Positions 1 through 64,000 of a DNA stretch of 64,000 bases are shown here, piece after piece. Origin of the DNA: Serpula lacrymans var. lacrymans S7.9. Its lineage: Eukaryota > Basidiomycota > Agaricomycetes > Boletales > Serpulaceae. The position numbers were made by a program, and so were the translations under genes. The notes under the pieces were generated by a model. That model saw only the letters and a list, made by a program, of their open reading frames with translations, was not told the origin of the DNA and searched no databases. The stretch lies in assembly GCF_000218685.1 (NCBI RefSeq), contig NW_006763304.1:677269-741268 (forward strand), written 5' to 3'. The stretch's first letter is position 1. Each line of letters starts with the position of its first letter.

Positions 1-427
1 AACCCATGTCAAGGAACAAGGTGTTTCCTTCTTTCCCCATCTCCAAGACGTTTTCATAAACCGCGTTATCTCTCATTGCAAGTGAGACAAAGTGAAAATG
101 TCGGATGCACGGGTAAGGGTACCTTTCGCTGATAATCAGGTAAGAATTCCTGCCTCACAACTATTGCAAGAATATAAACTCACTATGAACTCACAATTGT
201 TGCAACAGCATCATCAGTATAGGCTATCTTACAGAATAGAGCTACAGCTAAATGGTGAGCACACACATTTTCTGAACTTCCATGATTCTGTCCCTCAGCT
301 CTTTTTCATCACTGCAGACGACCGACTGTAGGAATGACAGTTGTTCCCTCGAAAGGTGTAGTAAGGTGGGGTCCAAAGGTGGCACTAAGGAAGGATCTGG
401 TCGTTCTTCCCGCCTGATTTCGCTCAT
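1..427 (-). CDS. SAM-dependent methyltransferase-like protein, 5' part only
   Basis: N-terminal part of a minus-strand gene that leaves the window at base 1. Exon 1 runs 427-267 from an ATG and encodes a short polar leader with the motif LHLSREQLSFLQ and then ELRDRIMEVQK. It ends in phase 2 at a GTGTGT donor. The next exon starts at 128 after an ATCAG acceptor and gives ERYPYPCIRHFHF, then LFLDMG at the window edge. The YPYPCIRxF block followed shortly by L-F-L-D-x-G, the first motif of a SAM-binding Rossmann fold, is how I remember a basidiomycete methyltransferase family of unknown substrate. The 138-nt intron is long for this genome, so a small exon inside it is possible. The plus-strand frames here are shadows. 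The assignment rests on motif memory, and the catalytic part is outside the window. Confidence 0.6.
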
Positions 428-1010
428 ATCTGAAGTGACTTGGCGATCCCGCACCGGAACTGCTACTTTGGAGGAATTTAGCGGATAGTAACCTAGCAAA
501 GCTTCTGCTGAGATCGGCGATGGAAGTCAAGCGCAAGGGAGCATATACAAGTATCACACATGTAGTATCATGATAAGACGTATTTGTTGTACAGTTTCGT
601 GAACTAGAGGCGTTATCAACCAATAATATCAAAGTCGGTAAGTCTAAACTTATTTCACGGTTGGTATGTCCTTCCCAAAACGTCTGAATTTAACTTGGCT
701 TGGAAGATCACCGGGCACTCTGATGTGAACTTGGAAATGAAAGGTTTGCGTGCACCCGAATGAAGTATACATGTGAAAGCATACGGGTAAAGATGAAGAC
801 ATGACGAGTGCAACTATTAAAACGGATAAAATATCAAAGTGAAATATGAGAGCAGTAAAACATAACATGACAAGCAGAGCGATACAAAATCAGTAAAATA
901 CATGTCCTAATACATCCGAGTCATAAGCTGAAACATTACCGTGGAGGGAAAAAATCGTGGCATGTATACTAGACAGCCGGGATCCAGCCCAATTTTGTTA
1001 CTCGAGACGA

Positions 1011-2021
1011 CTAGAATGTCGTGCCTAAGAAACCAACAGGCTCAATAGCTGGGTGCCCATTCATTTTTTGTCGACGATGCGCCAAATACTCCTTCGATCC
1101 GATAGAAGAACCAGCAGTTGGTCTCCTCCTGGGTCCAAGCAAGCCTTGCTGTTCCCCAGACTCTACACCCAGCTCTGCTGACTCGATTATCGACGAAAGG
1201 GGTCCGGAGCCCTTAAGAGAAGGCTGAGTTTTTCGAGAAACAGTCGATGTTTTGATCATCACAGTGTGCTGAGGAGAATGCGGGATGCGCGAATCGGCTG
1301 GTATAGTGATGACATTGACCGCATCAGAGCGCTGATGCTTGCGAGATCGGACCTTCTCGCGGGGGAAGACGAGATCCACAGGAACGTCGTCCCCAAACTT
1401 CCGCCTTAGCCGGTCCATTTTATCTCGACGCATCGACGAGTCTGAAGGGATCGTGAAAGTGGGTATACCCGGGGAATAGGCCACTGATTGAGAGGGGTGT
1501 GTGCCGCTAGCGGAAGAAACACGATAATGACCAACATTGGTCACAGGGATGGAAGGAGATTCAGGAATTGTCGAGAGATTCGATGTCGTCGGGGATCGGG
1601 ATGTACCGTTTATGGCTAGTCTAAGAAGAGGTGGCAGACGTTTGGATTTGCGCCATGAATTCCCAGCTTTGATTTCATCAGGAGATGCGAAGGGATTCGA
1701 TGACAAGGGAACCCTCGGTGACTGAGATGATGAGTTCGAGAGTTGTGAATCTACCGACGAGCGGCTGATAGAGCTGCGTGGAGACCGCGGGCTCATGGCT
1801 AGACAAAGGCGCATTATCAGCATGGTATCGATCAACCGAGTGGCTTGGTACATACCCTCAATATTTTCACTGTCAACGAAACGTGGAGTATCACCAAGGA
1901 CTCGTTCAAGTTTCTTAGATGACCGTATGAGATGGCTTCGCTGCTCAGCAGTCAGAGCATTATTAGTTGGTGGAGGTGGGGGGTAAGCTATGGAAGGCGG
2001 GTACGTGAAAGATGAGGACAT
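1011..2021 (-). CDS. Hypothetical Ser/Pro-rich basidiomycete protein
   Basis: Single uninterrupted frame of 336 codons with a normal ATG. The protein starts with a Pro-rich segment (YPPPPPTNN), then a charged helix-like stretch (residues 25-75, AEQRSHLIRSSKKLERVLG). A long Ser/Pro-rich, presumably disordered middle follows. Near residue 205 there is a compact motif, RRKFGDDVPVDLVFP. The tail is again low complexity with basic patches. I do not know a function. The RKFGDDVP block looks like a conserved short motif of a fungal family and is the best handle for a search. Upstream is a 660-base stretch with an assembly gap before the divergently oriented PIL1 gene, so the two could share a promoter region. 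No introns are needed, which is unusual among the neighbours. Confidence 0.7.
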   Translation of the reverse strand: MSSSFTYPPSIAYPPPPPTNNALTAEQRSHLIRSSKKLERVLGDTPRFVDSENIEGMYQATRLIDTMLIMRLCLAMSPRSPRSSISRSSVDSQLSNSSSQSPRVPLSSNPFASPDEIKAGNSWRKSKRLPPLLRLAINGTSRSPTTSNLSTIPESPSIPVTNVGHYRVSSASGTHPSQSVAYSPGIPTFTIPSDSSMRRDKMDRLRRKFGDDVPVDLVFPREKVRSRKHQRSDAVNVITIPADSRIPHSPQHTVMIKTSTVSRKTQPSLKGSGPLSSIIESAELGVESGEQQGLLGPRRRPTAGSSIGSKEYLAHRRQKMNGHPAIEPVGFLGTTF

Positions 2022-2269
2022 GGTCTTGAGTGTAGTAGTGTGATGGCGCTGAATCTAGATGGTTTCGACTGTGTCTGCCTAACCAGAGGACGATTGAGAA
2101 AAGCTTGTAGTCAGAGGGGCTCCAGAGACCCAGAGTACTAAGGATTTGGTTAGTCTGAGCAAGGGGTATATACGTTTGCGAAACAAAAAGCTCATTCCGA
2201 CGAGAAGACTTGCTTTACGTCTCAAGAGCCCTCATGCCAGCATAATTGCAGTGGCCATGGGTATTGTGA

Positions 2270-2369
2270 NNNNNNNNNNNNNNNNNNNNNNNNNNNNNNN
2301 NNNNNNNNNNNNNNNNNNNNNNNNNNNNNNNNNNNNNNNNNNNNNNNNNNNNNNNNNNNNNNNNNNNNN
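2270..2369. other. Assembly gap (100 N)
   Basis: Exactly 100 N, the usual placeholder for a gap of unknown size. It sits in the intergenic space between the hypothetical gene ending at 2021 and the PIL1 gene starting at 2683. No coding frame appears to be broken by it. Confidence 0.98.
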
Positions 2370-2682
2370 ATAGGATTTTACTATGTAACGAGCATCATGA
2401 GCAGAACGTTTCCAGTCGAACTTTTTGTGTAACGATACAATTGGAAAGAGGAAACCGCGGGAATGTATGTGAACCCACATACAACCTTTGGTAAACCGAA
2501 CCAAACTGAGCTAGCCCTAACCCAAGCGCCATGAGGTCAGTCGGATCTTGCCGATAGCGCCGAAGCTGCACTGCCAGTGAGTCCCTTAGCGGAACAGCCT
2601 ATGCCAGCACTCCAGCGACGAGGACGCAGAAAATACCGTTGGAACAGGTTTCTTTCTAACGTCCACATCTATGAAAGCGCAA

Positions 2683-5461
2683 ATGTTCAGAACAGCAGCA
2701 ACAAAAATCGCCCACAATTCAACAATACCTGCGCTTGCAGGTAATCATGACCTTCGCCCTCTCCAAGACCTCATAACGGCTGAGAAAACCGTCCTCGTGT
2801 CGTATGTGTCGATCCTTGTATACTGTCCTGTTCACTCACGGCCTTTTAGCTTGCAAAGACTTAGCGCGGATATAACAAAGGCTTCAGAGGCATTACGTAG
2901 CTGGGGTTTGGGTGAAGGAGATGACCTCGGGGTACGTAATATTCAGTAATAGTCGGTTCGTAGTCCAGACAACACGTCTTTCTGGCTGGAACTGCAGACT
3001 GAATACTACGGACTAACCATATGCTCGTAGGACACACTCAGTGCCTCCACTACAGTGCTGGCTCATTTTGCGTCGGCGCTCACCCACTATGCCACACTTG
3101 AACATACTATTCGAGACAACATGAAGGCTGTTCGTACTCGGGAAGAAAGGCTTGATGATCTCAAACGTAGGAGAAAGAATGTCGTTTCAAGGGCAGACAC
3201 GGCAGAGAGGAAGTTGAACAAAATGAGCCCGGAACACAAGAATCTATCCGCTCAAACCGATATGCTGAACAGACTGAGAGATGAAATAAGATCGATGGAC
3301 ACAGATATTATGGCAGAGGAATCTGATCTGGGTGATTTCAAACGTAAATGCACAAAGAATTGGATGACCTTGAAGTTTGGTGGTCTTGCCGAATGCTGCG
3401 AAAAAGGCGCCGTAAGTCATTACATTGTTCCACATCTATATTCGTGACGTTAAAACACTTTCAGATTGTCGGTGAACTGGGGAAAGATATCTTGACAGTA
3501 AGTTTATCTCCATGTGAGACTTGACCGACTATTCACCTGCTGCATAGGAAATACCAGACGACGTCACGCAGCCCGGGCTTCCCAGGTCTTACTATAGTGG
3601 TCAATCTAGAGTTAATTCTCATGTCGCAGAAATACAGAGACGTATCGGACAAGTTGTCTTTTCCGGGACCCCTTCATCTTCTCCAGATGGAGAAACTGGG
3701 TCGACCTTGTTAAGTGATCCTTCTGCCAATCCACCTTCGACACCTTTGCATCTTGCTTCTCCTGAATTCAATTCAGATTCGAACACATACCTTACCTCGG
3801 CACCTATTTTGAATGTGAGTGAATGATATCTTTCGTGGTTTTGCGCCCCCTGACTATGAAGATAAAGATGACATCCACTGCACCTAATCGCAGAAATAGT
3901 ATCGATGAACTTGGCTCAAGGTCCCCCTCGAGTTCGGACTACCCTAATTCTCGGCTGGGAGGAAACTCCACCGGAAGCCAGTTTGCCTCATTACCGTCCA
4001 GAGGTAACAGAGGTGGTAACATGCTTCAGGATGATACCTTGTCTTTAGGTCCAGGTCGTCGGTCCTCAAGAATAGAAGATTCATTTTCGTCCTCCATCGC
4101 TGACGCTCTGTCATCTCGAGACTATTCCTTGAGCATGGCGACCCCGGATGATTTCGTCAGAGGCAGTAGTATGGATGAACCAGTTCCAGAATATGAGCCA
4201 ATAGCTTCGTCATCATTTAACATGCCGCTCGGACTTCCTTCTGGTGCTGCTCCTCCCACTATAAATGCTTATGATCAGGACTTCGAAGAACATACTCAAA
4301 GAGGTTCTTTTGATGAGAGAGAAAGCCAGCTTCCATACGCATCCCCCGTCTCCAATGAGCAATCACACCACGCAGACCGGCGCGTGCGATTTGGCGCAGC
4401 CAGCGACGACGAGCCAGAAACTCCTCATTCACCAGAGGTGACAGATGGACGTGAGACCGGTCAAACAGAACAAGGTATGTGAACAATTGCCACCAGGATA
4501 AAATTATCTAATATCCTAACCTTTGATCCTAATGTTGGTTTTCCCCCCTTTTTTTCCGCACTGAAAAGTTTCATCGGTAGAAGAACCGTATCTACGCTCC
4601 GCTTCTCCCGTTCTTTCCGAAGAACGGAGGGTCCCTAGGATTCCTCCTCCTATGATGGACACGGAGGAGGATGAAAAGGCGCGAAATGCAGCAGCAGCAC
4701 GCGAAGTAACACGTGAGATGGACGCTTTAACGTTCAGCCCCCCTCCTCAAGAACGTTCACCGTCACCGCTAATACCACCATCGGCCCCATTTGCACAACA
4801 GCCCGCTTATTCACGCCCTCAACTAAGCACGCAGCCTCCTGTAGACCAGCCAGACTATACCCCGCGGAGTGTCACTACGTCTCCCATCCCATCTTCTCCT
4901 AACGTGAGCTCGCTCATGCCTGCCTCTCCCACTGGATTTGCTTCTCGTTCTGTCTCTCCTGCTGCATCAGCAGATGCACCTTATCGTACACCCCCAGAGT
5001 ATCCTAAACCTTTCAGCTCCATCGCGCCGAACGCAATGGCAGCTAGATCGACGTCGTCTCTCACTACAGCTCAGTTTCCAGGAGGGGCGCGAACAATATC
5101 CGCTGCAGCATTTAGGCGCCCTCAGCCACGAGTAGCAAGTGGATCAGATGCTAGCATTGGCGGACTTGGTGGGCCCGGTGGGCCAGCCGACACGAGTCCT
5201 CTAACGTTCCGAAAGCGCGCTTTGCCAACAACTCCTGGCAACGCTGGAACAGCAACGCCTCAAGGAGAACGATCGCTCCCTCCTGGGCAAAGTCGACCTG
5301 TCTCTAGCTTTGCTGATGAGGAAGATTTTGATTACATATCTGCCTACGTTAACGCTAATCCTGAACCAGGAGAACAGAGCAGGCCGTCGGGTGAATACCC
5401 GCCGGGATATGCGCAAGGCAGATTTGCTACAAATCTTGAGGGCAATGGTCGTCGGTCATAG
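2683..5461 (+). CDS. PIL1-like: Eisosome PIL1/LSP1-family BAR-domain protein with long disordered tail
   Basis: Seven exons: 2683-2801, 2850-2931, 3031-3411, 3465-3497, 3548-3814, about 3868-4474, and 4569-5461. They give about 793 residues. The N-terminus, MFRTAATKIAHNSTIPALAG, is the family hallmark and supports the ATG at 2683 over an in-frame ATG at 2671. The F-BAR-like core continues through HYATLEHTIRDNMKAVRTRE, a coiled coil, and FKRKCTKNWMTLKFGGLAEC to IVGELGKDILTEIPD. Pil1 and Lsp1 build eisosomes, the furrow-like domains at the inner face of the plasma membrane, by bending membrane through PIP2 binding. Yeast proteins are about 340 residues. Here some 500 Ser/Pro-rich residues follow the core. 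The acceptor of exon 6 could also be six bases earlier. Family call is very secure; tail function is unknown. Confidence 0.93.
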
Positions 5462-5834
5462 GGTGTGTGAAGAGTGTAGGGTGGGTGAAGAGTGTAGTGT
5501 TTCGCCTGTGTCTCTTATACCTAGGTAAAATATGTATTTAAGATTACTGGATTCATTAGCCTCGTCTTTTTTTTGAAACTATTAATTGACTGTACTCTCA
5601 CTGAGTTGTCTATTTTGATGTCGACCATTCTCGTATCACATCGCCAAAAAATGCTCTCCAAAAAGCCTCGATGAAAACTTCGTGACGACACCTCCGATCA
5701 ACACTTATCAAAGGTGACAAAGCTTGGGAATTCGGTTTAAATTCAAGAGTCACCATGACCAGAGCATTTATAACTTCATTATTTTTAATACTACATTCCC
5801 TAACAATGTTATGAAACGTTACACCGTTCATGGC
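5462..5834. other. Intergenic, convergent gene ends
   Basis: The 3' ends of PIL1 (+) and the aldehyde dehydrogenase (-) face each other across about 370 AT-rich bases. I see no coding frame here. Poly-T and AT-rich patches near 5560-5580 are compatible with 3' processing signals of the plus-strand gene. Confidence 0.6.
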
Positions 5835-7753
5835 TCAGGCGTCAGGTATTTTCATTTGGGCTTGTGCAGTAAGAGCCTGGAATGCCTCCTCAGAATAGGG
5901 GGGGTATCGAAGACCCATATACGGCTCAGCTCTGATATTGAAAAAAAAGCGTTAGGTTACAGCTCAAGGCCCTTCAGAGAAAAGCAAGGCGTACGCAAGG
6001 GGAACATTGATGGAACCTCGGCGTTGAGTGAAGGCATCGAATGAATGCTTCCCGAAGTACGCGCCATCTACAAAGAATAAAAGTTGTTATGAATGTCTTC
6101 TACACCAATGTCAAACACTTACAGCCTGAATCGCCCTGCCCGCCAAACGGAATCTCGTACACACCAAGTTGGGCGAACGTGTCGTTGAGGATGAGTTGAC
6201 CACTTTGAGTCCTGTGAACAACTGGTATAACCACAGTTAAAAAACTGATACATATAAAAGGAAATAGGTGTACACTGACACTTTTCTTTGGTCTCATCGC
6301 TGTTTGTGAATATATAAAGGACCAGAGGAATGGGGCTGCACTCATTCAATCAGCACATTCGAAAATATTCGAAACAGGTATATTTTTGAGACTCACCCTG
6401 CTTGTATATGAGTGATGGCACTCTCGATGTCGTCCACAGGAACAATAGGAATGACAGGACCAAATATTTCCCTAAGAAGTTGGTTTGTTTTTTTTATATG
6501 CAATCAGATAAGAAGAAAAGCTAACTGTTCCATCAACGGATCAAGAAGATCAACGTCCTTCACAATAGTAGGCTCGATCCGTAGATTATCCCCCGCCGAT
6601 CCACCGACAGCGACGTTACCGTTTGTATCGCGTAGAAGGCCTCGAATGCGATTATAATGGGTCTCGTTTACCATATGGCTAATCTCAGCCGCTGGATCAA
6701 GCGCACCCTTTGCGTGTGGCCAGAACGTCTCATATGCTTTTTTGAAAGCCGCGACAAGAGCATCTTGGTGTTTGCGCGGAACGTAGACATGATCGGGTGC
6801 AACACAGACCTATACGAGGTGAATAAAATCGTCAACAAGAAAAATCTGGGGGGAAAGAATGGGCACTAACTTGACCTGCATTCTGTTGTTTGCCCCACAA
6901 AATTCGTTTGGCGGCAATCTCGAGATCTGTGTTGTCACCATCGACGACGACGGATGATTTGCCTCCCAGCTCGAGCGTTAGTGGAGTGATATGTTTGGCA
7001 GCCGCGGTAGCCACTATACGGCCAATGGCTGTGCTCCCAGTGTAGAATATGTGGTCCCATTTGAGTGTGAGAAGGTGAGTAGTCTCTGGAGCTGCACCCT
7101 GAACAACAGCGTATGCATTGGGATCGAGATAGCGCGGGAAGAGGTCCGCCATTAACTGCGAGCAATTAGGGGAATGCTCTGACGGCTTGATGAGACATGT
7201 ACAACCAGCGGCGATAGCACCAGCCAGAGGCAACAACGAAATAACCCATGGGTAATTCCAAGGACTTGTAACACACGAGTTAGTCGTCAAAGATGGACAA
7301 GTAGATTGAAAGATTTCAGGCCTACGTGATATTCACCACAACACCTTTAGGTGCTTTATATATAGTGGTGTCCCAAGAGCTACGCCATTCTTCAACTTCT
7401 GGTTTCTCGGGCTTTGTCCACTCTTCGAGTTTTGCAGCAGAAAGAAGGGCACTAGCCACTATAGGGCCAACCTCTGGAAGAGCCGCTTCCAGTCTGTGAC
7501 GTCCTAGGTCAGCCTTCAACGAGGTCATGATAACCTCGGCATTCTCCTGTGCAAGCCGTGCAAGCTGTAAGAGCTGTTGACGCCTATATGCAAGAGGGAT
7601 AGTGACGCCAGACCGGAATGTTGCGGTTAGCTTGGCATGGATCTAAGTTAAAAAATACATGTAAAGTCAGTAAGAGCCGTCAAGAAATTGTGGGATCATG
7701 TCAGTAGATATACGCCGCACCTGCGTGATTTCTTCAGGAGTGTTGTAGCCCAT
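5835..7753 (-). CDS. Class-3 type aldehyde dehydrogenase
   Basis: Nine exons on the minus strand: 7753-7721, 7642-7326, 7264-6871, 6809-6526, 6471-6397, 6335-6280, 6221-6123, 6067-5995 and 5931-5835. All phases agree and the product is 475 residues, normal for class-3 (fatty or aromatic aldehyde) NAD(P)-dependent dehydrogenases. Visible motifs are TPWNYPW, the cofactor region with FYTGSTAIGR, LELGGKS carrying the general-base Glu, the catalytic Cys in GKQQNAGQVC, EIFGPV, LNDTFAQLGVYEIPFGG and a C-terminal RYPPYS. No N-terminal presequence is evident. A class-3 C-terminal membrane anchor is not obvious, so it is probably soluble. The gene is divergent from the SDR at 10390, across 2.6 kb. Substrate cannot be read from the sequence. 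Confidence 0.95.
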
Positions 7754-10389
7754 AGTCGATAATCGAATAGTGATTTAAACAGCTGAACTTGTGGATGGGG
7801 TGTGTTGCTGTGACCGACGTTGTAGCCTATTTAAATAGCTACGTGAGATTATGAGAACCCAAGAAGATGATCGGACTTGAAATACATTAGTGCACACAAG
7901 GGCCTCTACTGGCCTAGCTTCGCCCCTGAGGCGAGTTTCAGTTAATATAGGAGGTTAAGTTGTAGAGCGGCGTTGAACACACGCAAATGGCTTCGATGAT
8001 CATCGGTGGCTACCATTCATTATAGATTAGCTACAGGCACTATACCAGCTGCTAGTAGTTGCTGCCACTCGAACGCATAACTTTGAATACTTACTAGCTT
8101 GCTCAAGAGTTTGCACTACCAGTTTGTCGTTATGGACCCTAATGGGTCTAATCCTTGTAACTGCTACAAGCACAGTAAGCAGTCATCCACATCGATGCGT
8201 GATGGCAAGACGACTCGGATGATTTAGCCTGTAAAGCGACAAACTGGAAAGGGTAACCGTAAGAAATCGGTTGATATTGGTGATAGCAAGTTTAAATACC
8301 CGCCATTCTGAGTTTTCCCCCTCAATTTAGCTTCATATAACATATTCTTCAGGATGCTGACGCTTTGTTTTCTGTAGGAGATGTGACCATTACTCACTGT
8401 AAGCCTTACTCAAGTTCAGCAAGGTTGGGGAAGCGGTGTATAAGTAGTAGACCGGTATGGTTCCAAATATATATCAACGTTAACCGAACCGGCCGGGGGC
8501 CGGACTATTACGCCGCTCTTTGGAGCGTTGCTGGCGACCTTCTTCCAACTTGATACTTGTTACAGGCTCAGTGTTTCACTGGTGTATGTCCCTTTATCAC
8601 TACTCATCATGACCTTGGGATGACTTTATGAATCTACTACATTGATGGAGGCACATATACCATCCTCGTGCGGGTCTATCATCATTGAAATCAAGGCGCA
8701 AACGTCTCAAAGCCTCAAGAAGCTTGCCGCCCTCGACTAACTAACCCAGGTAATGGTGATTCCACAATCGACAGAGGAGTGGGGCCCATATTCTCACAGA
8801 CAGAAAATTTATCTCCGAGACGCGAACGCCAACTTATCATCAGCATCTCACCTGTGGGCTCGCACCCTTATATCTCTGCAGCAGTCACACACTCTATGAT
8901 TCAGTGATATACCTCGACCCTATATCGTGCAGGCATGACTGAAGCTGAAAGTCGATAAAAGAAACATGTTGGCCCGCGGCATCATGTATCACCAGCGGTG
9001 ATGTCGAACTTCATCGACGGAGGTTCACAGTCATTAAGGTGCCGACCGACGGTGCACGAAATTCATTTTCACTGCTCACTCGATCGAGAGCACATGGTAT
9101 AATCCTGGCAGTGACATGCGGCTTAAGAGTGTATGTATTTGATCGTTAATCGAACAATAACCATACATTAATATCATAATATTTTTAGGGGTGCAGATCC
9201 TTGCTTCCAAACGGGCCTATCTTATCTCAAAATCTGGGAAGGCCAATCGACGAGAAAAGACATACTCGCACTTTCCTTTACTTTTCACGCATATTTTCAG
9301 TGAGTTCTTCAAGTTCCTTAGGTTGAACTATCCTATCCAGGGCTTATATGCGCGTGATACTAAGGGCGCATGTTCAGTTTGGCGATCTGCGTACATATCT
9401 GTTCCGTCTGTGCTGACTGATATAACACAAAACGATCATGGTAATTCCAACGTCTTGATACACTTCCAAATTTTATTCAGCTGTCACAATTACTTCGAGC
9501 TTCTTTCTTCGGTCTTCTCCCAAGCGTAATCCAAACCCCAGGATCGAGGCTTAACGCGATCAATTATCTCCACATCAGACGCCCTGTTTAAAGTTCAATG
9601 GCACTCAAAGCTGTTCTCAGCCATTGCTCAAATAACTGGTTTTAAAACCGAGGAAGGACAAGATCCATCTGGAGTTTATCTACGCCAACAAGAAAGTTAG
9701 GAATTTCGAATTGGCGCTAGGTGTTTCGGGGCTTTCTAGATTTCGACGAGTCTGTATACTACCAGGGGCGATACCAAGAAATCAAGGAGTTCAGTTTCTA
9801 TTTCATCAAGCGCTGCGGGCCTGTACATAGAAACCTTCGTAACGTGAATCTGATGAATGAAGAACTGAAAAGGCAGGGTTTATGCTAGCAACCATGATTG
9901 GACCTGAAAGAATCAGAATACCCACCGACTGTCTATAGAGATAGAGTGGGGGCTAGAAGTATGATGGTTCGATGGGTTTTACGAGGATATCTGGTCAAAA
10001 GGCGCTTGTGCGCGCCAATTTATCGTTAAGACGAAACGTTGGGACGTCACCAGGAACACCTCCGACTCACGTCAAAATATTTCCCAGGTGAAAAAGAAAT
10101 ACGCGTCAGGAGACCTCTATTACACTCACCCTATGATCACGAGAAATCAGTGGGTCAAGTGAGCGGTCTTCCCCTAGTTATGCGGGCCGTATAATTGCAC
10201 AATCCCTTATCTTTGGCCGTTCACCGGGGCTAAATCCACTATCTCGACTATAAGGCGAAGGTCACGAAGGTATGCGTGCGGGGTTAAAGATGCTCCTAGA
10301 TTGATCTACCTGACTAGGACAAAGACTTGCTTTATAGAAGACAATCTTCGAAGCCTTTAGGAGCTACCACGAACTGTATAATCTTCTAC
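7754..10389. other. 2.6-kb stretch without a supported gene
   Basis: Lies between the start of the aldehyde dehydrogenase (-) and the start of the SDR (+). I read both strands and found only short frames; the longest is 112 codons at 9191-9529 (+), with no recognisable motif and a composition unlike the neighbouring genes. A GC-rich block CCGGCCGGGGGCCGG lies near 8490. The stretch could hold decayed sequence or regulatory DNA for two divergent genes. I see no terminal repeats or transposase motifs. Confidence 0.5.
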
Positions 10390-11685
10390 ATGTCTTCGAG
10401 TTCAGAATCCAAGGGCATCGCCCTCGTCACAGGAGCTGCACAGGGCATTGGACGTGCTATTACTCTCCGACTCGCTGATGATGGCTTCGACGTGGCGATC
10501 AACGACATTCTATCCAATAAGGAGAACTTGGACAATGTCGCGCTACAGGTCGCGTCCAAAGGGAGGCGCACATGCGTGATGTTCGCAGACGTGACTGTAG
10601 AAGACGAAGTGAAAGGGATGATAGACGGGGTGGTGACACAGCTCGGTGGTCTCGATGTAGTAAGTTGATCGCAGCTTTGGGCCCACAGGAGCTTGTTACT
10701 TGGGCTCAATAACGCTCTCCTTTCTCACAGATGGTTGCCAATGCTGGGATTATCAGAGTTGGCACCCTTTTAGAAAGCATGTTGCGGTCCAACGGTATCA
10801 TCTTTCCCTTTCTAACCAACCCCCGTATCTAGCGGGCGTCGATGATTGGGAAGCTCAGTTCGCAGTTAACGTGCGAGGAACGTACCTGTGTTATAGGTAT
10901 GCTGCCATGCAAATGATCGCACAGGGACGCGGTGGGCGCATGATTGGGGCGTCTTCGGTCGCTGGCAAAACTGGCACGTTCTTGATATGTCTCGGCGGTG
11001 TCGTATCTGATTCCTACATTCATCTAACTCATAAGGCCATGCAAACCAGATAGCGTATTGTTCAGCCAAGTTTGCCGTTCGAGGCATGACACAGTGTGCT
11101 GGTTCGTCTTTGTATGACTTTATGTGTCTTGTCTTATTAAATTGACCGTTGCATTATAAGCACTGGAATTGGGTCGCCATGGTATTACCGTGAATTCGTA
11201 TGCTCCTGGTGCAATGATCACTCCGATGCGTAAGGGTACATTGCATATTTCTGGAGATTACTTACTAGGTTCCTTCATGTAGTGGAAGGTATCAGAATCG
11301 CGAATGATCAGCGTAACGAGTCCTTGGGTCAATTCTATGATGGGGATTACTACAAACGGGTAAATGGAGGCCAATCTATCCCTTCGAAACTTCATTTACA
11401 TTTTCATTGTCAGATGGCGGATAGAGCTGCTGTAGGGTACATGGGAAAAGCCGATGACGTTGCGAGCATCGTGTCATACCTAGCCTCGAAAGAATCCCAC
11501 TTCATTACCGGTGAGTGTGAATCTGGCATGTCAACTGCCTAAAGGGTGTTGACGTCAGTGTTGACGTGACGTTGTCACAGGTCAAAGTGTAAGTACACCA
11601 TCGTCCCCCGCTGTAGACGGCCAGAATAATGACAGATGCGACTTTATGACAGATTTCAGTGGATGGAGGAGTTTACTTTTCCTGA
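10390..11685 (+). CDS. Short-chain dehydrogenase/reductase, acetoin/diacetyl-reductase-like
   Basis: Nine exons: 10390-10659, 10731-10794, 10833-10973, 11036-11101, 11161-11229, 11283-11359, 11414-11510, 11581-11588 and 11653-11685. The product is 274 residues, the usual classical SDR size. Motifs: cofactor loop TGAAQGIG, then NAG, the active-site Ser in GASSVAGK, and YCSAK giving the catalytic Tyr and Lys, followed by NSYAPGAMITPM. The family reduces or oxidises alcohols and ketones with NAD(P)H; similarity is greatest to the acetoin/diacetyl reductase branch as I remember it. Two gene-model oddities: exon 8 is only 8 nt (GTCAAAGT), and the intron after exon 3 appears to begin with GC rather than GT. 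The C-terminus ISVDGGVYFS is the normal SDR end. Confidence 0.9.
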
Positions 11686-13260
11686 TCCCTTCGGCTTTTC
11701 TGGACGTTGGTTATAATTATTACATGAGGGTCCTAGCTGAGTCAAAGATGGACAGATGGACAGTCTCAGAAAAAGGCTAGGAGCGATTGGCTACCGAACT
11801 GTGACTTCTAGGAGCAGGCTAACGCATGGCCCACAAACACGAGGCCAGTTCCTGCACACTTGCGCTCGACCTTGCTGTTCTTTTTTAGTTCAAGACCTTT
11901 TCGTCTTTAAAAGTCCCGCTGATCGCAAAGTTAGTATGATATTAGTGTGCGATAAGCTGCTACTGCTCCCCCCACATGACGCATTCATGACGATACGCAG
12001 GAGCGCAAAGTACGTACCAGAACACGACATGAGGACAGCGTATAAAGAACTTTCTGAACGCGCGCTAGTCCGAAATTTCCGAGGCTAGCACAAGGCTGCC
12101 TTTACTTACCTGCCGTTACCAAAATACCTCGATAGAAAACAACAAGTGTTCGATTTTTGAATTCTATCATCAAGCGGCGATAAATCGATCCGGGATAAAT
12201 CTCTGCCGGTCAGCGAAGTCGCCTTTTTGTGACCGAAGACATGTGGTACGTCTGCGTGGTGTGCAAAACCGCGGGGGTACGCATGGATTTCGCGCCTGAA
12301 TCGCTCTGCAGACAGCCTGATACAGCGAGAGAAGTATTGTGGCGTAATGACCGCTCAATACAAGATTGTGGCGTTGCTTTTCAAGAGCTGTCGAATCGAC
12401 TTTGGCTGCTCAAGGGCATCCAATCTTCGTGATAGCACGGACGACGACGAACACGGAGCACAAGATATAAAGCTAGCGCCTCCTTCTCGTGGTTCAAGGG
12501 TCATTTGTAACACCCCGGTAGGAAAACTGATGTTTCAGATTCGACTGCTTCCCCACCTGCAAACACGACATAGCGGAGGGTGTACGGACTTGAGGACATC
12601 GAGTTCGAAAGAGTGGACAAAGAGAGGACTTTGCAGCTGAGTTGTCCGCAAAGAAGACATGACATTGTCCCCCAGAAGCAGGAGCGCATCGACTCGCCGA
12701 GACCGTGGAGCACTATACAGACCGGTGATGGTGTCTATGAGAAACTCACTCATCTGGGTGGTGGTAGCTGATGTTGTAGTGTGGGTGAGGACAGCACATC
12801 GTCATAGCCAGCGACAGAGTGTGTTGGTATCCGTGAACCTATATCCTGTAAGAAATAGTAAGCCGAGATCATGATGGGGCAGAAAATGTATCAATGCATG
12901 GGCGTCATTCCGGTGAATACACAGACAGAGATGGAGATTTTACAACCGGGTAATCGCTTGACAGTGATCTCGACCCTAAAAAAGGGCAAGCGTTCAGAAA
13001 ATAAATGAAAATGCTTATGAAGACTAGAACCTGTGTCATCGCATCAAGGCCCAGGGTCAGCTGGGAACCCTTCTTTTGTTACTTGAGCCTTGTTCGCTCG
13101 GTGAGTGCTCGGTGGCAACGGGGACCTCCTCCAATGGCAACTAATATGCTTGAATGCACGTTGTTATAACGTTGGTCGATTTTCGTTCGTTCATTTCTTT
13201 TCTCCAAAACTACATCCTCCATATTTCCTTGTCCCATCCCGGAGGCCAAGGTAGCCCTCA
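11686..13260. other. 1.6-kb stretch without a supported gene
   Basis: Only short frames on both strands. A minus-strand frame at 12535-12753 starts with MSEFLIDTITGLYS and looks somewhat protein-like. I could not extend it into a spliced gene or link it to a family. The last part serves as the 5' region of the gene starting at 13261. Confidence 0.45.
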
Positions 13261-16200
13261 ATGGTTGGCTTTCTTCGAAGAATAGCTACAGGAGATAAAA
13301 AAAGTGTTGGCAAGGACTCAAATAAACAGCTTTCCCGCCCCTCATCGCCCGGCCCCCAGAAATCATCAGATGTACCCCCTTCGTTACCATCTTTGCCCTC
13401 TTTGCCCCCTCTCTATGCTCGATTTGCAACCACCGCTCCGCAGACAGATGCCACGGTTAATGGGTCTAATAGTCCCCTAATATCTCTCGAGCAGCTTCCC
13501 ACCACCACTTGGGACTTGGAGCCGGAACTCTTGTCCTCGCGCATAGAAGAATCTCCAAGCACAGATGTCTGGGATGCAACAGGGCTGTACAGTGTGACAG
13601 CTTCCCCTGATCTGATGCAAAGGTAGGATACAATCTTTTCTCCGATGCCTATACGTGCTGAAATAATCCTCGCAGCCTACCAAATCCGCTACAGACGTCT
13701 GGTACTCTTTTCTCCTCTGCTTTCTCAAGTTCTCCACTTTTTGCACGCCAAGAAGAGAAGCCATTGCCTTCAAATCCTATTGCTAAGCCAATAAAGCCCT
13801 CAGGTGAGCGGGATGAACAAGTTACTGGACGTGTTTGTCTTAACGAGGACCTGTCAGATGGTTTTTCACCAGGAGTGTTGAACTACTCTACTACGTTTTC
13901 TGCTCCAGGGAGCACTCCTGCTCAAACTACTGTAATCACAGTTCCATTGCGACAGGTTCGCGGAGACCAGTCCATAATTTTGCCCGCCCCTTCCAAAATG
14001 CAATCCCCTCTTAAACGCGAAGACAGTGTATCATCCTCCGATTCTTCATTTTCTGTATCAAATTACTATACATCCCCGCAGCCAGCTCAAACACCTAAAG
14101 TAGCACCGACAATCACACCAGGTTTTCGTGGCTCCACCTTCTCTACGTCGCCTCCGAGACACGAAAATCAGGTCCAGCCCATACGTCATCCGCAAACTTC
14201 GCGTTCTCCCGTCGTATCCGCAGATTCTCGTCCTCCGCCTCCATCGCGTACTACTACATCTCCTCGTGGCCCGGTACACGTAGGATCTACTGCAAGCTTC
14301 GTGTCTAGCAGAAATTATGCCAGTGATAGCACCGAAGCGTCCCGAAGAACAATGGTATCGACTGCGTATACTTCGGGTTCCTCCACAGCTCCGGTAAAAA
14401 AGGCAAGTTTTTACCCTCACTTCTTCGTTTACTATGCTATGCGATGAGCGAGAATAAGCACTAAGCATGCCTTCTCTGTCAACGGCAACTTCGCGATCGA
14501 GGAGTCGTGGGTACAACTCGCGTATCACCACGACCTTTGTGTCAGATCTTCTGCCGCCATCAACAAAATTCACATTGCAATCGCGTTGTGTTTCTTCAAG
14601 TTGCTGCAGCATTCTCCATTGAAAGCTGCAGTGTTATGACAGAGACATGTCTCATTTGCATTTTTCTCGCCTCAATCTCCGTCCAAAGACTGTGCCGTTA
14701 ACATAAACCCTTAAATAGCAATCTGACGTCATCAACGCCGCCAACCATGGCCCTATACCGTCGGCTCGGCGTCGGGCAAGCCCAAATCCACCTTCTAGCA
14801 CCTCGATAACCCGTCCGGTGTGTTTTTTTTTTTTTTATTACTCTAGACGATAACGTTGTAAATAAATAACTCACAACATATATATAGGCGATGAATACGA
14901 GCGTATTCGGTAACGTTCCTCGGGACACCTACGATTCCCAACGCCCCAGTCGTTCTGCGAGCAGTACGAACTTGAAGCAACCGTCGACGCCGGTCAATAA
15001 AGCTAATCTGACACCGAGACAAAGCTCTTCATTCAAGTACAACTCGCCGTCGCGATATCCTTCACCGCCTTCATCGAACGAACGATCCAATCGCGCTTTG
15101 CGACAGCCACCTGTTGTCGATCGCGTCTCCAAGGAATCAGCGTCGGTAGATGTGCTTGGACAGTCCGAAGTTCATTTGAATCCAGATAATAAAGCTGTAA
15201 CGTATTCGAAGACGGCTCCTGTTCGGAAAGGACCTCTCATCTTCGCAGCAATGACAACAGTTCATCAAGCTGCCGAAACCATCATCGTCAATCCCAGTCC
15301 TACACCATACGTTCCAGAAGGAGATGTTCGACAACGTGCCTATCCTTCTCCGCCCGCAGATCCCATTCCTCTTGCCGATTTTAATTCGCAGATGCAACGT
15401 AATGCTTCAGCATCATCAAAGGCTACTCGTGTCTCATCGAAGGGTACTGAGGACTCACGACGTCATGTCTCTTCCGCGAGTTCATATACGCATCATTCAG
15501 ATGAAGTCGCTCGACAGTCGTCGGGTCACTCACCTATAGAATCTCTGATCCCACTGCGTGTCCGCAAGTCGAGCAAGGCTAGCTCTCTAGGGCACAGTAT
15601 ATCAGAGTCGTCGGGTTCGGCACATGGCCAAGAAAGTCCAGTCGCCGAGAGCCAAAAGCCGCGTCGGGTATTGACGAAGACGCGTCCTGTGGCCTCGTCG
15701 CCTTCCAAGGTTCATATTGTGGAGAGTCCAGTAATGGAAGGTGTTTCGTCGCAGGATGCTTTGCTCTTTGATTCCGATCCTTTCGCTAAAGTCGAAGGAG
15801 TTCAAGTAGTCAAGGCACCTCTCAGACAAGATCCACCTAGTAGAACTCCGTCAACGGAGAAAGCTGAGGAGATAGCTCTAGCTCGAGACGATTCTGGTAG
15901 CAATCATGATGGCCATGACATTAAGTCTGAAGATCATACCGTGTCTGAGGTCCCTGTTTTGCCCAAAACGCCCTTGACCCCCGTGTCTCCAGAGGACTAC
16001 AAAACGGCGCGTGCACAGCGACGTGGGCTATGGTTAGAAAAGTCACTACCTCCCCTTGTTGCAGATGCTATCGCCAAGCAAGAACTTGATAAAGAGCAAG
16101 AGGTAGGACAGGAGGAAGAGGAAGAGAGGTCACCCTCCCCGCCGCCTTCTCCCCCTCCTCCTCCCCCTCCTCCGACGTATTTTCCCATTGTGATGTATCT

Positions 16201-17882
16201 CTCCGATGTAAATCTTTTTGCTCGTCTTTTAGAATTTCTTTCGTTCTCCGAATGGTCGTCCTTGTCGAGCGTTAACAAAGATATTAGAAATTTAGCTGAG
16301 GACAAAAGGCTCTTCAGGGAAGAGGTACTAGAGCGCTACTTGGGAACCATAGGCTACGTGCGCTGGACCCACGAGTTGGCTGAACCGCTTACGATATCGT
16401 TGAAGGTGCGCTTCTTTTTTTGATCCTCCAGAGTTCCGTCTTTGATCTCTTAATATAGGACCTTAATGACTACATGAGAGGCGTGTCCATGCCCACACAT
16501 CAATACGCGCGTGCAGCGGAATCGTACCTACAGCCAGGAGTGGTCGAACAAGGAGAAGGAGCTAATATGCTCCCGTTCCCAGACATTGAAGTCCTCACTG
16601 CCTCAACTCGCGCTTACACTCGTATTGTTCTGAGAATTCGTGCACAGGCTGAAGCTGAAGCTAAATATTTGGCTCGTATGGCAGCTGCAGAGGCTAGTCC
16701 TAACCATAGGTCATCGCCACATGTTAAGAAGAACGGTCACTGGCAATCGCGTGCTTCCAGTCGCGCACCATCTCCGACGTCTTCAATGTCTCACTCTCAC
16801 AACCACGCCCATGCTCATAGTCCAGCTCGTGGGTCTAGGTCTAGAGCCAATACTTCGTCATCAGCAGCGAAGGCTTTCCATTCGCCGTTGTACCAACTTC
16901 ACCGTGCACCGCTGTTGCGGGTCTTTGTACCTTCTCCTGACGGGGATTGGCTCTCTGATACCAGTGTGATGGAGTGTGAGGCTGAGCTCAAACGTGCGGG
17001 TGTGTCAAAGTTACTACGAGTTGGTGACGTGGTATGGGATGTGGCAGCAGGGGACGAAGGGAATGTAGGGAGGATGGTCTGGGATGGACGTTATTTGATT
17101 GTAAGTTAATGATGTTGTTGGACGGTTGACGCAACATATCGTATACTAACTATCGTGGTATGCAGGACCTCGAATATAAGTACTCGAAGGCAGGAGACCT
17201 CCCCCGATACTTCCATAGTCTCGCGTTTTCTCCCTCCTACTTCCATCGTGTCATTCGGACAGGCCCCAGTGCGAGTAGTAGTGGTGGCAATCCTATTGTC
17301 TACATGGATGTGAGTCCGTGGGGTGATGAACTGGCTGCCAACTTGCAGCTATTGCAGGATAGGATGAGAACAGAGACGTAAGTCTTATATGCTACTGATA
17401 AATCGTCGTTGCGCATGGTGCTGATCTGTATCTGCAGTCCTCAAGGTGCTCTTCACAACGTTGTACGCTGGGTTCACCGAACGTCTTTTGAGCTTCGACG
17501 ACCTGTGCGGCCTCATCATTCCGACACGCGCAGCAATCGCTCGAACAACTACCGTCTTCCTATTCCTAATGTTGAAGGTTTCTTCGTTGACCCTGGTTGG
17601 TATGGTACTATTGTTATCGAGGCTGAAGGCACGAACGAGGGCCTGGCGGACCTACAAGAACGATGTGGACCAGGTGTATTCCCTCCTCGACCGGAAACTG
17701 TTAGTGGGAAAAGCCGAGGCGCAAAGCAGGAAGATACTAAAAGAGTATTCAGGATTATGCGCGAGAAGAGGTACGTTGCTTGTTCAGCATCTTGTATATC
17801 ATTGACTAACGCCTCTTCTGTTTACAGTCGTCCAGGAGAGATCTGGATTAGAACAGTGAGGGATAAGGAGAGGTTAATGTGA
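13261..17882 (+). CDS. Large Ser/Pro-rich protein with F-box-like segment
   Basis: Multi-exon gene. Well-supported exons: 13261-13622, 13676 to about 14394, 14888-16405, 16459-17100, 17166-17377, 17438-17770 and 17828-17882. Two or more small exons between 14460 and 14820 are likely but their borders are unsure. The first half is low complexity. After an acidic run and a stretch of prolines comes YFPIVMYLSDVNLFARLLEF, then SFSEWSSLSSVNKDIRNL, which reads as an F-box-like helical motif around residue 800. The C-terminal part has an ordered domain with LLRVFVPSPDGDWLSD, FSPSYFHRVI, IVYMDVSPWGDELA, FFVDPGWYGTIVIEAEG and a final REKSRPGEIWIRTVRD. F-box proteins bring targets to SCF ubiquitin ligases. 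I recognise no substrate-binding repeats. The F-box reading is inference; existence of the gene is firm. Confidence 0.75.
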
Positions 17883-18329
17883 TCAATTGTGGGAACAGGT
17901 ATCCCTGCGCTTGCAGAGGCAAGCCTTTCATTCATTTCTTTGCTGGATGCTTTTTACTTTCTTTGCCTCCTGTTTGAGCGGACTGTTTCCTGGAATCCAT
18001 TGTGTAGACTTATCATACTTATGTATTTTCCCTGCTTTCACGTATGTTTAGCTGCAGTAATAGAATCTTATAGACTTCTTTTCAACGAGTATAATGACAA
18101 TAATAAAATAGTTATGTCCTAGTCAAGTCACGTGAGAACGTGTTCTCCAGCGAAAGCCTGCTCCCAAACTTGCATTTCCACCAACACTTCTATTCGTCAC
18201 TCCATACCGGCCGTAGGAGAACGTGGTAAAAACTCTTTCAATACTAGTACCGGATATAATTGCAGGTCTGCGACCCGACTGAAGACACCGAATCTCAGGG
18301 ACTGTATCTCAAGACCGTCGCTGGAAGGC
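17883..18329. other. Intergenic
   Basis: About 450 bases between two plus-strand genes. It is AT-rich up to 18120, fitting the 3' end of the upstream gene, and then carries the likely promoter and leader of the GPI-protein gene. An open frame continues upstream of the chosen start, but a signal peptide directly after the ATG at 18330 decides for that start. Confidence 0.5.
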
Positions 18330-19226
18330 ATGTTGTTCAATATCACGCTCCTTATAGTGACCGCCAGCTTTGGACTTGTCTTTGCCTCTCTTTACCCGGT
18401 CGAACCAATTGGAAACACTGTTTTTCCTGCCGGAAAGCCAGTGTCGATCAGATGGGTTGACAACGGATCGAGCCCTCAAATCCAAACGTTGGGCCCTCTT
18501 GAAATTCAGTTATTCTGCAACGATGACGTGAGTTATACGTTGCGCGTTTTTCTCGTATGAGGCGCCATAAACGCCCGCTTGCTCTACGCCTGTGGATGTT
18601 AGAGGTGACATTGCTTTACACGCTAACCATTATGCCCCCGTTTGTGGTTTCTAGACATACATCGCAACACTAGCGACAAACGTCAATCCTATCGCGAAAT
18701 CTCAAATGGTTACAATCCCCCCGCAACTAGTCTACAATGGATCCAACTTGTAAGTGCTTGACTTGTAGTGTGAAGTTCTTTTTATTAACATGCAGGTTTT
18801 ATTAGCACTATACGCTTCGCCACCAATATCCCTTACGACCTTATAATATATACGGCCGACTTCACGATAACGAACGCTACTGGCCCTCAGCCACCTTCCA
18901 GTTCCTCTTTGACTATGCACAGTACCCTATCAGCTGGGAATGCTACCTTGATAGCCAAACCCACGACATTAACAAATATCACTTCATCAACCAAGCCGGC
19001 AACAACATCAACAATATCATACACTACTTCATCAGTCAAGTTTGTAACATCAAGTAGCAGAGCATCGCAGCCGACTGTAATTGCGCCTCCCCTTCGTCCT
19101 AGTAATGTCGGGTATCAGCCAGAAAACCAACGGAACGCAGCTCGTCGCGTCGACATCGAGAAGCTCAAGTTCAAGGTCACCTTTATTCTCTGGCCTGCGT
19201 TGATCGGTATTGCCATGGCCCTCTGA
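18330..19226 (+). CDS. Ser/Thr-rich Kre9/Knh1-like secreted protein with GPI signal
   Basis: Three exons: 18330-18527, 18655-18749 and 18806-19226; 237 residues. A hydrophobic signal peptide follows the start (MLFNITLLIVTASFGLVFAS). The next block, YPVEPIGNTVFPAGKPVSIRW, is the typical start of the fungal Kre9/Knh1-type N-terminal domain, an immunoglobulin-like fold linked to beta-1,6-glucan assembly. After the domain comes a Ser/Thr-rich, probably O-mannosylated stretch. The C-terminus is a hydrophobic segment preceded by charged residues, as expected for a GPI-anchor signal. The product is therefore likely at the plasma membrane or in the cell wall. It is followed by a plus-strand mitochondrial gene with no functional link. 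Confidence 0.85.
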
Positions 19227-19630
19227 ATTGCGACATCACGAACCAGCGATACCTTGCACGGAATACGAAACAAGATAGATAGTCTCAACATGTTTCCTAC
19301 TATACAGTTGATCTCCTCGAGTCTATCGAGTGCCCCATGTCGGTTTCTGTAATCAAAAGTCTATGTAATCCCATTTGTTTTGTGTGATATTTCGTTGTCC
19401 AATGAGAGACTACTTTGTGATGGCGAGCCTATCGAGCCTGCATTCTCAGCGCCTTGCTCAGCAATCTCTCACTAACCAATTGTAAGTCAACAGCGGACGC
19501 CGGGCCATGACATGTATGAGTAAGTCACGACGTGATGTGACGTGACGCTGTCTGTCACCGACTCCGTCCGATATTTTTGTGGTTCAGCTCAAGAGCCGGT
19601 CTTTACTTCACACCTTCTTGTATCATCATA
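19227..19630. other. Intergenic
   Basis: 400 bases between two plus-strand genes. It has an AT-rich 3' region followed by the short leader of the dihydrolipoyl dehydrogenase gene. A TGACGTGACG-like element near 19535 is a possible CRE/ATF-type site. No coding potential seen. Confidence 0.4.
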
Positions 19631-21667
<2,037 letters not shown>

Positions 21668-22054
21668 AGGCCAGGAGGACACTATGATTATCATCAATGC
21701 CGTAGACAGCTCTCCATACAACCTATTCATTATTCCATTATTTTGACAACTGCTATGCTTAATGAAATTCTGCAATTATAATCAGCCATCTAAGACCCGT
21801 GCATTGTAAATGCAAATTAGCGGTCTTATTTCAATATCTTCTGAGTTTGTAACTATTTGGCAACGCCATGAGAAAATAACAGCTGCCAATATCGGTATCG
21901 GTCCGCTCCACTCGGAGTCTCCATCTTCGTTCAAGTTCATTTCTTACTTCAGCTCGTTATCTTTTGGCTGTTAGGACACATTATCTTTCTTCGTTGTATA
22001 GAACTTAACCCCAAATTTGGCGTCGCTCCTTCAACTTTATCAAGAACCTAATGC
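21668..22054. other. Intergenic
   Basis: 390 AT-rich bases between two plus-strand genes. I see no coding frame or RNA gene. Confidence 0.4.
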
Positions 22055-24614
22055 ATGTCTCTATCTTGGTTGAAACGCAAAGCTCGGCTGGGATCCCTCT
22101 TAAGCAGCTCTGGAGATGAAGACGAAGAAGGGCTCGCGTTGGACAGAATTCTACATGGACAAAGTGTTATTGGAAAGACATGTATGATACTTTTAGCACC
22201 TTCTTCCCCTTCGATCATGTTGATCCGCTTGGTGTCTAGCTAAGACTACTGAGATTGAATCTCTGCGTTTCACGAACAAGGATCTCGCCTTTCTGGGGAC
22301 CTTGGAATTTGGTCAGTTTGGCGTGGTATGTATTTATTTTCTGCCATTCTTGCTGGTCATTAGACATTTTTCATATCAGATAGATGTTGTTACTTGTCGC
22401 CTCGATGGCCGCGTTTATGTTCGGAAATCTATAGAGAAACGATTCGCTCTAAAAACTCGTGATGTCTCCGGTTCTTATCTTTCCATCAAACGACTTTCCT
22501 GATTGGCTTTTGTTCAACTATAGCAATGCTCTCCGAAATTCGAGCGTGATATTCTTCTAGAAGCAACGAAAAGTGATTCAGACTGGGCGCCTCATCTACT
22601 CTGCGCCTTTCAAACGTCCACACATCTTAATTTGGTCATGAATTATGCTGAAGGTGGCACTTTGTGGGACGTTCTTGAATCAAGCCCCCATGATGGTCGG
22701 GTCACTGAGGCTGATATGAAATGGTGGACCCCTCAGGCGGTATCTGCTATTCATTGGTGCCATTCTAAAGGTTTTGTGCATCGGTGCGTAATTCTCGTCT
22801 TGGTATTGTTGGCCTGAAAACAAATGCAAATGCGGACGTTCGCTGCAGCGACATAAAGCCACACAACTTTGTGCTCACTCCCACAGGGCATCTTCTCTTA
22901 ATAGACTTTGGGTCTGCTGCTCCTTTGCTACCACCAAAAGCCGATGGGCGCCAACTTGTACCCAAACGATATTGCCTCGTCCCATGCGGTACTTGCGATT
23001 ATATATCACCTGAGATTTTGCAAGCACATGAAGAAGCTTTAGTCGCGCTCGAAATGACGGATGGAAATGGTGAGCCCCTTACTCAAAGGGGCGACGAGAC
23101 GGAGGGATATGGGGTCGAGACCGATTGGTGGAGTTTAGGCGCCATGCTTTATGAAATGGCCTATGGCGTAGCACCCTTCTTTGCAAAAGACATTCGAACC
23201 ACATATCTCAGGATCATAGATCATAAGGTTGGTATACACTTGCATTACTATCTGCTGCGTATATCTGAATTGGATGAACCCAGACCAGCTTACGTTTTAA
23301 TCAAGCAATTCCGCTATCTGCACAATATCAAGCATTTTTAAGAGGGTTTGTGGATGTCTCTTCCCCTTTAACTATATTTGACATACGCAAAATAGTCTTC
23401 TAACCAGTCAAGAACGTCGTCTTGGCAGGCACAATGTCATGGAAATAACTGAACACCCATTCTTCGAGGAGACAAACTGGTCTTACCTTGAGAAACGTAC
23501 GTAGTTAAAGATAACGCCTGATAATCAGCTCATGGGTAGCATGCGGATCGGGTTTATAGAGGTTGCGCCATCCGATCTCCACCTACCACATTTCGAATAT
23601 TCGACGCCAGTTCTACAGAATCCTCACCTAGCATCTCCTAATGCCGAGACTACAGGCGATGGTTACTCTCAAGGGTTTGCCTTTTCGGCGTTGTTCCAAT
23701 CATCTGTAGATTCTTCCTCTCCCTTATCTCTCTTGCATTCAGTATCTCAGAAATCTTCGCATTCGTCTTTATCTTCAGAAACGGTATCAGCCTTTCTTGG
23801 TTTTTCATGGGGTCCGTCAGAGAACGCATTTACAAATATCAGCACAGAATCGAAAGGGGAAAGTCCAGCATTTGCTGCAACACCTCATCAGCTTCGTGTA
23901 CCTTCCCTGCAATCTACGCCTTACCCTTTGCTACGCCCACCTTCGGCAACACCTGCCCGACCTTACGCTTTTGCTACTCCTATACGACCCCATAATCTTT
24001 CCCCGTACCAAACCCTTCCACGGATGAGTACCATTCGCCGTACAGCCGAGCGCCGAGCAGTATCCGACCGAGAGGCCATGAAACAGCTCGTAGATTGCAT
24101 CGGTATGAGTGCACGCAAAAAAGTTTTGGAGAGTGGACGGAAACCGCGTATTCTGAGCTCGTATAGCCGGAATCGGTCTGTTACGTTTAGAAAGGAGTTG
24201 CAGTTTATTGTGACGGACAAAACCTATGATTCTGATATCACTCCTGCCATGGAGGCAACCGCGTCCGAGAGATCCGAGGATACAGAATCGGAAGGACCAC
24301 CGAGCCCAAGCCCAAGCCCTCGTCCTGGGTCTGCCATGTCCATGATAAGCAGAAGGAGTGCCACACCAACTGTGTCCGCATCGTACTCGGGTCGTTTCTT
24401 AGGCCCTCCTTCGGCTACGTACAGTCATGATAGCAGACGGCATTACGACCATAGCTCACCTCGGGAACGTTCTTTTCAAGAAGTACCTCCTAGTGGAAAC
24501 GATGACCTTTTGGAAAGACTCGAGAAGAGACGTATTTCGATTCTTTTGGATCTGGATGATATCGGAAAGCGTCTCGAGCTTTTGCGTGTGCAGATCAAAG
24601 GTGGAGAGGGTTAG
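22055..24614 (+). CDS. AGC-type protein kinase, DMPK/NDR-like, with long C-terminal tail
   Basis: Eight exons: 22055-22181, 22240-22325, 22380-22463, 22524-22783, 22849-23227, 23284-23345, 23396-23496 and 23560-24614; 717 residues. Kinase landmarks: a glycine loop written LEFGQFGVID, in which the first usual Gly is replaced; the likely ATP-binding Lys in VYVRKSIEK; HRDIKPHN with the catalytic Asp; DFGSAAP; and the activation-segment end in YISPEIL. RGLLTSQERRLGR followed by HPFF is typical of AGC kinases of the DMPK/LATS/NDR type. A long insert with a Glu-rich region sits after the activation loop, as in that group. The tail after residue about 365 is Ser/Pro-rich, with a basic patch (STIRRTAERRAVSDREAMKQ) and a C-terminal coiled coil. 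Such kinases often act in polarity or cytokinesis; the precise role cannot be read here. Confidence 0.88.
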
Positions 24615-24967
24615 ATTCTGATGTGTCCAATTTTCCTTCTACTATTTCATTCCCATTGCTGTCTGCCTTGCAGGACTCGCAGATGTATAGACATACTACT
24701 TGATCATGAATTAACAGGTCGATCGGAATTATGTGCACATCAGGGGCTTTTGTGTTGTTTTCCTTTGTGTTGGTACTGCGGTGTTGTGATAGCCGTTTTC
24801 TTGTTGGCGTGTCCTTTACCCCTTGGCCCAATGATACGTCCATAAGCTTTGCTTTTCTGCCTTTACCGCAGGCTTTGTGTCAGACTTTGAGGAACAAAGG
24901 ACACAATTTCCTGCTTATGTAAGGTGCCGTGCCTCAACAGCGCCTGAAAGCATTTCAGACAGAAAAC
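24615..24967. other. Intergenic
   Basis: 350 bases, pyrimidine-rich in the middle, between the kinase and the chromodomain gene on the same strand. Probable 3' region of the first and promoter/leader of the second. No gene seen. Confidence 0.4.
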
Positions 24968-27900
24968 ATGTCCTCAGCAGATGAAGCCTCACTAGAGCCA
25001 TCTCAGGTCGAGATATCCGAATTCGAGACCCAATTCATACCTCAATCCGACGATGACGAGCAGCTATGGGAAGTGGTTGCGATTGCAGCTGAGAAAGGAA
25101 AGAGATATAAAGTCAAGTGGGCTGGGAACGATCCAAAGACAGGCAAACCATGGGCGCAGAGTTGGGTGGATAAACATGATTGCACCGACGACCTCGTTTC
25201 AGAATGGAAATTAAAGCAGAAGAAGAAGAAGGAAGAGGCTTCAAAAAAGCAACGTACGTTCATTTGTGTATTCCGCTGTCGTAGCATTAACACTGGGTGT
25301 CGTTTGCCACAGCCAAAGGAGCGCGTACGACTACTAAGGCAAACTCATCTCGCCTTTCTAAAGTATCGTCAAAGTCTACCTCACGCAGGACACGCTCCTC
25401 GACTGCAACTGGGTCGGTAGAGGTTATACAGATATCAGGTTCTGATTCCGAACCTCCCCGTCCTGGTCCTTCAAAGCTCACCAAAGAAGTGCCTCGCACT
25501 CGCACTTCTAAGCGCCAACGCGTCTCATCTTCCCCATCGATCGAATTCATCAAAGAGGATGATTCAAATTCAACTTTTAGAGAGCGACCTCAGAAAAAAC
25601 AGAAAGTGAACGTGGAAGTAGTTGTCCTTCCCTGGACGAACCAAAACGAAACTAATCTAGAAAAAAATCCAACGAATTCGGGAAACAAGGCGCTTATAGA
25701 GCAAGCAGATTCCCGTGACGGTGCTGGTAACATACGTGAACACGGAGATATTGATGCTATCAGCTCGAAAGTAGACAAGATTGGGCCTCCTCGTGGCGTC
25801 AAACGGGCTTCGAAGTCGAGGCGCGACCCAGGAACAACATTGATTAGCACAGCAGCTTCTTCTTCACGAGGATCGTCCAGGCCATCATCTCGTGTCAAGG
25901 CATTCAAGTCGGCGTTAACTTCTTTTTCAAGTAAAACAAAAGGCAAGGGGCGTGTCAAGTTAAACTCAGATCTGGTTATGAGTGGCTCCAGCGATTTATC
26001 CTCCAACGACGGTTCTGATTCTCATCAAAAGGGCAAGGTGAATTATGAAAGTCATCTACCAGATCTATCAGAGAACATCCCATCTCCCCAAATGCATGTC
26101 TCTGACCATGCAGTACAGGAGTATCCAGATGACCCAGACCCTCATTCTACCACCTCTCCTTTCCGCCCTCGAACTCCTGTACTGTCTCCCAGGGCTTTAG
26201 CGCGGCTTGAACTTTTCGACCGCATGGTCCTTAACTCTGATCATAATGAGAGTATTGTAGAGCCAATCAGACAACTTGATTTTGTGTATAACAATGAAGT
26301 TAACGCACCCGAACCACCTGTTCCTCAACCTCCAGAAGNNNNNNNNNNNNNNNNNNNNNNNNNNNNNNNNNNNNNNNNNNNNNNNNNNNNNNNNNNNNNN
26401 NNNNNNNNNNNNNNNNNNNNNNNNNNNNNNNNNNNNNNAAGTGGTCCCTCAGTCCAACTTTGAGGGCGCATACGATTCCCCTCGATCTGGGATTGTACCA
26501 GAGACTGAGACGCAGTCGTCGACTGACCACAGTCAGGCACAGCCCGCTATCGTTTCTCCTGCAAAGGAGCCAGTTCCACCGCTTGCTGCAAAAGGCCACA
26601 AAACAGCACCCATCATACGTCAAACTTCTCCTCACCTTGCTCGTCCCTCCGATTCAAACTCTCGCCCGCTTAATGGAAAGGAAACAGTCCCTACGAGTAC
26701 TTCTATACCCCTTCCAGTTATTGCTACTGTTACTTCTCTTGATGCCACGCTTGCAGCCTCAAAAAAAGTGAGTACTATAACTCCGTTGTCTAAAATGATC
26801 TACATCGTTGACTGCTGTGATATGAAGCCTCTTCATCGTATCCCACAGATATCTCCCTCGACGTTCCGCGCTCACCTTCCACCTCCAAAGCCGCGTTCGG
26901 ATGAGATTGAGCACGAGCCACTAATGAGTTCCATTGAAAGCTTCGATTCTCCTAAAAGAACACTGGGGAAGAGGCGCATTCGCAATATCATCGAAAGTCC
27001 TACGAGTGAGAGTAACGAGACGAGATCCAACCGTGCTGCTGGGATATCCGACTTCGGCTTACGGATACGAGGGCAAGAGCTTTATCACCAGCACGAGAAA
27101 CGCCAAAAAGAGAGCTTACGGGAGCGACATCAAACGCAGAAGAAGGACCTATTTGAGGTCGTTCGTGCTGGCGCTGATCCGAAAGGCAAAGCTAAGGCCA
27201 AGGGACGGGCTATGGATGGAGGCAATGCACCCGAAGCGAAAGTTTCGCATGTGGGTATGAACAGCACGACGGTGACATCACGCACAGAGGATACCGACGA
27301 CAGTAGAAACCCACCAAATTTAGAAAATCTCCGGGTGCTATTAAGAGAAGAAGAGGAAGAAAGCACACAAGACGTCTTAGGAATACCGCTTCACGTTAAC
27401 GGACGCAACGTTTTTCCAGAAGAAGAGGGGGAAAACACGCGAGATCTGCAACTTGAAATGCAAGGCCCCTTGTTGGGAACGGAAGCAAATGAGCGTGGCG
27501 CTGTAGCAGAAGAAGAAGAAGAAAATTCGCGGGATCTTCAGCTCGAGATGCAACGTTCCCTCTTGGGTGCAGCTGACAATCAACCCATTACAGTAGGAGA
27601 GAAAGAAACCACGCGAGATCCCAAACCCGAAGCACAGCCTCTCCCTTCAGACCCAAAAGCTAACGAGCGTGATATTTCAGACGATGAAGAACTTCACGAC
27701 CTTGGCATGGAAATACAACAATATCTCACACAAGAGAGTGCTAGTGGAAATAACAATGTACAGGACCAAATGGACCACCAAAATGTAGCTGCCGACACCG
27801 GGATTCAAGCAACCGAAGAATCCCTTCAGGTTTGTACCAGTTCCTTTATTCGTATTTCCCCTCGGCCGAACTCTGATTTTGGATCAGCCTACAAGAGTCC

Positions 27901-29387
27901 ACGATACTGCACCAAGGCAACGCACAACTGCGGATGATAGAACTTCCATGATAAAACATGACTCGCAACAAGTGAGCCTAATGGTGCAACCAACTCAGGG
28001 CGAACGTCCAGAACTCAGTAGTGGGCCAGAGAAATCCTTTTTTGCTGCTTTTGGCTCTCCCGCTGTTGGTGATTTGCCATTTACTCGATCACAGGTCAGT
28101 GGCTATGCAGTGCTTAAAACAGTGATGTGCTCATTTTTCCCCGGGATTTGCCACGTGTTATGTAGACTGAGCCTCCAACCCGTAACTTAGCCGAAGCGCT
28201 GAATTTACTCAACGTCAAATCAGAAGAGATCGAGCGGTTAGAGCGTGCGTTAGCGCAAGAACGATCGAAATTTACGAAATTGCAGGGCGAGGTTGGTACA
28301 TTGAAGTCGAAGAACACGACAATGGAGGACTCCATAATGCAAACAGACGAACACCAGGAACAATCCTTATCAGAATCCATGGACCTGACATTTGCGCGCG
28401 CACAGTGGGACCTCGAGAAGAGTACATGGGCGAAAGAACGCAGTACGTGGGAAATGGAGCGTGCGGGTTGGGATGCGATACGTGCTGCATGGGACGTTGA
28501 GCGCGAGAAACTGAAGTCGGAACATACTGAGCTGACTACGTCGGTTGCTACGCTCACGTCGTCAGCTGATTCCCTAAATGATGCAAGAGCGTCAGCAGAG
28601 AAAGACCGTGATTTCTTCCGTGAGCAGTACTCGCAGGCTTCAGGCTATGTGAGCTCTGTACGTGCTGAAAATGCGGAACTCGAGAGGAGAGCTACGATTG
28701 CAGAAGGCCAGGCACGGGATGGTATAGCGATGTATAAAGGTCTATTCGAGGTGTGTTTATTCCTTAGCAAACAGTATTTTGGGATGCTCTAACTCTCTTC
28801 ATTATCGTACGATGTAGACTCAAATAAAGACGCTCAAAGGTGACGTAAGTCGATGGAAGGGTATTGCTGAGCTACTGCAAGAGAAGGATCAACGAACGAA
28901 TGACGAAATAAGGAGGCGCGCGGGAGAAGAACCTGAACTGCGAGAACAATGCGAACGGCTTCAAGGGCATCTAGAGGCATTTGAAGGGGCGTACCGAAGG
29001 TTGAGCGGAGCGCACCGGCAGGGAAGATTGGCGCGCCATAAGCTTGACAAGAAAGTGATGAGGCTCCGGAAAGAAAAAGCCGTGCTTCAAATCCAATTGG
29101 AAAATATGGGCAATGCTATTAAGAAAGGCTTGGCGAGGTCCCTCGAGGAGGACTTCACGACAATGGCCGATGCCAGCCTTCGGGAAGACGAAGACGAGGA
29201 CATGTACACTTGCATGTGGCGCATTGACGGGGGTGTGGAGCAATGTCCAGAAAGTTTTGACTGTATAAAGGTAAGCCGTCTGTTGATCCAGGAATATACA
29301 ATATGATAATCATGGCGCTTCGCTCGTGAATAGGACATGGAAGGACATATGGTATTGGCTGGTCACATCCAAGGACCTTCAGAATAA
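24968..29387 (+). CDS. Chromodomain protein with coiled coil and C-terminal C2H2-like zinc finger
   Basis: Exons: 24968-25253, 25313 into the N gap at 26339-26438, after the gap to 26767, then 26849-27829, 27888-28094, 28166-28750, 28818-29270 and 29334-29387. The frame changes across the gap, so its real size is not 100 or an intron lies inside it. Residues about 32-85 form a chromodomain-like fold: LWEVVAI, RYKVKWAG, then SWVDKHDCTDDLVSEWK. A long basic/acidic disordered region follows, then an acidic internal repeat (see separate entry). A long coiled coil comes next (EEIERLERALAQERSKFTKL onward), with a Trp-rich charged segment (AQWDLEKSTW, KERSTWEMERAGW). The C-terminus has C-x3 W, C-x4-C and H-M-x5-H spacing consistent with a zinc finger. 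Chromodomains read methylated histones, so a chromatin role is likely. Confidence 0.8.
26339..26438. other. Assembly gap (100 N) inside a coding exon
   Basis: 100 N inside the chromodomain gene. The frame before the gap (ending PVPQPPE) and the frame after it (starting VVPQSNFEG) differ relative to a 100-base spacer, so the placeholder length is not the true length, or an intron is hidden there. Confidence 0.97.
27343..27700 (+). repeat. Acidic internal tandem repeat, three to four units of about 30 residues
   Basis: Within the chromodomain gene a unit of about 30 residues recurs. Each copy has a Glu run followed by T/S-R/Q-D and usually LQLEMQ: EEEGENTRDLQLEMQ, then EEEEENSRDLQLEMQ, with weaker copies before (EEEEESTQD) and after (GEKETTRDPKPEAQ). 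The two central copies are close enough at the DNA level to suggest recent duplication. Such acidic repeats often vary in copy number between strains. Function is unknown. Confidence 0.75.
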
Positions 29388-29765
29388 CCCCAGTGATGTA
29401 TAATTCTGCTTTCTGCTGTTGTATCTATCATCCGGCTACTCTCGTAGAGTGTTTTTGCTTTAGTATAAGTAGTGTATTTTACGAAACTGAGGATTGGTAC
29501 TATCTCCTTTGGCATGTGGTTTCCAATTGGGTTTATGTATGTGGCACTGAAAGCCAGTCTCGGAACTAATGAACCTGTTTCTGTCGGTGAATTTATGCGT
29601 CTATACCATGTTTGGCCCAATCGATGCAGTCTAGCCTTGCCTGTCATTCGGATCTTGGAAGACATTCAACGAGGCCGGCATATAATCAGACTATAAATTG
29701 GGGTGAACTTACAAATGTTTTCCGTCCGAGGCCCATCAAATCAGAGACACAATAGCACTGTAAAC
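29388..29765. other. Intergenic
   Basis: 380 bases between two plus-strand genes. No coding pot‌ential or RNA gene seen. Confidence 0.4.
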
Positions 29766-30639
29766 ATGCCCGCTGCACTCAGGACGGCTCGCCTGGCATC
29801 TCTTTTCGTTGCGTTCGCGTTTGGGGTTATCGGTGGCTCTGTTGGCTTGAATGCCCTAATCAAGTGCGTACTCTTCTTTAGCACTTAACCCATTTTAGCT
29901 TTCGATGATACCATGGCACGCCTATCAATGGCAACAATCGTTGACGTTGACGTTTCTTTAGGTCAAACCAGGAAAATTCGTACATTCAAAAGACCATAAG
30001 CACTCTGCGAGCTCAACTTGGAGATGTAAATGTATACCTTAACACCAATGGTTTGTGCTGGTTCACTATGTTTCATCCCCAAATTCACACACCTGCCCGC
30101 TGTCTCATAGATGTATTCCACACTGGAGTCGTTATCACGACAGTCTGTGCCCTCATAGCAGTTCTCACTTTTGTGTACCTCCTCTTCACTTTTTGCTCAA
30201 TCACCAATCGCCCACTCGGCCTCCGTTTACAAGCTTTCTCTCTCATCTTCTGCGCAGTGTGGCTTTTCGCGACTCTTATTCCCTTTGACGTCTATTTCGC
30301 AAACCACTCTGCACAAGTAACTGCCACCCTTGGAGGAACACAAGTCCCTCAATCGCTTATACAATTGCTCGAGAATGAACTCGGTGTGTCGGCCGTTTAC
30401 AAGCACATATATTACTGTGAGTAGTCTTTACTTGCGCTGTACATACATTACTGAAGTTCTTCCTAGTACGCCTTCTTGCGGTTCTACCCTGGTTTGCTTT
30501 CCTTTTCTCCCTCGTCGCAGCCGGTGTTTTGTTAGTTGCTTCTGGGCACGCACGCACTACGGATTATGGCAATGCTGCTAGTACTGCTAGTGAATCAGAG
30601 AAGAATGACGACGTCGAGAGAAGTCAGCCACAAGCTTGA
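29766..30639 (+). CDS. Four-TM fungal membrane protein of unknown function
   Basis: Four exons: 29766-29863, 29962-30050, 30111-30416 and 30467-30639; 221 residues, all phases consistent. Hydrophobic segments: residues about 10-30 (LASLFVAFAFGVIGGSVGLN), 70-92 (TGVVITTVCALIAVLTFVYL), 100-120 (LQAFSLIFCAVWLFATLIPF) and 165-188 (LPWFAFLFSLVAAGVLLVAS). There is a loop of about 40 residues between the third and fourth, and a short polar C-terminus with acidic and Ser residues. The four-TM layout resembles fungal MARVEL/SUR7-like membrane proteins in outline only; I see no diagnostic motif. It stands at the border between the housekeeping genes and the 7TM island, but its own exons show no relation to the island genes. 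Confidence 0.75.
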
Positions 30640-30950
30640 GCGTGCAACACGTATTAATGTAGGGTGGAATATGCAAGATTGCTTTTGTTGTACTGTCTGT
30701 GAGTGGCCAGTCCTGTCAAAATATCTTTGTGTCTGATCTCCTTGATAATGTTGTAATTTTTCTTGCCAGTTCATGAATGCTATTGTATTCGTAGGCAGAT
30801 TGTTTTGTAATGTTGTCATGTCCTTTAGGAGCGCAAATGTATCAAATTAGACTTTTGTTAATCATACATATTCAGCATGTGTTAATACTGTCTGAGCAGT
30901 ATTGTCGTTATTCAGCCTTCAGTACTATGGTCAGTTGGGGCTGTTACGAT

Positions 30951-32009
30951 TTACCCGTATCCGCATCGTAGGCTGCGATGCTTGAAGCTTGAAGGTCTAG
31001 TAACAATGGAAGAGAACTCAACACTAATGCTGTCGAACTTTAGAGGGACATAGAACCTTGACATTAGCACGGTAGGTCCGGTGAACGTGGATGTACGAGT
31101 GTCATTTTCATGTTGAAGACCATATCCAATTCGTGCAGTAACGAGGAAAGGAATGGTTGACTGTATCATAATAGAAGAGCCAGGTCAGAATCAGAAAAAC
31201 AGAAAAGGGTGCATGCCGATGAAAGATGCCCACGGCGAATTATGTGGAAATAGGTTTCCACATTTCCTACGAAGTTCGTGCCAGAAGATGGTGTTGCATA
31301 GTGCAGAGAGGCGGAAAAATGTAGGACACAATGTTAGCTACATTAAGTCATGCATATCAGCCTACATACTGGGAAAATGCAAAGCTTCCAATTAAAATAC
31401 CAAATCATGTAAAGTCTCCATATTTGACCAACGCTTGAGTAGAGTTAGTCAAAGCGACTATGTGACCGTTGATAACAAGCTGTAATCCCGCTAGAAAAAA
31501 TCATTAGTCGGTTTATCATTCGTAAGGAAAGCATACGCACGTTGGTGTCGTGAAAGCGTCCATTGGCAAAACTGTAGAGGGCTCATGTCCAAGTAAATAT
31601 CCACTGGGAATAATCAGGATGGATGAATGTGTGCTTGAAGTAACTGCAAAAATGATACGATCATATGTGCAGTGGCTATGGGGTTTGACAATGTCGAACT
31701 TGAAGCGGCTATTGTAATCCTAGAGACCAAGATTTTACTCTTAATATAAGTCCGTCTGGAATATTATACTTACGAGCATCATGTTCCCTCGTCAAGACGT
31801 GCATGCATCCGCCATATAAGGCAGGGCTGTTTCATATCGGAAGAGTGCTGCTGGCAGTCGAAGCTACCTTGGACGGTGAATAGATCTAATTGATAGCTAG
31901 AGTTTTTGGTGTGTGAGTAGTGGAAAATTCGGTTGATTCGCGATTGTTCAGCAAGTCCAAAGTACATACCGTACAATATGGTTTCCAGCCACATGCATGT
32001 CATATTCAT
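30951..32009 (-). pseudogene. Broken relative of the tandem 7TM genes
   Basis: Minus-strand remnant that matches the three 7TM genes at 33.9-40.5 kb in order. At 32009 MNMTCMWLETILYG corresponds to exon 1 (QMTLTSxWLExxxYG) and ends at the same point before a GT. Near 31660 ATAHMIVSFLQLLQA matches exon 4, but an in-frame TGA follows soon after and then FPVDIYLDMSP, matching the TDVYLxSN block. Near 31410 IWRLYMIWYFNWK matches exon 6. Near 31160 STIPFLVTARIG matches exon 9 (TPLLIVVRVG), with a stop at 30951. Exons 7 and 8 of the intact genes, some 350 coding bases, are missing between the last two blocks. An in-frame stop plus an internal deletion make a working product unlikely. Confidence 0.7.
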
Positions 32010-32179
32010 CTGGCCGAAAGGAGGGATGTTTTCAGCAGTCGAAAACATCCTAGTAGTTGGAAAGGGATCGCATAGTGTTGGGGGCGGCTGGGGAGGAGAA
32101 AAGACATCGAGAAACGATGATGAGTCTAATCTCGATGTTGTGCTGCTTATAGCATAGCCCTCCAGGCATCGTGATCTCA

Positions 32180-33887
32180 AGGCGGGTGATCAGAAGGAAA
32201 ACTTGAAACATTCCCCAAGCTGCACTCAGTAAATGACTATACCAAAACTGATAGTATTTGTATTTGGGTGCTCCGTGAACGTCGCTGCATCACGAGGATG
32301 GGTAGATATACAGGTTCGTGAGACAGAAAGGACCATCAGGCGCTAGGCTTCCTCCGATATGATGCACCACTAAAGACTGACTGCAAACAAAGCAATTCAA
32401 GTCAGGAAGACACTATGGATTGTCGAGAGCGATAGCAAACATGAGCGAGCGGCTCATTCAGAGTATTCTGGAGTCGATTCCTCTCGATACATGGCTTCAT
32501 GTGTGGCTGACAGGTTCAAAAGAGTGATGTACCGTACGACATGAAAACTACAGCATGCTGTGTAAAACACGTCGTTTTCTGGAACTTGCCTTGGACGTGT
32601 GGCAAATTCCGCGAGTGCAACTTGATCTCCTAGTCTTTGAGTGCTTGAAATGTGTGGATCTCTGTAAACTTAGAAATAAGTAGTAGGGTGAGCGTAGTTG
32701 GGGTTTGATACCAATGGCAGATAATATTTCCACCCACATAACGGAGCATCAATGGTGTGGCACCACTCTCTTCGAGTACGGCTTGCACTACATTTCGAGA
32801 CGACAGTCAGGCTAGTTCCGAGGAGTACGAACTCCTATAATATAGTATACCCTGGTATCATGAAGCAGTGTGTATGATCATAACGTAGTTGGAGATCATG
32901 GCGAACTTGTCGGACAATGCACCACGAAAGGACATATGTATTTGATGATAGAACAGCACACCATACGTGGAGCTAGAAGAAAAAACTTGTAAGATGACAG
33001 TGAAATGAGGAATGAACAAAGATTTATTCCAAACCGAACTTTAGAGTTTCCACTCCAGTATCATGACGCAGCAGTAAACACCGTGTCAGACCTTTCAGAC
33101 CTTTCGTGTGGTGATAACTTGAAGTAGTCGCCGGTTCAAGTTTAGTTATAGTGTATCCGAGTCATTGACACTCTACTTGGCAGTTCCAGTTCACACGCTC
33201 GTAGCTCCCTTACTCAGAATCGAGTGTTCTCTGGGCATTGAACATATGATCCATCATCGATATCATGTATCATCATTGTGGTAAGTTATGTATACCCAGA
33301 GCCGCGGTGTTTGTAAAATCGACATATCTTGGGATCATGATGTAGCAATACTGCTCTTTATTAGTACCAAATGGAAGTTTCTCGGTGGTACATGCTTGTG
33401 AGTTACTTAGTCGTTGTTCTGTCAGCTCGTATACATACATTCGGATTCTATAGTGATGTGGTGACCAGTAGGCAAGGTCTAAGGAAACCATCATCTTGCC
33501 ACACAGGGTTGTTTGTTCTCATACACACTTAACGACCTTCGTTTTTTTGATCGTAGTTGCCACTGTAAACACCAAGCGCATTACTTTTCAGTTCGTAAGT
33601 ATGCTGTGTTACTACTATATATCAAGACCTCGTCGCACGGCCATCTGGTCTTTCCCATAGTCGTTCAGAAGCCAGTAATGATCAATTCTGTTATGTTCTT
33701 CCTATCTTCGTTTCGCGGAACTCTCCAGAGAGTTTTTTCTAGGGTCATTGATCGCCGTCTTGATGCGGTGGCGCCTATTCAAGTACTTATCATCCCAGAA
33801 CATATCTGCATAGATTCCATTCGGCTTCTTTCCCCTGTCTTCAATAGCTCTTTACGATCTATCGATTCTGATATTGCAAACGTGACC
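32180..33887. other. Gene-poor stretch with possible second 7TM remnant (-)
   Basis: On the minus strand at 32739-32710 MWVEILSAIG followed by a GT resembles exon 1 of the 7TM family. At about 32250-32170 SHLLSAAWGMFQVFLLITRL is a hydrophobic stretch that could be a decayed TM segment. Nothing between them is open. If real, this would be a second decayed inverted copy upstream of the pseudogene at 31-32 kb. The rest, up to the start of the first intact 7TM gene, shows no coding frame I can support. Confidence 0.25.
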
Positions 33888-35262
33888 ATGCCCTCGACGA
33901 CTCAAATGACCTTAACGTCCATATGGCTAGAATCTATTGCGTACGGTGAGCTACACAGGCACTTCCATTTTCCAACTCTGAAATCTGCCTTTCTAGGTAT
34001 AAAGTGAGTTAAAATCAATAACTCGTCCGTTTTTCTTTCGGTCACATATTCTGTATAGTTGCGCACTGTTCTCTCGAAGTACCTCTGTGCTATTACGACG
34101 ACAAGCCCGTGATGGTCTCAAGTGAGTCGCAAGTGGCTCTGGGCTATATCTATTTATTTATATCCTCCCCAGATATTCGAGTAGATTTCTCCTTGTCGCG
34201 AGCACGTTTCTGGTTATAACAGCCACTGTGCATATGATATTGTCTTTCCTGCAGTTACTGAAGGGTTTCACGGATTCAGCCATTTTATCCAAGCCCCTTG
34301 GCACCGATGTCTACCTTGTCTCTAATACATTGCTTGTTATCAATCTTGCCTTATACGTTGCCAATGTACGCACCACCCAAAATATAACTTGTTTCCCTTC
34401 ATTCATCTTTATTCGTCAGGCTATCACTCAGGAGCTGTTGCTGGTGAGTATTCAATATCATGCACACCATGTTGGATGAGTTTCACATGATTTGTGTTTC
34501 TCGTAGATATGGAGATTATATGTTATTCTCAATCGCAGTAGAATAGCGTGCGTCTTACCAGTAAGCATCTTCTTCGTTTCCATACTATATCTATCATTAA
34601 TTAAGGCTAGGTTGTTATCTTAATCGGAAACGCTAGTAAGTCCTGCTCTTCTCATACAGGCGTCATGGGTAATTTCTAATGATTCATTTATCCCAGTATC
34701 TGGGTACATGGGTATCTATCATTTCTCCCAGAGTCCAGGGTCAATGCACCCCCTCAAGGCGTTTATATTATCATACTGGATAACTGGCTTCTTTCTCAAT
34801 GCCATGCTGACATGCACCATTGCACGTTACATCTGGCGAGTAAGTAGAGATGCTTACGGCATGAATCGCTCAGACTACAGAAGTGCCGTCCGATTTGTAG
34901 TCGAGTCAGGTGCCTTGGTGACGAGCTGTGCACTCGTTATGACGTGCTTGTACATTGCAGGAAGTGTGGCAGGCCCAATATCTGAAAATGTAGCCATACA
35001 ATTGAATGTGAGTACACCTTACGATACACTACGTCTCTTTATTCATATTGTGCTCTAATCGTATGGCTGAAATTCCTGTTGGTTCTAGACTGCGAACCCT
35101 TTGCTTATCGTTGCTCGAGTGGGGACCCACGTCAACGATTCAGCATCGCATAGCACTTTCATTCTTACTCGCCCTATCGACTTTCGTGTTGATGCCGCTC
35201 GACCTCGTTCAGTGGATTCTCTCGCAGATCCAGCAGACGCATCCAAATATATCCAGCCATAA
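33888..35262 (+). CDS. Seven-TM-like membrane protein, tandem paralogue 1
   Basis: Nine exons: 33888-33945, 33997-34003, 34059-34121, 34173-34365, 34420-34443, 34507-34560, 34611-34635, 34697-35007 and 35089-35262; 302 residues. Exon 2 is a 7-nt microexon (GTATAAA). The product is mostly hydrophobic, with about seven membrane segments. Conserved stretches: QMTLTSIWLESIAYG, TATVHMILSFLQLL, GTDVYLVSNTLLV, IWRLYVILN, VVESGALVTSC and TANPLLIVARVG. This pattern, with IWRL(Y/W)V, ESGAL and LIIVRVG, is that of a large basidiomycete-specific multi-TM family with a receptor-like layout but no proven ligand. Exon 4 is about three-quarters identical to that of paralogue 2 by hand count. The extreme C-terminus is polar and differs in each copy. 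Confidence 0.85.
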
Positions 35263-36853
35263 TGATTTTCACCGCAGTGTGATTTGTATCGCCGAATGCA
35301 GAGTGTTGCTTCTGTTATTAAATCTCACTATTTAATTGACCGGATGGGTTTACGTACAGAACTTGCCCATGACGAGACGTCTCAATGTTGTCAGATCGAC
35401 TCCAGGACAGTCAGTATCTATACAAACATACCTTCAATGTAGGCTGTGCATAGCAAGGCACTAACAGCGCATGAATATGGCCAATGTACAATGCTCCATT
35501 AACAACTGCGTCAATAGAATGCTGTTGTAATTTTGTTGTTTAGCGACTGACGGTCAAAGCTCGAGCGGCCGTATTCCTTTTTCTTCTTCTGTGTCAATAT
35601 CACGAAAGGTGTAGCCCAAACTCACTCATTACAATTATAATGCCAATATAACCTGTGAGTATTCATGTCATTCGGTATTCTGTCCAACATAAGACCTTAA
35701 TTACTTTGCGTAATCCATAGCAGTCCTCCTCTTTGTATTTTTCCAATAAAACGAAAACCAAGACTCTTACACTTAAAACACGAGAGCCAACAGTCAGTCT
35801 CGCGAGTTTTAGTCAGATTATAATGGGATGTTCTGAAGATGAAATGCACCATCATGAATCGGTCTGTCAGAAAATAAGGATCTGATCGGGCACTTTGGAG
35901 GTGTCCTGCTGTCATGACAAGGCTTAAAAAAGAACAGTAATCGCTGCTGAGCGCTGAGTAGGACAGAGGCACTGCAAGTGCGTGTATGCAACAATGGCCT
36001 CAAGAGTACTACTACTACGTAGTACTGTCCAGTTGTGAGTCCGCATCGATCGGCTTGCCCCACTCCTTATTCTGCCTCCAAATCGACAAGCAATGACTTT
36101 GACCACATTAAAATAAATCAAGGCGAGAACACAAGTCAAGGCACACGTACTCAAGTGCCTATACTATCTTGACTTGTAACATTTCATTATTTTGTGTGTA
36201 CAGACTGAGGTCTAATATCTTCTTACTCTCCTGTTTATTTCTAGATCTACCACCCTTGTAGTGCAATCTTTCCCATTCAAGTACGGCACATACACGCTGT
36301 ATAGCAGAACTTCAGGTTCTTTCCGATGTACACGCATCTAAGCCTCAAGTTACGAAAATGACCAATATGGCGCATTGTTATTGGTCCTTGTGTATAATCA
36401 TCATCGGCGCACATATTGATGGTTTTGCTGCCATCAGCGCTGAGACCCTCGTTATTGGTGCAACAGGAGAAAACCCTGTGGCGGGTAGATGTGCCGATGA
36501 TGGTCTAGTACATTTTTCATATACAAGGTCAGCTTACCAGACCACCTAGTTGAGTACTATCAATTTGCATTAGTGAGCTAGATTCCCTCGGATGGACATT
36601 TGAATTTTCCCACTAATACTGCATTATCCAAGAAATTATAGATGGCATGAACCTGTGTCTGCTGTGCTGTGATTCTATCTTTGTTCTTTGTTGGACATCC
36701 TCATCATCAAAGTTGGGAGATCGCTGTGGATGCGGAATGATACTGATGTTACAGAAAGCACGAACCCACTTATAAAGTGCACTTGGCATGTTCTGTCCCA
36801 ACGGCCTCCTTTTTTCTACCATCTCTCAGTTTCGCATACATACTGCCAGAAGT
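35263..36853. other. Spacer between 7TM paralogues 1 and 2
   Basis: 1.6 kb without a supported gene. A minus-strand frame at 36154-35924 begins MSTCALTCVLALIYFNVVK and is hydrophobic at its start, but I could not connect it to other exons. Short plus-strand frames have no recognisable motifs. The end carries the promoter of paralogue 2. Confidence 0.4.
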
Positions 36854-38320
36854 ATGTCTTCAGTGACTCAAATGACGTTGACATCTATGTGGTTGGAGGT
36901 CCTCGCATATGGTAAACTATTCATTTTGACACAATGATTCTGTGATCTAAAGACCTTCCAGGTGTGAAGTACAGAAATCCAATACTAGTTTCTGTTTCAT
37001 TCTCTGACCGCCGGGTCTAGCTCTGTGCTTTTCTCTATATGTGTCTTTGTTTTATTAGGGCGACAAGCAGAAGAAAGATTGAAGTGAGTCGATTTTTATC
37101 AGCGTTTCATTACTCGACTTCTCACTATATCAACCGTACCAACCTGTTGTCTTGCAGATACTCAAGTAGACTCCTTCTTTTTGCAAGCACATTCCTATTC
37201 ACGACAGCCACCGTACATATGACACTATCTTTCCTGCAATTACTGAAGGCATTCACGGATTCCGCGATCATTTCCAAGCCTCGTGGCACAGATGTCTACC
37301 TTGCTTCTAATTCGTTGCTCGTCACTAATGATATATTGTATGTCATTAACGTATGTGTGTTCTATGGCGTCAACTGTTTAATATCATCTGAAATTGTTAG
37401 ACAGGTTTTTGCGCAAGATCTCCTTTTGGTGAGTATCAAGCACATATGCCATCCGTATCTAATGGCTCATAAGCCGTGCTTAATTTTGCATTGTCTTTTA
37501 AAGATATGGAAACTGCATGTTGTCTTGAATCACAGATGGAGAGTTTGCATCCTACCGGTAAGGATTATTTGTTCTTCTCTTTCCATTCCAACGCATTTTA
37601 TCCATGGGTACCAGTTGTTTCTTTTGATTGCCAATGTTGGTGAGTCTTGTAATTCCTCAAGTGTATTATCTGCTGTTCGAGTATTTTTTCTTCGTTCGTC
37701 CCAGTGTGCGCATCTGTGGGCATATACCATCTCTCACGTGCTCCAGCAGCCGGACTTGATGACTCCTATCTATCGCGTCTTGTCAAAATATTCACATTAT
37801 CGGGCTGGGCACTCGGCTTCTCCCTAAATGCTGGTTTGACCTGTAGTATCGCCTATTACCTATGGCGAGTAGGTAAAGGAAAAAATTATGTTGGCCGTTC
37901 AGACTACAAGAGTGCTATCCGGCTCGTGGTCGAATCCGGTGCACTAATGACGAGTTGTACGTTCATTATGCTGTGCTTATACATAGCGGGCAGTGTGGCA
38001 GGCCCTATTGCAATCAATGTAGCCGTGCAAGTAAATGTGAGTGTCGGAAACACACACAGTCTCACCTTGAGCTGATTTGACTTCAGACCGCTACGCCTTT
38101 GCTTATTGTCGTGCGTGTCGGGATGGTTCATTATAGAAATTCTGACATGCCTACCGCCTCAGACCATACCCAGTCTACAGTGGCAATCGACGTCCATATC
38201 GATGTCATGCAGCCGACGGATCCTCTCACTGCATATCCAGTAGATTGTCCGGCACAAAAAAGCCAATGTGGCAGGTTCATGACCATAATTTCCGCAGCGA
38301 GCGCTTGCGGGGGTCGCTAG
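36854..38320 (+). CDS. Seven-TM-like membrane protein, tandem paralogue 2
   Basis: Nine exons: 36854-36911, 36962-36968, 37021-37083, 37158-37350, 37405-37428, 37504-37557, 37615-37639, 37705-38036 and 38087-38320; 329 residues. Exons 1 to 7 have exactly the lengths found in paralogue 1, including the 7-nt exon 2 (GTGTGAA). Key blocks are QMTLTSMWLEVLAYG, TATVHMTLSFLQLLKAFTDS, GTDVYLASNSLLV, IWKLHVVLN, VVESGALMTSC and TATPLLIVVRVG. About seven hydrophobic segments; the large loop before the last two helices contains RVGKGKNYVGRSDYKSAIR, likely cytosolic. The C-terminal tail is about 70 residues, longer than in the other copies. Together the copies point to recent tandem duplication under selection for an open frame. 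Confidence 0.87.
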
Positions 38321-39190
38321 CTAAATGCAAGACCTATTCTCATTCTTTTGTCTCATACGCAGTTTGTACACATACCAGCTCTACTTCAGATACCGTCCTT
38401 TTTGGTGTTGTCGCAACTCAAGATTGATGTCTTGTATTTAGGCTGCATAGTTATTTGACCCTCACTTGACTCAAAAGGCATTAATAGACACCAACGGCAG
38501 GAATAATATCATAGATCTGGGTCAATCTCTGCTGTCACCGTGGCGTCAGTGATGCCGAACAAGATTAGAAAATCACGTATTTCCTGTGCTTTTGCCCATA
38601 ACTATGTTCAGTGGCCCTGAAGCATACTTTATCTTAGCTTTTCAAATTGTAGAGTTGTGTTCCTGGTACCGTCAGGTCTCCGCAGTAAGTGCCAGTCTTC
38701 GGTTATCCGAACCGTCCTATATGCTGTAGCATCGTTATCATCTAACCACATATGTCGGATACCTCCGAATGTTCTGATGCTCAGCTCCCCAATTACAGCA
38801 TAGATTAGGTGCAATATCATACAGCATCTTCCGAGTCGGCATCAGTTCCACCAGGCAAATGCGATATTGGTAGAGATTTCTTCCTTCATATTGGTTTCAA
38901 AGGCCTATAAATCAGTTTACAGGGCTTGTAGAAATACATAACGGTGCCATCACTGATTCAGTTTCTCAAAAGAAATTATATCTCCCTACACTTTTCTACC
39001 CCATGCTTTGTGACACCTGCTCAGCTGTCAGAGGAACATCCCGGTAAAATGGTATGTCAAACGTCGTCCAGTAAAAAAATTGTGTTCACTTGCAGTACAG
39101 CCCATGGCGTATAAAGCAGAGACGTTATCTGATTTCCTCAATCTATGTCAAAGTTTTCTGGCTGCATAACACCGATACTTGACCGTCGCC
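38321..39190. other. Spacer between 7TM paralogues 2 and 3
   Basis: 870 bases. Nothing coding that I can support; a minus-strand frame at 38629-38820 has no recognisable motif. The final 150 bases are the likely promoter and leader of paralogue 3. Confidence 0.4.
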
Positions 39191-40530
39191 ATGGCTATAC
39201 CTCCTATAGCTCAGATGACCTTGACCTCTACATGGATCGAGTCTCTGTTATATGGTAAGTCCAATCTCTTACAGAGTATTCAGTTTGCGAATTAAACGTA
39301 TGATTTGTTACTCAGGCGCTAAGTAATAACACTTGTACTGGTTCGTTTACGATCTTTTGCCTAACTATTGCAATCTAGCTGTGTGCTTTTCGCCTGTTGT
39401 ATCTTCATATTATTGAAACGGCGTAGGAGTCAATCTCTCAGGCAAGTGGTGCTCGAAGCTCTCAAATCATAGGGACTAGTAACATGTTTGAGTCTCCAGA
39501 TTCTCGAACAGCATACTTATCTTAACAAGCGTCACTCTATTTATCACGGCCACCGTACATGCGCTCTTGTCTTTCCTACAGCTATTGCACGCATTCATAG
39601 ATCCAGCCATTGCGTCCAAGCCTCATGGTGCAGACACCTATCTTATGTCTAATCCTTTGTTTGTCGCCAATTTCATCCTTTATGTTGCAAACGTGAGGTG
39701 GTTTTTCTCATACGTATCTAGATATCAGTCTTACTTTTATTTAACTCCTAGGCTATGGTGCAGCACTTATTAATGGTGAGTCGTATATAAGAAATCCACC
39801 TCACTCACTCACGTCCCTGTAGATATGGAGGTTGTACGTTATATTTGATTATCGTTGGAAGATATGCGTATTGCCAGTGAGATTGTTTTTGGTTGTCATT
39901 TGATTCTCTCTCACAGACCAATCTCAGCTAATTGCCTTGATTGCCAATGATTGTAAGCTTGTTCATCACAAAAAAATCCAGCTATTATCCTGATCTTACT
40001 CAGCCTGTGCATATACGGCTGCATTCTACCTTTCACAACCCACGGCACAACAGGATTCAATCATACCACCACACGGATTCAAAGTGTTCATGATATTTGG
40101 CTGGTTATTGGGTTTTATGATCAATTTGGGTCTGACGGGCGGCATTGCACACAGACTCTTTCGAACAGGCAAAAGGTCATTGGCTGTAGTTGGACCGGAC
40201 TACATTGGTATTGCTTTGATTGTGATAGAGTCGGGAGCTTTGATGACGGGCTGCACGCTCGTTATGATGAGTTTGTACTTTTCTGGTAATGTGGCAGGCG
40301 TAATAGCGATTGGCGTAGCTGCTCAAGTGAACGTGAGTACTTCTACAAAATGGTGGCGTTCACTGGACTAAATAGGTTGAGCATGATAGACATCAACTCC
40401 CTTACTCATCGTTGTGCGTGTTAGCCTTGGAACGCTCTGGAATCATGATGTGTTACCTGCTGCAAGCTGCCCCCAATCCGTCAATCTGAAGAGGTTTCAA
40501 CGTCGGTACCCACTAAATATTGACGTCTAA
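39191..40530 (+). CDS. Seven-TM-like membrane protein, tandem paralogue 3
   Basis: Nine exons: 39191-39254, 39316-39322, 39379-39441, 39500-39692, 39752-39775, 39823-39876, 39928-39952, 40004-40332 and 40390-40530; 299 residues. Exons 2-7 have the same lengths as in paralogues 1 and 2 (7, 63, 193, 24, 54 and 25 nt); exon 1 is two codons longer. The 7-nt exon is GCGCTAA. The intron after exon 3 begins GCAAGT, so it appears to be a GC-AG intron; the same junction in the other copies uses GT. Conserved blocks: QMTLTSTWIESLLYG, TATVHALLSFLQLL, GADTYLMSNPLFV, IWRLYVIFDYRWKI, VIESGALMTGC and STPLLIVVRV. It is the most diverged of the three. Same family and caveats as its neighbours. Confidence 0.85.
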
Positions 40531-40772
40531 GTTGATGCTGTGCAGTCGATAAATTGTCCCAGTACATTCAATAGATTTCTCCATGACAAATAGACACCCA
40601 CAGCGCACGGCTTTTCATAAAGCACGCGCCCTGAATTCGGATCACCCCAGTTTCTGCTTGAGCATATCTTGCATGTCTCACATAATTCTCAGTACCCCTC
40701 TCCAAAATCCGTCATTAATCTGCAAGCACTTACATCGTCTGATTCACCAAATAGAAAGCTACAATTTCCAAG

Positions 40773-41243
40773 CTAAACATAGTTCCAGTTAACCAAAAGG
40801 CGTCCAGACAATGGAGCAAGTGCTTCGAAAGCATCAGGAGTCAAATCGATATCATACCCCCCACACCCAGCACACTCGTCTATTACTGTCACATTGACTG
40901 ATTTGCCTTCATCTGTATTCAAAAAATTGTAACCATTCAGCCAGTCAGGTTGGAGAGGTCCAACGGAGGAAAGATGTCCATACAGGTAACTGTAATGAGT
41001 TTCCCGCACTCTTCTCCGCTGAATTGACTGGGAGAGAGAGCAACGAGAAAATCGTAATTAGTTGGCTGTGCAGTCCCGCAAGAGCCACCGGGCTCATAAA
41101 AGGTAGCTAGGGAAACAAATAACTTGTCAACCCAGAAATGCCGAACCAGTAGTAATTGGCATACCTTCACCAGTATAAGCTAGACCGGTGCTCATCATAG
41201 ACAATACAAGTATCAGACATTTAAACGAAGATCCCTGAGTCAT
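40773..41243 (-). CDS. Secreted double-psi beta-barrel (expansin/RlpA-like) protein 1
   Basis: Three minus-strand exons: 41243-41165, 41106-40984 and 40912-40773; 113 residues. A signal peptide is clear (MTQGSSFKCLILVLSMMSTG). The mature part is a single double-psi beta-barrel: ATFYEPGGSCGTAQPTN, VALSPSQF, ECGKLITVT, then VTVIDECAGCGGYDIDLTPD with the family's Asp and paired Cys, and the end GRLLVNWNYV. This fold is shared by barwin, expansin domain 1, RlpA and GH45. Fungal single-domain versions are small secreted proteins, some wall-loosening, some effectors. No carbohydrate-binding module follows. A near-identical exon plan is seen in the second copy at 42569-43036, so the two are tandem duplicates. 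Confidence 0.88.
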
Positions 41244-41569
41244 TGCACTAAGAGTAGTAACAAACCTCAAACAAAATAAAAGGGATGGGCGTCGTGACTT
41301 CGAAGTTTGGGTAGGCGTTATAAGTTTATCATCATGCGGAGAGGACGGGGATGCGAGGAATTCTTGATCGCGAGTATACTAAAAGACGAATGAAAGGATG
41401 CCAATGTGAAGCCCTTATGGAGGTGAGTTGCACTTGATGATAGCCCGCTTTCATAGTGCTGTGTCTATATGATAGCTCTGAAACGCACAAAGAAAGTAGT
41501 ATAAAAAAACGGAACTAAGTCCCGCTTTATGCGAGGACAGCTAAACGGTTCTGAAGATAAAATCAGAAG

Positions 41570-42063
41570 TTACAACATACTTTGGGGGCTGAGCTCTTGT
41601 TCAGGATAGACCATTTGGCTGAATGCAGAGGTACGGGTACGGAGTCCAACAAAGTCACAGTTGGGCGCCTCTTCAGAATTTCGTTTCACTAAGATGGATG
41701 GAGGTACTGTCTGAATCACCATCATGGTAGTCAGTAGGTTGTGTATTAAGTTGTAAACATATACAAAATGTTCTTTGTGAGCCGGCTGAGAATTGAGCAC
41801 CCCTAAGACTTGAGGAATTACTGTGCCGAGTTCTTGTAATCGCTGTCAAAGTGAGATTCGTCAGCTTAGACCGAGCACAAAGTTCATGTAATTACGACAG
41901 AGTTTATTCCCAGTTCCTTGAAGGCGTCAAATGGATCCCGAATTAAATCATAGTAGGTCACTAGTAAGAGCTGAAGCAACAACGACCTGAGATATAATTT
42001 ACGAAAGCTTATGGCCAGGGGCCCCAGGAACATTACATTGCGTTGAGGATCATAGTCAGACAT
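41570..42063 (-). CDS. Possible small gene of unknown function
   Basis: Two minus-strand exons, 42063-41899 and 41842-41570, joined at GTCGTA...TTTGACAG with matching phase, give about 145 residues. The first exon reads MSDYDPQRNVMFLGPLAISF, then a leucine-rich segment and DPFDAFKELGINS. The second starts RLQELGTVIPQVLGVLN and has a hydrophobic helix, YVYNLIHNLLTTMMVI. Its first exon is shorter than 60 codons and easy to overlook. I know no family with these motifs. It lies between the two secreted double-psi beta-barrel genes on the same strand. It could also be a decayed fragment of a larger membrane protein. Support is only the open frames and splice sites. Confidence 0.35.
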
Positions 42064-42568
42064 ATGATTTCACACACAAAGTTGAATGATTTCGCTCTTG
42101 TTTGCTGTGACCTTCGGATTTTGCATCCTTGACTGTGATCTGCCCAGTGCTTATATGTAGATTCTCTACCGAAGTTGCTTTTTTTGAAGAATTTGTGAAT
42201 TACTCGCCTTTATTTATGAAACCTGGACAGCGGATATACAGTATGAAGTCCGATCACGCAGTTTTCGATACGACCAGCTATCGCGGCCATAGTATGACTC
42301 GATTCGAAGCAGGCTCAGAAGTACTAGCAAGAAGCGAGTGCGCCACAATTCACTTTTGCAAAATGAAGCTTGCGCCGAATACGCCGAATACGGGCAACAA
42401 TAGTAACTTGAAGTGCGCCTGCCTGTGAATGGAAACCTTGGTAGTAACTGTCTGGAAAGACTTTGCACAGGACAATATATAACATTACGATGAACTAGTA
42501 CTAGGACACTATAGGTTACTGTGTTATTGTTGGGCACTAAGACAAGCACAGCACTTCGTATCTCTTAA

Positions 42569-43036
42569 TTAAGCGTAGTTCCAGGTGACGGGGATACGTC
42601 CAAGAGTCTCTGACGCAAGGGCGGAGAATGCGCTAGGAGACAGGTCGATATCATCTGCCCCACATCCAAGGCACTTGTCCGCAACGGTAACATTGATCGT
42701 TTTACCCTGATCTATATGTTATAAAAGGTGTCATCATTCTGGCAGGACGCAGAAAGGTTTGTATACGCACAGGTGACGCTGACTTTGCCGCCACAGTGAG
42801 AGCCTGAGCCATATTGAGCGGTGGAGAGAGCGACGATAAAGTCGGTGTCCTTGTTGGTAACCCCGCAAGCACCCAGACCGGTATAATAGTATGTAGCTAG
42901 GGGACGAAACATGTTAATTAGTTGCACATCTTGAAGCTATAAAGAACAACTTACCGTCTCCAGAGAAAGCAGAAACACTGTTTACCAGCATCGTGATAGA
43001 CGATACGAGCATAACACGTTTGACGAAGGAGTACAT
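42569..43036 (-). CDS. Secreted double-psi beta-barrel (expansin/RlpA-like) protein 2
   Basis: Three minus-strand exons: 43036-42955, 42896-42771 and 42711-42569; 116 residues. The signal peptide has a hydrophobic core, MLVSSITMLVNSVSA. The mature protein holds ATYYYTGLGACGVTNKDTDF, VALSTAQYG, HCGGKVSVT, then VTVADKCLGCGADDIDLSPS and a final GRIPVTWNYA. Intron positions and phases match those of copy 1 exactly (all phase 1), and motif spacing is the same apart from a few residues. It is probably a cell-wall-associated or secreted protein. The acid-for-Lys difference near the DxCxGC block (DECAGC versus DKCLGC) shows the two copies have diverged. Confidence 0.88.
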
Positions 43037-43279
43037 TGTTAATGTCGATATAAGCGGATTATAACTGATAGAGTGATCACTCGAGTTGTAAGAGGAGAAT
43101 ATTTGGATGCTGAACTTTGAAGGAGCAACCCGCCTTTTAAGCATATTTTGGAGTGAAGAAACGTTAGTGGAGCAGTGTCCTATGCGTCAGAAAAGGATCA
43201 GATGAAGGCGTTGACTGGGACATTGCTAGGGTATGGTGAAGTGACGGCATATGACCATTGATACCCCCCGAAACCTGTA

Positions 43280-44214
43280 CTACTGGGCTATGAAATGCTT
43301 GTGTTTGAAGTTTGAAGTTAGAGTAAAGGACGAAACCATGCTAATTTTTCTGACTGCATAGGATAGCACCAAAAAATAGGTACCGTATAGCTTCATTGAT
43401 GCAAAGTGCTGATGCTTGTGGAGACAAAACCTGCGATAAATTGAAGACGATATAAGGATTGAAGCAAAGAACATATAGTGCGTTCGAAGTTGACCGTCTT
43501 GAAGTACCACACCAAAGACCATTATGGATCAAGCAGTTGATACTGACCTTTTTACCCGACAGATAAATGCAGAATTTACGACTGTAATAAGTGATCACAT
43601 GAATAATAGCAATAGAACTGGAGGATACAGAGCTCACAGAATAAGAATCCGAGGATTGTGGTAGTATGACATAGTAACGTGATCCGAGCGCCAATCATTG
43701 CATGCACATGATACCAACTACCATGAGCTGCGCTAAAAACGACAATGCCGCATGCATAACAAATGTTCCAGCGTCCTATACGGAAAATGGAGCAACATTA
43801 TACCTAGAGTATATGGAGCCCATGTGTTTGACGGAAAGTTGTCAAACGCAAAGAACACGGCAGTATAGTTAGAACTCATGGAGAGAGTGATGCTACTTCA
43901 CAACGACACCTGCTAATCCGTATTAGTACATCTACATACAGGTTTCAGCTACAGTCTATATCCAAGTTTCAGCGACACTTACTATACATCAGAAGCCGTC
44001 CTGCTGTCACTGCATTGGTTATCAGCATCCGCAATATCACCATCGAGTGTAATTCCAACTGGCAAGACGTCAAGGACTCATCATGTGTCGGAACTCTTCT
44101 TTTCCAACCAAGTATTCTCATCAAGTTCAAAACCTTTGAAACGTTCCCTCGTTGAGAACGGCTCTGGTCTGTAAGCGTGCTAAGGGGGAGGAAGAGCGAT
44201 GGGGATCCTCTCAA
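43280..44214 (-). pseudogene. Possible decayed membrane-protein gene
   Basis: Several minus-strand blocks look like membrane helices in more than one frame: MVILRMLITNAVTAGRLLMY followed by a GT near 43980, ITLLCHTTTILGFLFCELC near 43660, and TVNFERTICSLLQSLYRLQF near 43440. Stops occur between or right after the blocks, and I could not find splice sites that join them cleanly. This may be a broken member of a basidiomycete multi-TM family, possibly not the same one as the tandem array. Low confidence; the blocks could be chance. Confidence 0.2.
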
Positions 44215-46162
44215 AGGAAAGAGAACAGGAGCGTGGATTCGATGGACTTCTACGTGTCTGGATGAGGCCGCGAGACTTGGGAGAATACAGAAGCTATTCC
44301 TAACTCAATGTGATGAAGCTGATTGGCGATGGAGAAAAATAAACACCGGCCATACAGATTGATATGTACTTAACAATATTAGATTTATTGAAATAATGTA
44401 GTTTGGCTAGAGCTCAACTGATTGTAGTAAACGATGCTTCTATCGAGACTATGAAATTGTTCTGCGCCTCTGTTAACAGCAGTATGAATATACCTATGCC
44501 TAGTATGCCATCCAAGATGTTACTCACCAACAAGAACGTGCGCATTCTATATTGTAACTAAGCCAAAGAGTTTGCTATATTTTACCAAATATCATGTGTT
44601 TGAAGACTCGAGAGGCACGAAGCAGGTGAAAGGTGGTCATGCCATTAGGACTTCCGCATAACAATGTAGTGGCCGCTCCAATTGTTTCGAAACTTTCAGG
44701 TGTGAGTCGAACGAAACAGAGGTTTGTCGGCAAATCCCGGCCCGATGTAAGCCCGCCGGTACTTTCTTTACCAAGTTTCTCAGACTAGAGGTGAGGAAAT
44801 TTGTGAATATACACCCAGTAGGCCTCGTCAGCACAGTTCAGCTCTGGGTTCTCATCAGGTTCTTACTATTTTCCCCTTGCTGCCCCGACGTCGGCATAAG
44901 TATTGTGATGTAATCCCTTCAAAGTTTAACTTGAACACTATTCAAAGATGAAAACGTAAGATCAATCACCTCACCAACTTCCTAAACTCATTAGCTCACC
45001 TCTTGCCACAGAACCTTGATTTCAAACAGGATATGGTTTCGTCACCATTGTTTTATCATCATGATCTGTCTCCGTGCCACTGCTTATCCAGTCTAGCTCA
45101 CTCTTTCCCCGAGATCCCATGGCTTATGATTCAGCACACCCGGGCTTCGGACTATCGTGAGCGATGCAGTCCGCTGGTATCGTACAGAACTACTCGTAAG
45201 ACTGCCCTCGGACTTGGATTTCGAAACCGCACACTCACTTCCTTCGACCATCTACATCTTCAATTGCAAGAGCTTGCGGGATAATGATGACTAGTCGGGC
45301 GATATAGTGCTGTTGACTGCTGAATAAATTCCGTATGTGCAATCCTTGGGACAGTCGGTTTGAAGGACATCGGGGCATCGGGGACTGCAATCGGACACAT
45401 CGGCAAGAGCAAATTTCTGCCGCCGCGTCAGACTCATTATTGTATCGTACATTGCGGGTTTGTCAAGCTTGGGCTCTCAGCAGCTTAGAGCATGACGTTG
45501 ACCGAGCTAATCTGGATTATTCACCGTTATTCACAAGGTCGAGGTCTGGCTAAGATCTTCATGATTATTCAACCACCTTGGGTAACTTTGCGCGGCTTGG
45601 GTGAGAATCATGTCTAGGATGCTCTGGTTTGTCAGTGTAGCTGAAGTAATTTACGGGTGACCAATACCACTCACCCACTTCGCCGCCTCGCTCGGGCTAT
45701 CCCTTCTCAGCAACATGTCAGAGGCTGATGTCAAAGGCTGACACTTTCCCGACAAGCATCTAATCATTTTTATCAGAGGGGCTCCAAGTCATCTTGACTA
45801 TACGCTTTATCAACTTCCCAGTCCTTTTTGTTGCTCCACGTACCCCGATAATGGACTCAATCCGAGCTCGTCACTTAATAGGTCGAATCCTTGACAAGGA
45901 GCGCCGATTTTTTTGGAGGGGCGCAAAGGATGAACTCGAATTGACCTTCGACAAGCAGATGAAGAAACGCTTTCTATCACTGATAGTATCGTACCAAAGT
46001 CATCACAATGCTTGCACACCCAACTGCTTGCGGAGGGTCGAGTACAGCGACATCCCACCCTATCAGCGAACAAACCATACAATAACACCTGAAAAAGCTC
46101 TGATGACTCCTAATTAAACCTAGGAAGTATATTATACTTAAAAAAGCCACTTAGCTCTCATT
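44215..46162. other. 2-kb stretch without a supported gene
   Basis: Short frames on both strands. The best, at 45849-46117 (+), reads MDSIRARHLIGRILDKERRF, but I find no splice partners or family. Base composition is similar to other intergenic parts. No repeats or RNA genes seen by eye. Confidence 0.4.
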
Positions 46163-46325
46163 TCACCCTCCTCCTGGAAACCAACGTGGTAGAAAGACAA
46201 ACTCACAAACATCATATATATGTATAAACTGACTGTCTCTGTAAAACTCGACATCAGTCGTCGCTTTCGCCATTGACCCCCTCATCGTGACCACGTCCAT
46301 CACATTCGGACCCCTCCATCCAGCT

Positions 46326-48221
46326 TTACTCCCACTCTGAATCGTCCTCCGATTCTGTGTCAAGATTATCCGTAGCGGACTTTTCATCGTCCCCCTACAG
46401 GTGTAAAAAGTATCATCGGTCATCATAACGGAAAATTCGACGATACAGTAAAAATGATCTGCTTGCCTTGGTGTTGAAATACCGGTCAATAATCATATCA
46501 GCCGGCCTTGCGTCTCCCTCCACACGTAACGATGGTATATTCATCTTTGGCCACTGTAAGTCATCAGGGGAGCAGAATAGGATCAGTCATGCAACACTGG
46601 TGGTATATAATGCGAAAAACGGACCCTCGGTAGCACTGCATGATCCATTGTCACCTTCCCGACTCTAAGCGCAGCGTCGACAGCTATCACAAACCCCACT
46701 GCCTGTTCAGTCGGTACCTGGAACGAAGCTGTATCCGCCATCATCTCCCAGATTGTCCATGCGTTCTTGCCAAGGAGATAGTTGATTCGTTCGCACAGGG
46801 GGAGCGTTGTGTGCACAGTGGCAACACCCCGCCAGTATGCTCCCAACGCTTGCATCAGAGCCGTTGAAGGGGTGATGATCCAACAATCAAAGAGCCACTT
46901 AGGAGGAAATATATTTTACTAGGTTGTTTGATGTCATCGTCTGGGAAAGTACGACACGACTTCATATAGGCTTCCGCTCCGTCTAAAAAGCACTTCTTCG
47001 CGATAGCCTTGTCTGTGACCATCACGCGCAGACGTAGTAAAATCCCAAGCACCTACGCACCCCATCAACATACATACCAAAAGATCGCAGCAAAAACATC
47101 TCGACATACGATAGTGCTTCTGCCCACGGATAGTGCCAGAAAGTAGTGCCAGTTTAAAATACTGATAGCGAGTTGTATAAGAAAGAAGCACAGACTGCAT
47201 CGTTGTTTCAATGGCCGGCCGAAGCGAGTCCCAACCAGATTCCTTCAACCGCTGACATGCTTCCTCTCGTATGTGTATGGGGTATTCAGCATCCCACCTC
47301 CAGCCATTGTTGACGTGTAGTTCAAACGCGACTAATGAGGGTAGAATTTGAGAGGCGGGAGGTTAAAATTTAAGAGACACCTACCTTGTTCATGAAGCTT
47401 CTCGTTCCAGTCCCAAGAATCTGTGAAAAAAACTCGGTAGTCCCAAAGAATTCCGGTAGTGACATCTCCAGCTGTAGTAGTTTTGGTTTCCCTCATAATT
47501 TGAACTCCTTGCTGGAAATCCTGCATAAAAATCAGAGAAATAGGCAAAGAGGTAAGATACATTAATGAGCATCTTAGATGCCTTCATGATAGCCCACACC
47601 TTGAGACAAAGCAATAACATTATTAGCTGAAATACACCATATCTACGTTTAAAGAAACTACACTTACACTGCTCCGCCATTCTTTCTTTCTTTCTTCGCT
47701 TGTCTTCGCTCAACAAGAATGGCATGTAACTATGGAAGACGAGCAAGTGCTTCTTCAGCCTTGGGAACTTCCAGTGTCTCGTGATCTATTGGGTAGCATA
47801 ACACACAGGTCACCGTCCCCTGTGAAACCCACCTGGTACGCTTTAGTCAGTCGAGCCCATGCCTTGACGTAGATGGGGTCAATCTTTACTGCCTATATGC
47901 GCGCATATAGTATTAGACTCGAGCGCAGAATCAGGTGAATAGGATTTGGTCACCTCTTGTGCATCCCTGACTGCATCCAAATACCTGTAAAACACGCCGG
48001 TCACTGTATCTCATAACATACATTAGCGGATCAGATAGCCACTACCAGCTCATCGACAACGCGCTTGCTGCGCGATTTGCATATAGAATCGCATTGCTCC
48101 CATCTTTCTTGATAGCATCGGAATACTTGGAGTAGGCTTCAGAGTAAAGGCCTTTCTGATGACACGCATTTCCCTCAGCTTTGAGCACTTCCGCGATGCT
48201 TTGATAACCGGGCGTTGACAT
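46326..48221 (-). CDS. TPR-like protein with C-terminal fungal domain
   Basis: Minus-strand multi-exon gene. Clear exons: 48221-48046, 47984-47954, 47892-47833, 47785 to about 47668, 46553-46467 and 46394-46326. Coding blocks between are certain, but some borders are not. The N-terminus is a TPR domain: LKAEGNACHQKGLYSEAYSK, then ILYANRAASALSM, YLDAVRDAQEAVKIDPIYVK and AWARLTKAYQ, the helix pattern of Hsp70/Hsp90 co-chaperone TPRs. Later blocks are VWAIMKASKML, TTGILWDYRVFFTDSWDW, GWDSLRPAIETTMQ, GAEAYMKSCRTFPDDD and CERINYLL, then an acidic tail DTESEDDSEWE. I recall this layout from Agaricomycete 'TPR-like proteins' of unknown function. The last intron starts with GC (AAG|GCAAGC). Around 47700-47785 two frames compete (see findings), so a frameshift is possible. 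Confidence 0.75.
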
Positions 48222-48703
48222 AGTGGTCAGACGCGTAAATGATAAATGGGGAAGGGAGGATTCAAAAAAGAGGTGCGCAGAATATTGGTATAACTGTCGT
48301 CTTTGTATACTAGGAGTAGTAGCGGTCGCAAGACACCAACGAGAAGCCAGGTAGAGGGTGCGGTTTTGAATCTGATTAAGGCCTTGGCTGCGATTGTCCA
48401 CTTGACGACATGACAGTAAGGAGAACGTTGACATGGCCGAAATCGGCTACGCGTAAGATCGGCCGTGCCAGTGAGCGTGAGCGCTGACTCGGTGTTACTA
48501 CTACTACTTGGTACGGTCACCATGTCCAAAGCCCTTTAGCTCCCATCTACACCGCGTCTCTTCAGGACAGGCAGCTCAGAGTCATCCACATCAGCCCAGG
48601 CGCTCTTTCTCATCGACATTCATCGTGGTACAGCCTGGACATCTTCCCCGTTCAAACATAATCTCCAGCCACAAGCTCTCCCACCAGTTCTACGGAGTGT
48701 ACA

Positions 48704-49693
48704 ATGAATGCCATTATGAGCAGAATTTTGCCCTTCAAAAGGACATCATTTCTCCGTGGACTAACGACATCCAGCCCTCCTCCCCCACGCACCGAACTCC
48801 CTGGCACCACACCTTCCCACCTCTCCTATATCTTCATCCACACCCCACAACCACCCAGCCAATACCCCTCCAAATACAGCACTCCCGTCCAACGTGCTCT
48901 TCAAGTCAGAGCTACAAAATGGGGTGGCTCTGTTGGGTTCTCGTGGTCGCCCGATCAACCTGCTATACCTGCACTGCCATCTGAGTCCAGCATAGACTCT
49001 ACGACTGCCTCACCTTCGAGCGAACAGGAGTACTACCTCACCGCGTTCTCCTCGCGTGGTCGGCTGGTTATACCTAGTGTATCGACGTCGAACGTCGAGG
49101 AGGTGGAGAGCAGGTTGAGAGAGCATGCGCAGCCATTGCCTTCAGCTGCTCATGGTCACGGTGTGCAGCCAGAGACGTCTGAATCCCAGGATGTGTACAT
49201 CTACGTGTGCACACATGGGGCTCGCGATTGTCGATGCGGCGATACGGGAGGTGCAGTTGCCAGTGCACTGCGTGAACAAGTGTCAAGGATCGATGGAGGA
49301 AGGCATATAAAGGTTGCGGAAGTGGGTCATGTCGGAGGTCACAAGTATGTCTTCTCGTCTTTGTTATAGTACAGTCACAGTCCTTAAAACCCCCAATTTT
49401 TCTACTCCTAGATATGCTGCCAATGTTCTCATATATCCACACGGAGAATGGTGCGTATCTTTGATTTACAGTAGTCATTGTAATATGGCTTACATTGCCT
49501 TCTTCTGTTCAGGCTGGGGCTTGTGCAGCCGGAAGATGTGCCAAGTATAGTCGATACTGTACTTGCAGTACCTTTGCGACCACTTACCGCTGACGACGCA
49601 CCTCTATTTCCTTCACATTGGCGAGGCAGGATGGGACTTTCGAAAGGGGAACAAGTAGACCTCTTTGCATCTTACCATAGCAGCACGCCGTAG
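48704..49693 (+). CDS. Sucrase/ferredoxin-like (Apd1/Aim32-type) thioredoxin-fold protein
   Basis: Three exons: 48704-49344, 49412-49450 and 49513-49693; 286 residues. Family motifs are clear: VYIYVCTHGARDCRCGDTGG, with the two Cys that ligate a [2Fe-2S] cluster, and VGHVGGHKYAANVLIYPHGE, carrying the conserved His ligand pattern H-x3-H. Then comes LGLVQPEDVPSIVD. Proteins of this group (Apd1 and Aim32 in yeast) bind an Fe-S cluster with His/Cys ligands; Aim32 is mitochondrial, and Apd1 is linked to resistance to redox-active compounds. The N-terminus MNAIMSRILPFKRTSFLRG is basic and lacks acids, consistent with a mitochondrial presequence, so an Aim32-like role is favoured. It is divergent from the TPR gene, with about 480 bases between starts. 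Confidence 0.88.
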
Positions 49694-49891
49694 TCTGTCT
49701 GTGTAGCATCTAGGACTAGACATTTCACGACAACACAATCATGATCACTTGTCAGGATCAGACACCATTCTACATAACCATATATCCCAGCACCGCGTCC
49801 CCCCAGTTTCAGCATTCAGGTTACAATTGACTTTTATTTTTGTTTAACTCTGTAGATGCAAAGATGCACTTTTGTCCGTCGTCGTCATCAC

Positions 49892-51190
49892 TCAACTCTC
49901 ATACCAGACGAATGAAGTCCTGGTCGGGAGCTCCGTGTTCACAGCAACCTGTTCCAAATTCCTCCCTCCCTCTGTCCTCCTAAACATCTTAACACCCGCC
50001 GTCCCCGCATACCCAGCCGCCACGATATACTCCTCCCCAGCCCCCGCCGGACCCATCATCATCCCTCTAATCTGGTCCAACCCCGTATACACCTGCTGCA
50101 CCAGTTGCAACCCGTCTCCCACATGCTCGAATATGGCAATCGTGTCCCCGCGCGAGTCTTGCACGCCTGTGTTACGGTTCGATGTGTATATGTACGGAGT
50201 GGGGAAGTTCTCGGTGGGCTCGGGGATAAGGATCTCGGCGCCAGCAAAGACGGAGCCGGCAGGTGGGTTGGGTGGGATCATGGAGAGGTCAGCGAGGATG
50301 GGGGTTGTACCGTTGGGAGGAGAAGGGACGGCTTGGAGGGTGAGTGTGCTGGCGAGCTCGTGGACGGTGTAGAGCATGTCCTCTGTATTTCGATAAATGA
50401 AAATAGTCAGAATGGGGAAGACGAGAATCACATACGATAGATTCGAATGTGCCTCGGTCCGCTGTACTGTGGCTGTTCTATCAGACCCTGGATCTTCCAG
50501 TCACCTGCCGATCCGTTCTGGGTAAGCCTCCAGATCTTGTCGTTTCCCTAAGAGAATGATGCAGTTAGCGAGAAGTGGTAGGTCGGAACAATGAAAGACG
50601 TACCTTGTCTGGTACAAATACTTCTGAGCCATACTGGTAAGCCATATGGGGAAGCGAGACATTCGGGGCTGGAGGCGAGGGGAACGTGATCGTTGTAGAG
50701 TCATTAGAGAAGTACAGTTGATCTTCCAGAGTCGGGATAATACGACCTGTCCCCGAGCCATACTACATGTAATGAATAGGTTAGTAAACTCCCAGACCCG
50801 GACCTGGCGTGCTTTATTAACGTACGTTCATGATGCCGACCTGGCCAGTGGTCAGCTGTGCACAGTAGGGAGGGCCATCTCCTCCGGAGTATGCAGTGTC
50901 GTAAGGGCCCGTCAAAGCACCTTCAGGCCCTACGGTGAAAGACTGTAGTGCTCCTGGAGTATTCTCATTTACCGCACTTCAAACCAAGCAACAACATCAG
51001 TATCGACGATGCGTAACCTAAACACAACGTACTAGAGAATGCTGGTATTCGTAACACTAGCACTAATCCAGGACGGGTTTGGACCTGTTGTGTATTGATT
51101 GAGGTAGGTGAGGGAGTTGTCGTCCGTGTTGAAGCTGTAGGTAGCTATGAAGGTGGTGTATCCACCTGCGAGGATGGTGAAGTTGACCAT
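49892..51190 (-). CDS. Lactonase-family beta-propeller protein (6-phosphogluconolactonase-like)
   Basis: Five minus-strand exons: 51190-51033, 50976-50826, 50762-50604, 50547-50436 and 50382-49892; 356 residues with consistent phases. The repeat pattern is that of seven-bladed lactonases of the cyclo-isomerase type: ILAGGYTTFIATYSFNTDD, TTGPNPSWISAS, ILYAVNENTPGALQSF, HMAYQYGSEVFVPDKGNDKI, SGPRHIRIY, then YIYTSNRNTGVQDSRGDTI and IRGMMMGPAGAGEEYIVAAG near the end. Members hydrolyse or form lactones (6-phosphogluconolactonase in bacteria, carboxy-muconate cyclase in fungi). No signal peptide is evident, so it is probably cytosolic. Substrate cannot be assigned from sequence alone. It is convergent with the sucrase/ferredoxin-like gene, about 200 bases apart. 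Confidence 0.88.
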
Positions 51191-52579
51191 ATTGGGTACG
51201 AGAGCCTAGGGGAAGGAACCTGGACAGGAAATGTGCGTTGCAACGGTCCGCTGGCTTTTATGCCAAAAGGCTTGGCCTCGACGAATTTTCGCATGGACAT
51301 GGTGGAGACGGACTGTCGAATGCCACGAGATGCCACGATGGTTGAGTGGAGACCAGAACGGAACGGCTTTCCTCGGTTGTGGGTGGGCTAATAAGATCTG
51401 AGAGGAAGGTCACAAGGCAAGAAATTAGCTGCACATGACCGCGTTTTCGAAGATTATGGAGGAGGAAAGAAGACTGCGAAGACTGAGATCTGTATCCCAT
51501 TAAAGATGCGGTTCCAGAGCGGTTTATGGTGCGATTCGGATCCCACGACGTTGGTCAGAACTTGAATGAATATAAACATATCTACGAGGACAGAAGACGG
51601 GACGCGAGAGATATCAGAAGGTGATACTATATAATATTGCGGGAAGATGCGTGATGTCATGGTTGATACAGGTTGATGGAACTGAATATGCCGGTGAAAA
51701 GCTCTTGACATTTGTTTCGTGGAAACATTTCGGGAAAACAAAGAGTCGAGCTCTGACATCTAGAAGACAGAAAATACCTCGAGACGTTATTGTCCGAAGC
51801 TTCGCCAGCGTCGGAAGCTTCTCAGTGTCCTACCACGGCTTGTAGCTGGCAGCAAGTTGGCGATAACGGGCTACATGGACGAGCTCAGACTTTGTTTGAT
51901 GTTCAGCTCAGGAGATGATGGGTGTAAGAGTACTATATACATGGTTCATAGACGACTGTAAGAAAAGCTGAAACGAAAAGCTCACCTGACTGCCATAAAA
52001 GGCAATGCTGCCTGCTTGGGTGGCTGGTCCGTGCGCACGTCCCACCGGTATAAAAGGGGGGCTCGCCCGTAGTTGAATCCTCATACTTACCTTGATGGCA
52101 TGAACCTCTTCAAGTCCTCTGGTTTGTGGGCCGTGGAGATCCTTCATAGCACGGCGACCTTGTCCATACAGAGGGTGTCTACGATTTGTATAGGCTTCGG
52201 TCTATGCACTGTCTCAATATTTTCCAGTCCTGCCACGGCCACTCTGGCTGGGCAGGCCATTTCTTTTGCTCTTCCACGGTCCTAACCCTAACCTTAGTTA
52301 CAACTCTTATTGCCTAGTATAGACATTGCAATATATGCCACTTCGCTTGCCTTACTCGCTGTGAATTCGTGGATGTAGACTGAGACACTTCTTGCCATCC
52401 ACAAGCTTGCTTTTCGTTCAGACTGCAAGCCTTAGTGAAGTTGCACTACAACTTGCTGCAGCAGCGTGAATCTTGTTCGTTCAAGCGAGTTGGAAGTGCA
52501 ACCACAAATCCAGACTTCCCTTTGACCCAAATCATATCTTTTCACGTTCTCCACGAAAGATACAATAAACCCCTTCATT
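51191..52579. other. 1.4-kb intergenic stretch
   Basis: Between the starts of the lactonase gene (-) and GLE1 (+). Short frames only, with no family match. The sequence CCTAACCCTAACC at about 52281 is two fungal-type telomere units, too short to mean anything alone. A TATA-like ACTATATACATG lies near 51932. Confidence 0.4.
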
Positions 52580-54756
52580 ATGCGCTTCGGTCTGCCCCGC
52601 AGTCCTTCAACTTCACCCGTCAGACGGTAACGCTAATCCTGCTCCCAATCTTCCCTTTTAATCACTCACCCATTCCTAGGCAAAACAGGCGAAGTTCCAC
52701 ATTTGGCCTCCAGTCCGACTCAGACGACAGCAACTCAGCTAGCCCTTACTCAGACTCAGATACAGACTCATCAGATAACGACATATCTTCCAACTCATTC
52801 TGCTACGAATCGGAGTCAGAGGTCCCTCCACCACCCCCGTGCGTCTCATATTCAACTACCCTTTTCTCCCTCTCCTCCAATGCATTTGTACTGGTTCTGA
52901 CGAAAATCTTAAATGTTAGAAAGCCATCTAGAGAACCGCGCGATCCAGCCGAACAACGCTATATCGAGGAGACAGTCGCTGCGATACGCCTTCGGACGCG
53001 ACATTATGATCCATACGAAGAGTGGGAGAAGCAGACACGGAAGGATGCCTTCGTAAGTCCATAATCCTTCGTTTCCCGATTATATCTTGTTTTTCATCTT
53101 CCACACTCTCATTCACCATACGATCACTTCCCGCTCTATCATTAACGCTGACCATAAACTCATCAACCAGCGCACCGCTCGCAAAGAGCAAACCCGCTCA
53201 CGCCTGCTCAGATATGAGCAACAGTCCCAGCACCGCACGCAGGAGCTACAACGCCTCGCCGCCATCCACGCCCAGCAGTTAGCAGAGGTGCAAAAGCAAC
53301 TTGCGAGTATGCAGCTGCAGCAGCAGACAGATGTGAACGGGCTACGAGAGAGGTGGCAAGACCAAGATAAGAGGCAGAAGGATAGGATCGAGGCGACTAT
53401 CAGATATGAGGAGGAAAAGGTGCGAGTGCGGCTCGAGGCTGAACGGAAAGTGAGAGAAGAGGAGGAAAGGAGGAAGAGACAAGAGGAAGAGAGGAGACAG
53501 GCTGAGGAGGAAGAGAGGAAGAGAGAGGAAGAAGAAACACGAAAGCAAAGAGAACAGGAAGAATCGGAGAGACGAGAGAAAGCAGATCGGATACACGCAG
53601 AAGCAGAAGGGAGAAGGCTATTGGGTATGACTGCCGCTGATCAAGACTGGATTTCAGCACGTGAAACGCTAAAGGTAAGCCTTTTCTTTGCGGTTTTCGA
53701 GGTTGCCATTAGAGTGACCCGCGATCCGTACAGAACTTGAAAGCTGGTCCGATGAAAAATGTAAAAGCAAACAAGCAGTTGAAGAGTGCTTGGAGTGGCT
53801 TGCGGCGGCAAATTACGCCCAAAATAGGGCAGCTCACAACTGACCCTCAGTCCATATCGCGCATCGTAAGTCTCTCCTCCCGTTCCCTATCCTTTACTCA
53901 CTTACACGACCGCATAGTCCCAACAAATCATTGAAATCGCCCGACCCAACCAGCCCCATGGTCAAGACATATACTTCGCCCTCCTCTCGTCCCTTGCAAA
54001 AGCCATCCTCCTCCAAGCTGAAACAGAAGTAACGGCCGAGAAAAAAAGTGCCGTTCCCCTCGCCCAAGTCACCGTCAACCTCCTCACCTCCCTCGACTGC
54101 TTCCCTGCCATCTTCTTCGCGAAGCTCGTCCAGCGCTCAGGTGGCTGGCCCATCCCTTCTACGATACCCGCTACAGATTCGGACGGGACTGCGTGGGAGG
54201 TCGAAGGGGAGAGGATCAAGGCGATGGGATATAGGACGAGTGAGGAAGGCGTGAGGGAAGGCACTGGGGAGTATGTGGCCAGGGTGACAGGGATTATGAG
54301 GGTGTATTTTTTGATATTGGTGTTACCAGTCCAGCAACCTCTAGAGAAGATGTTCCAGATGCCAAGGTTCTGGACGTACTTTGCACGCATGATTGGAGAT
54401 GCGAGGCTGCTAGAGACAGCTGTTGCAGCGCAAGTGCTTTACGGTGCGTAAGCATTCTACATTTTTTGGCACCTTACCAGGCGCTTGCGCGTGGTGTTGC
54501 GATGATAAAGTGTGAAGAGTGAGGAACTGACGTGTAGGTTTGATGTCATATAGCTGGACTCGATGTCGCCGGGCTAGAGGCGAAGAACATATGGGGCCGG
54601 CAGTGGGTGAAGATGCTCGAACTGTTGTACATGGGGGCTACGCAAGGTATCAACGGCTCGAGCGACAAGCTCCTCGGCGGGCAAAGTCCAGAAGGGAAGG
54701 CCGCGCGAGTGCGAGTGCAGCTCGAAATCGAGAGGATCTTGAAAGCACCAAGCTAG
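52580..54756 (+). CDS. GLE1: mRNA export factor GLE1 (nucleoporin)
   Basis: Seven exons: 52580-52626, 52680-52838, 52920-53052, 53171-53674, 53734-53865, 53918-54443 and 54554-54756; 567 residues with all phases matching. The N-terminus is short and Ser-rich with an acidic run (SDSDTDSSDND). The middle is a highly charged coiled coil (residues about 150-290, runs of EEERRKRQEEERRQAEEEER). The C-terminal HEAT-like domain has AGPMKNVKANKQLKSAW, ITPKIGQLTTD, AVPLAQVTVNLLTSL, GGWPIPST, GYRTSEEGVREGTGEYVARV and GRQWVKMLELLYMGATQG. Gle1 sits on the cytoplasmic face of the nuclear pore and, with inositol hexakisphosphate, activates the DEAD-box helicase Dbp5 during mRNA export. Order and length fit the family well. 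Confidence 0.93.
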
Positions 54757-56150
54757 TCAACATCGATGAATTAGACAATGGGATGAAACTGGAAAGCCAC
54801 GATGGCAGGACTCGAGCACTGTATGAGAGCACCTGTTATTATCGCTTTATCTGATTTACGCATTTTGCTTTATGTTTATGATGTTGCATGATTGTATACG
54901 ATGTTTTTAACGAATGTGAACGTGATTGATGTCTGTGTACAGTATATATAAATCTACTGCATTTTCCCTATATGTACAGTTGTAGATCTGAATCATGATG
55001 CATGATGCTTTACAGCTGGTGAAGTGGGGAGAAGCTAAAGACACTTCTCGTAACGGGTATATGTCTTATTCACTCAAATCAGGTTATCTAGCGCAGGCAT
55101 ATAGATACTACTTTCAGACTTATGTTGTTCCGGTGTCTTTCCGTTGGCCATCGTTCCAAGTAATTGAATTACGGTATGCCTTAAGGTATGTACATTTTCG
55201 TAATAAGTCTTATCATCCAACGTATTTCCCCTAATGCTACGAAGTTCTGACCTTCCAATTCCTACTATTTTTCTCTTCCAGCCTTCTTCATTCTGTCTTC
55301 GAGACTTCCGAGTTTCTGGCGTTAAACCCCATGTCAGCTAAGGCTCTGTAGAAACAAATTAAATGTTATTATGCTCAGACATGCTGTAGGAGTGTCGTCC
55401 CACTATTACCGATAGTTAAGGTGAATACCTGCTGATGGGTCGAATAGCTGCGAGCCACGATATATGGTGCTGGGTTCGTTGTGAAGCCATGCATGTTCGC
55501 TATTTAATGGGCATGTTTGAAAGGTGCGTACACTGCAGCACATCATCTCACATATGACCGACAAGCTTGGCACGGGGCCATAGCATCGGCTCATTTCCCT
55601 GTCTTGATGTCTTCGCAAGCTTAGTAGGCGCCCTATTTACACCCCCAAATGAATTGGTGCAGCCACACGCTTCTTTTTTTAAATTAGAAACGAACTGAAC
55701 TCACTGAAGTTGGCAGCACGAACTGAGAATCGAGCACACCTATTAGCTCGACTTCATCAATCTGTCAGCGCTGCGGCTACAACTTGGATGCACAGATTGC
55801 TGCACGATTTGCACGATTTGCACTATCTTCAACGATAAGCGCAACACCTTCACTGTGGAGGATAAATGTAGACGTTTTAGTATTATTAATATGAGTGTTA
55901 TAGATAGGAATTTCATCACTGAAAAGTTTCGTCGTGATGTATAGCCCATCCGCACGGGAGTTCTAGAATAACACCTCTAGTAAGCCACCTGATTTGAGTG
56001 GCAAGTCTGCGCCAATTTTAGCACCTGGTAACCACGAGGTTCAGATATGTACTTATTACTTTCGCAGCGCTCACATAAAGATAGGGATGGGACGGATCAA
56101 GTATTGAAACCTCCTTGGCTGATGGAAAAAAACGTATACTCTTCAGCTCA
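54757..56150. other. 1.4-kb stretch without a supported gene
   Basis: AT-rich 3' region of GLE1 followed by short frames on both strands. I see no motif, RNA gene or element ends. Confidence 0.4.
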
Positions 56151-57050
56151 AAAGATGATCATTGATGGTGTACCACTAACCGCATTGGTATAAGGGTCCT
56201 GCCGACCCTCGAAGTGATGGCAGAGATGTTTATCGGGAAGTTTAAACGTGGGAAATCCTTGATAGGAGGAGAGATAAGTTCGTTCTGAAGTACCAGCAAT
56301 TTCCAGAACTTGGTAGATTCATATAACTCGTGGTACGCACCTGGAACATGAAAGCCTGAAATTGCATATTGGCAGCCTGTTCAGCGCATGGAGTACGCTA
56401 GTATTTCCACTAGAAGAATGTGAATCCTGAGACTATGAAGTAAGCGCCATTGAAAAAGGCCCTGATATGAATGATCAGACTGTATATTTGTGGTGTAGGA
56501 TGCCGCGCAGCTCACCTATAGGGAGGTACAATTCCCAGGCCGGTTGCGGGTGTTTCAAATGAGCTCAGGATCCAGGTGTCTGCTTCCATGCGACGGGCAG
56601 AATCACCGCGGAAGTACTTGAGTGTGAAGCACTTGAAAACCGGGCCAGAATAGTAAAAACATATCCCTAGAATCGATATTTCGTTTGACTCAGATATCTG
56701 CATGTCAAAGCACAGCCAGTCACAGAATGAAAAGCTGACCATGGCATGTACGAATAACCCTCATCCAATGATGTCAAGGCCTGGTGAACATATGGACGTA
56801 TGGACACGACCTTGCCGCCGCCGCATCGGTGACGTGCGCAGCCTGGTCGTCCACATGCACATGCCATCTGAATCCGTCGTTTCTGTAATGATCGTAACGG
56901 CATCAGATTACTCGGATCAGCATTATGTTCACATACTACTTACCGTAGGCTGTAGCATACTGATCAAGCTGTTGCAAGTTCCTTACAGGTACAGGCACGT
57001 CAATGGTAAAGTCATCACAATGGAGCCACTACGAGACGTCATCACTAGCT
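56151..57050 (-). CDS. Possible multi-exon gene of unknown function
   Basis: Minus-strand blocks look coding but I could not phase them all. From about 56860 NDGFRWHVHVDDQAAHVTD can be spliced to SFSFCDWLCFDMQISESNE, then YFRGDSARRMEADTWILSSF and GLGIVPPYR before a GTGAGC donor near 56518. At the 3' end (56290-56151) two overlapping frames stay open to stops; one reads TYLSSYQGFPTFKLPDKHL and ends MIIF. The plus strand also has a 150-codon frame over part of this (56702-57151). I do not recognise a family. It might be a real fast-evolving gene, or a decayed one. Confidence 0.25.
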
Positions 57051-57514
57051 GTAGACGCTCGGGGCAAAGTCTATGGTCAAGTACTAACTACCTAACTATG
57101 TTCATTAAAATTCGTATCCAAATCATCTACCTAATCGTCAATGGGGCGTAAAAGAAGCAAGAGGAAAGAGCCATGCTACAGGAAGTTGTGGATCCGCGCA
57201 ACTAATTAAAGAGATCAGAGTGACTCTTTGCAATAAAAAAAGAATAATCCGAGAAATAGAAGCAGAAGATAATAAGTAACAGAAAGGCTGCGATGGTGGT
57301 AAATTTTCCATCCACAGGGTCAGAGAGTCGGACAAACCAAAAAGAGAAAAGAGATAGTAATGATATATGTCAGAAGAAGATTCGAGAGAGGAAGAGCGTG
57401 AAATCATCGAGCCGGACGAGGAAAGCGAGGTCGAAAGAGTAAATGGTGATAAGATAGTTATAGGAAGTCTGGTATCCAAAATCAAAATCAAGTCGAAAAG
57501 TCTAGTCCTGCACA

Positions 57515-58991
57515 CTAAGCAGCGTTCGTCGAAAGCGTTGAACGATGAGCTACGGAGGGCCGTGCTGATGCAGATGAAGATGAATAGCCCGCAGGGAGCG
57601 AGTAGTTCATTGATTTGCTCGAAGGAGGACTGTAAGCGATGTCAACGGAGGGTAACCAGCGCTCGTGTGTCTTCTCTTTTTCCTTCTCATCAGAATAGGA
57701 ACGAGTCATTTTTTGTGGGGAAACATGAGAGGAAATTGAGTAAGTGCGAGGTTTCGATGGTAGCGGAGGGGGTGGGGATGTTGCCCGATAAAGAGGTGAC
57801 ACAGGCGTCTCCGGTCGGACAGTCGCAGGTGTGTGCGGTCTGATAGCTGGGGTTGTTGGGCGAGACATGGACGCAGAGGCCGATCGCATGTGAACGGGAT
57901 TTAAGCGAGATAACGGCGACTGATTGTTTGCGCCGTACAACGATGCCGTCGACGCAGAAGAAATGGATTGCCGTCGCTCACCTGCCATCATCGGCGCTGC
58001 AGAACTTGGGCGCGCCGGTAGATGGGCAGCAACGGTGGATTTAAGATTAAAGCGACTAATCTCTGCACGCAGAGATTGACATTCTTGTACTTTTTGGGTA
58101 TAAAGCGTACGCTGCAAAAGGTCAGAAGTCAGTCTTACTCAGTTGTCAGCCTAAGATGGTCTCACCTGTCTAGAAAAGACATGTGGATTAGATCGGAGAA
58201 TTGGATGCATGGAAATAAGTCGACTTACTTTGACACTTCAGCTTCTAGTTTTGAAACTTCCATTTCCGCGTCATCGAGCTTAGCTTTGAGGTTGGCTTCA
58301 GTAGTTTTAGCCATTTTAGTTGCTTCGGAATGAGCAAAGTGGTTCATCAAGATAGCCCTGAGCAGTGCGGCACTCAATGACAAAGAAGAAAGCTGGGGCG
58401 CGAAGATCAGCAAAAAAAAAGTGTTGAAGGAGTATTTTAAAAAAATACCTGATCATCGGACTTTACTTCAGATGTTAACCATTCTTGCAGTTCCTTGTGG
58501 AGTGTGGTGACCTCCTCCACTGAGCATTTTTTTGCGGCGACCTTGGCCACCTTGTCTTCGAGCCTACGGGCCTCCGCGCGAACTCTTGAGCAGCTCGCCT
58601 CCATCAACAGAAAGCGCTCTTCTTTCCGTGCTCCAAAATCACTAGACTGGTCATGGGCCTCTATAGGAACTCCTCGACGGCGAGGAGCTGCCCTGGCATT
58701 AGATGGAAAGTCGATACGGATCAAACGAACGGTGTCGCTAGTAAACTGTTCGCGACAGAAAGGACAGACGGGCGTAAGGCGAGGGGATGTCTTTTCTACG
58801 ATGGTATTGCAACAGCCTGAACACAAAACATGGCCTGCTCGTCGATATGACTCGGTCAGAAAAAAGTTCCCACCAAGAAAAAAAAATGGGAAAAAAGTGA
58901 GCTTACCACAGGGAATGGAATGGGGCAAGCAATGCGGACCGTACTCTTCTGCGCACACGTCGCACACGGAACCAGGACTAAGTGTGAGCAT
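57515..58991 (-). CDS. RING-finger protein with coiled coil and disordered tail
   Basis: Five minus-strand exons: 58991-58907, 58834-58449, 58392-58229, 58169-58166 and 58111-57515; 411 residues. The RING is split by intron 1: VCDVCAEEYG, then HSIPCGHVLCSGCC, and VCPFCREQF, with the C3HC4 ligands in place. The RING is followed by coiled coils (RAEARRLEDKVAKVAAKK, then AKLDDAEMEVSKLEAEVSK) and a Ser/Pro-rich tail of about 170 residues (RPTTPAIRPHTPATVRPETP). N-terminal RING plus coiled coil is typical of E3 ubiquitin ligases that form dimers. Target unknown. Exon 4 is only 4 nt (ACAG): it is needed to keep the frame between exon 3 (phase 2) and exon 5 (phase 0), and both flanking introns have good GT and AG ends. 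Confidence 0.85.
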
Positions 58992-61900
58992 GGTCAAGAC
59001 GATGAAACCCTTGCCAGGCTTGCTAGACAGAGATTTTTGACAAGGGATATCGCTTGACCAGGTGATGGATAAATAGCATGAGACGAATATCCTAGAATGG
59101 ACGCCCTTACAAAAGTATTACAAACAATGCACTGGTCGCATGGCAAACAAAGGACGCAAACAGCTTTCGTCTGGTTCCTTCCAAAACACGCTCCTTTCAT
59201 TCAGCCCTTTCATATTCCCCGTCCAGCCTGGCACTGTGAGTATTTACGTGTCATTTCCAGTCCCTGCTCCAGATTCCAATTCATACAGCTCCTCGAGAAA
59301 TAATGGCGTTTTCTGGTCCACAGTTTATCGCAAAAACTAGATCAGGGTTAGGGCATTTTCACCAAAGCCTCGGCCTGTCCTGACATGAGTCACTTTTGGC
59401 ACAGGTTTGGATGGGCAGTCCCAGCTTAATCCGCGCTCCTTGCACTGCGGAACTCGTTTAGATACCACCCTTGCAGACAAAGAGCACAGAAGCGGGTAAA
59501 AATATCTCTTTTTTTGTCAGTATATTCCCTTGATGTCCTTTTCTAGGAAATATGTCGTGAACTCTACATGTGTCGCGCCATGACTCTCTGTTCGCCAATT
59601 AAAGCTCTCTTCGGGTGCTAAAACACATGGTTTGCCAATGTTCCTTCTTTGATTCCGCTCCGGCGTATCATTTGGTAATGCATCACTTCGGTGACGTCCA
59701 TGGCGCCGTAGGGCTATTTTGCAGTGTGCTCTAGTACAAGTGTTTTGTTGCAAGTGTTTTTCAGCCTCGTCACCTTCTTGAATTCTATAACATCAATCGT
59801 ATCTCCAAGCCGACTCCACAGACGTCAGACAAGGGCAATGGGCCCGGGCGGAACTACATGGACCACGGCTGGTGGTGAGAGCCACCTCCTTCCGTTGATC
59901 CACAAACTTATCCCATTTCTCCGGATCAGTCAAACACTATTCCTATGTACGGAGCTGTGCGGAGATGACAGCGACAATGAAGTATAATACTAAAGCTGGG
60001 GCGTATACTACTCCAGCTATATGTCATGTATAGTAGCATTCTAGTGAGTATCCTCCTCTCCGTTCTGCAGTCTTTCAGGCGCTAGTTCGTGTGCTGTTTA
60101 CGGTAATTTCCTTTTTCTTTTTAAATATCCAGATTCGCGGCGTATTTGCGAGAACGTTGTGGATAACCTGCATTCTGCTCACTGAATGGTATACGCGATT
60201 ACTCGTTATCATAAATTGGAATTTTCACATGTTATCTCCAAAATCGCATTCATCTATCCTCGCGGATATATTCCTCTCGAATCTTGATCTTCCTCGGGTC
60301 CGGCTAAATTGTCTCCTCGTGTTGATCAAAGAGTAACACCGACGGCAAAGACGACTGCCATTTAGATACTTGCTCGTCGGAGCGTGTCTTCAATGCTGCT
60401 ATAAAGAGCTCCTACAATTCGTTGTTGGTACGCCTATCTTCACGAAGGTCATTTCCTAGGTCGCCGTTCATATATTCATGAACTTTCAATGCATAACGTC
60501 AGCATCCTCGAATCTTCAATTTGACAGTTTGACTCATATCAAGAGATATATCAAGACACCGCCAATGAGCAGCTGGTATCGATGAGTAGCTTTAATCCCG
60601 ATGAGAAAGATGCGTCATGACGAGAGGACACGAGGCAGAAATGAAATCAGGCACACGTTTCTTTTATCAGTTGGATCGAGCTGCCATCGAACTTCGCCTG
60701 TGAACGATGTCGCTCAGATAACTCGAGATGGAAATCGACTATTTGTGAAGTCATCTTCGCTGAGACTAAACTCACTTCGATCGTGATTCTTATCGTTATC
60801 AGGCGCTTCCTGTCTATATCAGTTTTCAGTCGCTCATCTCGAAGACGAAGACGCAGCGACGTACACCGTTAGCACGGATTTAAGCTCTGCGGACATCATC
60901 GAACTTGGGAATGAGCAGATGAGTCTTCCCCACACCAAACGTGGACTTGCACTTGTCCCACACATTCATTGCTATAGACATAAATGCCGCGTAGTCTGGT
61001 ACCCATGAGGCAGACGCAGCTCCTTCTTCGGGCTAGTCTACGACCGCGTAAAGAACACAACACATGGTTGAGTGCACCGATTAGAATCCAGGGACACTTG
61101 AATAGGGAGAAATAGAAGCAATCCATCAGCCGTGACTGAGCCGCCCTGGCATGCAGCTCTAGATCAGAGCCTCAAAAGCCTCGAGGTGAGAGGGAAGATG
61201 GACGGGAAAAAAACGTAACAATTCAATTGTTGGGAAGGTTAGAGTTTCACGCCGGTGGCAGCATTGAATAGCTATGGTGGATGGCAGGGAGACTTATCGC
61301 AAAAAATGCACATACCTCAAGGCATATCGGTCCCAGGCGATAACAGAGCAAGTGGGACAGTAGGCAACGATTTTTCCTGAATATCCGACAAACGGGGCCA
61401 ACATTGGCGAGCACACCCTTAAAAGACAATAAATGCGTGGATTGTTCAGAGAAAGCTGCAATCGATGTCGGACCGACCGCTTTACACGATGATGATTCAG
61501 GAGTCAGCAATACAATTATGGCAGCAAAACCGGGTCCAAAACTGTCAGGGAGAGCTGAAATCGATCGCTCGAAGCGATACGCGAGGGAAAGACATCGGCT
61601 AGTAAGTAACTATTAGAGGATCGACCCATCGTAGTTGAAAGTAATACCTGACCCAGGGGCCGGCCTGAGTAAGTGGTTCGGATTCTGGGAAGTAACACCT
61701 TCGGCACACCGGTATTAAAGCTATGTCCGAGCTGGAGGCAGTTTGCTGGGGTGGGATGGAATGTCATGACGAATCCAGCGTCCAACGTGCTGGGCATGAG
61801 CTATATGAAATGCTAGCGTCTTTCAGTTCAGCGCTTAGGCTGAAATGGACAGGTATGGTGATAATGGGATAGCTGTCATGGCACTAGCACCGAGGCGGTC

Positions 61901-62561
61901 AGTTCTGCTGCCAGTACCCTGCCATGTGGGTGCGGGATGGCAGCATTGGACGGCTAGTTGCTCTCAAATAGCCCTCTGAGCCAGTCTCAGACATTCTCGA
62001 CTTACAAGACTCGCCGGCAAGTAGAAACTGATGGTTGTAATTCAAGAGTAATCTTTCTTACTGGTGCTGTTATATCCTCCACATATAAACATCCCTTTTT
62101 CGAAGTGATACTAACAGGGAAGATTCTGAACCGAAATTGGCTTCTCTGAGCAGCAGTTGCACGAGATGACCACAGAAGAGATCTGCAGCATTGTGAATCC
62201 GGACTTTCCTTTAACCCCTATACCGGGCCGATAACTCGGAAGAGCCGAGCCGTACGTGTACTGATAAATAACATATCTGTTAGACGACGCTGTCTCCCAA
62301 TGAAGCTAGCTCGAGCCACAAGTGAACTGCAGCATCATGCATCACGAGTCGTATGATCCTTGGTAGGTCTAGTAGTCTCCACTCTCCTCGCTGTGAACTA
62401 TGGCAGCCTCTTTCGATATTCCAGTAAGCTGATGCATATGGTACACCATTCAACAGAGGATTTCTTAGCCAGACAATAAAGAGATAATCTGATCGTTTAA
62501 CCTTAAGTGTGGTACAAGCTATTCATACAATGCGGGCTACTACAAGCTATCATCGGACTCT
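58992..62561. other. 3.6-kb stretch without a supported gene
   Basis: I read both strands and found only short frames. The most gene-like is a plus frame around 61410-61604, ending KPGPKLSGRAEIDRSKRY and a possible GTAAGT donor. It lacks an ATG, and I found no partner exons. The opposing minus frame at 61516-61797 is equally undecided. Nothing here resembles a transposase, reverse transcriptase or RNA gene. Confidence 0.4.
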
Positions 62562-62930
62562 TTACTTCGTGACATGTGCAGAGTCGTGGGGAGCCTACGA
62601 TGAGAGATCAGTGAGGAACTAGAATGCAATTGTATCGACGGGCTCACGGATTGGGTGATACCAAGAGCTCGGCTGAGATTAGCGAACTCCTCGTTAGTGG
62701 CTGTCGCTTTCCCTGTGACAACTAAGAGAGCGATCAGAGGGTTGTCAAATATCAGCGGCGATAGGCTTACTCTCTACAACACGCTGCTCTGGAACGCCAA
62801 CTTGTGTGGCGATTTGAGCGTACGATAAGCCTGGATTCCAATATTAGTGACCGAGCGAGCTAGAGAGTCTAGCACAAATACCTGTACGAGTGATGGCGGC
62901 ATTAAGGGCGCTGCATGAAGTGGGGGCCAT
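62562..62930 (-). CDS. Short cyanase-like protein: N-terminal helical domain only
   Basis: Four minus-strand exons: 62930-62882, 62830-62771, 62721-62648 and 62594-62562; 71 residues, all phases matching. The sequence LNAAITRTGLSYAQIATQ, then VGVPEQRVVEIVTG, TNEEFANLSRALGI and a polar end APHDSAHVTK match the helical N-terminal domain of cyanate hydratase (CynS): L-N-A-A-x-x-x-x-G-L-S-Y-x-x-I-A and the closing LG(I/L). The catalytic C-terminal domain of cyanase, with its Arg, Glu and Ser residues, is not encoded before the TAA or in the next 400 bases downstream. The stop is natural rather than a break in a longer frame. The product is therefore probably a DNA-binding-like or interaction domain, not an enzyme. 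An open frame runs upstream of the chosen ATG. Confidence 0.75.
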
Positions 62931-64000
62931 CTTTGACAGGAAATGGTGGCCGAGATTAGTGGTGCTTGCTTTATATAGTCTGAGTCTCGGTGTCTTGCGT
63001 GCTCTTGCGTGCCTCGAGGCAACTTGGGTAATCAACGGACCTTGGATTAAATAAGTCACGTTATCTGATAAGAAACTATTATCTGTATCAAATCGATAGT
63101 GCCAAGCAAGAACTTCCCAGATAATGATAACTTCTTGATATTCTGCTCCTTTCACAGTCCTTTCCGTGGCCAACGGCAGCCATCTGTCAGACGAGTTACG
63201 AAATGACAGGATTCCTTGTAAGACGTTGGAGTTAAAATAGACTTCCAAAACGGCTGACTTGAAATGAACGAAGGGGGCATTCAACTTCGAGATATGACTC
63301 GTGTTATACGCCATTGTGGTGTTGGATATGTATAGGAAAATGAAGCTCGGCAGTCACTAGGACATTTCCGATATCTCCAGTCTAGATGTGCCAGTGCTTG
63401 AAAGCTGAAGCAACCAACTCCGAGGAGATTGAACTTGTAGCCTGTGTTAAGCTTATGAGTCACTGTTATGTACTAGTACGCGAGATCGAGATGATATCAA
63501 TATAGGATGAAAATCTGACCTGGGGAGATATATTCTTGAGTTTCTTGCATGTCAACATGTCATATGACTGACCACCACGAGCTCTCGAGGCTCTGGCTCT
63601 GAATATAGAAGCAAACCGACGATTAACAGGAGTGTTGTTCAACCTTTTGGTAAAAGAACTATCTTGAAGTCATGGCACATACGACTGGATAACCCGGGAT
63701 CAGGGCGTCTCTAGAGCTAACGCATGTCGCGTTCACCTGAATTGCCTTTCAAACTGGGCATGATTATAGACTGGCTGAGACTCGGAACTGCGATGATCCT
63801 CAGATATTACAGGGAGCGTAGAGATTATTCAGTGTCTTGAATGTTATCCGTTTGAGGCAAGTCCATTTATTACTGAGGATGCGCACAAGTAAAGGCTGAG
63901 TATGAACAGCGGATGAAACTAGAATAAATTCGATGAGCTGCCCACTGTTAAAGTTGCATTCAAGCCTGAGATCGTGTCAGAGGTGGCAGTGCTATTATTT
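62931..64000. other. Right end: open minus frame upstream of the cyanase-like gene, otherwise unclear
   Basis: A minus frame at 63314-62931 (MAYNTSHISKLNAPFVHFKS onward) is open and runs in frame into the cyanase-like start. It might be an N-terminal extension, a separate gene, or chance; the family is unknown. Further up, a possible exon pair joins MQETQEYISP at about 63550 to YKFNLLGVGCFSFQALAHLD at 63440, with plausible splice sites but no known family. Nothing firmer can be said before the window ends. Confidence 0.3.

Follow-up and report, generated by a model that had tools for sequence, protein, structure and literature searches.

Three tandem genes of Serpula lacrymans var. lacrymans S7.9, here named g1, g2, and g3, belong, as judged from their sequences, to a large superfamily of seven-transmembrane (7TM) orphan proteins of Agaricomycetes that has not yet been named. 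With moderate confidence, we consider these proteins most likely to be G protein-coupled receptors (GPCRs) of the fungal class D with a Ste2-like build, encoded with a constitutive 7-nucleotide (nt) exon of probable two-step intron origin. The genes lie in the window analyzed here, i.e., a stretch of 64,000 nt (contig NW_006763304.1, positions 677,269 to 741,268, forward strand), to which all coordinates refer. A literature search of titles, abstract openings, and passages, with subscription papers and preprints outside its scope, returned no description of the g1-g3 family.

Gene structure of the array

Gene models were built from the DNA, and each gene comprises nine exons on the forward strand. 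The first, g1 (33888 to 35262), encodes a 7TM receptor-like protein of 302 amino acids in exons 33888-33945, 33997-34003, 34059-34121, 34173-34365, 34420-34443, 34507-34560, 34611-34635, 34697-35007, and 35089-35262; this protein is contained in the database protein P0003 (SERLA73DRAFT_77871). The product of g2 (36854 to 38320; 329 amino acids; exons 36854-36911, 36962-36968, 37021-37083, 37158-37350, 37405-37428, 37504-37557, 37615-37639, 37705-38036, and 38087-38320) compares with P0001 (SERLA73DRAFT_77872), which equals g2 as far as helix 6 and continues with a gap and a different tail. For g3 (39191 to 40530; 299 amino acids; exons 39191-39254, 39316-39322, 39379-39441, 39500-39692, 39752-39775, 39823-39876, 39928-39952, 40004-40332, and 40390-40530), no S. 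lacrymans database protein was found in searches that included g3 within an alignment query, never as a single query.

All introns of the models are of the GT-AG type except for one GC-AG intron (g3 intron 3, with a GC donor). The common internal exon lengths of the original prediction were confirmed: in each gene, exons 2 to 7 measure 7, 63, 193, 24, 54, and 25 nt. Exon 1 (58, 58, and 64 nt in g1, g2, and g3, respectively), exon 8 (311, 332, and 329 nt), exon 9 (174, 234, and 141 nt, including the stop codon), and the introns vary. The start of exon 4 is ambiguous, with an in-frame alternative 9 nt (g1 and g2) or 12 nt (g3) downstream; the S7.3 models P0003 (g1) and P0001 (g2) have an exon 4 of 193 nt. 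The internal exon lengths are kept because the intron positions are inherited and the exons lie in or between helices.

A conserved 7-nt microexon in helix 1

Exon 2 reads GTATAAA in g1 (33997-34003), GTGTGAA in g2 (36962-36968), and GCGCTAA in g3 (39316-39322), all on the forward strand. It had been described as completing a Gly codon and carrying one further codon, which is correct (this codon is for Ile, Val, and Ala, respectively), but the first two bases of an Asn codon that follow had been overlooked. The product is thus Gly-x-Asn, located within helix 1. Strict retention of the microexon held beyond the array: at the DNA level, checked in the one genome of S. lacrymans, the 7-nt exon is found in 11 of 11 intact-looking modeled paralogues, in the same alignment column, with phases 1 then 2 and canonical splice sites. 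The 11 do not include two sets of loci: decayed copies (C10:374 kb and C2:441/452 kb), for which modeling reached scores of 29 to 45 only, and L081 and L083, whose N-terminal models were not trustworthy.

Several lines of evidence support the exon. Its residues are present in the S7.3 database proteins P0003 (g1) and P0001 (g2), and a splice-aware aligner still picked it in all three window genes when the Gly-x-Asn columns were masked. Exactly one AG-N7-GT placement exists between exons 1 and 3 in each of the 11 paralogues (introns of at least 42 nt), while at least one placement turns up at a rate of 7 to 20% per locus when the same stretch is resampled with a first-order Markov model (product, 7e-11, over paralogues that are not independent). 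When the microexon was skipped in silico, translation of all 11 paralogues ended prematurely, after 18 to 66 modeled residues. Gly-x-Asn is also carried by two intron-poor contigs of relatives, as listed in the database. The flanking introns are short (50 to 73 nt), so intron-definition splicing should be possible.

Among 51 database models that cover the microexon site, 36 have Gly-x-Asn and 15 differ from the conserved form, including 8 that are one residue short. The short models are what would be expected if the normal form lacked the 7-nt exon and a donor 4 nt downstream (GTNNGT) joined exon 1 directly to exon 3, which would keep the frame, 4 and 7 being equal modulo 3. A GT occurs at this position in 8 of the 11 paralogues, and the resulting product is open through exon 4 in all 8. 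However, this GT is a consequence of the donor consensus and is missing in g1, g2, and the C5:1702 kb copy; its use would remove the conserved Asn in six of the eight (g3 and the C10 copy retain it), against the Gly-x-Asn of most database models and of both intron-poor contigs. We regard such joining as the normal form as quite improbable and infer that the 7 nt are spliced in Serpula as a constitutive exon inside helix 1.

Because three of five distant relatives carry the first flanking intron without the second, the second intron probably created the microexon. It probably entered, in phase 2, 7 nt past an older phase 1 intron in the Gly codon of a conserved Tyr-Gly pair. This two-step history offers a clean case of possible microexon birth. 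The strict length requires no special function: it stays at 7 nt because the helix tolerates no insertions and the intron positions are inherited, and not from any action of the 7 nt itself.

Very short coding exons are also reported for plants, where conserved microexons are often misannotated (PMC8831610), and for Phanerochaete P450 genes (PMC1184071). As in plants, the exon described here has a fixed phase, is kept across species, and is missed by gene finders. Unlike these cases, which concern other gene families, the 7 nt lie in a helix of a receptor-like protein and have a traceable two-step intron origin. The 20-nt microexon of Trichoderma Xlr2 is reported to be a regulated switch (PMC11121469), whereas no sign of regulation was seen for the 7-nt exon. 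For gene-finding programs, which are often wrong at this exon, it is a practical warning; given the 15 deviating models and the g3 database protein that was not found, automated annotation may miscount such genes.

Predicted fold and relation to known receptors

The AlphaFold2 (AF2) model of P0003, which contains g1, predicts seven helices, mostly with pLDDT >90, in a GPCR-type arrangement. A positive-inside charge pattern across 41 to 47 alignment rows predicts an outside N terminus and an inside C terminus. The closest of 1,000 chains aligned by VIA-align was Ste2 (7AD3) for each of two models. As a prediction, the receptor-like 7TM character first proposed for the genes is supported. Rhodopsins were also among the top structural matches of the g1-containing model, which would fit light receptors or pumps of the microbial rhodopsin kind. 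The retinal Schiff base of microbial rhodopsins needs a lysine in helix 7, and none of 46 rows has any Lys there, which makes this identity extremely improbable. A search of a viral structure library gave a single match with an E value below 1e-3, to a functionally uncharacterized pithovirus protein (TM 0.35/0.30); the others were mostly viral GPCRs.

Sequence comparisons were made with two hand-chosen alignments, A2 (47 of 67 database proteins found) and A4 (44 of 120 listed). A Pfam scan of g1-g3 gave 0 families, and a profile scan of the 47 members gave 11 families, all at chance level and with no GPCR profile among them; the Pfam and NCBIfam scans returned chance-level matches only. A PDB sequence search yielded none for A2 and a single chance-level match for A4. 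It is unlikely, although a serious alternative, that the proteins form a non-GPCR 7TM family, i.e., orphan transporters, channels, or lipid-binding or scaffolding membrane proteins whose bundle merely resembles that of a GPCR.

The family resembles Ste2 (class D/class 1) in its seven helices and their predicted arrangement. No DRY or NPxxY motif was seen by eye in the family alignments, and Ste2 also lacks both according to a passage in PMC8942848. Pro-Leu is conserved in helix 7 (Pro in 39 and Leu in 38 of 47 rows) and possibly resembles Pro290 of Ste2, residue equivalences being leads from equal end offsets only. In contrast to Ste2, the family has no PF02116 match and lacks the LPLSSMWA motif; its helix 7 consensus is TPLLIVV(R/Q)VG, with agreement limited to Pro-Leu. 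Passages in PMC12842992 and PMC13308352 report Ste2-type genes from Ascomycota only. Agaricomycetes are reported to lack Ste2 receptors.

Like the DUF6534 and DUF6533 proteins of Agaricomycotina, the family is an expanded 7TM group rich in Agaricomycetes and without a known ligand. DUF6534 proteins have been proposed as new GPCRs (PMC12842992), and SNB1, a DUF6533 protein, is predicted to be N-out (PMC10949477). The family is set apart from both by profile match: none of the 47 members matches PF20152 or PF20151 at E ≤ 1, and the many S. lacrymans loci with DUF6534/DUF6533 matches include none of the g1-g3 family.

On the favored reading as class D GPCRs, the proteins would expose the N terminus outside, span the membrane with seven helices, and carry positively charged inner loops and tail. 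They would presumably detect some chemical cue at the surface and act through a heterotrimeric G protein; G-alpha matches were found in the genome. Receptor function, G protein coupling, and any ligand of g1-g3 are what we infer, and fold and topology are predicted; the new sensing system of the original prediction is possible. A more far-reaching version, which we put forward tentatively and think somewhat doubtful, is that the superfamily is an unrecognized, Ste2-arranged fungal GPCR class, expanded in Agaricomycetes as a broad chemoreceptor repertoire, with the microexon and frame-matched +4 donor of some copies as a possible one-residue splice switch in helix 1. If the superfamily does consist of Ste2-built receptors, it is a concrete repertoire for testing in yeast. 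Very many fungal 7TM proteins, reportedly 141,666 in 1,357 species (PMC12842992), belong to none of the known GPCR classes, which leaves the sensory equipment of mushrooms largely uncharted.

Family relationships and age of the array

In a tree of 18 of the chosen database proteins, 11 paralogues, and L072, g1 and g2 are sisters, while the sister of g3 is the C10 gene on another contig (support, 100/99). The dS values among g1, g2, and g3 are saturated (2.0 to 2.4), which identifies them as old duplicates and led us to drop dN/dS as a test for these three; g3 and the C10 gene differ by a dN of 0.24 and a dS of 0.84. An expansion of the array is not supported. Its description as accessory sequence holds in that the sampled tree places g1-g3 in a group of six genes confined to Serpula, but not for the wider family, which spans Boletales and reaches Polyporales.

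If the array were expanding and its genes were diversifying as receptors for mating-type or self/non-self recognition, genes in tandem with varied tails would be accounted for; STE3-type matches lie on the same contig, 56 to 87 kb away. STE3 proteins (PF02076) are, like the favored reading of g1-g3, fungal 7TM receptors. However, the 118 exon-level matches to STE3 in the genome all lie outside the array and the other family loci, and the family, unlike STE3, has no Pfam match. The duplicates are also old, g3 groups with a gene elsewhere, and dN is well below dS where dS is readable. We saw no support for the recognition role suggested earlier and consider it highly improbable.

A decayed fourth copy lies on the reverse strand at 30999 to 32048, with in-frame stops and most of exon 8 gone. 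Its first exon is closer to the paralogues at C5:2733 kb and C2:388 kb (P0006) than to g1-g3.

An inherited exon plan with a 7-nt microexon

Gene models built by hand resolved three nine-exon genes for seven-transmembrane (7TM) receptor-like proteins, arranged head to tail in the window (C15:677269-741268 of the 42.6-Mb assembly): g1 (33888-35262, 302 amino acids), g2 (36854-38320, 329 amino acids), and g3 (39191-40530, 299 amino acids). Exons 2 to 7 measure 7, 63, 193, 24, 54, and 25 nt in each gene, in agreement with the common internal exon lengths claimed in the original prediction. The microexon, exon 2 (GTATAAA in g1, GTGTGAA in g2, and GCGCTAA in g3), was also read as claimed, completing a Gly codon and carrying one further codon (Ile, Val, or Ala); in addition, it supplies the AA of the next codon, Asn. 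Introns follow the GT-AG rule throughout, save for a single GC-AG intron in g3 (intron 3, 39442-39499, donor GCAAGT); intron 3 was also present in the ten other paralogue models, at shifting columns.

The best database matches come from Serpula lacrymans var. lacrymans; among them, P0003 (SERLA73DRAFT_77871) contains the whole of g1 behind an N-terminal extension. Two further proteins are models of g2: P0001 (SERLA73DRAFT_77872, strain S7.3) has a gap across helices 6 and 7 and a different tail, and P0002 (strain S7.9) is missing the whole of exon 2, the beginning of exon 3, and a portion of exon 8. For g3, which was searched as part of an alignment query only, the database returned no protein.

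Genome searches with g2 and the database protein P0006 yielded ten regions, which were modeled with a purpose-written splice-aware profile aligner. Eight further paralogues gave complete or nearly complete models, on contigs C10, C5 (four), C17 (two), and C2 (last exon not found in the C5:1727 kb copy), so that the genome holds at least 11 including the window genes, as the searches score best candidates only. Four other copies, at 32048-30999 of the window (minus strand), C10:374 kb, C2:441 kb, and C2:452 kb, appear degenerate. The window copy has in-frame stops, has lost most of exon 8, and retains a 7-nt remnant behind an AG, with the GT donor missing; its first exon is closer to the C5:2733 kb and C2:388 kb paralogues than to g1-g3. 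The degenerate C2 copies (L070, 439-442.5 kb; L071, 450-453.8 kb) lie about 11 kb apart in opposite orientation and yield an identical model tail, a pattern that would fit part of an inverted duplication.

The 7-nt exon is present in 11/11 paralogues in 11 distinct sequences, all ending in AA and all giving Gly-(Ile/Val/Ala)-Asn. Introns 1 and 2 (phases 1 and 2) occupy identical alignment columns in every paralogue, and introns 5, 6, and 7 likewise share columns and phases; intron 8 is kept in all 10 copies where it was found and intron 4 in 10 of the 11. Intron 3 lies in a loop, and its position shifts. Placed on the predicted structure, exons 2 (in helix 1), 5, and 7 would lie within helices and exon 6 would span the short loop between helices 3 and 4; these four keep their lengths (7, 24, 54, and 25 nt; exceptions, one 51 and one 20). 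Exons 1, 3, 4, and 8 extend into loops and vary in length. Together with the kept intron positions, this placement indicates that the common exon lengths are inherited structure.

The microexon and an alternative donor

The microexon could be bypassed by a GT 4 nt downstream of the exon 1 donor (+4 donor), joining exon 1 directly to exon 3. This GT is absent in g1, g2, and the C5:1702 kb copy, where the microexon is thus the simplest in-frame solution. The other eight paralogues have it because the donor consensus is GTNNGT; its use would keep the frame through exon 4 but remove the Asn in six of them. The modeling profile contains the Gly-x-Asn columns and is hence biased towards the 7-nt exon. 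When they were masked, this exon was still chosen in all three window genes and retained in four of the eight other paralogues, whereas the aligner took different routes in the remaining four.

A total of 67 family proteins was returned from the database. The count leaves out one of them, P0067, a distantly related protein from Mycena that reads YGVLL. The site was covered in 51 of the other 66 and uncovered in 15 (counted by script and recounted by eye). Gly-x-Asn was found in 36 of the 51, including P0004 and P0040, which deviate immediately beside the site; two carry an insert before it and five differ otherwise (P0002, P0009, P0041, P0042, and P0044). Eight are one residue short, the expected product of the +4 donor, and we infer that the two are connected. 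P0035 and P0037, both reading YGVNC, come from contigs that look like transcripts: at 1180 and 939 nt, they could not accommodate genes of 317 and 297 amino acids with eight 50-nt introns.

The modeling was extended to five relatives from the same genome that are more distant (L072 and L081 to L084). All five share with the 11 paralogues a phase-0 intron before the Arg at the end of helix 3, and four share the last intron. At the Tyr-Gly pair, where the L081 and L083 models are unusable, L072, L082, and L084 have a phase-1 intron in the same Gly codon and lack the second intron. This absence could possibly reflect loss in the relatives rather than gain in the family; the simplest history is gain of the phase-2 intron 7 nt downstream of an older phase-1 intron.

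Microexons are known from basidiomycete P450 genes (PMC1184071), from plants, where conserved examples are misannotated (PMC8831610), and from Trichoderma, where one is regulated (PMC11121469); the g1-g3 family is not among the subjects in the available portions of these papers. The 7-nt exon adds a new, well-kept example to the known microexons, from a receptor-like family that has no name; it does not constitute a novel type of genetic element.

History of the array

A 30-row tree recovered two sister pairs, g1 with g2 (99/96) and g3 with the C10 gene (100/99). These four form one group with the two C17 genes (96/94), which excludes Rhodofomes and the Boletales sampled from other genera; the C5:1973 kb copy groups with Suillus and Hygrophoropsis (100/99). 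NG86 estimates were dN 0.26 and dS 2.43 for g1-g2, 0.24 and 0.84 for g3-C10, and 0.37 and 0.76 for the C17 pair. The compared copies are old, and dN is below dS wherever readable. Family clustering is likely outside Serpula as well: 16 of the 64 proteins from the alignment-query search, from Boletus coccyginus (P0008, P0014, P0015, and 13 others), have a longest contig of identical length in their records (1,191,937 bases), which suggests a cluster larger than that of Serpula.

Possible nature of the proteins

In our reading, g1-g3 are orphan receptors built like fungal GPCRs. PMC12842992 sorts fungal 7TM proteins outside known classes into 1969 clusters, the largest being DUF6534 of Agaricomycotina; some others have no Pfam domains, and the g1-g3 family may be among these. 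According to PMC13308352, no fungal GPCR other than Ste2 has a solved structure, and class I is confined to Ascomycota, so the structural match of the predicted models to Ste2 may mean simply "fungal GPCR"; Ste2 was not among the first 50 Foldseek rows for the g1-containing model. Nothing observed supports functions that go further than this build, the suggested role in self/non-self recognition among them.

At exon level, the genome gave 118 STE3 and 33 G-alpha matches, indicating that G signaling is present. Two STE3-type receptor loci (C15:774143-775192 and 803982-805130) lie 56-87 kb from the array, and STE3 matches also cluster separately at C3:2.698-2.717 Mb. Adjoining the array, a minus-strand open reading frame (window 40773-41057) weakly matches DPBB_1 (26.9 bits, under the 28.8 cut-off; E = 5.8e-6) and perhaps encodes a secreted barwin/expansin-like protein.
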